A stretch of 64,000 nt of DNA from Bacteroidaceae bacterium (GTDB lineage Bacteria; Bacteroidota; Bacteroidia; Bacteroidales; Bacteroidaceae): the NCBI GenBank assembly GCA_017965425.1, contig JAGCPY010000067.1:1-64000 (forward strand), in the 5' to 3' direction. The notes below the pieces were generated by a model. The model did not search any database and was not told the DNA's origin. It saw only the letters and a program-made list of their open reading frames with translations. How positions within the stretch are numbered: the first letter of the stretch is position 1; every line of letters starts with the position of its first letter. Shown here piece by piece: positions 1-64,000 of the stretch. The position numbers and the translations under genes are program-made.

Positions 1-110
1 ATTCATAATTCATAATTAGGGCGAAGAGCAATTCCACGCTTCTTACTATGAAATCGAACTATGAACTACTGTTAATCCATTGTGAATTATGAATTGTGCA
101 TTATGAATTA
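1..110. other. AT-rich intergenic end downstream of rpsG
   Basis: No gene is visible. The stretch has short repeats of the type ATTCATAATT near the left edge and TTATGAATTATT near 100-111, which could pair into an AT-rich hairpin after rpsG. In many bacteria fusA follows rpsG, but it is not within the window. Confidence 0.5.
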
Positions 111-587
111 TTAGAAGCGGAAGTGTGCGAATGCACGGTTAGCCTCGGCCATGCGGTGCATGTCTTCTTTGCGCTTGAAAGCACCGCCCTGTTCATTGTA
201 TGCATCCATAATCTCTGCTGCCAGCTTGTCGGCCATGGTCTTACCACCACGTTTGCGGGCATAGGAGATGAGGTTCTTCATACTAATGCTCTCCTTACGA
301 CTCGGACGGATCTCCGTCGGAACCTGGAACGTGGCACCACCAATACGGCGGCTCTTGACCTCTACCTGGGGAGTTATCTTCTGAAGAGCTTCCTTCCAGA
401 TTTCGAGGGAGTTCTTTTCCTCGTTCTGCATCTTGTTCTTAACAATCTCCAATGCATCATAGAAGATGCGATAAGAGATGCTCTTCTTGCCGTCATACAT
501 CAAGTGGTTGACGAACTTTGACACCTTCACGTCGCCATAAACGGGATCGGGAAGGACTAAACGTTTTTTTGGTTTTGCTTTACGCAT
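111..587 (-). CDS. rpsG: 30S ribosomal protein S7
   Basis: S7 binds the 3' major domain of 16S rRNA and nucleates assembly of the small-subunit head. The 158 aa product has the usual length and begins [15 protein letters not shown], followed by the family signatures [12 protein letters not shown] and a tail ending in [14 protein letters not shown]. It lies 131 bp downstream of rpsL in the same direction, the usual str-operon order, and is probably co-transcribed from the rpsL promoter. Nothing is odd in the reading frame. Confidence 0.98.
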
Positions 588-718
588 TGTTTTGTGAGTT
601 TTTACTTGTTTGGCTGTATTCGTTTGTTTTCTTCAATGCACCTTCTCCTCCTCACGAGGGCAGGCCACATTTACTCAACCGCGTTTATACTAGCACAAAA
701 CAGTTTTAAAAATTAAGA

Positions 719-1102
719 TTACTTCTTAGCAGCCTTCGGACGCTTAGCACCATACTTTGAGCGGCGCTGAGTGCGGTTGGCAACACCAGCCGTATCAAGG
801 GTGCCGCGAACGATGTGGTAACGCACACCTGGCAGATCCTTCACACGACCACCACGCACCAATACGATGCTGTGTTCCTGCAAGTTGTGTCCCTCTCCCG
901 GGATGTAGCTGTTCACTTCTTTAGTGTTGGTAAGGCGAACACGAGCGACCTTACGCATGGCGGAGTTAGGCTTCTTAGGGGTTGTCGTGTAAACGCGAAC
1001 ACAGACACCACGACGCTGAGGACAGTTGTCCAAAGCGGGGCTCTTGCTCTTATCTACAAGCACCTTGCGGCCTTTCCGCACGAGTTGTTGAATTGTAGGC
1101 AT
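719..1102 (-). CDS. rpsL: 30S ribosomal protein S12
   Basis: S12 sits at the decoding centre of the 30S subunit and is the classical streptomycin-resistance locus. The 127 aa product starts at the ATG encoding [13 protein letters not shown]. The open frame runs 44 codons further upstream, but that part crosses the promoter and has no S12 homology, so the internal ATG was chosen. The conserved [10 protein letters not shown] and [13 protein letters not shown] motifs are intact. The lysine equivalent to E. coli K43 and the lysine in GRVKDLP are both present, so the protein looks like the streptomycin-sensitive type. Confidence 0.98.
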
Positions 1103-1187
1103 TGTTGTTTGGTTTTTTATTATTATTTTATGTATATTTTGTATCGAAGCACGATGAAAACGGACACCATATGCCCATTTCGGGCTG

Positions 1188-1195
1188 CAAAGGTA
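1188..1195 (-). promoter_or_regulatory. rpsL-rpsG promoter, -7 box
   Basis: On the minus strand the box reads TACCTTTG followed by CAGCCC, matching the Bacteroidetes -7 consensus TAnnTTTG. It would start transcription about 80 nt upstream of the rpsL ATG. Confidence 0.7.
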
Positions 1196-1810
1196 AGCAA
1201 AAACCGCCAAACGACAATGCCTTACAGTCCTCAAAAACGCAATTAGGGCATCAAAACGCCCAAAAAAGTCAATTATTTAAGAATATTTAACTATTAGGAG
1301 TGGGTTCAACATTCCTAATGAAGCATAATGACCATCCATAAACAATATACGTTAGCTCATCTTCAATTCACGCTCAACGCCTATACCTATACATTATATC
1401 TTCAAGTATCGCAAGTGGTATTGAACGGTCTGAAAGGCCAATGAGCAGTCAGCCAAGGGCACCACCCTGGGTTTGAACCACAAGGGAATACCCGCCCTGA
1501 AAGGGCAAAAGCATAGATATAGACTTTTTCAAGTGGACTCAATTATATATATTACTCAAAACTGTTTGCTCATACATCCGAAACTTGAAGTAAAAAACTT
1601 CAAAGACTTGAGATTTCAATTACTTTTGTAGTCGTCATAGGAGTGTGGATCATTTGTAACTTGTCGTTTTGCTGCCATAAAAGTATAAAATAATCCACAT
1701 TCCAAGTGTTATTCAGGCATATTCTTTACACTGAACTCACGTTAGAAAACACGTCTCAATCCACATTTCTTCACGATTTTCAGTGAACGTATTGACTAGT
1801 CGATGAGAAG

Positions 1811-1842
1811 GTGTACACCTTCCAACTTTTGAATGCATACAC
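1811..1842. promoter_or_regulatory. GTGTACAC-type site next to iteron unit A
   Basis: GTGTACAC at 1811-1818 lies within the larger palindrome GAAGGTGTACACCTTC. A degenerate GCATACAC follows at 1835-1842. The same motif occurs in the 22-bp arrays at 16740, 35962 and 54984. Confidence 0.45.
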
Positions 1843-1869
1843 CAGAAAAGTGCTCAAAAAAGTCTCAAT

Positions 1870-1951
1870 CCCTCACCGATGGCGATAAAACACAATCAAT
1901 GAAATATTTACAGGTGAGAGATTGGTGAGGGAATGGTGAGGGATGGTGAGG
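1870..1951 (+). repeat. Iteron hairpin unit A
   Basis: CCCTCACC at 1870-1877 is followed by a spacer of exactly 35 bp and then four GGTGAG(A/G) motifs beginning at 1913, 1924, 1935 and 1945, with steps of 11, 11 and 10 bp. The first motif can pair with the downstream ones to form a hairpin. Five further units with the same 35-bp spacer lie in the window. Confidence 0.8.
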
Positions 1952-2250
1952 GTTTTCTCCATCGAAAGTCAAAAACGACTATCAAAAAGACGAAAGACAG
2001 CAAACAAAGCAACTTAAATTACATGATTCATGAAGATTCAATCGCTTTTTATAAGACACGAATTACCATTATTGAGTCCACTTGAAAAAGTCTATTATTA
2101 TGCTTTTGCCCTTAGAGGGCGAAATATAACCTATTGATTATCACCCAGGGCGTTTTCCAAGTGTGGAGCGTCCCGTTGGGCCGAGCGCTTCAAGCATGAA
2201 GCGTCGCAAAGCGCCGAGCGGCCCTGGGATAGGGGCTTACAGTCCTTTCA

Positions 2251-2520
2251 GGACTTTTTCAAGCGGACTCATTATTCAAGTTTCGCGAGTAGTATTTAAC
2301 GGCCTGAAAAGCCAACGAGCAGTCAGCCCAGGGCAACGCCCTGGGTACAAAGGTTCACGGGATGCTCACACTGACTGGGCAAAAGCATTTGTTTGCAAGA
2401 TGCTTTTGCCCTGTCAGGGCGAGATTTTCCGCATCGCGCATACCCAGGGCATGCCCTGAGCTGACTGCTCGCCGCTCCGTTGGGGCGATTCGTTGCTGCA
2501 TATTCATACATCTGAAACTT
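2251..2520. repeat. Nested palindromic repeat element
   Basis: GAGCAGTCAGCCCAGGGCA near 2320 is mirrored by GCCCTGAGCTGACTGCTC near 2452. Inside lies a second inverted pair centred on GGGCAAAAGCATTTG / AAGATGCTTTTGCCC. AAGTTTCGCGAG at the left and GAAACTTG at the right end also pair. A partial copy lies at about 1400-1515 (AACGGTCTGAAAGGCCAATG, AGCAGTCAGCC). The element is probably dispersed in the genome. Confidence 0.6.
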
Positions 2521-2580
2521 GAATGTTGTAATTGATTAGCGAATGCTTTCTGCTTCATTCTCATTTGGTTAATATCAATC

Positions 2581-2662
2581 CCTCACCTCCCCTCACCACT
2601 CCCTCACCATTCCCTCACCTGAAAGCACCTTTCTTTCAGTCGATTATAGCATTCGGTGAGGG
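2581..2662 (-). repeat. Iteron hairpin unit B (reverse orientation)
   Basis: Four CCTCACC motifs begin at 2581, 2591, 2602 and 2613 (steps 10, 11, 11). A 35-bp spacer (2620-2654) and GGTGAGGG at 2655-2662 follow. Read on the minus strand this is the same architecture as unit A, with the same 11-11-10 stepping. Confidence 0.8.
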
Positions 2663-2994
2663 ATTGATGGATTTTGTGGAAAATGAAGGGAGGTGGGTAT
2701 TGGAGCAGAAAACTCTTTCACGAAAACGAATGATTGCCGTCCGGGGAGGATAGCCTTTAGACAAAGTGCCCGATAGGATGGTTCCTCGGGTTCAAGTTCA
2801 ATATCGTATGCAATGAGAAAGGCGGGATAGTGAAATCATTGATAACCGCAGATTGACTGCATTAAACTTAGACCGAACTCACGTATTAAAATATATCAAA
2901 TCGTTTCTAACGCCATTTTTGTCCCTTTTTCATCATAAGAGCCTAAGAATTCCTAAAAAAACATAGAATTAGCGCGTATGTAATAGAAAAGTTG

Positions 2995-3002
2995 TATCTT
3001 TG
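2995..3002 (+). promoter_or_regulatory. Promoter of the first GLUG protein gene
   Basis: TATCTTTG followed by CGCC matches the Bacteroidetes -7 box, 50 bp before the ATG. The preceding bases resemble those before the paralogue at 9144: both have CGCGTA(T/C)GT, an A-rich stretch and GTTGTA(T/C)CTTTGCGCC. Confidence 0.7.
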
Positions 3003-3051
3003 CGCCGGAAAAATAAAACCGTAATTGAAATAATCGTTTATTAACAAATCA

Positions 3052-6000
3052 ATGAAACACAAACTACTTATGATGCTTGCCCTGCTCGTCTGCACGACAA
3101 CGGCATGGGCACAGACGACACTTAACCTCTCGACAGTGACGAATGACATCACTGTTGCCGACGGCACCACCCTCACGGGTCACCTGGACGCAGCAAATAA
3201 CCCTGTGCAAATCTCCATCGCCGCGGGAGCTACCGTCACCCTCAGCGGCGCAACCATCGACGGTGAGGAGTATATCAAAGCAGCAGGCGATGAAGACTGG
3301 TGGCCATGGTCTGGCCTCACCTGCTTGGGCGACGCCACCATTATCCTTGCAGATGGTACAACAAATACGATCACGTCGTTCCACCGCTTCTACAGCGGCA
3401 TCCACGTGCCCTTCAATGCTTCGCTCACCATCCGCGGCACCGGCACGCTCGTGGCCCGCTGCTTCGACCAGAACGGCTCGGGCCGCGCCGCCGGTATCGG
3501 CGGCCGCGCCGGCCAGAATACCGTTGACCGGGACTACAACAGCTGCGGCGATATCATCATCGAGGGCGGCACCATCACCGCCACGGGCGGTTACCTGGGC
3601 GGTGCCGGCATCGGTGCCGGCACGGACACCTACTGCGGCAAAATCATTATCAAGGGCGGCACCGTGACCGCCACGGGCGGACATGACGCCGCCGGCATCG
3701 GCGTAGGCAGCCCCAACAGCCTCCTCTTCGGGAACATCATCATCACCAAAGACGTCACCCGCGTCACTGCCTCCAGCCCCACTCCCGGCACCGGCAGCAT
3801 CGTTTGCCGTTCTACGGTCTCCGCTGCTGTCTACATCGGCGGCACCGTTGACAACAGCGGCAACCTCGTGGGCGGCGTCACGGGCGACATCACCGCCGAC
3901 GCCGTCACCCTCTACCCCTACACCGTGCACTTCGACGCCAACGGCGGCACGGGCTCCATGGCCGACCAGACCCTGATGAACGGCGTGTCCGCCGAGCTCA
4001 CCGCCGGCACCTTCGCCAGGGACGGCTACCTCTTCGCGGGATGGAACACCGCGGCCGACGGCAGCGGCACCAGCTACGCCGACGGGCAGAGCGTCAGCAA
4101 CATGACAGAGACCTCCGGCGCCACTGTCACGCTTTATGCCAAATGGGCAGAACCTGACGAATACTTCGCCAACGCCGGCCATGCCGGCACGCCGGAGGAC
4201 CCGTACCTCATCTCTTCGGAAAGCCACTGGGAGACCCTGTGCGACAACGTCAACGCCGGCATCACCTACAGCGGCAAGCACTTCAAGATGACGGCCGACA
4301 TCGGCTCGAGCCAGAACCCCGTCACCACCATGGTAGGCGGTCCCCGGCCCAACAGTAGCGACTATTACACCTTCAACGGCACCTTCGACGGCGACGGCCA
4401 CACGTTGACGGTCTCCTACACCAATGTCACGTCCGACTGGTGTGCACCCTTCGCCTTCACCTACGGAGCTACCATCAAAAACCTTGCCACGGCAGGCACC
4501 ATCACCTCTTTTGCCAATTACGCCGGCGGCGTGGTGGGCCGCAACGGTACGGCCAAACTCACGCTGACCAACGTGAAGAGCAGCGTCCACATTCAGTCCT
4601 ACGCCACCAGCACTGCCATCTTCGGCGGCCTGGTGGGATGGACCATCAACGCCGACCTCACGGGCTGCGTCTTCACCGGAGAAATGGTAGGCGTGGATAA
4701 CACCACGCGATTCGGCGGTCTGGTAGGCTGGAAGACCGACACCAACGGCTCTGTCCTCAACCTGAAGCACTGCCTCTTCGACCCGTCGCGCGTGTCCATC
4801 GTCACCAGCAACTCCCAGCCCTTTGCCGTGAACAACGGTCAGATGACCTCGGAAAACTGCTACGTCCTCTCCACCGTCTTCGGCACCGGCCAGGGTCCGC
4901 AGGCCCGCAGCATCTCTGCCGGCACGAATGTCACGGTCAGCCCTGTGGGCGAAGCCACGGCCTACGACGTCAGCGGCATCACCGTCTATGGCGACAACCT
5001 CGGCCTGGTCTACAACAACGGCACCACCACCACGTTCTATGCCGGCCAGGGCGTGACCCTGCCCGTCAACCTCGCGTACACGGCCGCCGTTCCGGAGCAT
5101 CATGTCGTCCTGTATGCCGCCGCCAATGCCACCGTTAGCGGCGACGCCAACCCCTACTCGCTGACGTTGGACGACAACGGCAGCGCGGCCGTCACCATCA
5201 GCGCCTCCACCACCCTGCGACTGCAAGGCAGCGGCACCGAGGCCGAACCCTACCTGATTGGCACCTGCGCCGACTGGGACCTCCTGGCCACGAATGTGAA
5301 TCAAGGCACGACGACCTACAGCGGACAATACGTCGAGCTGGTCAGCGACCTCTCGTTCGAAAGCAGCCCCTTCCAGATGGTCGGCGTCAGCACCGACAAG
5401 TGCTTCCGGGGCACCTTCAACGGTAAGGGACATACCATCTCGGTAACCCTCATAGACGACAGTTCGAACGATTTCTGCGCCCCGTTCAGGTTTATCAACG
5501 GCACCACCATCAAATATCTGCACGTCGAGGGAAGCATCCTCAAGTCGAGGGGCAAGAACGCCGCCGGCTTCGTAGGACAGGCCAAGGGTGTCAACTATAT
5601 CATCGGTTGCCGTTCCAGCGTCATTATCGATTTCAATAAAGACGGCGACGTCTCGTCAGGTGGTTTCATCGGCGAACTGCGCGGCGGCGGCACCACCTAC
5701 CTCTCCGACTGCACCTTCGACGGGCGCTTGCGTGGCACAGACGCCGACCATTGGGGCGGCTTCATCGGATGGGTGGCCAGCGGACAAACGGCCAACCTGA
5801 AGAACTGCCTGTTCGCACCGCAGGAAGTGAGCGTCAACAACAGCGGCAACAGCACCTTCGCCCGCCGTGATGGCACCGTGGACCTCGCCAACTGCTACTA
5901 CAAGACACAGCTCGGCACCGCCCAAGGGACGAATGCCAGCAGCATGACCGACGACCAGCTCATCGCAGCCCTCGGCGGATGGGAGGTCCTCAACGGCAAG

Positions 6001-8682
6001 ATTGTGCCCGCCATGAAGGAATATACCTTCGCCGGAGCAGGCACACAGCAGTCGCCCTACCAGATTACCTCTGCCGACGACTGGAAGCACCTTGCCGGCA
6101 ATGTAGCCTTAGGCAACAGCTACAGCGAACAGTACCTCCTGCTGACAGCCGACATCAGCGTCAGCCGGATGATAGGCACGGACACGCCGGCCGGCGCACA
6201 CCTCTTCGCAGGAACCTTCAACGGCGGCGGACACACGCTGACCTTCACCTCCACGAATATCGGAGAATACAATGCCCCGTTCCGTTATGTCAATGGCGCC
6301 ACCATCGAGAACCTCCACGTGGACGGCACCATCACCACCGCCGATATTCATGCCGCAGGTGTGGTGGGTCGTGTCAACGGAGCCACGACGGTCAAGAACT
6401 GCATCAGCAGCGTGACCATCAGCAGCACCGTCAATGGCGACGGTCTGCACGGCGGATTCATCGCCAACATCCTCAAGACCGGCACCGCACACGTCGAGGG
6501 CTGCCGCTTCGACGGCAGGCTGCTGGGCACGAACACCACCCGCTTTGCCGGATTCGTCGGCGATGTGTATTACGCCAGCAATAGCGACCACACCACGGCC
6601 TACCTCAAGAACTGCTACTTCTGTCCCGCAGAAACCAACATCGGAAGTGGAGAAGGAGGTTCCAGTTTCTCTTATTCCTTCGTGTACAGCTATCCAGCGT
6701 GCTACACCCTCAACAACTGCTTCTACCAAAACTACATCTATGAATTCTACCAACAAGGCGGTAAGCAAGCTTTGACGTTCGAGGGTAGCGAACTGCTCAC
6801 CGTGGCCTTTGCCGGCGAGGGCGACTATTACAGCCTCCTCGATGCCACCTTCTATCCTGGCGGCTTCGAAGCCGGCGGCACGCTCTACGGAGGCTGCGCC
6901 AATAACGGAGCGGGCGAGAATGTGAGCATCAACCTCACGCTCAATCCCGCCTACAGCTGCACAGGATATAAAGTTCTCATTGCGCGTAACAATGCAGAAT
7001 CAACGCTGGCCACCATCACCGGCACCGCAAACCCCTACACGCTGAAATTGGAAGGCGGCGAGAACCTCCGCATCGAGCCCAAAGGCGTAACGTTCAAGGC
7101 GTTAAGCGGAGCTGGCACAGAGGGCAATCCCTACCTCATCGAATACCGAGAGCAGTGGGAACTGCTGAGCACCATGACGACAGCCGGCAAGTACTTTAAG
7201 CTGATGATAAACCTCGACAACGTCACCACCATGGTAGATGCGGAGTTCGCGGGCACATTCGACGGTGACGGCCACACCATCACCATTGCCTACGGCAGTG
7301 CCGACAATTACCTTGGGACCGAGTACGTTGCTCCATTCCGCTATGCGAAGGGTGCCGTCATCAAGAACTTGCACGTAGCAGGCGACATCTACACCAACGA
7401 CCAGTATGCCGCAGGCATTATCGGTAAAAGTACAGTCGATGCTACCCATCCTAACACAATCACCAACTGCCGTTCCAGTGTAACCATCCACAGCAACACC
7501 TGGGCCTATGGCTTCCATGGCGGTTTGGTCGCTTGTAACGAAGGTGTTCCTTCCGAACAGGAGGGTGGCGCACTCAATATCATCGGTTGCCTCTTCGATG
7601 GAAGTTTCATTTATGGAACCAAATCCTGTGGCGGTTTTGTGGGTTCTATTGGAACCTACGTGAATCAATCCATCAATATTCAGAACTGCCTCTTTAAGCC
7701 CGCGGCTATTGATCTTAGCGACCCCAGTACAGACTATAACACCTTTGTTTATACATCTAAAAAAATAATTACCCTTCAACGAAGCTACTACACCCAGGCT
7801 TTTGGTGATGAAGAGGGTATCAAGGCATACGTCCTGACAGCCCAGCCCGCCAACCTTGGTGCAGCAGAAACGGCATATAATGTCAGCGGCATTACGGCCT
7901 ACGAGAATGGTCTTGGCCAAGACGGAAAATACTACATCGGTACCATCGGCCTCTACAACGTCCAGTCGAATGCAGACCTGATTAGCGATATTGCTACGAA
8001 CTATAGAAGTGAGAACGTCAATGTCACCCTTCAGGGTCGCACACTCTACAAGGACGGCAACTGGAACACGCTCTGCCTGCCGTTCGACGTGACTGACCTC
8101 GAAGGTACGCCGCTGGAAGGTGCTACCTTGATGGAACTGGGCAACAGCGATGCCTGCAACACAGGCTTCGATGCCTCCACCGGCACCCTCAACCTCCAGT
8201 TCGTGCCTGCCAACCAGATTGAGGCCGGGCACGCCTATATCGTGAAATGGACGAGCGGCAGCAATATCGAGAATCCCGTATTCAATGGTGTTACCGTCGA
8301 AAACAAAGACCCTGCTAACCAGAATGTAACAAGTCGGGACGGCAAGGTGACTTTCAGCGGAACCTACACCTCTACGACCTTCACCGAAGAGAACAAATCT
8401 ATCCTCTTCCTCGGCGAGGCCAGCACGCTGTACTATCCACAGAACGGAGCCTCCATCGGTACCTTCCGCGCTTACTTCACATTAAATCTCGACGGCAGCA
8501 ATGTCAAGGCCTTCGTCCTCAACTTCGGCGAGGAGATACCCACCGGCCTCACCCTCAACCCCTCTCCCGAGAGAGAGGGGAGTGCTGGCGCGTGGTACAC
8601 CGTCGACGGTCGACGTCTGAGCGGCAAGCCCGCACAGAGGGGAATATATGTCAACAACGGCCGCAAGGTAGTTGTGAAATAA
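3052..8682 (+). CDS. Large secreted surface protein, GLUG-type and Listeria-Bacteroides repeats, Por-type tail
   Basis: This 1876 aa product is probably exported and anchored at the cell surface. It starts with a signal peptide (MKHKLLMMLALLVCTTTAWA, cleaved before QTT). The first 290 residues are glycine-rich beta-helix-like sequence (IIIEGGTITATGG, AGIGAG). A Listeria-Bacteroides repeat with VHFDANGG and LFAGW follows at about 290-366. Four large modules then begin near residues 380, 730, 1000 and 1355. Each opens with a PYLI-like motif followed by W..L, and contains FDGDGHT-type, APF and VVGR/GLVGW-type GLUG motifs. Near the end comes LYKDGNWNTLCLPFDV, then a Por/type IX-like tail ending in GIYVNNGRKVVVK. 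A palindromic DNA element is inserted in frame just before the tail (about 8548-8583). Ligand and function are unknown. The 61-65 aa peptide gene at 8744 lies directly downstream. Confidence 0.85.
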   Translation: MKHKLLMMLALLVCTTTAWAQTTLNLSTVTNDITVADGTTLTGHLDAANNPVQISIAAGATVTLSGATIDGEEYIKAAGDEDWWPWSGLTCLGDATIILADGTTNTITSFHRFYSGIHVPFNASLTIRGTGTLVARCFDQNGSGRAAGIGGRAGQNTVDRDYNSCGDIIIEGGTITATGGYLGGAGIGAGTDTYCGKIIIKGGTVTATGGHDAAGIGVGSPNSLLFGNIIITKDVTRVTASSPTPGTGSIVCRSTVSAAVYIGGTVDNSGNLVGGVTGDITADAVTLYPYTVHFDANGGTGSMADQTLMNGVSAELTAGTFARDGYLFAGWNTAADGSGTSYADGQSVSNMTETSGATVTLYAKWAEPDEYFANAGHAGTPEDPYLISSESHWETLCDNVNAGITYSGKHFKMTADIGSSQNPVTTMVGGPRPNSSDYYTFNGTFDGDGHTLTVSYTNVTSDWCAPFAFTYGATIKNLATAGTITSFANYAGGVVGRNGTAKLTLTNVKSSVHIQSYATSTAIFGGLVGWTINADLTGCVFTGEMVGVDNTTRFGGLVGWKTDTNGSVLNLKHCLFDPSRVSIVTSNSQPFAVNNGQMTSENCYVLSTVFGTGQGPQARSISAGTNVTVSPVGEATAYDVSGITVYGDNLGLVYNNGTTTTFYAGQGVTLPVNLAYTAAVPEHHVVLYAAANATVSGDANPYSLTLDDNGSAAVTISASTTLRLQGSGTEAEPYLIGTCADWDLLATNVNQGTTTYSGQYVELVSDLSFESSPFQMVGVSTDKCFRGTFNGKGHTISVTLIDDSSNDFCAPFRFINGTTIKYLHVEGSILKSRGKNAAGFVGQAKGVNYIIGCRSSVIIDFNKDGDVSSGGFIGELRGGGTTYLSDCTFDGRLRGTDADHWGGFIGWVASGQTANLKNCLFAPQEVSVNNSGNSTFARRDGTVDLANCYYKTQLGTAQGTNASSMTDDQLIAALGGWEVLNGKIVPAMKEYTFAGAGTQQSPYQITSADDWKHLAGNVALGNSYSEQYLLLTADISVSRMIGTDTPAGAHLFAGTFNGGGHTLTFTSTNIGEYNAPFRYVNGATIENLHVDGTITTADIHAAGVVGRVNGATTVKNCISSVTISSTVNGDGLHGGFIANILKTGTAHVEGCRFDGRLLGTNTTRFAGFVGDVYYASNSDHTTAYLKNCYFCPAETNIGSGEGGSSFSYSFVYSYPACYTLNNCFYQNYIYEFYQQGGKQALTFEGSELLTVAFAGEGDYYSLLDATFYPGGFEAGGTLYGGCANNGAGENVSINLTLNPAYSCTGYKVLIARNNAESTLATITGTANPYTLKLEGGENLRIEPKGVTFKALSGAGTEGNPYLIEYREQWELLSTMTTAGKYFKLMINLDNVTTMVDAEFAGTFDGDGHTITIAYGSADNYLGTEYVAPFRYAKGAVIKNLHVAGDIYTNDQYAAGIIGKSTVDATHPNTITNCRSSVTIHSNTWAYGFHGGLVACNEGVPSEQEGGALNIIGCLFDGSFIYGTKSCGGFVGSIGTYVNQSINIQNCLFKPAAIDLSDPSTDYNTFVYTSKKIITLQRSYYTQAFGDEEGIKAYVLTAQPANLGAAETAYNVSGITAYENGLGQDGKYYIGTIGLYNVQSNADLISDIATNYRSENVNVTLQGRTLYKDGNWNTLCLPFDVTDLEGTPLEGATLMELGNSDACNTGFDASTGTLNLQFVPANQIEAGHAYIVKWTSGSNIENPVFNGVTVENKDPANQNVTSRDGKVTFSGTYTSTTFTEENKSILFLGEASTLYYPQNGASIGTFRAYFTLNLDGSNVKAFVLNFGEEIPTGLTLNPSPEREGSAGAWYTVDGRRLSGKPAQRGIYVNNGRKVVVK
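8548..8583 (+). repeat. In-frame palindromic 'NPSP' element, copy 1
   Basis: CCTCTCCCGAGAGAGAGGGG forms a palindrome inside the coding frame and is read as LTLNPSPEREG. Peptides of this type are a known sign of small palindromic intergenic repeats that have entered genes. It sits between the body of the protein and its Por-type tail. Copy 2 occupies the same place in the paralogue at 9144 in opposite orientation. Confidence 0.7.
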
Positions 8683-8743
8683 AGAAGAAAACATAATAAG
8701 GTAATTCCTATTCGTTCAGATTCAATTCAAAATACATACACAA

Positions 8744-8941
8744 ATGAAAAAGATTTATTTGATTCCAAAGGTTCACGCCGTGAACGTCGAACCTCATGCG
8801 CACCTCATGGACGTAAGCCCCGTGCAGCGCGTCAGCAGCGAATCTACCGGCATTACATACGGCGGCGGCAGCACCCAGAGTGCCCGTGTCAAAGACCAAG
8901 GCTCGTATGACGTTTGGAAAGAGGACTGGAGCGCGGAGTGA
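8744..8941 (+). CDS. Small conserved peptide following the surface protein
   Basis: This 65 aa product is not assigned to a named family. It starts MKKIYLIPKVHAVNVEPHAH and continues through SPVQRVSS and GITYGGGS to an acidic, tryptophan-containing end (VWKEDWSAE). No signal peptide or membrane segment is visible. It shares 39 of its first 43 residues with the peptide at 12800, and both genes lie immediately 3' of a GLUG-type surface protein gene (here a 61-bp gap). The fixed N-terminal part and the varied short tail are reminiscent of leader-core precursors, but no modification or export gene is nearby. Small Bacteroidales proteins beginning MKK.Y..P are common and mostly uncharacterised. 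Confidence 0.75.
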   Translation: MKKIYLIPKVHAVNVEPHAHLMDVSPVQRVSSESTGITYGGGSTQSARVKDQGSYDVWKEDWSAE

Positions 8942-8977
8942 TAGGTAAGCCTCCGCAACAATCCATAAGATGATCTT

Positions 8978-9014
8978 TGAAGCCGCCACCCCAGCAATTT
9001 GGATGGCGGCTTCA
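8978..9014 (+). terminator. Candidate terminator after the first surface protein/peptide pair
   Basis: The 11-bp stem TGAAGCCGCCA / TGGCGGCTTCA is perfect, with a 15-nt loop. The downstream T-tract is weak (TCTGTGTATT). It separates the pair from the promoter at 9080. Confidence 0.55.
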
Positions 9015-9079
9015 TCTGTGTATTCTGCCTAATTTTTCAAAAAATAATAATAAGGTACGCGTACGTGAAAGAAATGTTG

Positions 9080-9087
9080 TACCTTTG
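9080..9087 (+). promoter_or_regulatory. Promoter of the second GLUG protein gene
   Basis: TACCTTTG followed by CGCC fits the -7 consensus. Just upstream is the perfect palindrome GTACGCGTAC (9054-9063). The region aligns with the promoter at 2995, which suggests common control. Confidence 0.7.
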
Positions 9088-9143
9088 CGCCCGTTTTAAT
9101 CACCACATGGTTTACAAGAACACTTTACCCTTTTAAATTCAAT

Positions 9144-12100
9144 ATGAAACTAAAAGCATTTCTCACGTCCCTGCTGCTGTTGTTCGTAGCGGGAGAAGCA
9201 CAGGCACAAAGCGGCAATTGGAGCGATGAAGGATATCGCGACACCAACTGGGGCGGCGACATCACGTCCACTGCGTTCGTTATCAGCAACTACGCACAGT
9301 TAGCTCAGTTCGCCTACTTGGTGAACAATGGTAATAGCTTCAGCGGCAAGTACGTGATTCTAAGTCCGCAAGGGGAGTTCCCTTATTATACAATGAGTGA
9401 TCACTACTGGACACCCATCGGCACAGCCGACTATCCCTTCCTTGGCACTTTCGACGGCAATGGAGTCTCGGTTAACTACCTTAAGACCAACAGCAGCGAA
9501 GCTACTTGTCAAGGCCTCTTCGGCTATATCGGAACAGGTGGTATCGTCAAAAACGCTACGGTAAGGCATTCCACCATCACTGCAGCTTCCCAGGTAGGTG
9601 CCATCGCAGGCTATAACGGCGGCACGATGACAAACTGTGTGGTCATCAACAGCACCATCACGGGAAATAGCTATGCGGGCACTATCGTCGGACAGAATGC
9701 CGGCTCGATGACAACCTGCTACGCCATCACTTCTGGCTCGACCAAGGCCATAGGTGTCGAAGGTTCAGCTATAGGCGAGGACACAGAGAATGGTCGATGC
9801 CTTTGGACAATTACAGGCGATCATGTCCAAGCTTCTGTTGGCACACCCACAGGCACGACCTTAAACGATGTCGTGTTCTACGATGACGGTATTCACTTCA
9901 ACAATACACACTATTACAAGTCTGGAGCTCAGGCCACTGTGAGCTATTCCCAGCCCGGCTACGATGCCATCTTCAGCATCAGCAGCGGCGAAGGGGCCAG
10001 CATCAGTGGGAACGTGGTCACCGTAGGCACCAGCAATGTCGTGGTGAGTGCAGAGACCGCCATCGCCGAGTGGAGCGGTACAGGTGAAAGCGGCAATCCA
10101 TACCTCATCGGCAACAGCGATCAATTTGCATTGCTGGCGAACCGAGTAAAGGGCGGTACGAACTACAGCGGCACATATTTCAAGCTGACGGAAAACATCA
10201 GCACGACCACCATGGTGGGCACAAGTGCTAACAAGTTTAGCGGCACGTTCGACGGTGACGGCCACACGCTGACCGTTACCCTCAATAGCGATGCTGACTA
10301 CTGCGCCCCGTTTGCCTACACCGACGGCGCCACCATCCAGAACCTCGTCACAGCAGGCACCATCACCACCTCAGTCCGCTATGCCAGCGGCGTGGTGGGC
10401 AACAGCTCAGCAACCCTCACCATGACGAACGTGAAGAGCTGTGTCACCCTCACTTCTTCCTACAACGGCGAAGCTTATCTCGGCGGCCTGGTGGGCTATG
10501 CCATCAATGCTACACTCACGGGCTGCGCCTTCACCGGCAGTCTGGCGGGTGCCAACGCCACTAAATGTAGCGGTCTCATGGGCTATAAGACGAATGAATC
10601 GGATCAAACGCTAAAAGCCATCTTCACCGATTGTGTGTTCGCTCCTGCACAAGTGGGCGTAAACACTACGGACTCTTATACATTTGTCGTGAGCGATGGC
10701 ATCGCCGAGTTCACCAACTGCTACTACAACACTGCCCTCGGCGCACCGCAGGGCAAACAGGTCTATCGCATTGTCCCGGATGAGGGAATCACCGTGCAGC
10801 TCTTGAACCTCGGAACCGAATATAATGTCAGTGGCATCACCAGCAGTTCACTCAAAGGCATCAAGTTCAACGATGCGTTCTATGCTGCCAGCGGCGACCT
10901 ATTGGACTTTGTCCTCGGTGTTGTGGAAGGCTATACCGCCTCTGCCTATTATGTCAACGGCACCAAGCTCAACGACCCTATCGAATTTATGGGCCACTAT
11001 TCTCTGACGATGCCCGCACAGGACATCGCCATTACTGCCGACTTAGTCGCTGCTGAACAGATTGATGCCAACAGCTGGCTGCACGCCGCCAACCGCGCTG
11101 CCTCCTTCAGCACCACGGGCACAAACAGCATCACCATCACATCTGCTGCCGAGCTGGCGCTGCTGGCCTACAACGTGAACGTTAGCGGTCAGACCTACGA
11201 TGGCTATTCCATCACCTTGGGCGACCATATCAATCTCGACGGCCACACCTGGGAACCCATCGGCTACGGCCTCAGTGGCGCTTCCGGCTTCCACGGCACT
11301 TTCGACGGTGCTGGCAAGGTTATCAGCAACATGGAAGTAAGAGGCGATTCGTACATGGGTCTCTTCAGTATCGTGCTTTCGGGTGCCACCGTCAAGAATG
11401 TCTTCATCTCGAATGCAGCAGTGTATGGCTGTATGGCAGTGGGAACCGTAGCAGGTCAATGCCAAGGCACCATACAGAATTGTCATGTGTCAAACAGTAC
11501 CATTGAACTGCTTGCCAGCGATGCAGCCGGTGGACTAAGGCCTGTCGCACTTGGTGGCATTGCCGGCATGTGTGATTATGGCACCATCAGGGGTTGCACC
11601 ATTCTTGAAACCAGCATCTATCCTCAGCCTGAGAATTCATCCATGGTTGGTGGCATCGCAGGTGAAGTGACGAGAGGCAGACTGTTCGACAATCTCTCTG
11701 CCGCCGACATCGCCAAGAAAGCCAGTGACAACAACTTTGGTGCGATAGTTGGTATTGCTCAGGAAGGTGATATATCCAATAACTACTATGTGGATGGCCT
11801 CGGCATCTATGATACGCCTAACACGACGCTCTATGGCATCAATGGCCTTGACATACAAGGTAATGCGATGCGGGCATATCTCTATCCATCCAAGCCCGCC
11901 GACTTCGGTGATATTGTCACCAACTATAGCTTCGGCATGGAAGCCTATAGTGCAGGTCTGCACTATAATCTGAATTGGTATTCGCCCAACAAACCCACCA
12001 CGATGGACATCACTTTGAGCAATGATGGTAACAATAGTTCGTTGCTCAGCGATTACAAAGGCGTGGAGGGCACTGTGACGCTCGACCGCACCTTCTACAA

Positions 12101-12779
12101 GGATGGTGATTGGAACACCATCTGCCTGCCGTTCGGTATCAGCGACGTGAATAATTCACCGCTCTGCGCTCAGGGTGAAACCGTGGAGCTGTACCAATTG
12201 ACGGCTCTCGGTGATGATTCAGACACAGGCTTCGATGAGGAAAGCGGTACACTCACCCTGAACTTCGAGAGCCTCTTCGATGAAGACTTCAGTGAGACAC
12301 CCCTTGCTGCTGGCCAGCCCTATCTTATTCGTTGGTTAAACGCCACCGGCACATTGGAAAATCCCGTCTTTGAGAACGTGACCATTGAGAAAACTGCTCC
12401 CGCAGAAGAAGGCAACACATTCGGCAACAACGACGAAATCACCTTCATCGGCACCTTCAACGGCATGTCCTTCAATGCCACCAACCGTAGCATCCTGTTC
12501 CTCGGCGACAACAACATGCTGTACTATCCCGAAGCGAATGCCACCATCGGTGCTTGTCGCGCCTACTTCCAGCTCAATGGCATCACCGCTGGCGACATTC
12601 CCGTCAACAACGTGAAGATGTTCTTCGGCGATGAGACCACAGCAGTAACCTCTCCCCTCGCCTTTCGGAGAGGGGTTGGGGGTCAGGCTTGGTATGACCT
12701 CGATGGCCGCAAGCTCGGCAGTAAGCCGACAACCAAGGGCCTGTACATCCTCAACGGCCGCAAAGTAGTAGTGAAATAA
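9144..12779 (+). CDS. Large secreted surface protein, GLUG-type repeats, Por-type tail (paralogue)
   Basis: This 1211 aa paralogue of the 3052 product has a signal peptide (MKLKAFLTSLLLLFVAGEAQA, cut before QSG). GLUG-type modules follow: W.PIGT...F.GTFDGNG, GLFGYIG and VGAIAGYNGG in the first 220 residues, a module like those of the 3052 protein at about 310-560 (PYLIGNSDQFALLANRV, FDGDGHTLTVTL), and another at about 650-900. The LYKDGDWNTICLPF-type motif recurs (FYKDGDWNTICLPFGI), followed by a tail ending in GLYILNGRKVVVK. An in-frame palindrome lies just before the tail (12650-12687). It is probably a type IX-like secretion substrate exposed at the surface. Substrate unknown. Confidence 0.85.
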   Translation: MKLKAFLTSLLLLFVAGEAQAQSGNWSDEGYRDTNWGGDITSTAFVISNYAQLAQFAYLVNNGNSFSGKYVILSPQGEFPYYTMSDHYWTPIGTADYPFLGTFDGNGVSVNYLKTNSSEATCQGLFGYIGTGGIVKNATVRHSTITAASQVGAIAGYNGGTMTNCVVINSTITGNSYAGTIVGQNAGSMTTCYAITSGSTKAIGVEGSAIGEDTENGRCLWTITGDHVQASVGTPTGTTLNDVVFYDDGIHFNNTHYYKSGAQATVSYSQPGYDAIFSISSGEGASISGNVVTVGTSNVVVSAETAIAEWSGTGESGNPYLIGNSDQFALLANRVKGGTNYSGTYFKLTENISTTTMVGTSANKFSGTFDGDGHTLTVTLNSDADYCAPFAYTDGATIQNLVTAGTITTSVRYASGVVGNSSATLTMTNVKSCVTLTSSYNGEAYLGGLVGYAINATLTGCAFTGSLAGANATKCSGLMGYKTNESDQTLKAIFTDCVFAPAQVGVNTTDSYTFVVSDGIAEFTNCYYNTALGAPQGKQVYRIVPDEGITVQLLNLGTEYNVSGITSSSLKGIKFNDAFYAASGDLLDFVLGVVEGYTASAYYVNGTKLNDPIEFMGHYSLTMPAQDIAITADLVAAEQIDANSWLHAANRAASFSTTGTNSITITSAAELALLAYNVNVSGQTYDGYSITLGDHINLDGHTWEPIGYGLSGASGFHGTFDGAGKVISNMEVRGDSYMGLFSIVLSGATVKNVFISNAAVYGCMAVGTVAGQCQGTIQNCHVSNSTIELLASDAAGGLRPVALGGIAGMCDYGTIRGCTILETSIYPQPENSSMVGGIAGEVTRGRLFDNLSAADIAKKASDNNFGAIVGIAQEGDISNNYYVDGLGIYDTPNTTLYGINGLDIQGNAMRAYLYPSKPADFGDIVTNYSFGMEAYSAGLHYNLNWYSPNKPTTMDITLSNDGNNSSLLSDYKGVEGTVTLDRTFYKDGDWNTICLPFGISDVNNSPLCAQGETVELYQLTALGDDSDTGFDEESGTLTLNFESLFDEDFSETPLAAGQPYLIRWLNATGTLENPVFENVTIEKTAPAEEGNTFGNNDEITFIGTFNGMSFNATNRSILFLGDNNMLYYPEANATIGACRAYFQLNGITAGDIPVNNVKMFFGDETTAVTSPLAFRRGVGGQAWYDLDGRKLGSKPTTKGLYILNGRKVVVK
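12650..12687 (-). repeat. In-frame palindromic 'NPSP' element, copy 2
   Basis: CTCTCCCCTCGCCTTTCGGA and the following GAGGGG form a palindrome inside the coding sequence. The coding strand reads TSPLAFRRGVGG, while the minus strand reads TPNPSPKGEG, the usual sense of this repeat family. It is therefore inserted opposite to copy 1 at 8548, yet at the same place relative to the protein tail. Confidence 0.7.
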
Positions 12780-12799
12780 TGAAGTAAATAATATAGAAA

Positions 12800-12985
12800 A
12801 TGAAAAAGATTTATTTGATTCCAAAGGTTCACGTCGTGAACGTAGAACCTCATGCGCACCTCCTGGACGGAAGCCCCGTGCAGCGCGTCAGCAGCCAATC
12901 TACCGGCATCACCTATGGCGGCGGCAGCAATACTGCCGCCCGCGTGAAGGACCGTGGAGGCTATAACGTATGGGGCGACGACTAG
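12800..12985 (+). CDS. Small conserved peptide following the second surface protein
   Basis: This 61 aa product is almost identical to the peptide at 8744 through residue 43 (differences at positions 12, 22, 24 and 33) and then diverges, ending GGYNVWGDD. It starts 20 bp after the stop of the surface protein gene and is probably co-transcribed with it. No signal peptide, membrane segment or cysteine is present. The function is unknown. Conservation of the pair arrangement argues against a random open frame. Confidence 0.75.
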   Translation: MKKIYLIPKVHVVNVEPHAHLLDGSPVQRVSSQSTGITYGGGSNTAARVKDRGGYNVWGDD

Positions 12986-13001
12986 AGTGCGGAGTAATGA
13001 A

Positions 13002-13070
13002 GTGTCTGGTAAAAACCGCATGCTTAAGGCGGAATCAACGAAAAGACCTATGGAGACGAGCATGATGAGT
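13002..13070. repeat. Dispersed repeat, copy 1
   Basis: The segment holds CTGGTAAAAACCG, GGCGGAATCAACGAAAAG, CCTATGGAGACGAGCATGA. Related copies lie at 16971-17060 and 42584-42686. Its origin is not recognised. Confidence 0.6.
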
Positions 13071-13123
13071 GATTATGAAAGGGAACTGTATGAGTACAGC
13101 AACAGCATTTCTCTAGTTAAATC

Positions 13124-14323
13124 ATGGACAACAAAGAACTACAAAAGACAGTAAACCCCGTTTATTTGACCGCCAAAGGGACGTTGAGTGTTCTGTGCCA
13201 GGCGAAGGATCCGGATGCGGAGGCCTTGATGCCTTTAATCGGTCTGGAAACAAATCTGCAAGAGCGGGCTAAGACTATTCCCGCCTCTATCTCTAACTGT
13301 TACAAGATTGCCCAGACGGCCCGCTATGAAATTAACAACACAGCGGCGCTTCGAAGCAACGCCTCCAATATCGTGGATCTTCCTTCGGGTTATTCGCCCC
13401 GCGGGTTCCGCGTGTCTTCGGCGGGAAAGCGTTATTTCGGGTTTGACCTTCCGGTGGTGATAGACGACATGGCTCCAGCCGCACAAAAGGTGATGACTCC
13501 AGAGCAGCGCAGCCTGTCCAGTTATCACGCCGTGGATGCCACCAATTACCAATCCATGAAAGAGGCCCTGGGAAGCATCAAGGGTGAGCTATGCATCGTG
13601 ACGGAAGGGCTGCTCGGGTATTTCAACGAGCTGGAGCTGTTGAGTCTCTGCGAGGCCATTCACCGCCTCCTCTCGGAGTTCGGCGGTACCTGGATGACGG
13701 CCGATCTGTCCATCTTGAGAATCTATGCGCTCACCTTAGGAACTCTGCTCAAAGGTGACGAGCTTGCTTTCATGAATAGTTTCAAAGAGAAAGGCGGCGG
13801 TTTGGCCGATGTGAAAATGAACCAGAACAGTCTCTTCCTCAATGGCGAGGAGGGAGCCATACGATTCCTGAAGAACCAGGGATTCACTGTAGATACAGAA
13901 CCCGTCACCCTCTATCTTCCGGATATTCCCGGCATAAATGATGAGCTCCGTAATGTCTATCGGCAAATGAACATGCTCACTATGCGTGTAGCCTCTCCGA
14001 ATACCGGGGAAAAAACGGCTCCCGAACTTCCTTTTGCCGTCGATAGTTCGGTAAGGGAAAGGAAGCTTGTCATGAAAGTCCAGGGACGGGTGGACACATT
14101 CACGGCGACGGAACTGCTGAAAGCCTTCCAGGACGCGTCGCCTCACATCGATTCCATAGAACTGGACGTGGAGAAGGTGTCTTTTATATCATCGGCCGGT
14201 ATCCGTGTACTGCAGATGATGAGGACGTTTGTAAAAGACCTGAACTGCATTAAGGTATTCCATATCCAGTCCGAGGTCGAAAAAATCCTGAAAATGAACG
14301 GATTCGACCAACTTCTGCTTTAA
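13124..14323 (+). CDS. Leucine carboxyl methyltransferase-like domain fused to a STAS domain
   Basis: This 399 aa product joins two domains rarely seen together. Residues about 30-290 resemble the LCM/Ppm1-type SAM-dependent methyltransferase family: NIVDLPSGYSPRG is in the place of the SAM-binding motif, FGFDLPVVID follows, and IVTEGLLGYFNELELL matches the family's EGLL.Y motif. Residues about 315-399 form a STAS domain (LVMKVQGRVDTFTA, then FISSAGIRVLQMM). Ser356/Ser357 lie where anti-sigma-factor antagonists are phosphorylated. The protein may couple methyl transfer or small-molecule sensing to a partner-switching cascade, which is inference. No anti-sigma kinase or PP2C gene is nearby. 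No clear -7 box was seen upstream. Confidence 0.7.
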   Translation: MDNKELQKTVNPVYLTAKGTLSVLCQAKDPDAEALMPLIGLETNLQERAKTIPASISNCYKIAQTARYEINNTAALRSNASNIVDLPSGYSPRGFRVSSAGKRYFGFDLPVVIDDMAPAAQKVMTPEQRSLSSYHAVDATNYQSMKEALGSIKGELCIVTEGLLGYFNELELLSLCEAIHRLLSEFGGTWMTADLSILRIYALTLGTLLKGDELAFMNSFKEKGGGLADVKMNQNSLFLNGEEGAIRFLKNQGFTVDTEPVTLYLPDIPGINDELRNVYRQMNMLTMRVASPNTGEKTAPELPFAVDSSVRERKLVMKVQGRVDTFTATELLKAFQDASPHIDSIELDVEKVSFISSAGIRVLQMMRTFVKDLNCIKVFHIQSEVEKILKMNGFDQLLL

Positions 14324-14363
14324 GACATAATGGACGTATAGTCGTGATTAAGTGAGAAATTTC

Positions 14364-14460
14364 GGGTCACCTGCATAACCGTGTGGATTAACCAAAGATC
14401 TTGAGCAGTCTGAACATCATGGTTGTAGTGTACGCTCACACATGGTTATGCAGGTGACCC
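14364..14460 (+). repeat. MITE-like inverted-repeat element, copy 1
   Basis: A 97-bp element with ends GGGTCACCTGCATAACC and GGTTATGCAGGTGACCC. The terminal inverted repeats are about 22 bp long with a single mismatch. The internal sequence contains AAAGATCTTGAGCAGTCTG. It differs from copy 2 at one position only. Confidence 0.85.
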
Positions 14461-14510
14461 CGTGATTCTTGCTATGGCAAGCGACAAGGTCGAGCGGGAC
14501 ATGCTCATCA

Positions 14511-15953
14511 TTACTTCACAAGCACCTTGTGACCGTTCTCTACCACTATGCCTTTATAGCCTTTCTTGATACGCTGGCCACTGAGGTTATAACGGACAGA
14601 TGAAGCATTGGTTTGGTTGGACAACACGTTTTCGATGCCAGTTACTTCACTGGCAAACTGTAGCTCGGTAATCCACAGTTTTGAGCCCGGTGCCGATGCA
14701 CCACTGCCCTCTGTGCTGGAACTCATGCCACTGACACTCGAGGTGATGTCGATATAGAAGGCGTTGATGCCCCAACCAAGACCGGAAGGGTCTTTGCCAT
14801 TTTCGCTCACGGAAAGATCGATGTAGCCGAAAGTCCAGTCAGACGCAGCCTCGGTTATCTTCTTGCGGAACTTCACAGTACGGGTCACTTGCGGTTTAAT
14901 CACCAGGTCTTCGTTGAATTGGATGAACACCTGTGCTACGTCACCAGTCACGGGTTGGTATTTGTACCAGAAGGTGAGATAGCGTGCGGGAATGTTGTTG
15001 CAAGGCACGCCCTCTTCGTACTCGCTGCCGCTCATCTTTTTCAGGAAGCAGTCGGTGACTAACAGCGACGTTGTGACCGCCTCACCCGGCATACCTGCCG
15101 CCGACATGTCCACCACCTTCGACTCAAGCAGAGCTGCCGTAGACCCCGCAGTTCGGCCTTCGGTCTTCGTCACGCAGCCAGGAGCCAGAATGTTGAATGT
15201 GTCCCAATAGCCCGACGGTGACGTGTAGCTTCCGCCACCCATCTCTGCGGGCAGGTTGCGCTCCTCCCAGTCGGCAAAGCTGCCGTTGGGCACCTGATAC
15301 AAGGATACTGGCGAACCTCCGCCCACGTTGCTGTCGTCCACTGTGAGGTTCGCGCCCGTACTCACCTTATATTTGTTCCAAGCCTCAGCACTCTGTTGGG
15401 TATATACTATTACGGTGAAATTCGGTTGGGTGTTCACTACGTCAGAGCCGAGCATCAGCGTGCCCTGCACGTTGCAGTCGAACGTTTCCAGATGTGTGGT
15501 TCCCATGAAGATTTTGTCGGGGATAGCATAGTCTCCACCGGCCTCTATGCCGATAATATGCAGTTCGGTATAATCTTTGAACTGAGCCTCTTGCAATGAT
15601 ACATTCTTCACATATAGTCGCTTCACGTTGTCCTGTGCCGTCATTTCCTTACCCGCCATTTGCGACGTGTACTGACGGAACATCGGCTCCCAGTAATTGG
15701 GGTCGGTGAGGTCAGAGCCTTCGATATGTGCCCACTTGGTAGCGTCAATCGGTTCAATGGTGAGTTGGAACTGTGGCCCGCGGTCTGCCCATTCATAGGT
15801 GTCGAGCGTGAATCGGTAGTTGTTCATTTGGTTCTCGCCTACAAATGCCATATACGAGTCGGTGATAACGGGGTCGTGCAGCGTAATCTGCGCCTGTACA
15901 CCCATTGCCAGCATGAAGAGAACCATCAGTAAAGATAAAACTTTTGTTTTCAT
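14511..15953 (-). CDS. Secreted protein with PCMD-like domain and Por-type tail
   Basis: This 480 aa product starts with a signal peptide (MKTKVLSLLMVLFMLAMGVQ, then AQI). The region at about 230-440 resembles the 'putative carbohydrate metabolism' (PCMD) domain of Bacteroidetes: PNGSFADWEERN, GYWDTFNILAPG, then GSTAALLESKVV and LTFWYKYQP. It ends in a Por-like tail (YNLSGQRIKKGYKGIVVENG and a final HKVLVK). It is probably exported, possibly binding glycans at the surface. The gene is the only cargo between two 97-bp repeats and has its own promoter and a structured leader of roughly 280 nt. Confidence 0.75.
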   Translation of the reverse strand: MKTKVLSLLMVLFMLAMGVQAQITLHDPVITDSYMAFVGENQMNNYRFTLDTYEWADRGPQFQLTIEPIDATKWAHIEGSDLTDPNYWEPMFRQYTSQMAGKEMTAQDNVKRLYVKNVSLQEAQFKDYTELHIIGIEAGGDYAIPDKIFMGTTHLETFDCNVQGTLMLGSDVVNTQPNFTVIVYTQQSAEAWNKYKVSTGANLTVDDSNVGGGSPVSLYQVPNGSFADWEERNLPAEMGGGSYTSPSGYWDTFNILAPGCVTKTEGRTAGSTAALLESKVVDMSAAGMPGEAVTTSLLVTDCFLKKMSGSEYEEGVPCNNIPARYLTFWYKYQPVTGDVAQVFIQFNEDLVIKPQVTRTVKFRKKITEAASDWTFGYIDLSVSENGKDPSGLGWGINAFYIDITSSVSGMSSSTEGSGASAPGSKLWITELQFASEVTGIENVLSNQTNASSVRYNLSGQRIKKGYKGIVVENGHKVLVK

Positions 15954-16235
15954 ACGTTGCTGAATTTAAGTGAATATTATATTTAAGTGAATACTATGAT
16001 AGATGATGTATTATGTAAAGACAGCCCGTCCCAACCATTTTTCATGAGGCTGGAACGGGCAGAACAGGTTCCGCACCGTGGTGCATATAGGGTGAAATTT
16101 ATGCAGGGAAGATGGGGGGAGTATTTTTTCGCCCTGCTCACATTGCCTCCGCCCGGCGTCCTCGTCCGGGCAGCGGCAGAGCTATATGTCAGGGGGCAAT
16201 GGGGCATGATAGTTCTGGTTTAAAATGTTATAACA
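15954..16235 (-). promoter_or_regulatory. Structured 5' leader of the 14511 gene
   Basis: The promoter at 16240 is about 280 nt from the start codon. The leader can form a 13-bp stem from 16060-16048 and 16036-16024, and a GC-rich 6-bp stem GCCCGG/CCGGGC at 16151-16171. The first stem is complete only in the minus-strand RNA, where two positions are U-G wobble pairs. In plus-strand RNA the same positions would be C-A mismatches. This favours an RNA function in the leader of this gene. No known riboswitch class was recognised. Confidence 0.45.
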
Positions 16236-16239
16236 GGTG

Positions 16240-16247
16240 CAAAGATA
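16240..16247 (-). promoter_or_regulatory. Promoter of the 14511 gene, -7 box
   Basis: The minus strand reads TATCTTTG followed by CACC, a good -7 box. GATTG lies upstream in the expected -33 region. Confidence 0.7.
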
Positions 16248-16309
16248 CAAAATCTTTTTCAATCATTGTCCATTTCGTCCGAAAAAAAAGCAAAAAGCGG
16301 GCCAAGATG

Positions 16310-16406
16310 GGGTCACCTGCATAACCGTGTGGATTAATCAAAGATCTTGAGCAGTCTGAACATCATGGTTGTAGTGTACGCTCACACATGGTTATGCAGG
16401 TGACCC
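16310..16406 (+). repeat. MITE-like inverted-repeat element, copy 2
   Basis: 96 of 97 bases match copy 1 at 14364, in the same orientation. The right end is followed by GAAATTTC, which also precedes the left end of copy 1. Confidence 0.85.
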
Positions 16407-16432
16407 GAAATTTCTACTCATTCTTGCGTTAA

Positions 16433-16478
16433 ATAAAAAGCGCCGACTCACTCTGAGGTGAGCCAGCGCCTTTTTACC
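16433..16478. terminator. Bidirectional terminator-like hairpin
   Basis: AAAAAGCGCCGACTCAC and GTGAGCCAGCGCCTTTTT pair with a 6-nt loop. The stem has an A-tract on its left and a T-tract on its right, so it could stop transcription in both directions. It lies between the composite element and repeat island 2. Confidence 0.6.
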
Positions 16479-16505
16479 TCTTGTTTTTCCTAACAAATCC
16501 CTCAA

Positions 16506-16586
16506 TCCCTCACCTTTTAACGCATCTGACTGTCAAACAATAGTTTACTGGTGAGGGATAGGTGAGGAATAGGTGAGGGATAGTGA
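16506..16586 (+). repeat. Iteron hairpin unit C
   Basis: TCCCTCACC (16506-16514) is followed by a 35-bp spacer and GGTGAGG motifs beginning at 16550, 16561 and 16572. A decayed fourth copy lies at about 16583. The steps are 11 bp. It is paired head-on with unit C2, 29 bp away. Confidence 0.8.
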
Positions 16587-16615
16587 TACATTTACTGATC
16601 ACCTGAAAGACATTC

Positions 16616-16698
16616 CCTCACCAATCCCTCACCTATTCCTCACCTATCCCTCACCAGTAAACGTTTGTTTTTCAATGAGAGACAGCGAAAGGTGAGGG
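16616..16698 (-). repeat. Iteron hairpin unit C2 (reverse orientation)
   Basis: CCTCACC motifs begin at 16616, 16627, 16638 and 16649 (11-bp steps). A 35-bp spacer (16656-16690) and GGTGAGGG at 16691-16698 follow. With unit C it forms a large inverted repeat. Confidence 0.8.
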
Positions 16699-16739
16699 AT
16701 TGAGGGATTTATTAGGAAAACAAGTAGTAAGAGGAGATA

Positions 16740-16791
16740 GTATATACGTATCTGCTAACAAGTATATACGATATCGTCTGAAGATGTACAC
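16740..16791. promoter_or_regulatory. 22-bp-step array of GTRTAYAC-like motifs, island 2
   Basis: GTATATAC at 16740 and 16762 and ATGTACAC at 16784 are spaced exactly 22 bp apart. The array begins about 40 bp from the end of unit C2. Confidence 0.5.
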
Positions 16792-16970
16792 GTTCTGCCC
16801 TCAACGTCTGTCCGTGACGCGATGAGATTATCTCAACTATCCCACCTTCACAAAAAAGTACCGGCTGAGGCCACAAACACCAAGACAGATGGAGCAAATG
16901 AAAAGATGAAGTCCCATCCTGTACGCTGAAGACAAGTTCCTGTCAGACACCAACCAGCATATTTGAAACT

Positions 16971-17060
16971 ATTGATGTCCGGTAAAAACGGCTTCCTAAA
17001 GGCGGAATCAACGAAAAAACCTATGGGGACGGGCATGATGAGGTCCCGACTTTAAGTTTA
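16971..17060. repeat. Dispersed repeat, copy 2
   Basis: It begins ATTGATGTCCGGTAAAAA and contains GGCGGAATCAACG, CCTATGGGGACGGGCATGAT and ending CCCGACTTTAAGTTTA. It is closely similar to copy 3 at 42584 and shorter copy 1 at 13002. It lies just downstream of the DUF3467 gene. Confidence 0.65.
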
Positions 17061-17073
17061 CTGCGCAAGGTGT

Positions 17074-17388
17074 TTAGTTCAACTTGAACGGAGAAATAGG
17101 CCCGTTTTGCTGAACTTCCTCTGCCAACTTGATGGTGCCAAAGGCCTTCTCGAAGTTCGCCATATTCTGCTCGAGCAGACGCATCAGACGCTTGGCTTGT
17201 ACAGGCGACATGATGACGCGGCTCTGCACATTTGCACGAGGCATACCAGGATGATGAAACACAAAATCCATGATAAATTCTGTCGGCGTAAAGCCCATAA
17301 TAGCCAGATTGGAATACACGCCTTTCTCTACATCGGGAGTCATGTTCACTTGTACCTGTCCCTGTTTCTGTTCGTTGTTGTTTGCCAT
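17074..17388 (-). CDS. DUF3467 family protein
   Basis: A 104 aa soluble protein with the family pattern VYSNLAIMGFTPTEFIMDFV, then VQSRVIMSPVQAKRLMRLLEQ. Its function is unknown. It has a Q/N-rich N-terminus and no signal peptide. It is divergent from the zinc-ribbon gene at 17591 and has its own -7 box 90 bp upstream. Confidence 0.85.
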   Translation of the reverse strand: MANNNEQKQGQVQVNMTPDVEKGVYSNLAIMGFTPTEFIMDFVFHHPGMPRANVQSRVIMSPVQAKRLMRLLEQNMANFEKAFGTIKLAEEVQQNGPISPFKLN

Positions 17389-17476
17389 AAGGTTTACTTT
17401 TTAGGGTACTGCTGATTTGATGTGATAACCTATTAAAAAAGTCGTTCACAAACGCTCGACAAGAGGTTTGCAAGTG

Positions 17477-17484
17477 CAAAGATA
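17477..17484 (-). promoter_or_regulatory. DUF3467 gene promoter, -7 box
   Basis: TATCTTTG followed by CAC on the minus strand, about 90 bp before the start codon. Confidence 0.65.
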
Positions 17485-17559
17485 GAGGTTTCTGGTGAAA
17501 TTACCACTCGTTTATATACATTTTTTACTCTTTTGTTTGCAGAAGCAAAAAAACATCAA

Positions 17560-17567
17560 TATCTTTG
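17560..17567 (+). promoter_or_regulatory. Promoter of the zinc-ribbon gene, -7 box
   Basis: TATCTTTG followed by CCCC, 24 bp before the ATG at 17591. This position rules out the longer reading of the frame that begins at 17495. Confidence 0.7.
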
Positions 17568-17590
17568 CCCCGACAAAGTACAAAAACAGC

Positions 17591-18112
17591 ATGACCAAAT
17601 GTCCTTATTGCAACAGAACTCCATTGTCTGAGGCTTCTTGCATCATCAAGGAGAAAGGGAACAAGATTGAATCTGGGAATAAGGCGAACCAGGCTCCCTA
17701 TGAAGTCTTTTACGTTCGCTGTTGCCCCAGTTGTCTCAGTCGGCGTAAGTGTATGGACAAGTTCCTGGGTTGGACATTGCCTGCCGGTCCGTTGCTTTTG
17801 CTCATCTCGCTGCCATTCTATCTCGTCAATCGGTACTACACCCCGCTGCCCGAAATGCTGATGAAAGTCGTCGCATACGTCATGCTGGCCGCTTTCTTTG
17901 TCATCTTCCCACTTGGTATCATTCTCCACTTCATGCTTCCCCGCTTGCTCAACTCCACACGGCACCACAAGCATAGGGTTACACGACAGCAAGCAGAAGC
18001 GCAACAGGCTCTCGCCGAACCGTTCACCCAAAGTGCAACATCCGTTGAACCATCATCGGGAAACAAGGGCAACATTTCTGTCAACAACCCACGATTCTAC
18101 GAGGGAGACTGA
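17591..18112 (+). CDS. Zinc-ribbon membrane protein of unknown function
   Basis: The 173 aa product begins MTKCPYCNRTPLSE, with a CPYC pair and a second CCPSC motif about 43 residues later that could bind one zinc ion. Two hydrophobic segments follow (about 70-90, WTLPAGPLLLLISLPFY; and about 103-124, VVAYVMLAAFFVIFPLGIIL), then a polar tail. The start was placed after the -7 box rather than at the upstream in-frame ATG. No named family was recognised. Confidence 0.7.
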   Translation: MTKCPYCNRTPLSEASCIIKEKGNKIESGNKANQAPYEVFYVRCCPSCLSRRKCMDKFLGWTLPAGPLLLLISLPFYLVNRYYTPLPEMLMKVVAYVMLAAFFVIFPLGIILHFMLPRLLNSTRHHKHRVTRQQAEAQQALAEPFTQSATSVEPSSGNKGNISVNNPRFYEGD

Positions 18113-18218
18113 CTGAACAATCACGCAAAAGACATTCTCCGTTTCGTTAGACCTCAAGAAAAACAACTACTAAGGAAAAGTTTTCGTCGTTTTTCTTGAC
18201 TTCGCCTTTTTGGCGTTG

Positions 18219-18226
18219 TATCTTTG
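18219..18226 (+). promoter_or_regulatory. miaB operon promoter, -7 box
   Basis: TATCTTTG followed by CAGC, with CTTGAC upstream as a -33-like element. The miaB ATG lies 20 bp downstream. It probably drives a long transcript through the following genes. Confidence 0.7.
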
Positions 18227-18246
18227 CAGCCGATTTTAAGCTTATT

Positions 18247-19551
18247 ATGAAAAAACTGCTCATCGAGACGTATGGTTGCCAGATGAACGTGGCCGACTCG
18301 GAGATTGTGGCGTCCGTCATGCAAATGGCGGGATATGAAATCACTGAGCATCTGGAGGAGGCCGATGCTGTTTTCCTCAACACCTGTTCCGTGCGTGACA
18401 ATGCGGAGCAGAAGATTCTTTCGCGGTTGGAATTCCTGCAAAGCCAGAAGCGTCGCCGTACTTTGATTATAGGTGTGCTGGGCTGCATGGCCGAGCGGGT
18501 GAAGGAAGAACTGCAAGAGAGGTATGGTGCAGACCTGGTCTGCGGTCCTGATGCATATATGTCGCTGCCCGACCTCATTGCACAGGCCGAGCTGGGACAC
18601 AAGGCCATCAATGTCGAGCTCTCCACCACCGAGACCTATCGCGACGTCGTTCCCCGACGTCTGCACGCAGGCGGCATCGGCGGTTTCGTCAGTATCATGC
18701 GTGGCTGCAACAACTTCTGCCACTACTGCATCGTGCCCTATACACGTGGACGTGAACGCAGCCGCGATGTCGTAAGCATCTTGAATGAAGTGCGTGATTT
18801 GCAGGAAAAGGGATTCAAGGAAGTGACGCTGCTGGGACAGAATGTGAACAGTTACAAGGAGGGCACGTCTGTCACCTTCCCCACCCTCCTACGACTTGTC
18901 GCCCGTGCCGTGCCCGACATGCGTGTACGCTTCACCACCAGCCATCCGAAGGACATGAGCGACGAGACACTGCACGTCATTGCCGAAGAGCCCAACGTAT
19001 GCAAGCACATTCATCTGCCCGTGCAAAGTGGCAGTGATGCCGTGTTGGAGAGAATGAACAGGAAATACACACGCGCATGGTACCTTGACCGCGTAGCCGC
19101 CATCCGCCGCATCATCCCCGACTGTGGCCTCTCAACAGACATCTTTGTGGGCTATTGCGGAGAAACGGAGGAGGATCACCAGCTGTCACTCTCACTCATG
19201 CGCGAAGTGGGATATGACTCGGCTTTCATGTTCAAGTACTCCGAACGTCCCGGCACATACGCCTCCCGCCACTTGGCTGACGACGTGCCAGAGGAAGTGA
19301 AACTGCGCCGGCTGAACGAGCTTATCGCCCTACAGACACAGCTCAGTGCCGAAGCAGGCCGTCGCTGTGAGGGCAAGACCTATGAGGTGCTCATCGAAGG
19401 CACCTCCAAACGCAGCCGTGAACAGCTCTTCGGACGTACGGAACAGAACCGCGTCGTGGTCTTTGACCGAGGACAACACCACGTAGGTGAACGTGTAATG
19501 GTCAGAGTCACCAGCAGCAGCTCGGCCACACTTAAAGGAGAAATCGCATGA
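18247..19551 (+). CDS. miaB: tRNA (N6-isopentenyladenosine(37)-C2)-methylthiotransferase
   Basis: A radical SAM/4Fe-4S enzyme that adds a methylthio group to i6A37 of tRNA. The 434 aa product has the N-terminal MTTase cluster cysteines in YGCQMN, NTCSVRDNA and LGCMAER. The radical SAM motif is RGCNNFCHYCIVPYTRG, followed by a C-terminal TRAM-like region. The GRERSR sequence after the radical SAM motif is typical of MiaB. The ATG at 18247 is preferred because the upstream in-frame ATG overlaps the promoter. It overlaps ftsX by 4 bp (ATGA). Confidence 0.97.
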   Translation: MKKLLIETYGCQMNVADSEIVASVMQMAGYEITEHLEEADAVFLNTCSVRDNAEQKILSRLEFLQSQKRRRTLIIGVLGCMAERVKEELQERYGADLVCGPDAYMSLPDLIAQAELGHKAINVELSTTETYRDVVPRRLHAGGIGGFVSIMRGCNNFCHYCIVPYTRGRERSRDVVSILNEVRDLQEKGFKEVTLLGQNVNSYKEGTSVTFPTLLRLVARAVPDMRVRFTTSHPKDMSDETLHVIAEEPNVCKHIHLPVQSGSDAVLERMNRKYTRAWYLDRVAAIRRIIPDCGLSTDIFVGYCGETEEDHQLSLSLMREVGYDSAFMFKYSERPGTYASRHLADDVPEEVKLRRLNELIALQTQLSAEAGRRCEGKTYEVLIEGTSKRSREQLFGRTEQNRVVVFDRGQHHVGERVMVRVTSSSSATLKGEIA

Positions 19552-20414
19552 AGAAAAAAAGAATACATACGCCCATGCAATGGTTCACCTCCTGCGTCAG
19601 CACCACCCTCGTGCTTGTGCTCCTGGGGTTGGTCGTGCTCTGCGGGTACTCTGCCAACAAACTTTCAAAGGACGTGAAAGAGAACTTCACCGTCACTCTT
19701 TTGCTGGACGATGACCTGGGCGTGGACGAAACCCGTGCTTTCCAAGCTCGTCTGGATGCCAAGCCCTACACTCGTTCCACCACGCTCATCACCGCCGAAG
19801 AAGCACTCAAGGAGGAGACAGAAAGAATGGGCACCAATCCAACAGATTTCCTGGGCGGAAAGAACCCTTATACCGCCAGCATCGAGATGAACGTCGTGGC
19901 CGATTACGCCTGCACCGACAGCCTGATATGGATACAGAAAGAACTGCGTGAGCTGTGGCAAGTCAACGACGTCGTCTATCAGCAGGACATCGTCGAGAAC
20001 CTCAACCACACCCTGCAACGAACGACCCTCATCTTGGCCATTCTGGCTGTGTTGCTCATCATTATCTCCGTAGTGTTGGTGAACAACACCGTTCGGCTCA
20101 GTGTCTATGCACGCCGCCACATCATCCATACCATGCGACTTGTCGGTGCTTCCTGGGCGTTCATCCAACGGCCCTTCCTCCGTCGAAGTCTCGGCATAGG
20201 ACTCACGGCCGCTCTCCTGGCCACGGCTTTCCTGCTCGCCAGTGTACACTGGGCAAGACAACAGGACGCTTTCATACAGAACCTCGTCACCAACGAAACG
20301 ATTGCCATCATGGTCGGCACCGTCTTCATCTCTGCGCTCCTCCTTAGTGTCGTTTGCACCTGGTTCAGCGTCAACCATTTCCTCAACATGAAGGAGAATG
20401 AGATGTATCGTTGA
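19548..20414 (+). CDS. ftsX: Cell division protein FtsX
   Basis: FtsX is the membrane partner of the ATPase FtsE and controls peptidoglycan hydrolases at the septum. The 288 aa product has an N-terminal membrane segment (about 14-36), a periplasmic domain of roughly 120 residues, and three C-terminal segments around 165-185, 215-235 and 260-280. The conserved MRLVGASWAFIQRPF sequence matches the family's RLVGA.. .I..PF pattern. It overlaps miaB by 4 bp. No ftsE is adjacent. Confidence 0.92.
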   Translation: MKKKRIHTPMQWFTSCVSTTLVLVLLGLVVLCGYSANKLSKDVKENFTVTLLLDDDLGVDETRAFQARLDAKPYTRSTTLITAEEALKEETERMGTNPTDFLGGKNPYTASIEMNVVADYACTDSLIWIQKELRELWQVNDVVYQQDIVENLNHTLQRTTLILAILAVLLIIISVVLVNNTVRLSVYARRHIIHTMRLVGASWAFIQRPFLRRSLGIGLTAALLATAFLLASVHWARQQDAFIQNLVTNETIAIMVGTVFISALLLSVVCTWFSVNHFLNMKENEMYR

Positions 20415-20483
20415 AGCACGTTGAGTCATGAAGAGAAAAGAATAGAAAAATATTGTAAATCGTAAATTATCCAATTGTTAATT

Positions 20484-20711
20484 ATGAAAGACTTTGCCTT
20501 CGACCGCATGAACTTCATCTTGCTGGCTATCGGCATGGCAGCCGTCGTGCTCGGCTTTATCCTCATGTCCGGGGCAGGCTCCAACGAGACGGAATTCAAT
20601 CCCGACATCTTCTCTGACCTCCGCATCAAAGTGGCGCCCATCGTCTGTTTTGCAGGCTTCGCCTTCATCGTCTATGGTATCATGCATCGTCCAAAGGATA
20701 AGGAGGCTTAA
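20484..20711 (+). CDS. DUF3098 membrane protein
   Basis: A 75 aa protein with two membrane segments (about 9-27 and 50-67) and the family pattern [20 protein letters not shown]. The start is at [12 protein letters not shown]; a TTG three codons upstream is less likely. The function is unknown. It has a conserved place between ftsX and uppP in Bacteroidetes, which suggests an envelope role. Confidence 0.85.
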
Positions 20712-20713
20712 TC

Positions 20714-21577
20714 ATGACAGTTTTTGAAACCATCATCATTGCCATCGTTGAGGGACTGACTGAGTTCCTGCCCGTTTCTTCAACTGGGCACATGATCATC
20801 ACCCAGAATCTGTTGGGAGTGGAAAGCACGCCCTTCGTGAAAGCTTTCACCATCATTATTCAGTTTGGTGCCATCCTTTCCGTCGTCTGTCTCTACTGGC
20901 ACCGCTTCTTCCGCCTGAACCCCACACCCGCTCCGGCAGGCAGTACGCCCTGGCAGGCATTTCTGCATAAATGGGATTTCTACTGGAAACTGCTCGTAGC
21001 TTTTGTTCCTGCCATTGTCATTGGCTTTTTGGGGAAGATGAGCGGATTGATTGACCGTTTCCTCGAAAACGTGGAGGTGGTGGCCGCGATGTTGGTCATC
21101 GGTGGTATCTTCATGCTCTTCTGCGACCGCCTGTTCAACAAGGGAAGCGAGCAAACCAAGTTGACAGAAAAGCGTGCTTTCTGCATAGGCTTGTTCCAGT
21201 GCATCGCCATGATTCCCGGAGTCTCTCGCTCAATGGCGACCATTGTCGGTGGCATGGCACAGAAACTGACTCGTCGCGCAGCAGCAGAATTTTCCTTCTT
21301 CCTGGCAGTGCCCACGATGGCGGCAGCCACTGCACTGGACGTGCTGCAACTGTTCTTCGGCGACGAGGCCGATGCCAGTTGGGCCACCCGTGACAACTTG
21401 ATGATGTTGGCTCTCGGTTGCATCGTAGCTTTTATCGTGGCATTGCTGGCCATGAAGTGGTTTGTCAGTTTCCTCACCAAATATGGCTTCAAATCGTTCG
21501 GAGTTTACAGAATCATTGTTGGCCTCATCATCTTAGGCCTCCTTTGGACAGGCCATTCACTCGTCATGGTTGACTAA
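20714..21577 (+). CDS. uppP: Undecaprenyl-diphosphatase
   Basis: An integral membrane phosphatase that recycles undecaprenyl pyrophosphate to the carrier lipid for peptidoglycan and glycan assembly. The 287 aa product carries both BacA signatures: [17 protein letters not shown] near residue 13 and [13 protein letters not shown] near 172. It starts 2 bp after the preceding stop and ends directly against the truB ATG. Confidence 0.96.
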
Positions 21578-22390
21578 ATGGATTTTCAGACAGGCGAAAT
21601 ACTCTATATCGACAAGCCTTACCGATGGACATCATTCGACGTGGTGAACAAGGTGCGGTGGCTGCTCTGTAAACGTCTCGGCACGAAGAAGCTGAAGGTG
21701 GGCCATGCCGGCACGCTTGACCCCTTAGCCACCGGCGTAATGATTGTCTGCACCGGACGTGCCACCAAACGCATTGATGAACTGCAAGCCCACACAAAAG
21801 AATACGTAGCCTCGCTGAGACTGGGTGCCACGACACCTTCCTTCGACCTCGAACATCCCATAGATGCAACCTTCCCCACCGACCATATCACCCGCGAACA
21901 AGTGGAAGACGTTCTAAAGACCTTCCTCGGACGCATCGAGCAAATTCCACCCGCCTATTCTGCCGTGAAAATCGACGGCAAGCGCGCCTATGACCTCGCC
22001 CGCAAGGAAAAGGAAGTGGAACTCAAGCCAAAGGTGCTGGTCATTGACGAGATAGAGTTGCTGGAATATAAAAGGGGCATAGGCACCACACACACACTCC
22101 CGACTCTTCCGCGAACCGATATGAGGAACAAGGCCTTCCTTACCTCACCCACCGTCTCAGTAACGGACGAGAGTTACCCTTCTATCACCATTCGCGTGGT
22201 CTGCTCCAAAGGCACTTATATCCGTGCCCTCGCCCGTGACATCGGACAAGCCCTTGACAGTGGTGCTCATCTGACAGCCCTGCGGCGAACCCGTGTTGGC
22301 AACGTTGGTGTAGAAGACTGCCTCACGATGGACGCTTTTCCTGATTGGCTCGAGCAACAAGACATCCAAGATATTCCTAATGACCGATAA
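21578..22390 (+). CDS. truB: tRNA pseudouridine(55) synthase
   Basis: Converts U55 in the T-arm of tRNAs to pseudouridine. The 270 aa product has KVGHAGTLDPLATGV with the catalytic aspartate (about residue 48), followed by IPPAYSAVKIDGKRAYDLAR and CSKGTYIRALARDIG. About 25 residues between 155 and 185 (GIGTTHTLPTLPRTDMRNK) look like an insertion compared with the core family. The start codon immediately follows the uppP stop. Confidence 0.96.
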   Translation: MDFQTGEILYIDKPYRWTSFDVVNKVRWLLCKRLGTKKLKVGHAGTLDPLATGVMIVCTGRATKRIDELQAHTKEYVASLRLGATTPSFDLEHPIDATFPTDHITREQVEDVLKTFLGRIEQIPPAYSAVKIDGKRAYDLARKEKEVELKPKVLVIDEIELLEYKRGIGTTHTLPTLPRTDMRNKAFLTSPTVSVTDESYPSITIRVVCSKGTYIRALARDIGQALDSGAHLTALRRTRVGNVGVEDCLTMDAFPDWLEQQDIQDIPNDR

Positions 22391-22413
22391 GTTCTCCATA
22401 ACCCCATTCTCTC

Positions 22414-23478
22414 ATGAAACTTTCCCAATTTAAATTCAAGCTTCCCGAAGACCGCATCGCTCAGTATCCTGCACCTTATCGGGACGAGTGCCGCCTGATG
22501 GTGCTCCACATAAAGAGCGGCATCATCGAACATCGTGACCATTTCTACGATATCCTCGAATATTTCGATGACAAGGACGTCTTTGTCTTCAACGACACGA
22601 AGGTCTTCCCCGCACGCCTCGAAGGGAACAAAGAGAAAACCGGCGCCAAGATTGAGGTGTTCCTTCTGCGTGAACTCAACCAAGAGTTCCGTCTTTGGGA
22701 TGTCCTCGTGGAGCCAGCCCGAAAAATCCGCATCGGCAACAAACTTTATTTCGGCGAGGACGAAAGCATGGTGGCCGAGGTCATCGACAACACAACCAGC
22801 CGTGGCCGAACACTACGCTTTCTCTACGATGGTCCTCACGAAGAATTCAAGGAATCGCTCTTCGCACTCGGAGAAGCTCCCCTGCCCAGACACATCATCT
22901 CACGCAAAGCCGAGCCACAAGATATGGAAGATTTCCAGTGTGTCTTCGCCAAGAACGAAGGTGCCGTCACCGCTCCCACCTCTGGACTCCACTTTTCAAA
23001 ACACCTGCTGAAACGCATGGAAATCAAAGGTGTAGAAATGGCGTTTATTACGCTTCACTGTGGGCTCGGGAACTTCCGTGAAATCGATGTCGAAGATCTT
23101 TCCAAACATAAGATGGAGAGTGAAGAAGTGCACGTCAACGCCGAAGCTTGCCGCATCGTGAACACCGCCAAAGACAACAACAAACAAATATGTGCTGTCG
23201 GAACCACTGTTCAACGCGCTCTGGAAACAGCAATTGGCGCTGACCGCCATCTGAAAGAGTTCGACGGATGGACAAACAAGTTCATCTATCCTCCTTACGA
23301 ATTTGGAATCGCCACATCTATGGTGGCCAATTTCTACACGCCCTACTCCACACTTCTCATGCTCACCTGTGCCTTTGGCGACTATGACCTCGTCATGAAA
23401 GCCTATAAGGAAGCCTTGCGCGACTCACGCTATCGCTTCGGTACTTACGGCGATGCAATGCTGATTCTCAATGACTGA
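22414..23478 (+). CDS. queA: S-adenosylmethionine:tRNA ribosyltransferase-isomerase
   Basis: Catalyses epoxyqueuosine formation by transferring the ribosyl part of SAM to preQ1-modified tRNA. The 354 aa product is full length. Signatures include [11 protein letters not shown], the family block [12 protein letters not shown], and [12 protein letters not shown]. It overlaps folK by 8 bp. Confidence 0.97.
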
Positions 23479-23905
23479 TACTTATCTCTCTCTCGGCAGC
23501 AATCTTGGTGACCGTCACTATATGATCGTACGTGCCATTGAGCTTCTTGCCCGTCGGGTGGGACGCCTCGTCTGTGTGTCATCCATTGTTGAGACTGAGC
23601 CTTGGGGATTCAAATCCATACATCCATTCCTCAATGCGGTTGTGCTTCTACACACTGACCTCACACCACGTCAATTGTTGGCAGAAACACAAGCCATCGA
23701 ACGTGAATTGGGCAGAACAAAGAAAACACAGGCTGACACCTACGCCGACAGACCTATTGATATTGACATCCTGCTTTATGGAGAAAGACAAGTCAACGAA
23801 ACCGATCTCATCATTCCACATCCTCTCATGAACGAACGTGACTTTGTCATAAAACCTTTGCAGGAAATCCATAACTCTTTACAGAAAAAATATCCAATCG
23901 CTTAA
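23471..23905 (+). CDS. folK: 2-amino-4-hydroxy-6-hydroxymethyldihydropteridine diphosphokinase
   Basis: HPPK transfers pyrophosphate from ATP to the pterin in folate synthesis. The 144 aa product has SLGSNLGDR at the N-terminus, ETEPWGF, and the signature [11 protein letters not shown] with the magnesium-binding aspartates. The 8-bp overlap with queA suggests translational coupling. Confidence 0.95.
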
Positions 23906-23924
23906 TACATTTAATATTCATATA

Positions 23925-25220
23925 ATGAACTTTGTAGAAGAACTGACATGGCGCGGTATGATTCACCAGATGATGCCGGGCACGGAGGAACTCCTCCAGA
24001 AAGAACAAGTAACAGCCTATGTGGGTATTGACCCGACGGCAGACAGTCTGCATATCGGCCATCTTTGCGGCGTGATGATGTTGCGTCACTTCCAGCGCTG
24101 TGGTCACAAGCCTCTGGCTCTTGTCGGCGGAGCCACTGGCATGATAGGAGACCCCAGTGGCAAGAGCCAGGAACGCAACTTATTGGATGAAGAAACACTG
24201 GCACACAACGTCTCTTGTATCAAAGCACAATTAGCTCGTTTCCTCGATTTCGAAAGTGATGCACCCAACCGTGCTGAATTGGTCAACAATTATGATTGGA
24301 TGAAGGACTTTACTTTCCTCGCCTTCACTCGCGACGTGGGAAAACACATCACCGTCAACTATATGATGGCGAAGGACAGCGTCCAAAAGCGCCTCAACGG
24401 CGAAGCTCGTGACGGCCTTTCATTTACCGAGTTCACCTATCAATTGCTGCAAGCTTACGACTTCTACTACCTGAACACCCACAAGGGTTGCAAGTTGCAG
24501 ATGGGCGGCAGCGACCAATGGGGTAACATCACGACTGGCACTGAACTCATACGCCGTATGGGAGGAGGAGAAGCCTACGCACTCACATGTCCCCTCATCA
24601 CGAAGAGCGATGGCAAGAAGTTCGGCAAAACCGAGCAAGGCAACATCTGGCTCGACCGCCGCTACACCAGCCCCTATCGTTTCTATCAGTTCTGGATTAA
24701 CGTGGCCGATGAAGATGCTGAACGTTACATCAAAATCTTTACGTCGTTATCCAAGGACGAGATTGACGACCTCATCACCCGTCACCGTGAAGATCCCGGA
24801 CGCCGCGAACTGCAACGCCGTTTAGCAGAAGAAGTCACTCGCATGGTACATAGCGAAGAAGACTTGCGCGCTGCTCAAGAAGCCAGCCAGATGCTCTTCG
24901 GAAAGAGTACCAAGGAAGCACTCTTGGCTCTGGACGAGCAAACTTTGCTTGATGTCTTCGATGGCGTGCCTCAGTTCCGCTTCTCGAAGGACCTCCTTGA
25001 AGGTGAAGGCATAAAAGCTGTTGACCTCATGGCCGTCGAGACTCAATGTTTCCCAAGCAAAGGCGAGATGCGCAAGATGGCGCAAGGCGGCGGCGTCAGC
25101 CTCAACAAAGAAAAACTGACGGCCTTCGATCAACCCATCACTATAACAGACCTCATTGATGATCGCTATCTGTTGGTGCAAAGAGGAAAGAAAAACTACT
25201 ATCTCCTCATTGCAGAATAA
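23925..25220 (+). CDS. tyrS: Tyrosyl-tRNA synthetase
   Basis: Class I aminoacyl-tRNA synthetase of 431 aa. The HIGH motif is HIGHLCG at about residues 46-52, and the KMSKS loop is [13 protein letters not shown] is the tyrosine/ATP site. The C-terminal part (about 360-431) is an S4-like RNA-binding domain. Confidence 0.97.
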
Positions 25221-25251
25221 GCCAGCCAATTAACCACAGTATCAAAAAACA

Positions 25252-28092
25252 ATGGAATACAATTTCAAAGAAATTGAGAAGAAGTGGCGCCAACGTTGGG
25301 TGGCGCAACAAACATACAAAGTGTGCGAGGATGATACACGGCAGAAGTTCTACGTTCTGAACATGTTCCCCTATCCTTCTGGAGCAGGATTGCATGTGGG
25401 ACATCCGCTGGGATATATCGCCTCCGACATCTATGCCCGTTACAAGCGTCTGCAGGGTTTTAACGTGCTCAACCCCATGGGCTATGATGCCTATGGATTG
25501 CCCGCTGAACAATATGCCATTCAGACGGGACAACATCCTGCCATTACAACAGAACAGAACATCAACCGCTATCGCGAGCAACTGGACAAGTTAGGTTTTT
25601 CCTTTGACTGGAGCCGTGAGGTACGTACTTGCGATCCTGGTTATTATCATTGGACACAATGGGCGTTCCAACAGATGTTCAAGAGTTTTTATTGCAACGC
25701 TTGCCAGAGTGCTCAACCCATCGAGAAACTGGTGGAACACTTCTATCAGGAAGGTACCGCCAACCTTGACGTGGCTCAGACCGAAGAATTGTCCTTCACA
25801 GCTGAGGAGTGGAAAGCCATGAGCGAATTGCAACAGGAGCAGGTGTTGATGAACTACCGCATCGCCTATTTGGCCGAAACGATGGTCAATTGGTGCCCCG
25901 CACTGGGCACGGTGTTGGCCAATGACGAGGTGGTGAACGGCGTATCTGAACGCGGCGGCTATCCTGTAGAACAGAAACGGATGAAGCAGTGGTGCTTGCG
26001 TGTGTCAGCCTACGCTCAGCGTCTGCTTGACGGATTGGAAAAAATAGAGTGGACAGAGTCGTTGAAGGAAACACAGAGGAACTGGATTGGCCGTTCAGAA
26101 GGTGCCGAAATCGTATTCCGTGTAAAGGATTCCGACAAGAGCTTCACTATATTTACCACCCGTGCAGACACGATGTTCGGCGTGACCTTCATGGTGCTGG
26201 CACCCGAAAGTGAGCTGGTCAGAGAACTGACCACACCTGACCAGAAAACCGCTGTGGACGAATATCTTACATACGTCAAGAAACGCACTGAGCGTGACCG
26301 TATCAGCGACCGCAAAGTGACGGGTGTATTCTCGGGTTCGTATGCCATCAATCCGTTTACGGGTGAAGCCAATCCTATCTGGATTTCCGAGTATGTATTG
26401 GCTGGTTACGGCACAGGTGCCATTATGGCTGTCCCTGCCCATGACTCACGTGACTACGCTTTCGCCAAGCACTTCGGGTTGCCCATTGTTCCACTTGTCG
26501 AAGGTTGTGACGTTTCCGAAGAGAGTTTTGATGCCAAGGAAGGCATCGTCTGCAACTCGCCACGTGAGGGCGTTCAACCTTATATAGACTTCTCCTTAAA
26601 TGGTCTGACCATTAAGGAAGCCATTGCCGCCACTAAAAAATATGTGCGCGAACATCAACTGGGCCGTGTGAAGGTGAACTATCGCCTGCGCGATGCCATC
26701 TTCTCTCGTCAGCGCTACTGGGGCGAACCTTTCCCGGTATATTATCGCAACGGAATGCCTCAGATGGTGCCTGAAGAATGTTTGCCACTTGAGTTACCTG
26801 AAGTGGACAAATTTCTGCCGACAGAGACGGGCGAACCGCCTCTCGGCAACGCTAAGCGATGGGCATGGGACACCAAGAGCCGTTGTGTGGTCGATAATTC
26901 TTTTATCGACAATCAAACCGTCTTCCCCCTGGAACTCAACACCATGCCCGGATTCGCCGGAAGCTCTGCCTATTACCTTCGTTACATGGATCCACACAAT
27001 GACCAAACTCTGGTTGGTCAGCGTGCCGACGAATACTGGCAAAATGTTGATCTATATGTCGGGGGCTCAGAGCACGCGACAGGACACCTCATCTATAGCC
27101 GCTTCTGGAACAAGTTCCTTTTCGACCTTGGTATCAGCTGCAAAGAAGAGCCTTTCCAGAAGCTCGTGAATCAAGGCATGATTCAAGGCCGTTCCAACTT
27201 TGTTTATCGAATTAAAGACACCAATACATTCGTCAGCATGGGCGTAAAAGATCAGTACGATGTCACGCCGTTGCATGTGGATGTGAATATCGTCAGTGCC
27301 GATGTGCTCGACATCGAAGCTTTTAAGGCTTGGCGACCTGAATATGCCACGGCTGAGTTCATCCTCGAAGATGGTAAATACGTTTGTGGATGGGCAGTGG
27401 AAAAGATGTCGAAGTCGATGTTCAACGTTGTCAACCCCGACATGATTGTTGAGCGTTTCGGAGCCGACACGTTGCGTCTATATGAAATGTTTCTCGGCCC
27501 CATTGAACAAGCTAAGCCATGGGATACCAACGGCATCGATGGCAGCCACCGCTTCCTCAAGAAATTCTGGAACCTTGCTCAAAACATTCTTTCCCAGAAC
27601 ACTCAGGACACCGAAAGTACTCCAAGTTCAGCCGAGTTGAAAGCACTCCACAAGCTCATTAAGAAAGTGACCGAAGATATTGAGGCCTTCAGCTACAACA
27701 CCAGTATTCCCGCTTTCATGATTGCCACAAACGAACTTACACAGTTGAAGTGTAACAAACGTGCTGTGCTGGAACCGATGGTTATTCTCATAGCCCCCTT
27801 TGCTCCACATATCGCCGAGGAGCTTTGGGAAGCACTCGGACACACCACCTCGGTCTGCGATGCCACCTGGCCGAAGTTCAACGAGAGCTATCTGGCTGAA
27901 GAGACCGTGAAGATGATGGTTGCTTTCAACGGGAAGACCCGCTTCGGCATTGACTTCCCAGCCGATGCAGACAATGCCACCATCGAAGCTGCTGCACGGA
28001 CTCACGAACAGACGCCGAAGTACCTCGAGGGCAGGCAGATTGTGAAAGTCATCATCGTTCCCAAACGAATGATCAATATTGTCATGAAATAA
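25252..28092 (+). CDS. leuS: Leucyl-tRNA synthetase
   Basis: A 946 aa class I synthetase with N-terminal [17 protein letters not shown] (HIGH motif HVGH), editing domain at roughly 230-430 ([15 protein letters not shown]) and the KMSKS loop present as [22 protein letters not shown] matches the family. It has insertions relative to E. coli LeuS (860 aa), as is normal in Bacteroidetes. Confidence 0.97.
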
Positions 28093-28125
28093 CACACTGA
28101 ACATCAACTAATCAATATAAACAAA

Positions 28126-29007
28126 ATGAAATTAAGTTGGATTTTTGATGAAGTGAAGGACTATTTCTTCATTGCCCTCGGTTGCTTCATCTACTGTATA
28201 GGATTTTGCACCTTCATGCTTCCCTACGAGTTTACTCCGGGAGGCATGACGGGTGTGTCGGCTATCATCTACTACGCCACTGGCATTCCAACCCAGTACA
28301 GCTATTTTGCCATCAATGCCGTCCTGTTGGCCATCGGACTAAAGATACTTGGATTCAAATTCTTTGCCAAAACCATCTACGCCACCACCTGCATCACCAT
28401 CTTCCTCGGACTCGTACAAGGCATTCTCCGACAACCAGATGGAACCCTTCCACTCGTTGTCGGCGATCAGCCTTTCATGGCTGCTGTCATTGGAGCTTGC
28501 ATCGAAGGAGCCGCTCTTGCACTTGTCTTCATCAACAATGGTTCCACTGGCGGTACTGATATCATCGCTGCCATCGTCAACAAGTACAAGAGCTTCTCAA
28601 TGGGACGCATTCTCATGTGGTTAGACTTCATCATCGTATCCTCCAGTTTCTTCGTCTTTCACGATTGGAACAAGGTGGTAACCGGTTATGTCATCCTAAT
28701 CATTTCCATGATTTTGCTTGACTATACTATGACGTCTGCCGCTCAGAGCGTACAGTTCACAATTATCTCTGAGAAATACGAGGAGATAGCACAAGCGATC
28801 AACAAAGATGTCCATCGTGGTGTCACGGAGCTCTTCGGCGAAGGTTGGTACTCCAAGCAGGAACGCCGTGTGTTGATTGTCATGGCACGCCGACGCGAGA
28901 GCACTCAGATTTTCCGCCTCATCAAGCACATTGACAACAAAGCCTTCGTAACGATGACCAAGGTCGTAGGCGTCTATGGCGAAGGCTTCGACTATATCAA
29001 GACATGA
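28126..29007 (+). CDS. YitT family membrane protein (DUF2179)
   Basis: A 293 aa protein with about five membrane segments in the first 200 residues ([32 protein letters not shown]) and a soluble C-terminal DUF2179 domain ([20 protein letters not shown] ending with [11 protein letters not shown]). The family's transport or sensing role is unproven. It overlaps rdgB by 4 bp. Confidence 0.9.
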
Positions 29008-29597
29008 AACTCGTTTTTGCCACCAACAACCAGCACAAGCTCTCTGAAGTCCAGCAGATTCTCGGAGAGCATTTTGAAATTGTCGGCCTGAAAGACATCG
29101 GCTGTTCGGAGGATATTCCTGAAACAGCCGATACGTTGGAAGGTAATGCCCTACAGAAAGCCAGATATGTGAAAGAACATTATGGCCTCGATTGCTTCGC
29201 CGACGATACGGGCCTGGAAGTGACAGCCCTCGGTGGAGCTCCAGGCGTACATACCGCACGTTATGCCGAGCTATTCGGCGCCGGCAGAACACACGACAGT
29301 AATGCCAATATGAATCTCCTGCTTCAGCAGTTGCAAAATAAATCTGACCGTCACGCAAGATTTCGCACCGTCATCGCGTTAATATATAAAGGAGAGGAAC
29401 ATCTCTTTGAAGGTATCGTCGAGGGTGAAATCCTCACGGAACACCACGGCCACGAGGGCTTTGGCTATGACCCAGTCTTCCAACCAAAAGGCCACACATG
29501 CAGCTTTGCAGAGATGCCATCCACCGACAAGAATGCCATCAGCCATCGTGGGCGTGCCACCAAAAAGCTGGCTGAATTTCTGAAATGTGAAAAATGA
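29004..29597 (+). CDS. rdgB: Non-canonical purine NTP pyrophosphatase (RdgB/HAM1)
   Basis: Hydrolyses dITP, XTP and similar nucleotides to monophosphates, keeping them out of DNA. The 197 aa product begins [20 protein letters not shown], with [21 protein letters not shown] and [10 protein letters not shown] typical of the family. It overlaps both neighbouring genes by 4 bp. Confidence 0.96.
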
Positions 29598-31963
29598 AAA
29601 AAAGTAATTACCATATTCTCTTGAATCATCGCAGGTCATTCATCCTGCGAAAGATGATTCTTTTTTTCATCTTTTCACTTTTTACACTTCACGCAACCGC
29701 CCAATCCATTGGCTCCTGGCAAGTCTATCCTGCCTATACAGTCTGCACCTACAACATTCCTGTGGGAACACGGATTTATGCCCAGATGGAGAGCAAGCTG
29801 ATGGCCTACGATACTGAAGACCAGAGCATCCAGACTTTCGATTGGATGAAACAACTTTCCGATGTGGCTATTTCGTTTATCCGCTATTCTGCCGATGCCA
29901 AACGCCTCATCATCGTCTATGACAACGGAAACATCGACCTTCTTTCCACTGAAGATGATGATGATGTGATCAACTTAGCCCAACTCAAGAACAGCACCAT
30001 GCAGAACAAACAGGTGAACGGCGTGGAGGTTTTCGGCCACACAGCCTACATCTGCACTGGTTTCGGCATTCTTTGCATTGACTTGAACAAAGCCATCGTC
30101 ACTCACACCTATACGCTCAATATGAATGTGCATTCGTGCACCGTCAAAGATTCATTCCTCTATGCAGGTACGAGCTCAGGCATCTGGCGCGGACTCCTCA
30201 CAGAAAACCTACAGGACAAAGCACATTGGACACAAATCCATGCCTCCCTCTCTCCCAAGACCATGACCAACTTTGATGAACACGTATGGGCACAAGTGGG
30301 TAGCAATCTCTATGTTTATGACGAGGGGAAAAGCCAATTCGTCAGTCAGTTGCAATTCACCCCCTCCTACTTCTCCGTAACTGATGGTGCCATGATCGTG
30401 GGCAATGCCACGCAGGTATATGTCTTCAACAAATGGAATGAGCGTCAACTCTACACGGGAAATTTCTCTTGGGCTCATCTCACACGTAAAGGAAATACGT
30501 TTTGGGCCAGTGACAATTACAACGGGCTTCAGGCCTACCAGCTGACAGAAGAAGGACTGTTCCAGCTCAAGACTGCTAAGATCCAACCCAACAGTCCACT
30601 TCACGACTACAGCCTCCACCTGAAATACGAAGGCGACCGGCTACTTGTCTCCGGCGGCAACCGCAACTATACCGACACGGCACGCCCAGGAACGGCGATG
30701 ATCCTTCAAGCAGACGGCACGTGGCTGAACTTCGACCCACTGTCGGCACAAACGACGTGCCCCAATGAACGCTATCAAGATGTCACGCAAATTGCCCAAG
30801 ACCCAACTGACCCCAACCACCACTATGTGGGTACGTCGCGTAGCGGTATCTTTGAATTTCGCGATGGCAAATGCGTCGGACATATCGGGCTTGAAAACAG
30901 CCCCCTGCAATCCATCTTGCCCAATAATGCCAAGCCTCAGAATTTCGTCGTCGCCGATGGTCTCCGCTACGACAATGATGGAAACCTGTGGACGCTGAAC
31001 TGTACCGAAGGACGCGCCGACACGACCATCAGAATCCTGCAACCAAATGGCAGATGGACGGGCATTCCATGTGCAGAGGTGAAAAAAGCCAACACCCTCG
31101 ATGTTATCTTTTTCGACAGCAAAGGACGGGCATGGATCAACAGCCGAAGGGGCGACGAACATCGAGGCATCTTCTTACTCGACTACAATCAGACCATCAA
31201 TGTCCGCAGCGATGACTATCGACAACTGCGCACGACCATCATCAACCAAGACGGCACCTCCTACACACCCAATCAATTCTATTGCATTGCCGAGGACCTG
31301 AGCGGACAGATCTGGATTGGCACCGAGCTGGGGCCGTTCGTGATTACCGACCCCGACCAGTTCAATGCCAGCAACTTCACTTTTGAACAAGTGAAAGTGG
31401 CTCGCAATGATGGCAGTGGGCTGGCCGACTATCTGCTGTCCAGCGTCCCTATTCTTTGCATCACGATAGACGGGGCTGGCCGCAAGTGGTTCGGCACAGA
31501 AGGCAGCGGTGTTTATCTCATCAGCGAAGATGGTCAGGAGGAGATACATCACTTCACGACAGAGAACTCACCTCTCATTGCCGACGAAGTCTTTGATATT
31601 GCCATCAACGGTAAAACAGGCGTGGTCATGTTTGCAACAAGTAAAGGCTTGTGCAGCTACATATCAGATGCCACCGATGCTGAGGAAACACTGGAGAAGA
31701 ACAACATCTATGCCTTCCCCAACCCTGTGTCGCCAGACTATCATGGTCCCATCACGGTTCGTGGACTCACGAAGGACGGTGAGGTGAAAATCGTTTCCAC
31801 AGCCGGCCAACTCGTCTGGAGCGGCACATCTAACGGAGGCACCTTCACTTGGAACGGCTGCAACTCACTTGGACAAAGAGTGGCATCGGGCATCTATCAT
31901 GTCATCGCCAACACAAGCAACGGCTCTGAGGCCATCGTCACCCGCATCGCCTTCATACGCTGA
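29594..31963 (+). CDS. porZ: PorZ-like type IX secretion component (beta-propeller protein)
   Basis: A 789 aa exported protein. The N-terminal region has a signal peptide beginning at residue 21 ([17 protein letters not shown]). An ATG there (29654) is a possible alternative start; the upstream ATG at 29594 overlaps rdgB by 4 bp. The mature start [11 protein letters not shown] and two seven-bladed propeller-like regions ([32 protein letters not shown]) match PorZ of Porphyromonas. The end ([20 protein letters not shown] and [14 protein letters not shown]) is a Por-secretion tail. PorZ is known to work at the cell surface in attaching type IX substrates to A-LPS. The other Por-tail proteins here may be substrates. 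Confidence 0.85.
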
Positions 31964-31995
31964 ACACAATCCACACATAACAAACACGACATCCG

Positions 31996-32646
31996 ATGAA
32001 GCTTATTTTGGCCGACAACCAAGATATGACGCGCTGGGGACTCACGACGCTGGCCCAGAAGTATCTATCATCACCACAAATAGTCGAAGCACAAACGCTG
32101 AAAGACATCATCGCCCACCTCTCCGAAGGTCAGGCTGATGATGAACGAGTTCTTGTGGTAACAGACTATACCTTAATGAACTGTACGGAGGAAGAACTGT
32201 TCATCGTTCATGAACGTTTTCCCTCTGCTCAGTTCATCCTTTTCAGCGACCAACTCAGCCGTGACTTCATTCGTCGCATGATTTACAGGAGCCGGCGTTT
32301 CAGCATCCTCCTCAAGGACTGCCAGCTGAACGAAATCATTGAAGGCCTACGCCTTTGTGCGGTTGGCGAACAATTCATCTGCCAGCGTGTGACCAACTGG
32401 CTTCACACCGACGAAAACATCCGCCCCGAACGCACAGCACTCACCACCACGGAACGTGAGATTCTGAAAGCCTTGACAATGGGAAAGACCACCAAGGACA
32501 TCGCCGCAGAACGCTTCCTCAGTACCTACACGGTCATGACACACCGCAAGAACATCTTCCGCAAGCTGGGAGTCAACAACGTGCAGGAAGCCATACGCTA
32601 TGCTCTCAGAGCTGGTATCGTTGATCCTGTGGACTATTACATCTGA
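31996..32646 (+). CDS. LuxR/NarL-type response regulator-like transcription factor
   Basis: A 216 aa protein. The N-terminal ~130 residues look like a receiver domain (MKLILADNQDMTRWGL; a probable phosphorylatable aspartate in VVTDYTLMN) and the rest is a LuxR-type HTH (LTTTEREILKALTMGKTTKD and RKNIFRKLGVNNVQEAI). No sensor kinase is adjacent. It follows porZ by 32 bp and may be co-transcribed with it. Confidence 0.85.
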   Translation: MKLILADNQDMTRWGLTTLAQKYLSSPQIVEAQTLKDIIAHLSEGQADDERVLVVTDYTLMNCTEEELFIVHERFPSAQFILFSDQLSRDFIRRMIYRSRRFSILLKDCQLNEIIEGLRLCAVGEQFICQRVTNWLHTDENIRPERTALTTTEREILKALTMGKTTKDIAAERFLSTYTVMTHRKNIFRKLGVNNVQEAIRYALRAGIVDPVDYYI

Positions 32647-32749
32647 TGGTTATTCCGTACTAAGGAAATGTCACTATCAGGGTACAACTGTCCAAAGCAT
32701 TCATCGTAATGCCACCCCCCCATTGTTGAACCACAGGACGAAAGTTGAA

Positions 32750-35362
32750 TTATTTTCCTTTCAGGATTCGCTTGATGCTGTCAAGCTTGTTCAGCGCATC
32801 AATCGGTGTGAGACTATTGATGTCCAGCCCCAGAATCTGATCACGGATTTGGCAGAGCACAGGGTCGTCCAGCTGGAAGAAACTGAGCTGCATGTGATCC
32901 TGCTCTGGCATACGTCCTATCTTGTTTCCCATGCCCAACCCCTCGCGGTCGGCACTCGTCTCAAGTTGATGGAGAATGGTATCTGCCCGGCGTACGATAT
33001 CTTTGGGCATACCCGCCAGCTTGGCCACGTGTATGCCGAAGCTGTGCTCCGCCCCCCCTGGTTCAAGTTTGCGGACAAAGATGACCTTGCCTCTAACTTC
33101 ACGCACGCTGACGTTGAAATTCTTGATGCGGGCAAAATGCTTCTCCATCTCGTTCAATTCATGGTAATGGGTAGCAAAAAGCGTTCGTGCATGACCACGC
33201 TGATTCTCATGGATGAACTCCACGATAGCCCATGCAATACTGATGCCGTCATAGGTCGAGGTACCACGCCCCAACTCATCGAAGAGAATGAGCGAACGCT
33301 CAGAGATGTTGTTCAGGATGTTGGCGGCTTCACTCATTTCAACCATGAACGTTGACTCGCCAATGCTGATGTTATCAGAAGCCCCCACGCGAGTAAAAAT
33401 CTTATCGACCCAACCGATGCGAGCCCTTTCAGCAGGCACAAAGCAACCGATCTGTGCCATGAGTGTGATGAGAGCCGTCTGTCGAAGCAGCGCACTCTTA
33501 CCCGCCATGTTCGGGCCTGTGATGATGAGTATTTGTTGGTTCGACGTATCCAGACGTACATCATTGGCCACATAGCGTTCACCAACAGGCAATTGGCATT
33601 CAATGACAGGGTGACGACCTTGGTGGATGTCGATTTCGTCGCTATCATCCACGACGGGTCGGACATAGTTGTGCTCAGCCGCACAAACCGCAAAGGAAAG
33701 CAGGCAATCCAGTTGTGCCACCAAAGAAGCATCCTGCTGAATGGCTGACGTGAACTCGGCCACCGTCGCAACCAGCTGTGCAAAGAGCTGAGTCTCCAAG
33801 ATGACTATTTTTTCCTCAGCTCCCAGAATCTTTTCCTCATATTCCTTCAACTCCTGGGTGATATAACGTTCGGCATTGACCAGCGTCTGCTTGCGAATCC
33901 AGTCGGCAGGCACCTTATCCTTATAAGTGTTGCGCACCTCCAAGTAGTACCCGAAGACATTGTTGTAGCTGATTTTCAGGCTCTGAATGCCCGTGGCCTC
34001 TGCCTCCCGCTGTTGGATCTGCAGGAGATAGTCCTTTCCGCTGTAGGCCATTCGACGCAACTCATCCAACTCTGAGTTGACGCCGTCTGCCATCACGCCA
34101 CCCTTCTGCAAGGTCAAAGGCGGGTCTGGTCGGACTTCACGCGCGATACGGTCGCGGATGCTCTGGCAGGGATTCAGCTGCTCGCCTATATGCTGCAACG
34201 AAGGATCCTCGGCATCCATGCACGCACGTTTGATAGGCTCGATAGCCTGAAGAGCAACTCGCAACTGCACGATGTCTCGAGGAGAAACGCGACCAGTCGT
34301 CACTTTGGACGTGATACGTTCCAAATCACCGATAAGACGCAACTGTTCGGCCACCAACTCTCGGAACTCGGGATGGCGGAAATAGTGGTCAACCACGTCC
34401 AGGCGATGCGAAATCTGCGTAACGTCTCGAAGTGGGAACAGCATCCATCGGTGCAGCATTCTGGCGCCCATCGGCGTGACGGTTCTATCAATCACGTCGA
34501 GCAAAGAACGTCCGCCGTCATTCATCGACTGAATCAACTCCAGGTTGCGCACGGTGAACTTGTCGAGACGAACGTAGCGTTCCTCCTCGATACGGCTGAT
34601 GGTGGTGATATGCTGCAACTGTGTATGTTGTGTCAACTCCAGATACTGCAAGATGGCCCCGGCCGCAATGATGCCGGCCCGTAAATGGTCAATGCCAAAG
34701 CCTTTCAAGTTCTTGACCTCAAAGTGGCGCGTCAGCTTGTCTGTGGCTGTCTGGCTGGTGAACACCCAATCATCCAACTCGAAGGTAACGAACTTGGTGC
34801 CGAAGCAACCCTCGAAAAGCCCTTTGCGTCCACGCTCATAGAGCACTTCCTTGGGCGCGAAATTTGCCAACAACTTATCCACATAATCTGCAGGCCCCTC
34901 GGCCACCAGCCACTCGCCCGTGGAGATGTCGAGAAAGCTCACACCCACAAGGTCTTCTTTCATAAAGTGAACCGATGCCAGAAAATTATTCTCTCGGTAG
35001 TTCAACACCGTATCTGCCATCGCCACGCCAGGCGTGACCAACTCCGTGATGCCGCGTTTGACCAGTTTCTTCGTCAGCTTAGGATCCTCCAACTGGTCGC
35101 AGATGGCTACACGCTTGCCCGCGCGCACCAACTTCGGAAGGTACGTGTCCAACGCATGATACGGGAATCCGGCCATTGCCGTGCTCTCTCCCTCCTTGCC
35201 GTTGTTGCGCTTGGTGAGAGTGATACCCAATATTTCCGAAGCCTCTACAGCATCCGAAGCGTAGGTCTCGTAGAAATCTCCACACCTGAAGAGCATGATG
35301 GCATCGGGATGCTTCGCCTTCAGGTCGAAGAACTGTTTCATCATCGGAGTCGTTTCCGCCAT
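32750..35362 (-). CDS. mutS: DNA mismatch repair protein MutS
   Basis: An 870 aa protein that recognises mismatches and recruits MutL. Mismatch-recognition domain near the N-terminus ([24 protein letters not shown]; this family's F-x-E reads YET). The Walker A motif is [14 protein letters not shown], the Walker B region [13 protein letters not shown], and [10 protein letters not shown] follows. It is convergent with the regulator at 31996. Confidence 0.97.
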
Positions 35363-35402
35363 AATTTAGAACAACGTTGGACATTTAGCGTTCAAACGGG
35401 TA

Positions 35403-35410
35403 CAAAGATA
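35403..35410 (-). promoter_or_regulatory. mutS promoter, -7 box
   Basis: TATCTTTG on the minus strand, about 40 bp before the mutS start codon and downstream of the small RNA terminator. Confidence 0.7.
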
Positions 35411-35454
35411 CAACTTTTTTTCCTTATAAGCAGGAAAAGACCTGGATTTTTTGC

Positions 35455-35488
35455 TAAAAAAAGCAGCTCATCTCACGATGAACTGCTT
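35455..35488 (-). terminator. Terminator of the candidate small RNA
   Basis: The stem AAGCAGTTCATC / GATGAGCTGCTT (minus strand) is 12 bp with a GTGA loop, followed by seven T residues. Confidence 0.75.
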
Positions 35489-35747
35489 ACAGCTATGAAC
35501 AAATCTTGTTGATTTTCTCAGAATAACATCAGAGCAAACATACAATGATATGTCACTCATTTTGCTTTTCCTTCCGCATCACTGCGTGAGTAGTGCTTTT
35601 AGCTATTCCGACAATCGATTTACCTTAACTAACTTACCTAAAGTTGAGTAGCAAGCTACTCATGAGATGAAAACCTTTAAAACTAACCTAATACCATGAA
35701 AAACCGTATATCTTTGAGTCTCTCACGAGACGTCTTGTCTTGTTTGA
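35455..35747 (-). ncRNA. Candidate structured small RNA upstream of mutS
   Basis: A promoter box TACCTTTG (35760-35753), a gene-free stretch of about 290 nt and a strong terminator define a transcript unit on the minus strand. The RNA has a 5-bp stem closed by GUGA, a GNRA loop (35731-35718), and a perfect GAGUAG-CUUG-CUACUC hairpin (35662-35647). The terminal stem (35488-35461) is complete only in the minus-strand RNA, through a U-G pair, and is followed by a run of U. The longest inner frame from the first ATG is nine codons. It does not look like tmRNA or RNase P RNA. A relation to the Bacteroidales 6S-like RNA is possible but not shown. Confidence 0.6.
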
Positions 35748-35752
35748 CGATG

Positions 35753-35760
35753 CAAAGGTA
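35753..35760 (-). promoter_or_regulatory. Candidate small RNA promoter, -7 box
   Basis: TACCTTTG followed by CATCG on the minus strand. The -33 element is weak. Confidence 0.55.
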
Positions 35761-35961
35761 CGGGGTTTTCGTGTAACTTATACACTATTGAGCCAACTTT
35801 TCTCTAAAACATTGTCCTTTCTTGATTTATGTCAAACGGAAGCTTCATGAACAGAGGATTTATAGGCCATTTTTAACCTTGGCTATGGTATAGAGTTTGT
35901 ATAGAATTATCACAGAACTTGAAGTGTCGAATGTTCATTTCCCACACGATTGGACTGGAAC

Positions 35962-36013
35962 GTGTACACTTTCCGCACGCAAGGTGTACACCTTCTGGGC
36001 ATTTTGTGTGAAC
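35962..36013. promoter_or_regulatory. 22-bp-step GTGTACAC array, island 3
   Basis: GTGTACAC at 35962-35969 and 35984-35991, with a degenerate GTGTGAAC at 36006-36013. All steps are exactly 22 bp. The first two are followed by (T/C)TTC. Confidence 0.6.
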
Positions 36014-36063
36014 GCAACTCACCTCACCCTCTATACATGTCTTTTTTGTCAAAAATCCCTCAA

Positions 36064-36147
36064 TCCCTCACCTTTCGAACCATCAAACTGTCATTCAAAG
36101 ACTTACGGGTGAGAGATAGGTGAGGAATAGGTGAGGGAAGGTGAGAG
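36064..36147 (+). repeat. Iteron hairpin unit D
   Basis: TCCCTCACC (36064-36072), a 35-bp spacer, then GGTGAG motifs beginning at 36108, 36119, 36130 and 36140 (steps 11, 11, 10). The stepping is the same as in unit A. Confidence 0.8.
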
Positions 36148-36178
36148 ATTGAGATGTTGAGCCCCCAAAATCGCAATT

Positions 36179-36260
36179 CCTCACCATCCCTCACCTATTC
36201 CTCACCAATCCCTCACCAGCAAGAGCCTTTCATTCAAACACTTATCGCCGAAGGTGAGGG
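36179..36260 (-). repeat. Iteron hairpin unit D2 (reverse orientation)
   Basis: CCTCACC motifs begin at 36179, 36189, 36200 and 36211. A 35-bp spacer (36218-36252) and GGTGAGGG at 36253-36260 follow. It is a head-on partner of unit D, as C2 is of C. Confidence 0.8.
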
Positions 36261-36328
36261 ATTGACCCACATTGCAGGCAAATACAATGTAACTGAATTA
36301 AGTCACGATGACCAGTGCCGCCTTGTGA

Positions 36329-37882
36329 CTAAAGGCTTTCCAGCGGTTGCCCCAATTGTGCCTCCATTCGTTGGACTTTGCGGCTGATGACGGCACGATC
36401 AACATCGAACACACGGGCTATTTCAATGCGTTTCATTCCAGCCTTGAAGAGATACAGCAGTTGCAGATAAGAGGTCGTAAGGTGAGGGAACACAGTCTCC
36501 ACCTTCACCCGGAAGTCGGGATAAGCCTTATCTACGGATGCGAACAAGGTATCCCATGTCACCTCATCGGGGGCACCGTTCAAGCTCCTGAACATAACCA
36601 ACAAATCAGAGAGTTCCAATGCCAGTCTGGCTTGTTTACGTGCCTCTTTCTCTATGCGGCGTTCCAGAATCAGATGTTCTGCTTTCAGAAACATGTATCT
36701 TTTCCGATAAACGAAGGATGCCACAATGGCGGCCACAATAAGTGCCAACAAGCCCGCCACGGCCATCCAACGCTGTTTATCTGCCCGCAAGGCTTCCTCC
36801 TTCAACTTGGCCTCCGCCTCCATATCCCTGCGGTATTTGTATTCGTTGTTAATCTGTGACACGTGCTCCAGCGCCATCTCCTCGTTGGCAGCTCGTGAAT
36901 TCTCGATATACCGTTCAGCCCAATCCAACGTTTTCTGGTGATTATGTAAACTGTCGAACATCTGATAGGCGATAAGAGCGCAATCCCTTTTAGCATGACT
37001 TTCTGGTAGTCTGTCATAGGCTATCTGAAAGTAATATTCGGCAGAATCTATTTGATTATTCTTCTGGAAATACAATCCTTTTGCACAACAACAATTACCA
37101 GTCAAATCTTCTATTGGATATGCACATAGCCAAGAGTAACATAGTTGAGCGAATTCAGGATAGTTTAATCTTACGAATTTAGCCAGCATAGAACCAATGT
37201 TTCCTTGACTACAATGATTAATGCCATGCTCTATCAATTCATTCATTGCCTTTTTATAATAATACACGCAACTGTCAATATCTCCGAATTGATAATAGGA
37301 TTGAGCCATGACAGTATAATCCCATACATCCAGTTTTCCGAATCCCCGCTTGAGAGATATGGCTTTCTGATAGGCTGAGATTGCATCCAAGTCATTGTTC
37401 TGAGCACAATACAGGCTTGACAATTGACTATATACGTAGAACAATTTCAAAGAATCAATGATGATGATGTTTTCTTCTCCTAACTCTGCCGCTTGTAGAT
37501 AAGTCGTCAAGGCTCGTGGGGAATCCTGCAAATCCCGATAAGTCCCTGCCAAATAGTAATAGGCTTCCAATCTTTGATTGACAGTTCCATATTTGTCATA
37601 GAAATCTACAACCTTTTTCATTAAGGTGTCATCCGTAAGAGATATGTACGCCTTGTCTTTGGCCTTTGTCTTCAGTAATGCCAGCCGCATTTGAACTGCC
37701 TCCTCTGCATCTGCATATTTCTTTTCCATCAGTTCGACCGTTATCAACGCTGCTTTAGCATTCGTATCTGCGAGAATACTGATTTCCTCGATTTCATCGG
37801 GAACTTGGGGCTGTTGATGCTGTTGACAGGCAACGTTCAAGAAGATAGCTATTGCCAGCATCATTGAAAGGAGTTTATTCAT
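36329..37882 (-). CDS. TPR lipoprotein with transmembrane segment and C-terminal HTH
   Basis: A 517 aa protein with a lipobox at LNVAC (Cys19), so it is probably lipid-anchored. Residues about 90-340 contain TPR-like helices (YYYLAGTYRDLQDSPRALTT, then YTVMAQSYYQFGDIDSCVYY). A membrane segment (about 370-390, GLLALIVAAIVASFVYRKR) is followed by a coiled coil and a C-terminal HTH-like domain (GMKRIEIARVFDVDRAVISR). This architecture (periplasmic TPR, cytoplasmic DNA-binding end) is known in Bacteroidales for one-component membrane regulators. It is divergent from the small secreted protein at 38118, which is its most likely target. The HTH differs from classic LuxR ends, so DNA binding is inferred. 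Confidence 0.8.
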   Translation of the reverse strand: MNKLLSMMLAIAIFLNVACQQHQQPQVPDEIEEISILADTNAKAALITVELMEKKYADAEEAVQMRLALLKTKAKDKAYISLTDDTLMKKVVDFYDKYGTVNQRLEAYYYLAGTYRDLQDSPRALTTYLQAAELGEENIIIIDSLKLFYVYSQLSSLYCAQNNDLDAISAYQKAISLKRGFGKLDVWDYTVMAQSYYQFGDIDSCVYYYKKAMNELIEHGINHCSQGNIGSMLAKFVRLNYPEFAQLCYSWLCAYPIEDLTGNCCCAKGLYFQKNNQIDSAEYYFQIAYDRLPESHAKRDCALIAYQMFDSLHNHQKTLDWAERYIENSRAANEEMALEHVSQINNEYKYRRDMEAEAKLKEEALRADKQRWMAVAGLLALIVAAIVASFVYRKRYMFLKAEHLILERRIEKEARKQARLALELSDLLVMFRSLNGAPDEVTWDTLFASVDKAYPDFRVKVETVFPHLTTSYLQLLYLFKAGMKRIEIARVFDVDRAVISRKVQRMEAQLGQPLESL

Positions 37883-37914
37883 GTTTTGACTATCTATTAT
37901 TCACATTTTGGCGG

Positions 37915-37922
37915 CAAAGATA
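37915..37922 (-). promoter_or_regulatory. Promoter of the TPR regulator, -7 box
   Basis: TATCTTTG followed by CCGCC on the minus strand, 33 bp upstream of the start codon. Repeated at 41216 in the duplicate. Confidence 0.7.
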
Positions 37923-37983
37923 TAAAAAAAGACACCTAATAGCCAAGAAAAACAAGAATATAATATGTTGATTTCAAATCTGC

Positions 37984-38032
37984 TGACTTAGAAGTCAACA
38001 AAAGTCAACAAGAAGTCAACAATTCTCAACAA
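37984..38032. promoter_or_regulatory. Tandem AGTCAACA operator-like repeats
   Basis: Three AGTCAACA repeats (about 37992-38025) and one TCTCAACA copy lie between the divergent promoters at 37915 and 38063. Steps are about 10-11 bp. The set is preserved in the broken copy at 41280-41335. They are candidate binding sites for the adjacent regulator. Confidence 0.5.
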
Positions 38033-38062
38033 AAAACATTTGCAAGGTTCGGGCAAGAGCAC

Positions 38063-38070
38063 TACCTTTG
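38063..38070 (+). promoter_or_regulatory. Promoter of the small secreted protein, -7 box
   Basis: TACCTTTG followed by CCGCC, 47 bp before the ATG at 38118. Repeated at 41364 in the duplicate. Confidence 0.7.
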
Positions 38071-38117
38071 CCGCCATCAAACATATTTCAAAATTCACAA
38101 CTTAAAAACCATTTATT

Positions 38118-38528
38118 ATGAATAATCAACTCAAAGCCCTTTTCTGCGCACTCATGCTGATGGCATTTGGCGCCAATTCTTTCATCTATGCTGTAAATGG
38201 AGGTGGCAACGTTATTCCTTTGTTGCCAAGAGATAACAATGGACATCACGATCAGACAGGAGAGAACAATGGACATCCCAGATCCCCACAACTTTTACCT
38301 ATCGTCACCTTCGACAATTCCACTGCCACCCTTGTCTTCGAGGCTACTGCTGGCATGGTCTTCACCTATGAGATTGTAGATGCTAACGACGACGTTATTG
38401 CAACCGACATCGTCAATCTTGCATACGGACAATCACAGAGCGTCATACTCACAGACCTCGAAGAGGGAGTATATACCATTATTATATATATCAATGGTTG
38501 CGAGTACGAAGGAGAGTTTGAAAAGTAA
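38118..38528 (+). CDS. Small secreted protein, DUF3244-like
   Basis: A 136 aa protein with signal peptide (MNNQLKALFCALMLMAFGAN, then SFIYA) and a linker rich in N, G and H. The C-terminal beta-rich domain (VTFDNSTATLVFEA, SVILTDLEEGVYTIII, ending YINGCEYEGEFEK) resembles small DUF3244 proteins of Bacteroidetes. The function is unknown. The stop codon is followed by a terminator at 38535. Confidence 0.7.
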   Translation: MNNQLKALFCALMLMAFGANSFIYAVNGGGNVIPLLPRDNNGHHDQTGENNGHPRSPQLLPIVTFDNSTATLVFEATAGMVFTYEIVDANDDVIATDIVNLAYGQSQSVILTDLEEGVYTIIIYINGCEYEGEFEK

Positions 38529-38534
38529 ATGATT

Positions 38535-38574
38535 GAATCCCTTCTAACCCGATTGAACGGGTCAGTAGGGATTC
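38535..38574 (+). terminator. Terminator after the small secreted protein gene
   Basis: GAATCCCTTCTAACCCG and CGGGTCAGTAGGGATTC pair over 17 positions with two mismatches and a 6-nt loop, then ATCGTTTC. Confidence 0.6.
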
Positions 38575-38618
38575 ATCGTTTCAAGAGTGAAAACTTATTA
38601 TCTATCATCAACTGAATC

Positions 38619-38780
38619 ATGAAAAGGACTTCTTTATTTATCGTATTATCATTCTGCACGATTACATTATTTGCACAGTTTAGGATCGACTCAGTGGAAA
38701 ACACATTTCTTTCCGGTTCCTTGTCAGGTATGAATTCCATGACCATGACTGGTAATAAAATGAAAGGTTTTGATCCTTAG
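38619..38780 (+). CDS. Very small secreted protein or truncated gene
   Basis: A 53-codon frame starts MKRTSLFIVLSFCTITLFAQ, which is a good signal peptide, followed by about 33 polar residues ending KMKGFDP. It may be a short secreted peptide. It is more likely the remaining 5' end of a larger secreted-protein gene, because the region around it carries several truncations. Confidence 0.4.
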   Translation: MKRTSLFIVLSFCTITLFAQFRIDSVENTFLSGSLSGMNSMTMTGNKMKGFDP

Positions 38781-38851
38781 ACTTGATAGGCGGAAAGATT
38801 ATGGAATGACTTTTTCTTCATCAAAAATTTGGTCAGATAGAGGGAAAGCTT

Positions 38852-38859
38852 TATCTTTG
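38852..38859 (+). promoter_or_regulatory. Promoter of the 38900 gene, -7 box
   Basis: TATCTTTG followed by CGGC, with TTTGG about 20 bp upstream as a -33 element. Confidence 0.7.
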
Positions 38860-38899
38860 CGGCATCAATGCGCAATAACAAACTAACAGACAATAGACT

Positions 38900-40366
38900 A
38901 TGAAACGGTTATTGACTCTACTGGACATCATCCTGTTCGCGGCCTCTGTCCACGCACAAGAAACTATTAAAGAATACCGCCCCGTCGTGGAAGAAGGTAA
39001 GCAGTGGCACTATAAAGTCTGCAACATAGACTCTGCCCCTGAATACTATGAGGAATGGTATCAGGATTATGAATTGGAAGGAGACACTATTATTGGAACA
39101 AACAAATGTTTGAAACTCTATGCTACGAGCGATAATCAAGCTCGAAGTTATCGACATCACTATAGGGGTGCACTATTTGAGAATGATTGCAAAGTATATT
39201 TTATTCCAGCCGGACGCATAGTTCCCGAAATCCTGTATAATTTCTCATGCCCGCAAGGCAGTCTGGTAACGATAAATGGTATAGATATTCTGATTGCCCA
39301 ACAAAAGGTTGTAAGTTACAAGTCTTCTTCTTGGACAATAACATATTGGAAACCGAAAGAGTGCGAAGCCTATCAGGATTCATGGCTTGAGGGTATAGGT
39401 AGCTTAACGGACCTCATAGACTATGTTGAAATGTGGTTACCTGGTTCGTATCATTCGGAACTACTTTCATGCACCGTGAATGACAGACTTATCTGGGATA
39501 TGTCCGAATTTAAGAACTCACTTCAAGAATTAGACAGCTACCGTCCCTTCGTGGAGGAGGGGAAGTTATGGGTTGCACGAAGTGATATGCCAATGATGTG
39601 GCGTTGGGGGCTCTCTCCAACGGGGACGAAGGATGACCGTTACTACAACTACTTTGTAGCCTATTTCTATTTCGAAGGTGATACTATCATAGCCAATCAT
39701 CGGTGCAAGCATTGGATTCATCGTTATGAGAATATCGCTACAGGGGAAAGCCGCACATTTTCTGTCCCCGTTTGCGAAGAAAACAAAAAGGTGTGGTTTT
39801 TCTTGGACCATGAAGAGACTCCCTTTCTGCTCTATGACTTTGGAGCAGAGATTGGCGATACAGTTGTATGTTTACCTGCCAATCTTCCCATCTATCGTTT
39901 ACTTTGTCGGGACTATGGTAGTCGCGCGAACGAGTCTTACCTTCAAAACGGATACGATAGTCTTGTGATTTACGACAAGGGAACAAAGATGGTGGGAGGC
40001 AAGTTGCAAAAAATTCAATATTTCTACAATCTAAGGATTCCTGAGCAGGATAGGTTTACTAATTTTATTCTTCAGGATAGTTATCAGATGGAGGGCATAG
40101 GCACGCCTTGTGAACCGAATTATGAATATGCCATAATGCCTCGCCAGACAACTATTTCTTTTCTGGGATATTGTGCTGTTGGCAATGAGGTTCTCTACGA
40201 AGATCAGGAAGGGGCCTCATACTACGGGATTCCGCTTCCGACATCCATCCGTCCTGTTCCATCCCTTGAAAATCGTAAATGCTTCGACCTCTCTGGCCGT
40301 CGTCTCTCTGCTCGGCCAGCAAGGGGGCTGTACATTGAGGACGGACAACTGAAGGTGGCGAAGTGA
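38900..40366 (+). CDS. Secreted protein of unknown function with two-fold repeat and Por-type tail
   Basis: A 488 aa protein with signal peptide (MKRLLTLLDIILFAASVHA, then QET). Two halves start with related sequences, YRPVVEEGKQWHY near residue 26 and YRPFVEEGKLWVA near 214. Each has EGDTII about 35-40 residues later. The C-terminus (LSGRRLSARPARGLYIEDGQ) resembles a Por tail, slightly degenerate. No enzyme motif was recognised. Confidence 0.75.
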   Translation: MKRLLTLLDIILFAASVHAQETIKEYRPVVEEGKQWHYKVCNIDSAPEYYEEWYQDYELEGDTIIGTNKCLKLYATSDNQARSYRHHYRGALFENDCKVYFIPAGRIVPEILYNFSCPQGSLVTINGIDILIAQQKVVSYKSSSWTITYWKPKECEAYQDSWLEGIGSLTDLIDYVEMWLPGSYHSELLSCTVNDRLIWDMSEFKNSLQELDSYRPFVEEGKLWVARSDMPMMWRWGLSPTGTKDDRYYNYFVAYFYFEGDTIIANHRCKHWIHRYENIATGESRTFSVPVCEENKKVWFFLDHEETPFLLYDFGAEIGDTVVCLPANLPIYRLLCRDYGSRANESYLQNGYDSLVIYDKGTKMVGGKLQKIQYFYNLRIPEQDRFTNFILQDSYQMEGIGTPCEPNYEYAIMPRQTTISFLGYCAVGNEVLYEDQEGASYYGIPLPTSIRPVPSLENRKCFDLSGRRLSARPARGLYIEDGQLKVAK

Positions 40367-40449
40367 ACAGGTTAGTGGAAAAAACATAAATGGTTCCTTT
40401 TCGATGTACGAGGAATGAAGATAATATGTTCAATGATAAAGCATAACTT

Positions 40450-40890
40450 AACGTGAGTTCGGCGTAAGGCTGATGCAATAAGTCTGCTTTTGTCGATGAT
40501 TTCAATATTCATCTCCGGCTTCTTCGGCATTAGATTGTATGCAATGATCTCGGCAAAAAGGTTACTGGCAAAATTGTCAATCGAGCGATGTCTTGTATGC
40601 TCAATATGACAGACGTTCCCAGAGCTCATCGTTGACCGTCTCAATAACCGCCCTCTTTCGGAGCATGATTTTGTCGTACAGATTCATGAGCGAGTTCTTC
40701 ATGTTCTTCCTGATTTTGGTGACCAAGTGTATGTCATCCACGAACAGGCTTTCGAAGAGGTCTTGACTGATATATCCCCTGTCGGCAAAGAGTTTTCTGA
40801 AGAGGCGTTCCGCAAACTTCTTGTTTTTCAGCGGTTCTCGGTCATCGCAGTTCCCAGGCGTGAGCAGCCATTGTATAATCTTACTATTTT
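40450..40890 (-). pseudogene. IS982-family transposase remnant
   Basis: On the minus strand the reading LTPGNCDDREPLKNKKFAER, then LFVDDIHLVTKIRKNMKNSL and DKIMLRKRAVIETVNDEL matches the C-terminal two thirds of IS982-type transposases. A frameshift around 40615-40622 follows, after which HIEHTRHRSIDNFASNLFA and MPKKPEMN continue in another frame. The 5' part is missing, so the element is dead. Its end reads GCCGAACTCACGTTAA on the minus strand. Confidence 0.8.
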
Positions 40891-40950
40891 TTCGGCAGGT
40901 GTTACACGAATGTTACATCTTTATGTTTGGTTCATATTGGAAAAAAGCCC

Positions 40951-40958
40951 TACCTTTG
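40951..40958 (+). promoter_or_regulatory. Promoter of the truncated gene at 40990, -7 box
   Basis: TACCTTTG followed by CTGCC, with ATTGG upstream. Confidence 0.55.
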
Positions 40959-40989
40959 CTGCCGATTCTTAACCAAACTTTTTTTACAC

Positions 40990-41118
40990 ATGAACAACAA
41001 ATCTATCTGTCGCATCACATTGGCCATGACTATGATGCTACTCCTTCCCTGTGTCGGGAATCTTGGCTCTGCAAGAACGACGATTTCCTCGATTTCATCG
41101 GGAATTTGGGGCTGTTGA
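40990..41118 (+). pseudogene. Truncated secreted-protein gene, 5' end only
   Basis: A frame of 42 codons begins MNNKSICRITLAMTMMLLLP, a signal peptide. After about codon 29 it runs into the reversed 5' fragment of the TPR lipoprotein gene and stops. The rest of the gene has been lost at the junction near 41070. Confidence 0.6.
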
Positions 41119-41165
41119 TGTGGACGGCAGGCCATAATCAAGAAGGCGGATGCTGGTAGCATCAC
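41071..41165 (-). pseudogene. 5' fragment of a second TPR lipoprotein gene
   Basis: The minus strand reads a lipoprotein start with MAC, then HQQPQIPDEIEEIVVL, close to HQQPQVPDEIEEISIL of the 36329 gene. The remainder is missing. It is the left part of a duplicated divergent-promoter segment. Confidence 0.75.
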
Positions 41166-41440
41166 ATGAAAGAGATTTCACATACCTTTAAGTTCCATTC
41201 TATTCTTTTGGGCGGCAAAGATATAAATAAGACACCTAATAGCCAAGAAAAACAAGAATAAAATATGTTGATTTCAAATCTGCTGACTTAGAAGTCAACA
41301 AAAAGTCAACAAGAAGTCAACAATTCTCAACAAAAAACATTTGCAAGGTTCGGGCAAGAGCACTACCTTTGTAGCCGACAAACATTCTTCAGAATTCACA
41401 ACTTAAAAACCATTTATTATGAATAATCAACTCTAAGCCA
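41071..41440. repeat. Duplicated divergent-promoter segment, second copy
   Basis: This segment matches about 37770-38137 almost base for base between the two promoters. It retains both -7 boxes (41216-41223 minus, 41364-41371 plus) and the AGTCAACA repeats. The right-hand gene is dead: its sixth codon is TAA where the first copy has AAA, and the similarity ends about ten bases later. The plus-direction promoter may now drive the acyltransferase gene at 41569. Confidence 0.8.
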
Positions 41441-41568
41441 GCTCTTATGCAGAGTTCCGTGAGGATGTAGAATACACCACTCCTTCTTTGGGGAACTTTC
41501 AAGTACCCGTAGGAGCAAAGTTCAAGGCTGTCAGGAATAGTGCCGTCAGATAGTCCTCTCCCTTGTGT

Positions 41569-42531
41569 ATGGATTCAGCATATCATTCATCACCTTGTGG
41601 CAGTTTGCCGCGCATGGAGGACATCGACTTCATGAAGGGTGTGCTGATTCTGTTGATGATCAGTTTTCATCTGCCATCTTTCGGGGATATTTACCCTGGC
41701 GTCAAGCAGATGGTATATACATTCCACATGCCCGCGTTCCTCATTATTTCGGGCTATCTGATGAACATCGGCAAGCACTGGCGTGGGTTCCTGAGGACAA
41801 TGCAGTGGCTGATCATACCCTATTTGGTGATGGAAAGCGGCCATGTCATCATGGCCGCCTTCCTGCCTGTGCGAGAACATATCGATTCAATCAATGGAAT
41901 TGTTTTCATGGACAAGCTCTTTCTGCACCCGATGGGACCGTACTGGTACTTGCGCCTCTTGATTGTATGTGGCCTGACCTATGACGGGGTGTTCCGGCTT
42001 CTGCATTTATCGACGATTTCACGATTTATTCTGCTGGGATTGCTGTTCTATGCCTATGATCGTGTATTGGGAATATGCCCATTCGTCCTTTCCATGTATT
42101 TCTGGACAGGAGTGGTCATCCGGCAGTGCCGTTTGGCATATTCTGTCGTTTTCCAGCCATTCTGGCTTGCCTTTGTAGCGGCTGTGGTCATATCCCTTCA
42201 TCCGGCGGCGCTTTCTTTTTACAGGATAGAGGGAGTGGGGATGGTCTATCTGGCTTGTTCGTGTATCATATATCTCTATCAGTGGACCGGAATACAGCTA
42301 CGTACGATGATGGTCTGGCTTGGCAGGCGAACCTTGTTACTTTTGCTATTCTCGCCCGTGTTCACGTTGCCTTGTCGATGGTTTACAGTTTTGTTGCATG
42401 TAGATTACACTGGCTTGATGTTCCTTTCTGTTTCCCTTTCATTTTGTGTAATAGGATGCTTATCGATAGGATGGATGATGGACAGGCTTAAGCTGACTCG
42501 TTACCTCATCGGACGAGAGGCATGGGGATAG
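41569..42531 (+). CDS. Acyltransferase 3 family membrane protein
   Basis: A 320 aa membrane protein with about ten hydrophobic segments. It has RMEDIDFMKGVLILLMISFH and FHMPAFLIISGYL, matching the Acyl_transf_3 pattern (a histidine near the end of helix 1, then F.MP.FF..SG). Such proteins O-acetylate surface or cell-wall glycans. The ATG at 41569 was chosen; the ATG at 41614 (MEDIDF) is another candidate. It follows the broken promoter duplicate. Confidence 0.8.
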   Translation: MDSAYHSSPCGSLPRMEDIDFMKGVLILLMISFHLPSFGDIYPGVKQMVYTFHMPAFLIISGYLMNIGKHWRGFLRTMQWLIIPYLVMESGHVIMAAFLPVREHIDSINGIVFMDKLFLHPMGPYWYLRLLIVCGLTYDGVFRLLHLSTISRFILLGLLFYAYDRVLGICPFVLSMYFWTGVVIRQCRLAYSVVFQPFWLAFVAAVVISLHPAALSFYRIEGVGMVYLACSCIIYLYQWTGIQLRTMMVWLGRRTLLLLLFSPVFTLPCRWFTVLLHVDYTGLMFLSVSLSFCVIGCLSIGWMMDRLKLTRYLIGREAWG

Positions 42532-42583
42532 AAACAATACGAAGGAAGAAGGTGGCGAGGTGAAAGTTTCAATACAAATAATT

Positions 42584-42686
42584 ATTGATGTCCGGTAAAA
42601 AAGGCCTGAAAGTCCTCTTTAAGACGGAATCTACGGAAAGGCCTATGGAGACGGGCATGATGAGGTACCGACTATAAGTTTACCAG
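42584..42686. repeat. Dispersed repeat, copy 3
   Basis: It begins ATTGATGTCCGGTAAAAA and ends ATGAGGTACCGACTATAAGT. It is very similar to copy 2 at 16971, with a short insertion after GGCC. Confidence 0.65.
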
Positions 42687-42786
42687 ACACCCATTTTTTA
42701 CAATAATCATTATTCCCCTTCTCACATACAGCCTTGCTTTTTGTCACTTTTTACGCAAGAAATGCAGATATATCTAAGAAAAGTAG

Positions 42787-42794
42787 TACCTTTG
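42787..42794 (+). promoter_or_regulatory. Promoter of the 42831 gene, -7 box
   Basis: TACCTTTG followed by CCACC, 36 bp before the ATG at 42831. It rules out the longer reading from 42741. Confidence 0.7.
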
Positions 42795-42830
42795 CCACCA
42801 AATCATAAAAACGTCTATTCAGACAACATC

Positions 42831-43586
42831 ATGAATACTAAACTACATAACCAGAAAGTGGCCAACGATTCGTCGTCCATGCGGCAATTCCTGTTATCGC
42901 TCATTGCCACCACCATTTCCATCGTGCTCACCTTTGGAACCGCCGCGTGGTTAGATAATCGCAAGAAAGCTGAAGCCAAACGAGAGATGGTGATGATGGT
43001 GCTCTACGACCTTGCCAGCTCTATACAACAGGTGGAGACGTATGACTCCATGCTACATAAAGCTTTCGAGAAGCAGGTGGCCATAGCCCAACAGCCCGAG
43101 CTGATGGATAAAGAACGTTTCGCGTTCATCCACCTCTCAACCCCGATTGATTACACGACCACCGTGGAACAGATCTTCTCGTCAAGCATCGAAACCATCA
43201 ACACGATTGGCAACGCACTCTTTGCCAAGAATATCTCCGAACTCTATAAACTCCGCAAGATGTATAAGGAAATCGTGTGCGACAGCTGTATGCAGGCATT
43301 AGGAAACGCCCATTTCCTGAATAGCTACGACTTACTCACTGAATTCAATTTTTCCCAATACATACACCTCAGCGGCAACATCTTCTTCGAAATGAAGTAT
43401 ATGCTGGATCTAAGCATGAAGATGATGGATGTCAGCAAGGAAGAACTGGAGCATTACCAGCAGAAACGTGAGGACTTCTTGCAACAGAATCCAATGGATA
43501 GTATCGACAAGATATTGACAGACGAATTTATCCGAAACACACAATGTTTGGAAGAAGCCGTTGAAAAGGGTAAATCGAAGAATTGA
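42831..43586 (+). CDS. Membrane-anchored protein of unknown function
   Basis: A 251 aa protein. One membrane segment lies near the N-terminus (about 20-40, FLLSLIATTISIVLTFGTAA), followed by WLDNRKKAEAKREM and a helical, mostly soluble part. The pattern of an N-terminal segment followed by a charged helix is shared with some Bacteroidetes hypothetical proteins. No function is assigned. Confidence 0.65.
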   Translation: MNTKLHNQKVANDSSSMRQFLLSLIATTISIVLTFGTAAWLDNRKKAEAKREMVMMVLYDLASSIQQVETYDSMLHKAFEKQVAIAQQPELMDKERFAFIHLSTPIDYTTTVEQIFSSSIETINTIGNALFAKNISELYKLRKMYKEIVCDSCMQALGNAHFLNSYDLLTEFNFSQYIHLSGNIFFEMKYMLDLSMKMMDVSKEELEHYQQKREDFLQQNPMDSIDKILTDEFIRNTQCLEEAVEKGKSKN

Positions 43587-43665
43587 ACTTTTAAAGCAAC
43601 AAAAAAATCATCTAACAAGCTTGGTTGTCCATTCGTGGCAAAAGCCTAAATACTTATGATTGAAA

Positions 43666-44718
43666 ATGAAATCTAAAACTATCTTCATTGCCCTTGCCCT
43701 GCTTATCACAGCCCAGGGCGTCAATGCCGGTGTCGGCACATGGACATTCACCGCCAAACTGGCCAATCCCACCGACACCCTCTGGATCTTGCCGACAGAC
43801 AACCTGAAGGCTCTTGATGTCGTGACAAAAACAGACGGCGTTTTCCAGTACACAAAGGACATTGACAAAGTCAAGGAATTCTTCGTAACCACACCCGCCA
43901 TGATTCGCCACGAGCCAGAAGGCTTCAGCCTCATCGTCACAGCGGTACCCGGTGCGACGTTGCTCGCCGAAGGCTTCTGCAATAACAAACTGCCTGCCAA
44001 TGGCCTTACTTTCAGCGGGTCCAAGTTCTACGATCACTACGCCGAACTTGAAATGGCACAGGCCAAGGTGCTCGAAATCAAAGATGCACAGCCTGCTATC
44101 GACTACATCAAGACATATCCCACCAACGAGAACGCCGCTATCCTCATCGGCACCGTTGGCTGTTACTGCCCCGACCGCCTCGACGAGACCCTTGCCCTGC
44201 TCTCACCCGATATCCGAAGTGGCGGAATGAAGACTTATATCGATGAGTCGATAGAAACCGCAAAGGAATTCATCAAACAGCAAGAGAATCAGGGCAAGGT
44301 GTTACCCGTTGGCAGCATGGCCCCTGACTTCACACTTAAAGACCTCAGCGGCAAGCCCCTCACCCTCTCGTCGCTGCGCGGTAAGATGCTCATCCTCGAC
44401 TTTTGGGGTTCATGGTGCGGATGGTGCATCAAGGGCTTCCCCAAGATGAAGAAATACTATGAGAAATACAAGGAACATCTGGAGATTCTCGGCGTTGACT
44501 GCAACGATACCGAAGAGAAATGGCAGGCAGCAGTCAAGAAACATGAGTTGCCTTGGAAGCACGTTTTTGTGCCCAAAAACTCATCCGTCACCAATGACTA
44601 CTTCATCACAGGTTTCCCCACCAAGATCATCATCAGTTCCGAAGGCAAAATCTTGACCACCATTGTAGGCGAAGACCCCAAGTTCTATGACTTGCTGGAC
44701 GAAATGTTCAAGGATTAA
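43666..44718 (+). CDS. Secreted thioredoxin-like protein (TlpA type)
   Basis: A 350 aa exported protein. The signal peptide is MKSKTIFIALALLITAQGVN, cut after AG. The N-terminal part resembles the beta-rich domain found before TlpA-type domains in Bacteroidetes. The C-terminal half is an AhpC/TSA-like thioredoxin fold (APDFTLKDLSGKPLTLSSLR, WGSWCGWCIKGFPKM, TGFPTKIIIS) with the redox pair CGWC. It probably acts in periplasmic disulfide handling. The first in-frame ATG is at 43666; the TTG two codons before is less likely. Confidence 0.85.
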   Translation: MKSKTIFIALALLITAQGVNAGVGTWTFTAKLANPTDTLWILPTDNLKALDVVTKTDGVFQYTKDIDKVKEFFVTTPAMIRHEPEGFSLIVTAVPGATLLAEGFCNNKLPANGLTFSGSKFYDHYAELEMAQAKVLEIKDAQPAIDYIKTYPTNENAAILIGTVGCYCPDRLDETLALLSPDIRSGGMKTYIDESIETAKEFIKQQENQGKVLPVGSMAPDFTLKDLSGKPLTLSSLRGKMLILDFWGSWCGWCIKGFPKMKKYYEKYKEHLEILGVDCNDTEEKWQAAVKKHELPWKHVFVPKNSSVTNDYFITGFPTKIIISSEGKILTTIVGEDPKFYDLLDEMFKD

Positions 44719-44960
44719 ACTGCCATATCAAAAACCCTTGCGCTACTATTGGTGGCGGATTCAAATACAGAAGACCTAGTTCGTGACTGGGTCAGGACAA
44801 ACTTCATGAAGAAGAAACGGAATCCGCTAAAACAGATGTTGGCCTGCTTACGTTTTTTAACCAACTGGGCTTTCTTGATTCCTTTGGTCCTCTGGCCGAA
44901 AGAGCAGGAAGGTGTGAATATATTTTGGTTCAAAAATTTGGAGCTCGTTAAAAAAAAACA
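44719..44960. other. Intergenic region before the restriction-modification genes
   Basis: Short frames occur on both strands, but none has a promoter, start or family motif. No repeat was found. Confidence 0.4.
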
Positions 44961-44968
44961 TAACTTTG
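44961..44968 (+). promoter_or_regulatory. Restriction-modification promoter, -7 box
   Basis: TAACTTTG followed by CGAC. The likely start site lies about 15 nt before the ATG at 44990, which supports that start over the upstream TTG. Confidence 0.6.
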
Positions 44969-44989
44969 CGACATGAAATTACAATTGAT

Positions 44990-46849
44990 ATGGGAAACGA
45001 GGCTAAAACATCACGGCTCTTTAGAAACCTACTGAAGGAAAAAGGATACTATGATGACAAGGATGTCATTGTAGAAGAGCAACAGACTGACAATAAGAAG
45101 CTATCAAAACTCCTGCAGAATGCTTCTAAGTCTGGAGCGGGTAAGGGGTTCCCTGATTTCATCATCACATGTGGCCGCTATCCAGACCTTGTAATCGTGG
45201 TGGAATGCAAGGCTGACACCAAGTATCATGAGTCGTCAACACTTGACTCGTTTCGCGAATTCGCCATTGACGGAGCATTACTCTACGCATCATTTCTTTC
45301 AAAGGAATACGATGTCATCGCCATAGGCTTCAGTGGTGAGAAAGAAACGTTGACAAGGTTGAGTCATTATATTCAACTGAATGGAGAAAAGGACTTCCAT
45401 CAGCTTTTCAGTGATGGGATGTTGCTCAACATGGACAGCTACCACCACGGGCTGATGCAGAGCACCTATAAGTTCAATCAAGACTTCAACAAGCTGATAG
45501 ACTATACGAAAGAGGTGAACGAGGAACTCCAAAACAAGAAAATCAAGGAGCGCCTACGTGCCTTGCTCATCAGCGGAATATTGATTGCACTCAAGAATGA
45601 ACGTTTCAAAGCCGAATACAAGAACTATCAGACAACACAGCTGTTGGTCACCAACCTTTTCAATTCCATTACTGCAGAACTGGAAAAGAGTGATGTTCCA
45701 GAAAGAAACAAGAAGTCACTGATAAAGGGATTTGAGTTTATTACCACAAATCAAAGTATCAATAATGCAACGGCTGAAGGCAAAAAGTATCTGACTGATC
45801 TGATTTCAAATTGTGACAACAGGATCAACGGCTTTAATGTCACACATAAGTACATAGACACCATTAGCCAGTTTTATGTGGAGTTTTTGCGCTATGCCAA
45901 TAACGATAAGGGATTGGGTATTGTTCTGACACCACCCCATATCACCGAATTGTTTTGTGAACTGGCTCAAATCGACAAAGACAGTGTGGTGCTTGACAAT
46001 TGTGCTGGAACGGGTGGATTTCTGGTTAGTGCCATGAAGAAGATGTTGGAAGATGCTAATGGCGACATCGCCAAGGAACAACACATCAAAGACTGGCAAC
46101 TTGTGGGAATTGAATACGATGAAGAAATCTACACATTGTTGATTTCCAATATGATTGTGCATCGTGATGGTAGGACAAATATCTACTGGGAAGATTGCTT
46201 CCAAACAGATAAGAAAGCACTGAAAGAAAAGTTCCAGCCCACAGTGGGACTATTGAATCCACCTTACAAGAACAAAGGAAAAGGAACGGAAGAACTTGAA
46301 TTTGTGCTGAATAATCTTTCCATGCTTAAAAAGGGCAGTATCTGTATAGCTATCATGCCTATAAGTTGTGTGATTGACACAAAAGGTGATTCCTATTTGC
46401 TGAAGAAGAAAATATTGGAAAGCCATACGCTTGAAGGTGTATTATCCATGCCCGAAGAACTGTTCTACAATTCAAAAGTGAATACCGTGACTTGTGCCAT
46501 TATTATTAGGGCAGGTTATAAGCATCCCGAAGGTTATAAGACGTGGTTTGGCTATTGCCGCGATGACGGCTTTGAGAAACGAAAGAACAGAGGACGAATT
46601 GACGTCAACCACACATGGCCAGAGATCAAGAAGAAATGGGTGAATGCATATCTTAACAGGGATGAGATAGAAGGATTCAGTCTGAAACAACACGTGACAG
46701 CAGAAATGGAATGGTGTGCTGAGGCATACATGACAACAAATTATGACCAGCTGACAGAGGACGATTTTTTGCAAACAGTCAAGAACTTTTACCTGTTCAG
46801 TTTGAAATGTGAACAGCCAGGGGAAAATGAAATAGAAGAGGAGGAATAG
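44990..46849 (+). CDS. BcgI-like type IIB restriction-modification subunit A (nuclease plus N6-adenine methylase)
   Basis: A 619 aa bifunctional subunit. The N-terminal part has a PD-(D/E)XK-type nuclease pattern: PDFIITCGRYPDLVIVVECK, where PD and ECK would be catalytic. The middle and C-terminal parts form an HsdM-like N6-adenine methyltransferase with VLDNCAGTGGFLVSAM (SAM motif) and NPPYKNKG (motif IV). Size and domain order match BcgI A (about 640 aa). The specificity gene follows 2 bp after the stop. Self-methylation and cleavage by one complex is known for this type. Confidence 0.85.
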   Translation: MGNEAKTSRLFRNLLKEKGYYDDKDVIVEEQQTDNKKLSKLLQNASKSGAGKGFPDFIITCGRYPDLVIVVECKADTKYHESSTLDSFREFAIDGALLYASFLSKEYDVIAIGFSGEKETLTRLSHYIQLNGEKDFHQLFSDGMLLNMDSYHHGLMQSTYKFNQDFNKLIDYTKEVNEELQNKKIKERLRALLISGILIALKNERFKAEYKNYQTTQLLVTNLFNSITAELEKSDVPERNKKSLIKGFEFITTNQSINNATAEGKKYLTDLISNCDNRINGFNVTHKYIDTISQFYVEFLRYANNDKGLGIVLTPPHITELFCELAQIDKDSVVLDNCAGTGGFLVSAMKKMLEDANGDIAKEQHIKDWQLVGIEYDEEIYTLLISNMIVHRDGRTNIYWEDCFQTDKKALKEKFQPTVGLLNPPYKNKGKGTEELEFVLNNLSMLKKGSICIAIMPISCVIDTKGDSYLLKKKILESHTLEGVLSMPEELFYNSKVNTVTCAIIIRAGYKHPEGYKTWFGYCRDDGFEKRKNRGRIDVNHTWPEIKKKWVNAYLNRDEIEGFSLKQHVTAEMEWCAEAYMTTNYDQLTEDDFLQTVKNFYLFSLKCEQPGENEIEEEE

Positions 46850-46851
46850 CC

Positions 46852-47856
46852 ATGAAGATGAAACGACTGGATGAACTATTCGAAGTACACAACGGCTTGG
46901 CATCACAAGAAGTTGTACGTTCACCTCGTCAGCTGAATAAGAACTGGGTATCGTATATCCGCCCGTCTTTCAGACAGGATACCAGCATTGATGCATACGT
47001 GAACAAATGCCTCGTCCCATCAGATTGTTTATATCCAAAAGGAACACTTTATGTTTCGACGGATGGACAAGGAAGTCACACTTACGCTTATGTTTCAGTT
47101 TCTGAGTTTGTGCCTAATTCAAATGTTTCCGTCCTCATTCCTCATGATGAAATGTCATTGGGCGAGAAATTGTATTATGCTTTCTGTATTACAAAAAACC
47201 GTTTCAAGTTCTCTTATGGCCGTAAACCGAAGGGTGATAAACTAAAAAGAATTATGCTCCCTGACAAAACAGAAATTCCATCTTTTGCCAGAGGCGTTTT
47301 TGAGGAACTTGTAAATAAAGATTTATTCAACTCTACAGATTTCTCTACTCTATCAAAAAAGGCCACCGACACATCTTGTTTCAGCATTCTTGTTCCTTTG
47401 AACGAATTGTTTAATGTAGAAAATGGCATAGCTACCAGTAATCTGTTGCTCTCAAAGAAAAAACGCAGTGACAATTGGATTGCGTTGATTCGTCCAAGCT
47501 ATCGTCAAAACACCAGCATTGACGCATTCGTGAACAAATGCTTGGTTCCTCAAGAGAAAATATTTCCAAAGGGTACGCTCTACGTATCGACCAACGGACA
47601 GGGAAGTCACACATACAGTTATGTGTCAGCATCGGAATTTATCCCAAACTCAGATGTTTCTGTTTTAAAACCTAAACGTGATATGACATTGCGTGAAAAG
47701 CTTTTCTACGCAATGTGTATTACCCGTAATCGGTTTAAGTTTTCATACGGAAGAAAGCCAAAGGGTGAAAAATTAGAAGCAATCATGTTACCAAAGTCGA
47801 TTGCCGAAAGCTTTAATGATTTAGACCTCGAGAAATTCTTAGCGCATCTTTCATAA
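46852..47856 (+). CDS. BcgI-like specificity subunit with two near-identical target-recognition domains
   Basis: A 334 aa protein that is an internal duplication. Both halves (about 1-140 and 185-320) contain LF.V.NG.A, then IRPS(F/Y)RQ(D/N)TSIDA(Y/F), VNKCLVP, GTLYVST(D/N)GQGSHTY and NRFKFSYGRKPKG(D/E)KL. BcgI-type B subunits (about 340 aa) also carry two recognition domains, but usually different ones for an asymmetric site. Here the near identity predicts that both half-sites are the same and inverted. It begins 2 bp after the A gene, with a purine-rich stretch upstream of its start. Confidence 0.8.
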   Translation: MKMKRLDELFEVHNGLASQEVVRSPRQLNKNWVSYIRPSFRQDTSIDAYVNKCLVPSDCLYPKGTLYVSTDGQGSHTYAYVSVSEFVPNSNVSVLIPHDEMSLGEKLYYAFCITKNRFKFSYGRKPKGDKLKRIMLPDKTEIPSFARGVFEELVNKDLFNSTDFSTLSKKATDTSCFSILVPLNELFNVENGIATSNLLLSKKKRSDNWIALIRPSYRQNTSIDAFVNKCLVPQEKIFPKGTLYVSTNGQGSHTYSYVSASEFIPNSDVSVLKPKRDMTLREKLFYAMCITRNRFKFSYGRKPKGEKLEAIMLPKSIAESFNDLDLEKFLAHLS

Positions 47857-47953
47857 CTCATTAGACAAGCACAGAGGCGACATCGTGAGCTTCTGAAAAG
47901 GTGACTTAACATTTTTTTCCTTATATAATAAGGTGTAGTTGGTTTTTTTTGCG

Positions 47954-47961
47954 TAGCTTTG
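47954..47961 (+). promoter_or_regulatory. topA promoter, -7 box
   Basis: TAGCTTTG followed by CGCCC, 30 bp before the ATG at 47992. Confidence 0.65.
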
Positions 47962-47991
47962 CGCCCGAATTTCAAAAAAGCACATAAGACA

Positions 47992-50337
47992 ATGTCTAAG
48001 AATCTTGTTATCGTTGAGTCACCAGCCAAGGCAAAGACCATCGAGAAGTTCCTGGGGAAAGACTATCAAGTGATGTCTTCCTACGGCCATATCCGCGACC
48101 TGAAGAAGAAGAGCTTCAGTATCAGCACAGACACCTTTCTGCCTCAATATGAAGTGCCTGCAGACAAGGCGCATGTGGTCAGTCAGCTGAAGCAGAACGC
48201 AAAGAAAGCTGACGTGGTTTGGCTTGCATCTGATGAAGACCGCGAAGGAGAAGCCATCTCATGGCACTTGCAGGAAGTCCTGAAGCTGAAGCCAGAGACA
48301 ACGCGCCGCATCGTTTTCCACGAAATTACGAAGCCTGCTATTATGTCAGCCATTGAGCATCCACGCAAGGTGGATATGGCGCTCGTGAATGCCCAGCAGG
48401 CCCGTCGTGTGCTGGATCGCATCGTGGGTTTCAAACTTTCTCCCGTATTATGGAGGAAAGTGAAACCCAGCCTCAGCGCTGGACGCGTGCAAAGCGTGGC
48501 TGTCCGTCTGATTGTGGAACGTGAACGAGAGGTTCAAGCGTTCGAGAGCGAAGCTTCGTACCGTGTCAGTGCCCTACTGGCTCTACCAGACGGAACTCAA
48601 CTGAGGGCAGAGCTGAACCATCGATTCGTCACACGCGAGGAGGCTGAATCATTCTTGCGAACTGTAAAAGATGCCACACTGACTATTGAGGACATACAGA
48701 CACGGCCCGTTCACCGCACACCGGCACCGCCTTTTACGACCAGTACTTTGCAACAGGAAGCTGCACATAAGCTGGGACTGCCTGTGGCACAAACCATGTT
48801 GGTGGCACAGCACCTGTATGAGAATGGGTTCATTACCTATATGCGTACTGACAGCGTGAATCTTTCTGAGCTGGCACTGGGGACAAGCCGTAGTGTCATC
48901 ACTGAACTCATGGGCGAACAGTATGTGAAGACGCGTCAGTTCCACACCTCATCCAAAGGGGCGCAGGAAGCACATGAAGCCATCCGTCCTACATACATGG
49001 ACAGAACGGAACTGACAGAAGCCAACTTGCAAGAGCGCCGACTCTATGATCTTATCTGGAAGCGCACCATTGCCAGCCAGATGGCAGATGCGGAGATGGA
49101 GAAAACAACTGTGACCATCAGCATCTCCGGTCGCGAAGAACAGTTTGTGGCCACCGGTGAAGTGGTGAAGTTCGACGGTTTCCTGAAGGTGTACCGCGAA
49201 ACAGATGCAGAAGAGAATGAAGACCATCCTGCAGACAGTGCCGTGATTCTGCCTCCACTCACGGTCGGAGAGCAGTTGCAACGGGTGGAAGTGCAGGCTG
49301 TGGAACGTTTCACGCAACGCCCCAACCGCTACAATGAAGCTAGTCTTGTCAGGAAATTAGAAGAACTGGGAATCGGTCGTCCGTCCACATACGCTCCGAC
49401 CATTAGCACCATCCAACAGCGCGAATATGTCGTCAAAGGTGACAAGCAAGGTGAAGAACGCACGTACACCGTGCTCACCTTATCGGACACAGGCATTCAT
49501 GCAGAGCAGAAAACGACCGTGTTCGGTGCAGAACGTGGTCGTTTGCTGCCGACAGATACAGGCATCGTCGTGAACGACTTCCTCATGCAATATTTCCCTG
49601 AAATCATGGACTATAACTTCACGGCGGAGGTGGAGAAGGAATTCGACGCCATCGCCGAGGGCAAAGAAGAATGGACGGGAATGATTCACCATTTCTGGTC
49701 AGACTTTGAGCCGTTGGTGGAAGCCACCATGAACAGCAAGAGCGAGTTGCGTGCTGGCGAACGGATGCTCGGCAAAGATCCTCAGTCGGGACGTCCAGTA
49801 AGTGTTAAGATTGGTCGTTTCGGTCCTGTTGTCCAGATTGGATTGGCAGACGACAAAGAAAAACCTCGATTCGCACAATTGAAGAAAACCCAGAGCCTCG
49901 AGACACTGACTCTGGAGGAAGCTCTTGAGCTCTTCAGGTTGCCTCGTACACTGGGGCAGTTTGAAGGCGACGATGTCATCATTAACACTGGGCGTTTCGG
50001 CGACTACATCCTCAACCAAAAGAAGTTCACCAGTTTACCGACTGGCACAGACCCACTGGCCATTACGCTGGAAGAAGCCATCCAACTCATTCAGGAAAAA
50101 CGAAAGACCGACGCCGAACGTCATCTCAAGCGCTTCGACGAAGATCCAGAATTGGAAATCATCAACGGTCGCTTCGGCCCCTACATTTCGTACAAGGAAC
50201 AGAACTACCACTTGTCGAAAGCCATGCAGGAACGTGTCAAAGACCTGACTTTTGCCGAATGCATGGAAATCATCAAGGAGCAGAACGAGAAATCGAAATC
50301 TGGCAGCTCCAAACGCCGTTATTCCAAACGTAAATGA
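47992..50337 (+). CDS. topA: DNA topoisomerase I
   Basis: A 781 aa type IA topoisomerase that relaxes negative supercoils. TOPRIM domain at the N-terminus (KNLVIVESPAKAKTIEKFLG; WLASDEDREGEAISWHL). The catalytic tyrosine lies in FITYMRTDSVNLS. The C-terminal region has zinc-finger-like topoisomerase repeats in degenerate form. The ATG at 47992 follows the promoter and replaces an 11-codon longer reading. Confidence 0.97.
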   Translation: MSKNLVIVESPAKAKTIEKFLGKDYQVMSSYGHIRDLKKKSFSISTDTFLPQYEVPADKAHVVSQLKQNAKKADVVWLASDEDREGEAISWHLQEVLKLKPETTRRIVFHEITKPAIMSAIEHPRKVDMALVNAQQARRVLDRIVGFKLSPVLWRKVKPSLSAGRVQSVAVRLIVEREREVQAFESEASYRVSALLALPDGTQLRAELNHRFVTREEAESFLRTVKDATLTIEDIQTRPVHRTPAPPFTTSTLQQEAAHKLGLPVAQTMLVAQHLYENGFITYMRTDSVNLSELALGTSRSVITELMGEQYVKTRQFHTSSKGAQEAHEAIRPTYMDRTELTEANLQERRLYDLIWKRTIASQMADAEMEKTTVTISISGREEQFVATGEVVKFDGFLKVYRETDAEENEDHPADSAVILPPLTVGEQLQRVEVQAVERFTQRPNRYNEASLVRKLEELGIGRPSTYAPTISTIQQREYVVKGDKQGEERTYTVLTLSDTGIHAEQKTTVFGAERGRLLPTDTGIVVNDFLMQYFPEIMDYNFTAEVEKEFDAIAEGKEEWTGMIHHFWSDFEPLVEATMNSKSELRAGERMLGKDPQSGRPVSVKIGRFGPVVQIGLADDKEKPRFAQLKKTQSLETLTLEEALELFRLPRTLGQFEGDDVIINTGRFGDYILNQKKFTSLPTGTDPLAITLEEAIQLIQEKRKTDAERHLKRFDEDPELEIINGRFGPYISYKEQNYHLSKAMQERVKDLTFAECMEIIKEQNEKSKSGSSKRRYSKRK

Positions 50338-50341
50338 GCTT

Positions 50342-50869
50342 ATGGTTCGCATCATCCTCATCGGATATATGGGTGCAGGCAAGACGACAGTCGGCAAAGC
50401 ACTGGCAACCGAATTAGGTGTACCATTTTATGACCTCGACTGGTTCATCACGACCCGCTACCGCCGCTCTGTACCCGAGATTTTTGCCGAACGCGGCGAA
50501 GAAGGTTTTCGCGACCTGGAACGTCGAATGCTTCACGAAGCGGCAGAGTTTGAAGACATCGTTCTCAGCTGTGGAGGCGGAACACCATGCTTCTTCGACA
50601 ATATGGACTATATGAACTCCCTTGCCGACACGATCTACCTAAAGGCTACGCCAGAGGTGCTGGCCATGCACCTGCGCATGGGCAAAGGCAAACGTCCGCT
50701 TCTCGAAGGCAAATCGCCAGAAGAGCTGGAAGGCTATATTCGCGAGATGCTCATTACGCGCGAACCTTTCTACTCCCAAGCAAAGTACACCATTGACGTC
50801 TCGTTGCTTGACACGGTGACCAAAATCCAAGAAAGCGTACGGTTAATCAGGGAGTGTCTGAGCATTTAA
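50342..50869 (+). CDS. aroK: Shikimate kinase
   Basis: A 175 aa kinase for aromatic amino acid synthesis. P-loop IGYMGAGKTTVGKALA at residues 6-21, then FYDLDWFI, FRDLERRML, and SCGGGTPCF. It begins 4 bp after the topA stop. A 30-codon longer frame overlapping topA is not used. Confidence 0.96.
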   Translation: MVRIILIGYMGAGKTTVGKALATELGVPFYDLDWFITTRYRRSVPEIFAERGEEGFRDLERRMLHEAAEFEDIVLSCGGGTPCFFDNMDYMNSLADTIYLKATPEVLAMHLRMGKGKRPLLEGKSPEELEGYIREMLITREPFYSQAKYTIDVSLLDTVTKIQESVRLIRECLSI

Positions 50870-50909
50870 TCAACATATCCTATAAGTTCTATCATTAAAC
50901 GAACAAGCA

Positions 50910-52802
50910 ATGAAAAAGTGGCGCATTGAAGACTCCGAAGAACTCTACAACATCAAAGGATGGGGAGTCAACTATTTCGGTATCAACGAAAGAGGGCATG
51001 TGTACGTCACACCTAAGAAGAACGGCGTACAAGTTGACCTGAAAGACGTCATCGACGAATTAGCTACCCACCACGTGACGGCTCCCGTGCTGCTACGCTT
51101 CCCCGATATTCTCGACAATCGCATCGAGAAGACCGACGAATGTTTCCGTAAAGCTGCCAAGGAATATAATTATCAAGCCGAGCACTTCATTATCTTTCCA
51201 GTGAAGGTCAACCAAATGCGTCCCGTCGTCGAGGAAATCATCAGCCACGGCAAACGATATAACCTTGGACTTGAAGCTGGTTCCAAGCCAGAACTACATG
51301 CAGTGCTGGCCACCAATATGGACTCAGACAGCCTCATCATCTGTAACGGCCACAAGGATCAGAACTTCATTGAGCTGGCTTTGCTGGCACAGAAGATGGG
51401 CAAGCGCGTGTTCCTCGTCATCGAGAAACTGCCCGAATTGAAAATCATTGCCGAGACAGCTCGACGTCTGGGCGTCCGTCCGAACCTCGGCATCCGCATC
51501 AAGCTGGCCGCCAACGGCTCCGGCAAATGGAGTGAAAGCGGCGGCGATGCCTCCAAATTTGGTTTGAACAGCTCCGAGTTGTTGATGGCTCTGCAACTTT
51601 TGAACGAGATGGGGTTACGCGATTGCTTGAAGCTCCTGCACTTCCACATTGGCAGCCAGATTACGAAAATCCGCCGCATTAGTACGGCCTTGCGTGAGGC
51701 AGCCCAGTTCTATGTTCAACTTCATGCGATGGGATTCAACATTGAGTTCATCGACTGCGGTGGCGGTCTCGGTGTTGACTATGACGGCACACGCTCCAGC
51801 AACAGCGAGTCTTCGGTCAACTATTCCATCCAAGAGTATGTCAACGACTGCGTCTATACGCTTGTCGAAGCAGCCAATACCAACAACATACCACATCCAA
51901 ACATCATTACCGAGGGCGGACGTTCGCTCACCGCTCATCACAGTGTCCTCATCGTAGATGTGCTTGAGAGCGTCTGCGCTCCACAAATGCCTGAAGATTT
52001 CACGCCCACCGAGACCGACCACAAACTGGTTCATGACCTCACGGAGATTTGGGATAAGCTCTCCAATCGTTCGCTTCTCGAAGACTGGCACGATGCCGAA
52101 GACATCCGTGAAGAAGCTCTTGACCTCTTCCGACACGGCATCATTGACCTGAAAACACGCGCACAGATTGAATCTATCTACTGGGCTATCAGCCACGAAG
52201 TTGCCGAACTGGCTCACCACCAAAAGCACGTACCTGACGAGCTTCGCGCCCTCGACAAGCAGATGGCCGACAAGTACTTCTGCAACTTCTCACTCTTCCA
52301 GTCGATGCCAGACTCCTGGGCGCTTGACCAGCTCTTCCCCATCATGCCCATCGCCCGTCTTCAAGAACAGCCCACCCGCAGTGCGACCCTTCAGGACATC
52401 ACCTGTGACAGCGACGGCAAGATTACGACTTACGTCAATGGCGGACACCAGACAAATTATATTCCGCTGCATTCTGTCAAAGCTGATGAGCATTACTACA
52501 TCGGTGTCTTCCTCGTAGGTGCCTACCAGGAGATCCTCGGCAACATGCACAACCTCTTCGGTGACACCAATGCGGTACATATTACCGTCAACCGCGACGG
52601 CTATGAATTGGAACAAGTCATAGATGGCGAAACCGTGGCCGACGTTCTCGAATACGTCCAATATGATCCAAAGAAGCTCGTCCGTCGTCTTGAAATCTGG
52701 GTCAGCAGGGCTGTCAAAGACGGAAAGATTACCGAGAGCGAAGGCAAGGAATTCATCAGCAACTATAGAGCCGGACTTTACGGATATACGTATCTGGAAT
52801 AG
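50910..52802 (+). CDS. speA: Biosynthetic arginine decarboxylase
   Basis: A PLP-dependent enzyme making agmatine for polyamine synthesis. The 630 aa product has FPVKVNQMRPVVEEI with the PLP lysine, LGLEAGSKPEL, HFHIGSQI and DCGGGLGVDYDGT. The length matches the SpeA family. It is separate from the argB gene below by 62 bp. Confidence 0.96.
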   Translation: MKKWRIEDSEELYNIKGWGVNYFGINERGHVYVTPKKNGVQVDLKDVIDELATHHVTAPVLLRFPDILDNRIEKTDECFRKAAKEYNYQAEHFIIFPVKVNQMRPVVEEIISHGKRYNLGLEAGSKPELHAVLATNMDSDSLIICNGHKDQNFIELALLAQKMGKRVFLVIEKLPELKIIAETARRLGVRPNLGIRIKLAANGSGKWSESGGDASKFGLNSSELLMALQLLNEMGLRDCLKLLHFHIGSQITKIRRISTALREAAQFYVQLHAMGFNIEFIDCGGGLGVDYDGTRSSNSESSVNYSIQEYVNDCVYTLVEAANTNNIPHPNIITEGGRSLTAHHSVLIVDVLESVCAPQMPEDFTPTETDHKLVHDLTEIWDKLSNRSLLEDWHDAEDIREEALDLFRHGIIDLKTRAQIESIYWAISHEVAELAHHQKHVPDELRALDKQMADKYFCNFSLFQSMPDSWALDQLFPIMPIARLQEQPTRSATLQDITCDSDGKITTYVNGGHQTNYIPLHSVKADEHYYIGVFLVGAYQEILGNMHNLFGDTNAVHITVNRDGYELEQVIDGETVADVLEYVQYDPKKLVRRLEIWVSRAVKDGKITESEGKEFISNYRAGLYGYTYLE

Positions 52803-52864
52803 AAGAATCATACCCCTGCCCCACCCTCACAAGAAAGTGAGTATAGACCTTCTACGTCATTGCT

Positions 52865-53698
52865 ATGATCAATACTAACATTATTTCTCATGCTGCTTCT
52901 CCTCTTTCAATGAAGGAGGAGCAAGGAGACGAATCCCATTCTTCTGTCATCAAAGTCGGCGGTGCCGTGGTCGAAGATCCAGAACAGTTGAAGGAACTGT
53001 TGGATGAGTTTACAAAGATAGAAGGACCCAAGGTACTCGTTCATGGCGGTGGACGCTCCGCAACGAAGCTGGCCTCTCAGCTCGGCATAGAAAGTCAGAT
53101 GGTGGGTGGTCGTCGCATCACGGATGCCGAAACCCTGCGGGTCGTCACGATGGTTTATGCCGGCCTTGTCAACAAGAACATCGTGGCTCAACTGCAAGCC
53201 CGTGGCATCTTGGCTCTTGGCCTTACTGGCGCAGACCTCGATCTCATCCGGTCTCATCGCCGTCCAATCACGCCCGAAGGTCTGGACTTCGGGTTCGTGG
53301 GTGATGTGGACAGAACTGCCGGTGAACGTCTTCAACAGCTTCTGCAACTGGGCATTACCCCCGTCATCGCCCCACTCACCCACGATGGCCAAGGTCAACT
53401 GCTCAACACCAACGCCGACACAGTGGCACAAAGCATAGCCGTTGCCATAGCCTCGGCAGGCGTCTCGCTCACGTTTTGTTTTGAACTTCCTGGCGTATTG
53501 AGCAATCCCTCAGACCCATCCACCCTCATCCCCCACCTGACAGAGAAAGATTTCCAAGCCCTCGTGGCTAACGGCACCATTGCAGGGGGAATGATTCCCA
53601 AACTCGAAAACGCGTTCTCAGCCCTCCGTGCCGGTGTCGGCAGCGTCCGCATCACCGATATTCACCATCTTCAAGGAGGCACCCTCATCACCCTTTGA
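52865..53698 (+). CDS. argB: Acetylglutamate kinase
   Basis: A 277 aa amino-acid kinase of arginine synthesis, with VIKVGGAVVEDP, LVHGGGRSATKLASQLG, GRRITDAETLRVVTMVY and GGMIPKLENAFSAL. The first 15 residues are extra compared with relatives, so the ATG at 52910 (MKEEQG) is a possible true start. The stop overlaps the ATG of the sigma-factor gene (TGATG), a sign of translational coupling. Confidence 0.95.
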   Translation: MINTNIISHAASPLSMKEEQGDESHSSVIKVGGAVVEDPEQLKELLDEFTKIEGPKVLVHGGGRSATKLASQLGIESQMVGGRRITDAETLRVVTMVYAGLVNKNIVAQLQARGILALGLTGADLDLIRSHRRPITPEGLDFGFVGDVDRTAGERLQQLLQLGITPVIAPLTHDGQGQLLNTNADTVAQSIAVAIASAGVSLTFCFELPGVLSNPSDPSTLIPHLTEKDFQALVANGTIAGGMIPKLENAFSALRAGVGSVRITDIHHLQGGTLITL

Positions 53699-54201
53699 TG
53701 GATTTCCGAACCACCATTCTTCCTCATCGCGACCGTCTTTTCCGTCTCGCATTAGGCATCATCCCCGATACGGCTGAAGCAGAAGACATTGTGCAGGACA
53801 CGATGTTGCGAGCATGGGAAAGACGTTCGGAATGGCCACAAATCCAAAACGTTGAAGCCTGGCTGACGCAAATCTGCAAGAATCTGGCTCTTGACTACAA
53901 GAAAAAAATTGACCGCAACAGTCCCCTTTCCACTTTCCCAAAGACGGAGGAAAGCGTAAAGAGCACGGATGAGACGAGGCGGATTGAAACACGCGATTCC
54001 CTTGACCTGCTCCATCAGCTTGTCAATAAATTGCCTCCTCCCCAGGACGACATCTTCCGCTTGCGAGACATCGAAGGACTCAGCTATCGCGAGATTGCCA
54101 TCCAGCTTCAGCTGACAGAAGACCAAGTGCGCGTCTATTTACACCGTGCCCGCCAGCAGTTGCGCAAACAGTATTCTGCCATACAGAATTTCGGCCTCTG
54201 A
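53698..54201 (+). CDS. ECF-type RNA polymerase sigma factor
   Basis: A 167 aa sigma-70 family protein with region 2 ([20 protein letters not shown], then [14 protein letters not shown]) and region 4 ([20 protein letters not shown] followed by [16 protein letters not shown]). No anti-sigma factor or TonB-dependent partner is next to it. The start overlaps the argB stop by one base. Confidence 0.92.
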
Positions 54202-54300
54202 ACCGATGTTTTACTGCCCGTCTTTTACCCAAAACGACGAAAAAGACACCGAGACGCAAAAAAACAGATGCCGAAAGCGTGACATTCGCAGGAAAAACAC

Positions 54301-54308
54301 TATTTTTG
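54301..54308 (+). promoter_or_regulatory. Rubredoxin promoter, -7 box
   Basis: TATTTTTG followed by TCGCC, about 65 bp before the ATG at 54375. Confidence 0.55.
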
Positions 54309-54374
54309 TCGCCGAAAGTTAATCCTTCGCGGCTTTATCACCGCACAATATTCACCTTTAACAACCCCACAACA

Positions 54375-54536
54375 ATGAAAAAGTACATCTGTGACCCCTG
54401 TGGTTATGTTTATGATCCCGCCTTGGGCGACCCCGATAATGGTATTCAGCCCGGCACCGCTTTTGAAGATCTTCCTGAAGATTGGGTCTGCCCCATCTGT
54501 GGCGTAGGCAAAGAAGACTTCACAGCTGAAGACTGA
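54375..54536 (+). CDS. Rubredoxin
   Basis: A 53 aa iron-binding electron carrier, [20 protein letters not shown], with CDPC and CPIC (CICG loop) pairs binding one Fe. It probably feeds electrons to the flavodiiron protein encoded at 55069. The start at 54375 removes a spurious upstream extension. The stop overlaps the recX ATG by one base. Confidence 0.96.
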
Positions 54537-54982
54537 TGACCTTCGAACAGGCCCTGAACCGCATGGCGGCCCTTTGCAGTTGCAGCGAACATTGCGAAAG
54601 CGATATCCGCGAGAAGTTGCAAAAGGCCGCTATGCCTGTTCAAGACATCGACCGTGTCATCGACACGCTCTACGCCGAAAACTATTTAAACACCGCCCGT
54701 TACTGCCACGCCTTCGCGCGCGACAAGTTACGCTTCTCGCATTGGGGACGTATGAAAATCGAACAGGGGCTACGCATCAAACATCTGCCACCTGCCGACA
54801 TCAAGGAAGCCCTCACCGACCTGCCCGACGATGAGTATGAGAATATTCTCCAAGACGTGTTAAAGCAGAAGGACCGGATGTTGACCGACGAGGATGAGTA
54901 CATACGTAACGGCAAACTCATCCGTTTCGCGACTGCACGTGGCTTCACGCTCGACGAGATCCGTCACCACCTGAACCTCTGA
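54536..54982 (+). CDS. recX: Regulatory protein RecX
   Basis: A 148 aa helical protein of the RecX family, which modulates RecA filaments. It has repeated three-helix modules with YLNTARYCHAFARDKLRF followed by WGRMKIEQGLR. It is coupled to the rubredoxin stop by one base, although it has no functional link to it. No recA is in the window. Confidence 0.85.
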   Translation: MTFEQALNRMAALCSCSEHCESDIREKLQKAAMPVQDIDRVIDTLYAENYLNTARYCHAFARDKLRFSHWGRMKIEQGLRIKHLPPADIKEALTDLPDDEYENILQDVLKQKDRMLTDEDEYIRNGKLIRFATARGFTLDEIRHHLNL

Positions 54983-54983
54983 C

Positions 54984-55056
54984 GTGCATACGTTTCGCCA
55001 AAACGTGAATATCTTCAGAACTGAATGTGTACACAATCCGGGCTGGACGTGTACAC
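54984..55056. promoter_or_regulatory. Four-fold GTGTACAC-type array
   Basis: GTGCATAC (54984), GTGAATAT (55005), GTGTACAC (55027) and GTGTACAC (55049) are stepped by 21, 22 and 22 bp, and most are followed by nTTC or similar. It lies between the convergent ends of recX and the flavodiiron gene. It is the only array without iteron units nearby. Confidence 0.55.
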
Positions 55057-55068
55057 ATTCAAGTTGTT

Positions 55069-56238
55069 TTATGCAAGGATGGCTTCTGCCAGGGCTTCGA
55101 GCTGAGGACGGTCGGCGTCTTTCAAGCGGCCACGTAATGTGACGACAGGCTCCACAATGTCCACGGCCTTCATCCCCTCCAACAAGCCACGCATCGTTTT
55201 GGCTGCGCTGGGTGCCCACGAGCCGTTTTCAACCAACGCGACGCGGCGTCGTTGATAGGCCTTGATTTCCAGATGATGCAGGAAATCATACATAGGCGGG
55301 AAGACACCAGCGTCATAGCTGCTGGCCATGCAAATCATGCGACCAAAGCGGAAAGCATCCTCGATGGCTTCGTGCATGTCATCACGGCAGAGGTCGCTGA
55401 CGGCAACCTTCGGACAACCTTTTTCCTTCAAAATGCCGGCTAAACATTGAGCCGCGGCTGCTGTGTTACCGTGGATGCTGGCGTAAGCGATGAAGACACC
55501 CTCGGTCTCGACATCGTATGCACTCCAAATGGAATAGAGACGGACAGCTTCAGCCAATGCCGCCCCTTCGAGCACAGGTCCATGCAAGGGGCAGATGTGC
55601 TGGATGTCAAATGCCGTCACCTTCTTGAGCAACGTGGAAACCGGCTGACCATATTTGCCGCAGATGTTGAAATAATAGCGTCGTGCTTCACACGCCCAAT
55701 CGTCTGCGTCTGCATCATAAGTGCCGAACTTGCCGAAGGCATCAGCCGAGAACAACACCTTATCTGCTTCATCATAGGAAGCCATCACCTCTGGCCAGTG
55801 CACCATCGGAGCAGGGATGAAGCGCAACGTGTGACTGCCCAGAGAGAGCGTATCACCTTCTTTCACAGCCAGAATGCGCTCCGCCAGCTTGTCATCATCG
55901 AAATAGAGAGGCAGCATCTGCTTGGCCTTGGCAGTGCAGACGATGGTCAGGTTGGGATAGAGGGCAGCCACCTCGGCAATACCCGAAGCATGGTCTGGCT
56001 CCAGATGGTGAACGATGAGGTAGTCTGGCTGTTTGCCATCAAGGCCCTCGCGGAGGTTCTCTTTCCACGCGTCCAGAGTGCGGCTGTCGGTGGTGTCCAA
56101 GATGGCCACTTTCTCGTCAAAGATAAGATAGGAATTGTAGCACATGCCATCCGGCGTGTGGTACTGGCTCTCGAAGAGCTGCATTTCAGAATCATCGACA
56201 CCAATGTATCGAATGTCCTTTGTGATGTTCTTTATCAT
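55069..56238 (-). CDS. Flavodiiron protein
   Basis: A 389 aa protein that reduces O2 and/or NO. The N-terminal beta-lactamase-like diiron domain has HHLEPDHASG (HxExD), PMVHWPEV, SADAFGKFG, and CPLHGPVLEG. The C-terminal flavodoxin domain has AYASIHGNTAAAA at about 250. Electrons probably come from the rubredoxin at 54375. It follows nadB with a 12-bp gap on the same strand. Confidence 0.93.
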   Translation of the reverse strand: MIKNITKDIRYIGVDDSEMQLFESQYHTPDGMCYNSYLIFDEKVAILDTTDSRTLDAWKENLREGLDGKQPDYLIVHHLEPDHASGIAEVAALYPNLTIVCTAKAKQMLPLYFDDDKLAERILAVKEGDTLSLGSHTLRFIPAPMVHWPEVMASYDEADKVLFSADAFGKFGTYDADADDWACEARRYYFNICGKYGQPVSTLLKKVTAFDIQHICPLHGPVLEGAALAEAVRLYSIWSAYDVETEGVFIAYASIHGNTAAAAQCLAGILKEKGCPKVAVSDLCRDDMHEAIEDAFRFGRMICMASSYDAGVFPPMYDFLHHLEIKAYQRRRVALVENGSWAPSAAKTMRGLLEGMKAVDIVEPVVTLRGRLKDADRPQLEALAEAILA

Positions 56239-56250
56239 GTTTCAGGGATG

Positions 56251-57840
56251 CTATTTCTGGTCGTAAGCATGTTTTGGATAGTCAACGGTATAGTGTAAGC
56301 CACGACTTTCCTTGCGCTCGATGGCTTGCCGGGTGATGAGATAACCGACGTTGATCATGTTGCGCAACTCACAGATGTCCTTTGTGGCTTTCACGCGTTT
56401 GAAAAGTTCCTCGGTCTCCTCGTAGATGATGTCGAGGCGTGTCCAAGCTCGGTGCAAGCGCAGGTCGGAGCGTACAATGCCGACATAGTTGGACATGATC
56501 TGCCCCACTTCCCGCATGTCTTGAGCAATGAGCACCTTCTCTTCGTTGGTCATCGTGCCTTCGTCATTCCATTCCGGAACCTTGTCGTTAAATGTGTAAT
56601 CATCGATGTGGGCGATGGCGTGCTCAGCAGCCTTGTCGGCATAGACCACGGCTTCGATGAGAGAGTTGGATGCCAGACGGTTGCCGCCATGCAGCCCTGT
56701 GCAGGAGCATTCACCAACGGCGTAGAGGCGATGGATGGTGCTCTCGCCGTTGAGGTTGACTTTGATGCCTCCGCACATGTAGTGGGCACAAGGCACGACG
56801 GGGATATACTGCTTGGTGATGTCAACACCAATCGAAAGACACTTGGCGTAGATGTTCGGGAAGTGGTGTTTCGTCTCTTCGGGGTCTTTGTGTGTGACAT
56901 CCAGACAGACGTGCTCAATGCCGTGAATCTTCATCTCTTTGTCGATGGCACGTGCCACGATATCTCGCGGAGCCAGGGAAAGACGCTTGTCGTATTTCTG
57001 CATGAACTCCTCGCCGTTTGGCAACCGGAGGATGCCTCCATAGCCGCGCATGGCTTCAGTGATAAGGTAGGCCGGATGCGTCTCCGCCGGGTTATAGAGT
57101 GCCGTAGGATGGAACTGAACAAATTCCATGTCCTTGACAATGCCTTTGGCACGATATACCATAGCGATGCCGTCGCCTGTGGCAATATTAGGATTCGTGG
57201 TGGTGGCATAGACAGCCCCTGTACCGCCTGTGGCCATGAGGGTGACGCGGGATAGGAACGTGTCAATCTTATGTGTGTCGGGGTCGAGAACGTAGGCACC
57301 ATAACATTCGATGTCTGTCTGGTGGCGGTTGACCTCGCGACCGAGGTGGTGTTGAGTGATGATTTCGACCGCAAAATGGTTCTCTAAAACGGTGATGCGC
57401 TTGTTGCGTCGCACAGCACGGATAAGTCCCTGCTGAATCTCATGGCCGGTATCGTCGGCATGGTGCAGAATGCGAAACTCGCTATGACCTCCCTCTCGAT
57501 GGAGGTCAAACTCACCCGCCTCGTTCTTGTCGAAATTCACTCCCCACTTCACGAGGTCGGCGATACCTTTTGGCGCATTCCTGACCACTTGTTCAACAGC
57601 AGCGGGATCACTGATAAAGTCACCCGCAACCATCGTGTCCTGAATGTGCTTCTCGAAATTGTCCACCTTCATGTTCGTGACAGAAGCCACACCACCTTGC
57701 GCCTTGTCGGTATTGGCCTCGTCGATGGTGGTCTTGCAGATGAGCGCTACCTTGCCCTTGCCGCTCTGAGCAACTTTAAGGGCATAACTCATTCCGGCCA
57801 CGCCCGAGCCGATGATGAGGAAATCGAACTTGCGTATCAT
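56251..57840 (-). CDS. nadB: L-aspartate oxidase
   Basis: A 529 aa FAD enzyme of NAD synthesis, oxidising aspartate to iminoaspartate. FAD-binding motif IIGSGVAGMSYALK, then DKAQGGVASV, HREGGHSEFRILH, GGNRLASNSLIEAVV and the family MATGGTGAVYATTTNP. The C-terminal part has helical SDH-like structure. O2-dependent activity of NadB yields H2O2, so its adjacency to an O2-scavenging flavodiiron gene is of note. Confidence 0.95.
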   Translation of the reverse strand: MIRKFDFLIIGSGVAGMSYALKVAQSGKGKVALICKTTIDEANTDKAQGGVASVTNMKVDNFEKHIQDTMVAGDFISDPAAVEQVVRNAPKGIADLVKWGVNFDKNEAGEFDLHREGGHSEFRILHHADDTGHEIQQGLIRAVRRNKRITVLENHFAVEIITQHHLGREVNRHQTDIECYGAYVLDPDTHKIDTFLSRVTLMATGGTGAVYATTTNPNIATGDGIAMVYRAKGIVKDMEFVQFHPTALYNPAETHPAYLITEAMRGYGGILRLPNGEEFMQKYDKRLSLAPRDIVARAIDKEMKIHGIEHVCLDVTHKDPEETKHHFPNIYAKCLSIGVDITKQYIPVVPCAHYMCGGIKVNLNGESTIHRLYAVGECSCTGLHGGNRLASNSLIEAVVYADKAAEHAIAHIDDYTFNDKVPEWNDEGTMTNEEKVLIAQDMREVGQIMSNYVGIVRSDLRLHRAWTRLDIIYEETEELFKRVKATKDICELRNMINVGYLITRQAIERKESRGLHYTVDYPKHAYDQK

Positions 57841-57844
57841 GCTG

Positions 57845-57852
57845 CAAAAGTA
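57845..57852 (-). promoter_or_regulatory. nadB promoter, -7 box
   Basis: TACTTTTG ends only four bases before the nadB ATG, so the transcript would begin at or near the start codon. Confidence 0.5.
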
Positions 57853-57970
57853 CAGAGATTTATCAGTCTACGCAAGTAAATTCAAGTTTTTTGTCACATC
57901 CATACCCTTATCCACACCTTTTCCGTCATTTTCAGAGACACATCCTCTCATTTTCAGCTCCACAACACAT

Positions 57971-58002
57971 CGCGTCCCGAATGCGGGGGCAGACGGGACG
58001 CG
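57971..58002. terminator. Terminator-like hairpin after the MBG protein gene
   Basis: CGCGTCCCG and CGGGACGCG pair perfectly over 9 bp. It lacks a T-tract. It lies between the 3' end of the MBG gene and the nadB promoter. Confidence 0.45.
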
Positions 58003-58083
58003 TAAATTCAATTGATTGTTTCCGAATAGTTTTTATGTTTCCTTTTTCGTCTTCGTTCATCATTCATCAATCATCAATCCCCA

Positions 58084-61000
58084 CTATCTCACCACCACTT
58101 TCCTTCCATTCACAATGTAAAGGCCGTTGTGCTGCGGCTTATTCACGCGGCGACCTGCCATATCATATACGAAGTTTCCGCTTTTTCCAAATATTTCCTC
58201 AGTTTCCGTGATTCCCGTTCTTCCGCCGTCGAAGATCCCGAACCACTCCTCCTTCGTATCATTGCTCTCACTCAGGAAGTAAGCCTCGAAGGGACGCAGG
58301 TTGCGTTGGTTCTTCATGAAGATGCTGCCTGCCTCATAGCTACGCCACTTCTCGGTATTCAAAGCATAGAATGGCAGGTCGCCCACCTGAACCTGTTGGA
58401 AAGTAGGATGGAACGAGCGCTTCTGGCCTTTGACCACGACCAAGCTTTCCTCCTCCGAAGGTAGTACGTCCACGTCTTCGCCTATGAAGGTCACGCCACC
58501 ACCCAAACGGTATTCCTCTATGTAGGCGGGATCATTCGGCATGGAAATGATGTAGGGCGTATTGGCCTTGATGGCACCGGCGACCTTGAACTGGTCGTCC
58601 TCACCATACTCATACAGCCAGAAGGGACGGATCATGTCCAGCATCGTGTCGAAGTCGTAGGCGGCAAAGGGCAGGATGACATCGCCACGCTGATGCTTGA
58701 TTTCCGTGACGTCGAACGGCAGGGCTATGGCCTCCCAACCCCTGCACACGTTCTTACGGGTTTCCAGCTCGAAGTAGTGATAGTAGTCGATCTTCTGGGC
58801 ATGGAACGCACGCGGGCAGTGGAAGATGAATCCCCTCTCTCCGTCAAGCGTGATACGCTTGGCCTGACCGTTCACTATGACATTGTTGAAGCTGGGAGCA
58901 TATTCCTCGGCGGTGACGTAATAGAGCATGTTTGGATTGGTGACGGTTCCCACGCGCTGACGAGTCAGCTGGAACGGAGCATCCCAGATGATGGCGGCCA
59001 GATTTTCACATTGGCGGAAAAGATTGCTGCCCGTGTGGGATAGCTCAATTGTGGCGGGAATGTGTACGCTCACCAGCCCATTGTTGCCACGGAAGGCTGT
59101 CTCATCGATGCCCACGACGGTGAACGTTCTGCCGTCCAGCTCCACGCTTTCGGGAATCACCACGCAGCCGACGTAGCCTTCATTCTGAGGCATCACTTTC
59201 ACTTTGCCGATGTCGCCCTTGAGCTCGGCGTAGGTAATGCCTTCCTGCGCGAACATCGGCAGGTCGTCAACAAAGGTAGCGACAATGGTGGTGTCAGCAT
59301 GAACATTATAGATAACGAACGTATTGTCCTTCACCTCCACGGCTTCGCCGTTCAAGGTCAGCTTACCCAGGCGTTTCTCTTCGTCGGGTTTGAAGAGGAT
59401 GACATAGTCACGGCCCTTTGCGGCACGCATGGTGCTTTCGATGTCGTCGAAGGTCTCGTCCTCAATACGCAGGCTACCGTCGCCTTCGATGCGGATAGTG
59501 AACGTCACGGAATCCTCTGCGGTGAAGTTCGACTCATAACGAGCCCAAACGCTGGCATCGTCCTCGAAAGGGCCGACGGTCAGATGTCCGTCCTCGACAC
59601 GCTCGGTCAAATCATTGTCGCCAATAGTGACACTGGAGAGGTGGAAGTTCTCGTCGGCGGTCAGCTGTAAGTCAGCCGTCTGGGTCACGTTCAGCGTGAA
59701 GCGTTCTGCCCCTTGACGGATTATCTTTCCACCATAGCTCACAGTTCCGCTACCAAGTGCGTTGATGGTCAGCTCTATGGTCTTCAGCACGGTCATCGTG
59801 CTGCCGACATAGTTCAGCTCGTAGTTCTCTGCCGTGCCGCCACTGACAGTAATCGCATATTCGCCCGGAGTGCTCTGAGGCGTTGCCTCGGTATCTGCTG
59901 TCGGCAGCTCCGTTAGCACGCGCTCGTCGTCCTCCAGCTTCCATCCGCTGTAGGCCAGCTCAAACGCAGGATTCTCGTCACCCTCGTCACGGACATACTC
60001 GCCCACGACACTCACCGTCAGCGGTGCCCTCGTCACGGTCAGCGTGCCATCTACATCATCAAAGGTGTAGTTCTGCGCTTCAGCTCCTGAGCAGCTGATG
60101 GCATATTCACCGACTTTTGACGCCTTCGTGGCGGTTGTCGTGACAGTCGGCAACGTCTTCAATACGGATTCATCCTCATTGTTCTTGAAGCCCGTAATGG
60201 TAAACGCCAGCTCCGGATTCTCCTCGCCGTATTCGCGCGTGGCATCGTTGGCGGTGACGGTCAGCGTCGCCGGTACGATGGTCAGCGTTCCGTTCACATA
60301 GTGGTCATTGTAGTTCTCCACGCTGCCCTTGGAAATCACAATCGGATAGGTACCTACAGGAGAAGTCTCATCGGCTTCGCATGTAAAGGCAGGCATACCC
60401 TTGAGCGTCGCACCTTCCACCTTGAATTGGAAGCCCGTCATCGGTTCGCCATAGACGATGGTGGTATCCAGAGCCGTAATCCAAATACCGGGTGCATTAT
60501 TCACCGTCAGTTTGCCTGGTTCGTAGCTGATAGCGTAGTTCGTGGCCTCGGCACCACTGGCGATAATGTCATAGACACCCGGTGCAGATGCAGGTGTTGC
60601 GCTGGTTGTGAAAGTGGGCTGGGTGGACAGGACACTGGCCGTCTCTCCGTTCCTGAAGCCTGTATAGGTGGCCGTGAAAGTGGGGTTGTCCTCGCCCTGC
60701 TTGCGTTCTGCGTCATTGGCGGTAATGACAAGCGGAGCCTTTTCAATCGTCAGCGTGCCGCCGACGTAGCTGAAGGAATAGTTTTGCGCCTCCGCACCAG
60801 TAGCCTTGATGTCATACTTGCCCACCCATGATGTGACCGTGGCTGTAGTTGTAAATGACGGTGGCGTGGTCAGCACCCCCTCCATCGTGGCCGTCTCATC
60901 ATTCTTGAAGCCGCTGTAAGAAGCCGTGAACACAGGATCCTCCGCACCATACTCTCGACTTGCATCGTTGGCAGTAACAATCACAGGAGCTTTCGTGATG

Positions 61001-64000
61001 GTCAACTTGCCCTCTATATAGTTAAAGGTGTAATTCCGCGCCTCTGCACCCTTGCATGATATGGCGTACTCGCCGACAGGCGAAGTGGCGACAGCCGTGG
61101 TGCTGAATGTCGGCAGAATGGTAAGCACGCCTTCCGTCGCTGCGGTTTCTCCGTTCTTGAAGCCTTCATAAGTGACGGAGAACGCCGGATCCTCCTCGCC
61201 GTACTCACGTGTGGCATCCCCCACATTAACGGTCAGCGGTGCTGGAACAATGGTCAACGTACCGTTTACATAGTGGTCGTTATAGTTCTCCACGCTGCCT
61301 TTCGAGATGATGATGTCATACGTGCCGACGGGTGAGGTCGCCGTGGCCTCGCAATTGATGGCGGGTGTACCATTGAGCGTTGCACCTTCCGCCTTGAATT
61401 GGAAACCCGTCATTGGCTCACCATAGACGATGGTGGTATCCAAGGCTGTGATGTAAAAGCTATCAGCAGGAATCACCGTCAGTTTGCCAGATACATAGTT
61501 GATAGCGTAGTTCGTTGCCTCTGCACTGCTGACCGTGATGTCATAGATACCTGGATCAGAAGATGGTGTCGCAATAGTTGAGAACATTGGCTGTTTGGTC
61601 AGTACTGCATTCGTCTCTCCGTTCCTGAAGCCGGTGTAAGTGGCCGTGAAAGTGGGATTGTCCTCGCCCTGCTTGCGTTCTGCGTCATTGGCGGTGATGA
61701 CAAGCGGAGCTTTTTCAATCGTCAGCGTGCCGCCGACGTAGCTGAAGGAATAGTTTTGTGCCACTGCACCAGTAGCCTTGATATCATACTTGCCCACCCA
61801 TGATGTGGCCGTGGCTGTGGTTGTAAGTGCTGGCGGCGTGGTCAGCACCCCTTCTATCGTGGCCGTCTCACCATTCTTGAAGCCGCTGTAAGTAGCCGTG
61901 AACACAGGATCCTCCGCACCATACTCTCGACTTGCATCATCAACCGTAATAATCACTGGAGCTTTTGTAATGGTGAGGGTTCCATTCACATAATAGTCGT
62001 TGTAATTGGATACGGTTCCTTTGGCAATGACAATAGGATAGGTGCCAACAGGTGAGGTTGCCGTGGCATCACAGCTAATGACGGGCATACCGCCTTCCAA
62101 GGGTGCTCCTGTGGAAATGAAGTCAAACGTCGGATTCTCTTCACCATACACACGCGTGTAGCTGTTGGCCGTGAGAGTGATGACAGGGGCATCCGTTACG
62201 GTCAGCGTGCCTGCCTCGTATGTGATATCATAGTTCTGTGCCTCTGCATCCCGAACAGTCACGGCAAACGTGCCTAATTCTTTGGTAGATGTGGCCTCGC
62301 AGCTGATAACGGGCTTCCGTATCAGGACATCAGCTGTTTCACCATTCTTAAAACCTGTATAGATGGGAGTCAAGGTAGGCATTGTCCCACCCTGTGTCAC
62401 ATGATAATTGCCGCCACCTATAACGAGCGGAGCCTTTGTAATGGTCAGCGTGCCATTGACATAGGTCTCGTTATAGTTCAAAACACCTCCCTTCGCGATG
62501 ACGATAGGATAGATGCCGATGGGCGTGGTCGGTGTAGCCTCGCACGTGATGAGCGGCTGTCCTTCTACCTCGGCACCTTCGGACGTGAACTCAAAGACGG
62601 GATTTTCATCGCCATACTCGCGGAAGTAGCTGTTGGCTGTTAAGGTAACAGGAATGGCAGGCAGTACCGTAAAGGTTCCGTTGACGTGCTTAATTTCGTA
62701 GTTCTGTGCCTCTGTTCCGTTCACTGTGATGGGGTATGTTCCAGTAGCAGAAGAAGATACGCGCTGCGTCAATACTGTAGGTTGTCGTAACAGGACCTCC
62801 GACGTCTCGCCGTTCTTGAAGCCGTTGTAGGTTACAGTCAACGGCGGATTTACTTCACCTTGCCGCCGTGTCTGGTCGTCGGCTGTGATGGTCAGCGGGG
62901 CTTTCGTGACGGTCAACGTGCCATCCACGTAAATAAAATCGTAGTTGGGACTCTCGGCATCAGCCGCCGTGAGTACATAGCTGCCCACGGAAGAAGTGGC
63001 AGTAGCTACGGTCGTGACGGTGGGTTGCTGTGTAAGAGCCGTGGCTCGTTCGCCATTCTTGAAGCCGTTATAGGTCACGGTGAATGACGGATCTTCATCG
63101 CCATATTTGCGCGTAGCATCGTTGGCCGTGATGGTCAACGGTGCCTTCGTCACGGTCAGCGTGCCTGCTATGTACGTGATGTCATAATTCGGTGAATCGG
63201 CACCTGTGGCCGTGATGGGATATTCGCCTACCGTTGTCTTCGTCGTAGCTTCGCAACTGAAAGCGGGCTGGCTGGTCAGTGTTGCCGATGTTTCGTCCAG
63301 TTTGAAACCTTTGTAGCTGGCTGTGAACGCGGGGTTATTGTCACCATACGTTCGGCTATAATTCTCGGCAGTGACGGTCAGTGGCGCTTTGGTGATGGTC
63401 AGCGTGCCGTTGACGTAGATGTCGTTGTAGTTAGCGACCGTTCCACGTTCAATGACAATGGGGTACGTACCGGCCTGTGAACCCTGCACGGCATCACAGC
63501 GGATGGAAGGCGTGCCTTCAAGCTTCGCCCCCTCCGTCGTGAAGCCATAGGTGGGCAGTGGTTCGCCATACTCAACGGTATAGCTCGTGGCGGTCAGGGT
63601 GATGCGGGCGGCCACGTTGATGGGAACGGTGAGGTTGTCCATCGTTGTTTCCTCTCCGCCTTTGGTGGAAAACAGCACCTCACTTACCTGTGCCGTCAGC
63701 TGTCGTCCACGCAGCGAGTCCTCGGCCTGTACCATTAGACTGAGCAGCGTGCCCGATGTTCCTGTCAGCGGTTTCCCCTGTGTGGAGTAACAGACGATGG
63801 CATAGCGGGTAGCCGTCTGTGGGTGAATGGTCAGCGTGCAGTGGCTGTGGTGGCGTGCAGAGAGCTCGTAGATGTACTTGCCCCGCTCGTTGGTCGCCAG
63901 AGTCAGACCTTCCGGCAGCGTCAGCACGAACTGATAGACCGTCCACGCGGCATCCTCGCCGTTCTCTAACCCGATGTGCATGGCCGTTGTGTCTGCACGC
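58084..64000 (-). CDS. Giant MBG-repeat surface protein, 5' part beyond the window
   Basis: At least 1965 residues; the frame stays open to the window edge, so the true start lies outside. An N-terminal cohesin- or adhesin-like segment (VYQFVLTLPEGLTLATNERG) is followed by 16 MBG/YDG-type repeats of about 75-85 residues. Each starts ITLTA..Y or APLTITA, has YG(D/E)..P, GFKNGE and VNGTLTITK-like motifs. Then come BspA-like leucine-rich elements (VVIPESVELDGRTFTVVGID), an ALPFDVTE-like domain, and a Por-type tail (YDMAGRRVNKPQHNGLYIVN, ending GRKVVVR). It is likely a rod-like surface adhesin. Repeats 8-10 and 12-14 are recent DNA-level duplicates. Confidence 0.85.
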   Translation of the reverse strand, partial: RADTTAMHIGLENGEDAAWTVYQFVLTLPEGLTLATNERGKYIYELSARHHSHCTLTIHPQTATRYAIVCYSTQGKPLTGTSGTLLSLMVQAEDSLRGRQLTAQVSEVLFSTKGGEETTMDNLTVPINVAARITLTATSYTVEYGEPLPTYGFTTEGAKLEGTPSIRCDAVQGSQAGTYPIVIERGTVANYNDIYVNGTLTITKAPLTVTAENYSRTYGDNNPAFTASYKGFKLDETSATLTSQPAFSCEATTKTTVGEYPITATGADSPNYDITYIAGTLTVTKAPLTITANDATRKYGDEDPSFTVTYNGFKNGERATALTQQPTVTTVATATSSVGSYVLTAADAESPNYDFIYVDGTLTVTKAPLTITADDQTRRQGEVNPPLTVTYNGFKNGETSEVLLRQPTVLTQRVSSSATGTYPITVNGTEAQNYEIKHVNGTFTVLPAIPVTLTANSYFREYGDENPVFEFTSEGAEVEGQPLITCEATPTTPIGIYPIVIAKGGVLNYNETYVNGTLTITKAPLVIGGGNYHVTQGGTMPTLTPIYTGFKNGETADVLIRKPVISCEATSTKELGTFAVTVRDAEAQNYDITYEAGTLTVTDAPVITLTANSYTRVYGEENPTFDFISTGAPLEGGMPVISCDATATSPVGTYPIVIAKGTVSNYNDYYVNGTLTITKAPVIITVDDASREYGAEDPVFTATYSGFKNGETATIEGVLTTPPALTTTATATSWVGKYDIKATGAVAQNYSFSYVGGTLTIEKAPLVITANDAERKQGEDNPTFTATYTGFRNGETNAVLTKQPMFSTIATPSSDPGIYDITVSSAEATNYAINYVSGKLTVIPADSFYITALDTTIVYGEPMTGFQFKAEGATLNGTPAINCEATATSPVGTYDIIISKGSVENYNDHYVNGTLTIVPAPLTVNVGDATREYGEEDPAFSVTYEGFKNGETAATEGVLTILPTFSTTAVATSPVGEYAISCKGAEARNYTFNYIEGKLTITKAPVIVTANDASREYGAEDPVFTASYSGFKNDETATMEGVLTTPPSFTTTATVTSWVGKYDIKATGAEAQNYSFSYVGGTLTIEKAPLVITANDAERKQGEDNPTFTATYTGFRNGETASVLSTQPTFTTSATPASAPGVYDIIASGAEATNYAISYEPGKLTVNNAPGIWITALDTTIVYGEPMTGFQFKVEGATLKGMPAFTCEADETSPVGTYPIVISKGSVENYNDHYVNGTLTIVPATLTVTANDATREYGEENPELAFTITGFKNNEDESVLKTLPTVTTTATKASKVGEYAISCSGAEAQNYTFDDVDGTLTVTRAPLTVSVVGEYVRDEGDENPAFELAYSGWKLEDDERVLTELPTADTEATPQSTPGEYAITVSGGTAENYELNYVGSTMTVLKTIELTINALGSGTVSYGGKIIRQGAERFTLNVTQTADLQLTADENFHLSSVTIGDNDLTERVEDGHLTVGPFEDDASVWARYESNFTAEDSVTFTIRIEGDGSLRIEDETFDDIESTMRAAKGRDYVILFKPDEEKRLGKLTLNGEAVEVKDNTFVIYNVHADTTIVATFVDDLPMFAQEGITYAELKGDIGKVKVMPQNEGYVGCVVIPESVELDGRTFTVVGIDETAFRGNNGLVSVHIPATIELSHTGSNLFRQCENLAAIIWDAPFQLTRQRVGTVTNPNMLYYVTAEEYAPSFNNVIVNGQAKRITLDGERGFIFHCPRAFHAQKIDYYHYFELETRKNVCRGWEAIALPFDVTEIKHQRGDVILPFAAYDFDTMLDMIRPFWLYEYGEDDQFKVAGAIKANTPYIISMPNDPAYIEEYRLGGGVTFIGEDVDVLPSEEESLVVVKGQKRSFHPTFQQVQVGDLPFYALNTEKWRSYEAGSIFMKNQRNLRPFEAYFLSESNDTKEEWFGIFDGGRTGITETEEIFGKSGNFVYDMAGRRVNKPQHNGLYIVNGRKVVVR

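What the first reader, a model, noticed from the sequence alone, without database searches (positions are those of the whole stretch)
16506..16698. New hairpin unit with a fixed 35-bp spacer and 10-11-bp iterons, six copies
Read directly: units at 1870-1951, 2581-2662, 16506-16586, 16616-16698, 36064-36147 and 36179-36260 all have one CCTCACC, a spacer of exactly 35 bp with largely different sequence, then three or four GGTGAGG motifs. Steps are 11-11-10 bp in four of the six and 11 bp throughout in the other two. Constant geometry with variable spacer content is not expected from chance or from a simple palindrome. The step of about one helical turn suggests protein binding on one face of DNA. 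The inverted first motif may form a hairpin or a loop. No known Bacteroidales element that fits was recognised.
Basis: seen in the sequence. Interest (0 to 1): 0.85.

Follow-up and report, generated by a model that had tools for sequence, protein, structure and literature searches.

The report
Inverted repeat-array ends of helicase transposon
The repeated DNA pattern is the end of a small mobile element present in about a hundred miniature copies in this bacterium, and its full-length relatives carry a predicted DNA-replication helicase but no recognised transposase, which points to an unfamiliar way for DNA to copy itself around a genome.

Summary
The genome (3.73 Mb, probably a rumen Bacteroidales MAG) holds 211 exact, or 236 with mismatches, units CCTCACC-N35-GGTGAG plus a second iteron. 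In 195 of 219 units scored, exactly four inner iterons stand at 11-11-10 bp. Units come as inverted pairs bounding mostly 165-300 bp intergenic elements. A profile of the unit hits 37 other species of the genus. Of six fetched pairs 1.7-3 kb apart, five enclose a VapE/DUF3874 AAA+ protein, sometimes fused to a BT4734-type primase domain, usually with DUF6078 upstream. The only DUF3874 match of this genome lies inside such a pair. In one congener an internally deleted copy keeps the end of VapE. So the window units are best read as ends of nonautonomous derivatives of a VapE element without a recognised transposase. Iteron sequences differ by clade but agree at both ends; the AT-rich 35-bp spacer diverges fast. 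I infer a PICI-like origin at each end, opened by VapE. No biochemistry was done, no target duplication was found, and paired ends are absent from most named VapE loci tested.

The parts
16484..16720 (.). Miniature element 2 (the given finding): TTTTT end run, two inverted units, about 38-bp centre, AAAA end run
   Evidence: ends by analogy
16500..16514 (+). Outer inverted motif CCTCAATCCCTCACC of left unit
16515..16549 (+). 35-bp AT-rich variable spacer of left unit
16550..16578 (+). Three GGTGAGG iterons, steps 11-11
16616..16655 (-). Four iterons of right unit, steps 11-11-11
16656..16690 (-). 35-bp spacer of right unit
16691..16705 (-). Outer inverted motif of right unit
1871..1951 (+). 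Left unit of element 1 (spacer 1878-1912; iterons 1913, 1924, 1935, 1945)
2581..2661 (-). Right unit of element 1 (spacer 2620-2654); element about 790 bp, related to L135, L160, L171, L121
36066..36146 (+). Left unit of element 3 (spacer 36073-36107; iterons 36108, 36119, 36130, 36140)
36179..36259 (-). Right unit of element 3 (spacer 36218-36252)

Best explanation
The units are the two inverted ends of a transposon-like element. Full-length versions in congeners carry DUF6078 and a VapE/DUF3874 AAA+ protein (alone or fused to a BT4734-like primase domain) between two units; the window copies are MITE-like versions without such genes. SHOWN by sequence: pairing and geometry; matching inverted ends around VapE in 12 of 12 own and congeneric VapE loci tested; an internally deleted copy in the same genome as a full-length relative; iterons that differ by clade yet agree at both ends; an AT-rich spacer with a few conserved columns and, in one orthologous pair, fast divergence. 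INFERRED: the element's own protein, most likely VapE through its DUF3874 C-terminus, binds the outer motif and the phased inner iterons as in a phage-inducible-island origin, melts the spacer between them, and starts replication at each end; the copied element is then joined into new intergenic sites by a step not identified here (DUF6078 or host recombination). In this genome the one remaining VapE gene could act in trans on the short copies.
For: DUF6078 upstream in L206, L208, L210 and L273-L280. The single DUF3874 match of G000 is inside the L185 pair. Inverted-end score above the best of 200 shuffles in 12 of 12 own/congener VapE loci, against 1 marginal of 12 DUF6078 loci without VapE; also in L296 (Bacteroides finegoldii) and L293 (gut virome contig), 2 of 11 named or virome loci. 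L215 is L206 with interior deleted, 96% identical over 238 bp including the VapE C-terminus. One unit lies within about 50 bp of the VapE stop codon or overlaps it; spacer GC 36% vs 51% in the loci; PICI origins lie immediately 3' of the initiator gene and have two iteron sets flanking an AT-rich region (PMC6092414 passages); VirE/PF05272 ATPases predicted as MGE helicases (PMC5862659 passages); VapE profile hits PDB 7pds, 'Similar to D. nodosus vapE', E 1.1e-6.
Against: No target-site duplication in 98 pairs, no empty site shown, no protein-DNA data. Element ends are not sharp. The L209 pair has no VapE match. 9 of 11 named or virome VapE loci (L294, L295, L297-L303) failed the paired-end test, so pairing is not universal for the gene family. 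Ends of loci with the same iteron match one another as well as or better than their own partner (cross-locus maxima), and in L208 the direct-orientation score (41) equals or exceeds the inverted one (39). L206 and L207 are one insertion in two species, so the 12 are not independent. G000 has no DUF6078. Iterons stay nearly perfect while other parts are near random, which plain decay of dead copies does not explain.
Confidence: 0.65

Rival explanations
1. Ordinary MITEs moved by an unrelated DDE or other transposase encoded elsewhere; the VapE gene inside some pairs is passenger cargo.
For: Inverted ends, high copy, mostly intergenic, few with any ORF of 100 aa; long pair L209 without VapE. A transposase was not searched for in G000.
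Against: The same one or two genes sit between units in several species with different iteron sequences; VapE ends at or near the unit; an internal-deletion derivative keeps the VapE end; no target duplication.
Confidence: 0.18
2. Host-adopted sites: dispersed binding arrays (regulatory or nucleoid-organising) kept by selection, of mobile origin.
For: 201 of 219 units have no mismatch in the scored motifs while spacers are near random; distance between the two arrays follows a period of about 10 bp; mostly intergenic, 9 of 119 loci with an overlapping ORF of 100 aa or more.
Against: No candidate host binder identified; not fixed to gene starts: 110 loci with both neighbours split 35 convergent, 55 tandem, 20 divergent; no comparable array in 36 congeners searched with the looser pattern. 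Units were selected by motif, which inflates conservation.
Confidence: 0.12
3. Structured RNA or DNA hairpin (terminator-like) repeats.
For: Inverted CAATCCCTCACC/GGTGAGGGATTG can pair within a unit; 13 of 99 pairs have near-identical inverted spacers.
Against: No Rfam match in the window at gathering score; the strongest mutual information in the spacer is between near neighbours; pairing broken by the ACTTT iteron form in 37 of 219 units.
Confidence: 0.05

Closest known systems
Replication origin and Pri/Rep module of phage-inducible chromosomal islands (PICI/SaPI)
   Same: Two iteron sets flanking an AT-rich stretch, immediately 3' of a primase/helicase gene; the VapE profile hits a solved 'Similar to D. 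nodosus vapE' protein
   Different: Here one such site stands at each end in inverted orientation and bounds the element; only DUF6078 and VapE are recognised between; copied about a hundred times; the space left in the element is too short for integrase, repressor and packaging genes
MITEs of Bacteroidales, e.g. BrickBuilt of Porphyromonas gingivalis (PMC4596501, abstract and outline seen)
   Same: Short intergenic elements with inverted ends and short tandem repeats
   Different: BrickBuilt is a 23-nt tandem minisatellite found 19 times in ATCC 33277; here inverted four-iteron arrays (11-11-10 bp) with a fixed 35-bp variable spacer and a VapE-bearing relative
REP/BIME-type repeats (recalled)
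   Same: High-copy extragenic inverted repeats from one mobile source
   Different: Larger and iterated; a RAYT transposase link was not tested

Membership tests
MITE (nonautonomous element) | Inverted terminal repeats, no genes, many intergenic copies | tested here: met
   (9 of 119 loci have an overlapping ORF of 100 aa or more; L185 carries VapE)
MITE (nonautonomous element) | Derives from an autonomous parent with the same ends | tested here: met
   L215 vs L206 in one congener; in G000 only shared ends with L185; that the parent is autonomous is inferred
MITE (nonautonomous element) | Target-site duplication | tested here: not met
   no convincing excess of direct repeats at any offset in 98 pairs; fuzzy ends may hide one
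PICI/SaPI-type replication origin | Two iteron sets flanking an AT-rich region | tested here: met
   definition from PMC6092414 passages. The outer set is one and a half motifs
PICI/SaPI-type replication origin | Lies immediately 3' of the initiator gene of the Pri/Rep (VapE) kind | tested here: met
   for one of the two units in full elements
PICI/SaPI-type replication origin | Initiator binds iterons and drives replication | not testable with these tools
   needs biochemistry or a plasmid maintenance test
PICI (the whole island) | Integrase, repressor and packaging genes | tested here: not met
   DUF6078 and VapE fill nearly all of the 1.7-3 kb between units; ORFs overlapping them in other frames were not searched
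DDE/HUH/serine/tyrosine-recombinase transposon | Element-borne transposase or recombinase | tested here: inconclusive
   none recognised by Pfam in six proteins or three DUF6078 proteins; DUF6078 fold has no convincing PDB match, so a hidden nuclease is not excluded
CRISPR array | Direct repeats alternating with unrelated spacers of equal length | tested here: not met
   one spacer per unit between inverted motifs, spacer has conserved columns; cas genes not searched
REP/RAYT | GTAG/CGTC-tagged palindrome with RAYT transposase | not tested
   RAYT not searched

The most novel reading that the evidence does not exclude
A new class of recombinase-less transposon that spreads by replication: a PICI-Rep-like VapE helicase (with or without a primase) fires two inverted origins that are also the element's ends. 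The melted spacer is repeatedly resynthesised and so mutates several times faster than its surroundings, and one helicase copy in trans maintains about a hundred origin-only miniatures.
Probability: 0.37. Interest if true: 0.93.

Novelty: categorically new. Interest (0 to 1): 0.86.

Why it matters
VapE-like genes turn up in many Bacteroidales records and their ATPase had been predicted to be a mobile-element helicase (PMC5862659 passages). This work gives part of the family DNA ends, a partner gene (DUF6078), miniature relatives and a testable binding-site code that changes between clades. If the mechanism holds, it adds a helicase/primase-driven way of genome colonisation to the known transposase classes, and it offers a natural case where spacer DNA inside a rigid protein-binding frame diverges fast.

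Full report
OBSERVATION. Ten matches to CCTCACC-N35-GGTGAG stand against none in 100 shuffles. With a second iteron required there are 101 + 110 exact matches, or 116 + 120 with up to two mismatches.

ANATOMY. I fetched 125 stretches around listed units (not every unit of the genome). An oriented scan found 219 units in 119 of them, 201 without mismatch in the scored motifs. The scan itself required near matches, so conservation of those motifs is inflated; bases not used in the scan (outer positions -13 to -7, third and fourth iterons) are still about 92-99% conserved each. Consensus from outside inwards: T run, about 4 bases, A run, CCTCAATCCCTCACC, 35-bp spacer, GGTGAGGGATT-GGTGAGGGATA-GGTGAGGGAT-GGTGAGG. 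In 195 of 219 units there are exactly four iterons at 11-11-10 bp. CCTCACC to the first iteron is 42 bp, four helical turns. The spacer is AT-rich (GC 36% against 51% in the loci). It keeps T9 A10, Y16 T17 G18, A25, T31 T32 and little else: two random units agree at 16.8 of 35 positions.

PAIRING. Units face each other (+ then -) in 99 detected pairs, one of them an overlap artefact in L085; 98 were used. Most elements are 165-300 bp. In the 66 shortest, the gap between the two inner arrays clusters near 5, 15, 25, 34, 43 and 55 bp. This period of about 10 bp is far from uniform, though copies related by descent are not independent. In 13 of 99 pairs the left and right spacers are nearly identical (28-35 of 35); in the rest they agree at about the random level or a little above. 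Elements are mostly intergenic: in 9 of 119 loci an ORF of 100 aa or more overlaps the element region.

RELATIVES. The exact pattern is in 1 of 393 genomes of the order, this one; that sample lists no other member of the genus. A looser pattern (N20-50) gives 298 matches per strand here and 0-3 in each of 60 relatives, 36 of them congeners. Most of those look like chance, but G010:C47 later proved to be a related unit, and G014 and G018 each have one match with N = 35.

THE PARENT ELEMENT. Several congener matches are + / - pairs 1.7-3 kb apart. Of five fetched (L206-L210), four hold a VapE-like (PF05272) plus DUF3874 (PF12990) protein; in L210 it is fused to a BT4734-like primase domain (PF08800). 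L209 has no VapE match. A sixth pair, L274, holds both genes. Upstream stands DUF6078 (PF19555) in L206, L208, L210. L207 shares the left flank of L206 over 509 bp and part of the right flank, so it is the same insertion in a related species, and has lost most of DUF6078. G000 has exactly one DUF3874 match, inside the L185 pair, and no DUF6078. In L185 and L274 the element begins at the 3' end of a gene whose product looks like a dockerin protein by eye.

TEST OF THE ASSOCIATION. DUF6078 occurs in 82 of 139 congeners and 11 of 393 genomes of the order. I fetched 20 DUF6078 loci with wide flanks: eight chosen because VapE or a unit had been seen near, twelve without. All eight have VapE (L273-L280), the twelve have none, so this is not an unbiased rate. 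For 12 own or congener VapE loci (L185, L206-L208, L210, L274-L280; L273 left out because the contig ends in VapE) the two ends match as inverted repeats better than any of 200 shuffles. Of the 12 DUF6078 loci without VapE, 11 did not and one was marginal, 30 against 29. Two cautions from the same call: loci with the same iteron match each other's ends as well or better, and in L208 the direct-orientation score was as high as the inverted one (41 against 39). Among 11 named or virome loci, L296 (Bacteroides finegoldii NZ_OY725909.1) and L293 (MT836291.1) passed and nine did not; in L300, L302, L303 and L293 the gene bounds were approximate. In L301, one of those nine, an inverted array stands after VapE (by eye). 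So paired ends characterise a subset of VapE genes.

A CODE THAT CHANGES TOGETHER. By eye, the inner iteron and its outer inverted copy change together: GGTGAGG (G000), GGTGGCAG (L275-L277), GGTGTAG (L278), TGAGGG (L206-L208, L274), TGGCAGATG (L279), GTGAGGGATG (L280). Loci with the TGAGGG iteron have the closest VapE proteins: L207, L208, L274 are 98, 84, 80% identical to L206, the other eight 38-63%. The spacer core TAA-N4-YTGA recurs in several iteron types (by eye).

MINIATURES FROM THE PARENT. In congener G530, L215 on another contig is L206 with its interior removed: three blocks of 145, 92 and 238 bp at 88, 97 and 96% identity, the last including the final 24 codons of VapE. L223 in G525 likewise keeps a VapE end. 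This is the usual relation between a MITE and its source.

FAST SPACERS. Between L206 and L207 the two spacers differ at 12 of 56 positions, the other aligned positions at 102 of 2257, and the left flank at 11 of 509; Fisher p = 1e-5. Pooled over all aligned unit pairs of G000 (not independent), variable spacer columns differ at 47.5%, outer flank 26.4%, inner part 20.0%, iterons 10.6%, conserved spacer columns 12.3%. In two subfamilies aligned on their own, the spacer exceeds both flanks in one (22% against 20% and 15%) and not in the other (19% against 31% and 17%).

MECHANISM. Passages of PMC6092414 say that PICI origins lie immediately 3' of the initiator gene, that two iteron sets flank an AT-rich region, and that primase and rep are sometimes fused. 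Passages of PMC5862659 predict VirE/PF05272 ATPases to be helicases of mobile elements and list BT4734 as a primase family. Each unit here has a similar build, and one of them lies within about 50 bp of the VapE stop codon or overlaps it. The inference is an origin-like site at each end, opened by VapE. How the copy is inserted is unknown: no convincing target duplication was found in 98 pairs, and the DUF6078 model (pLDDT 92.5) has no convincing structural relative. Near-perfect iterons beside near-random sequence mean either selection on the sites or turnover with fast spacer change; I cannot separate the two.

LIMITS. All genomes of the genus are unnamed and mostly incomplete; several counts rest on listed or fetched subsets as stated. 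A transposase was not searched for across G000. Nothing about binding or movement was measured.

Noticed in passing
window 14364-14460 and about 16311-16406: Another repeat: GGGTCACCTGCATAACC ... GGTTATGCAGGTGACCC inverted repeat about 97 bp long, found at 14364-14460 and seen again just left of element 2.
   Followed up: no
window 1810, 35983; L069, L161, L147 flanks: Palindromic GGTGTACACC / GAAGGTGTACACCTTCC blocks accompany the outer side of one end type in many copies.
   Followed up: partly
window about 2140-2470: CCCAGGGC ... GCCCTGGG inverted repeats inside element 1, apparently another repeat family inserted there.
   Followed up: no
L042, L044, L048, L049: Units identical to those of this genome appear in two other public MAGs from a yak rumen sample (RGIG10252, RGIG10247), probably mis-binned contigs.
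   Followed up: partly
L294, L297, L298, L299, L301: In Bacteroides records, VapE/BT4734 genes sit beside HU-family genes (with amidase and DUF4248 in L301); in L301 an inverted iteron pair stands after the VapE gene.
   Followed up: partly
L085 1566-1751: Element with overlapping units of both strands, maybe a collapsed or nested copy.
   Followed up: no
L209 614-2453: A 1.8-kb pair of GGTGAC-type units without VapE match or other long ORF.
   Followed up: no
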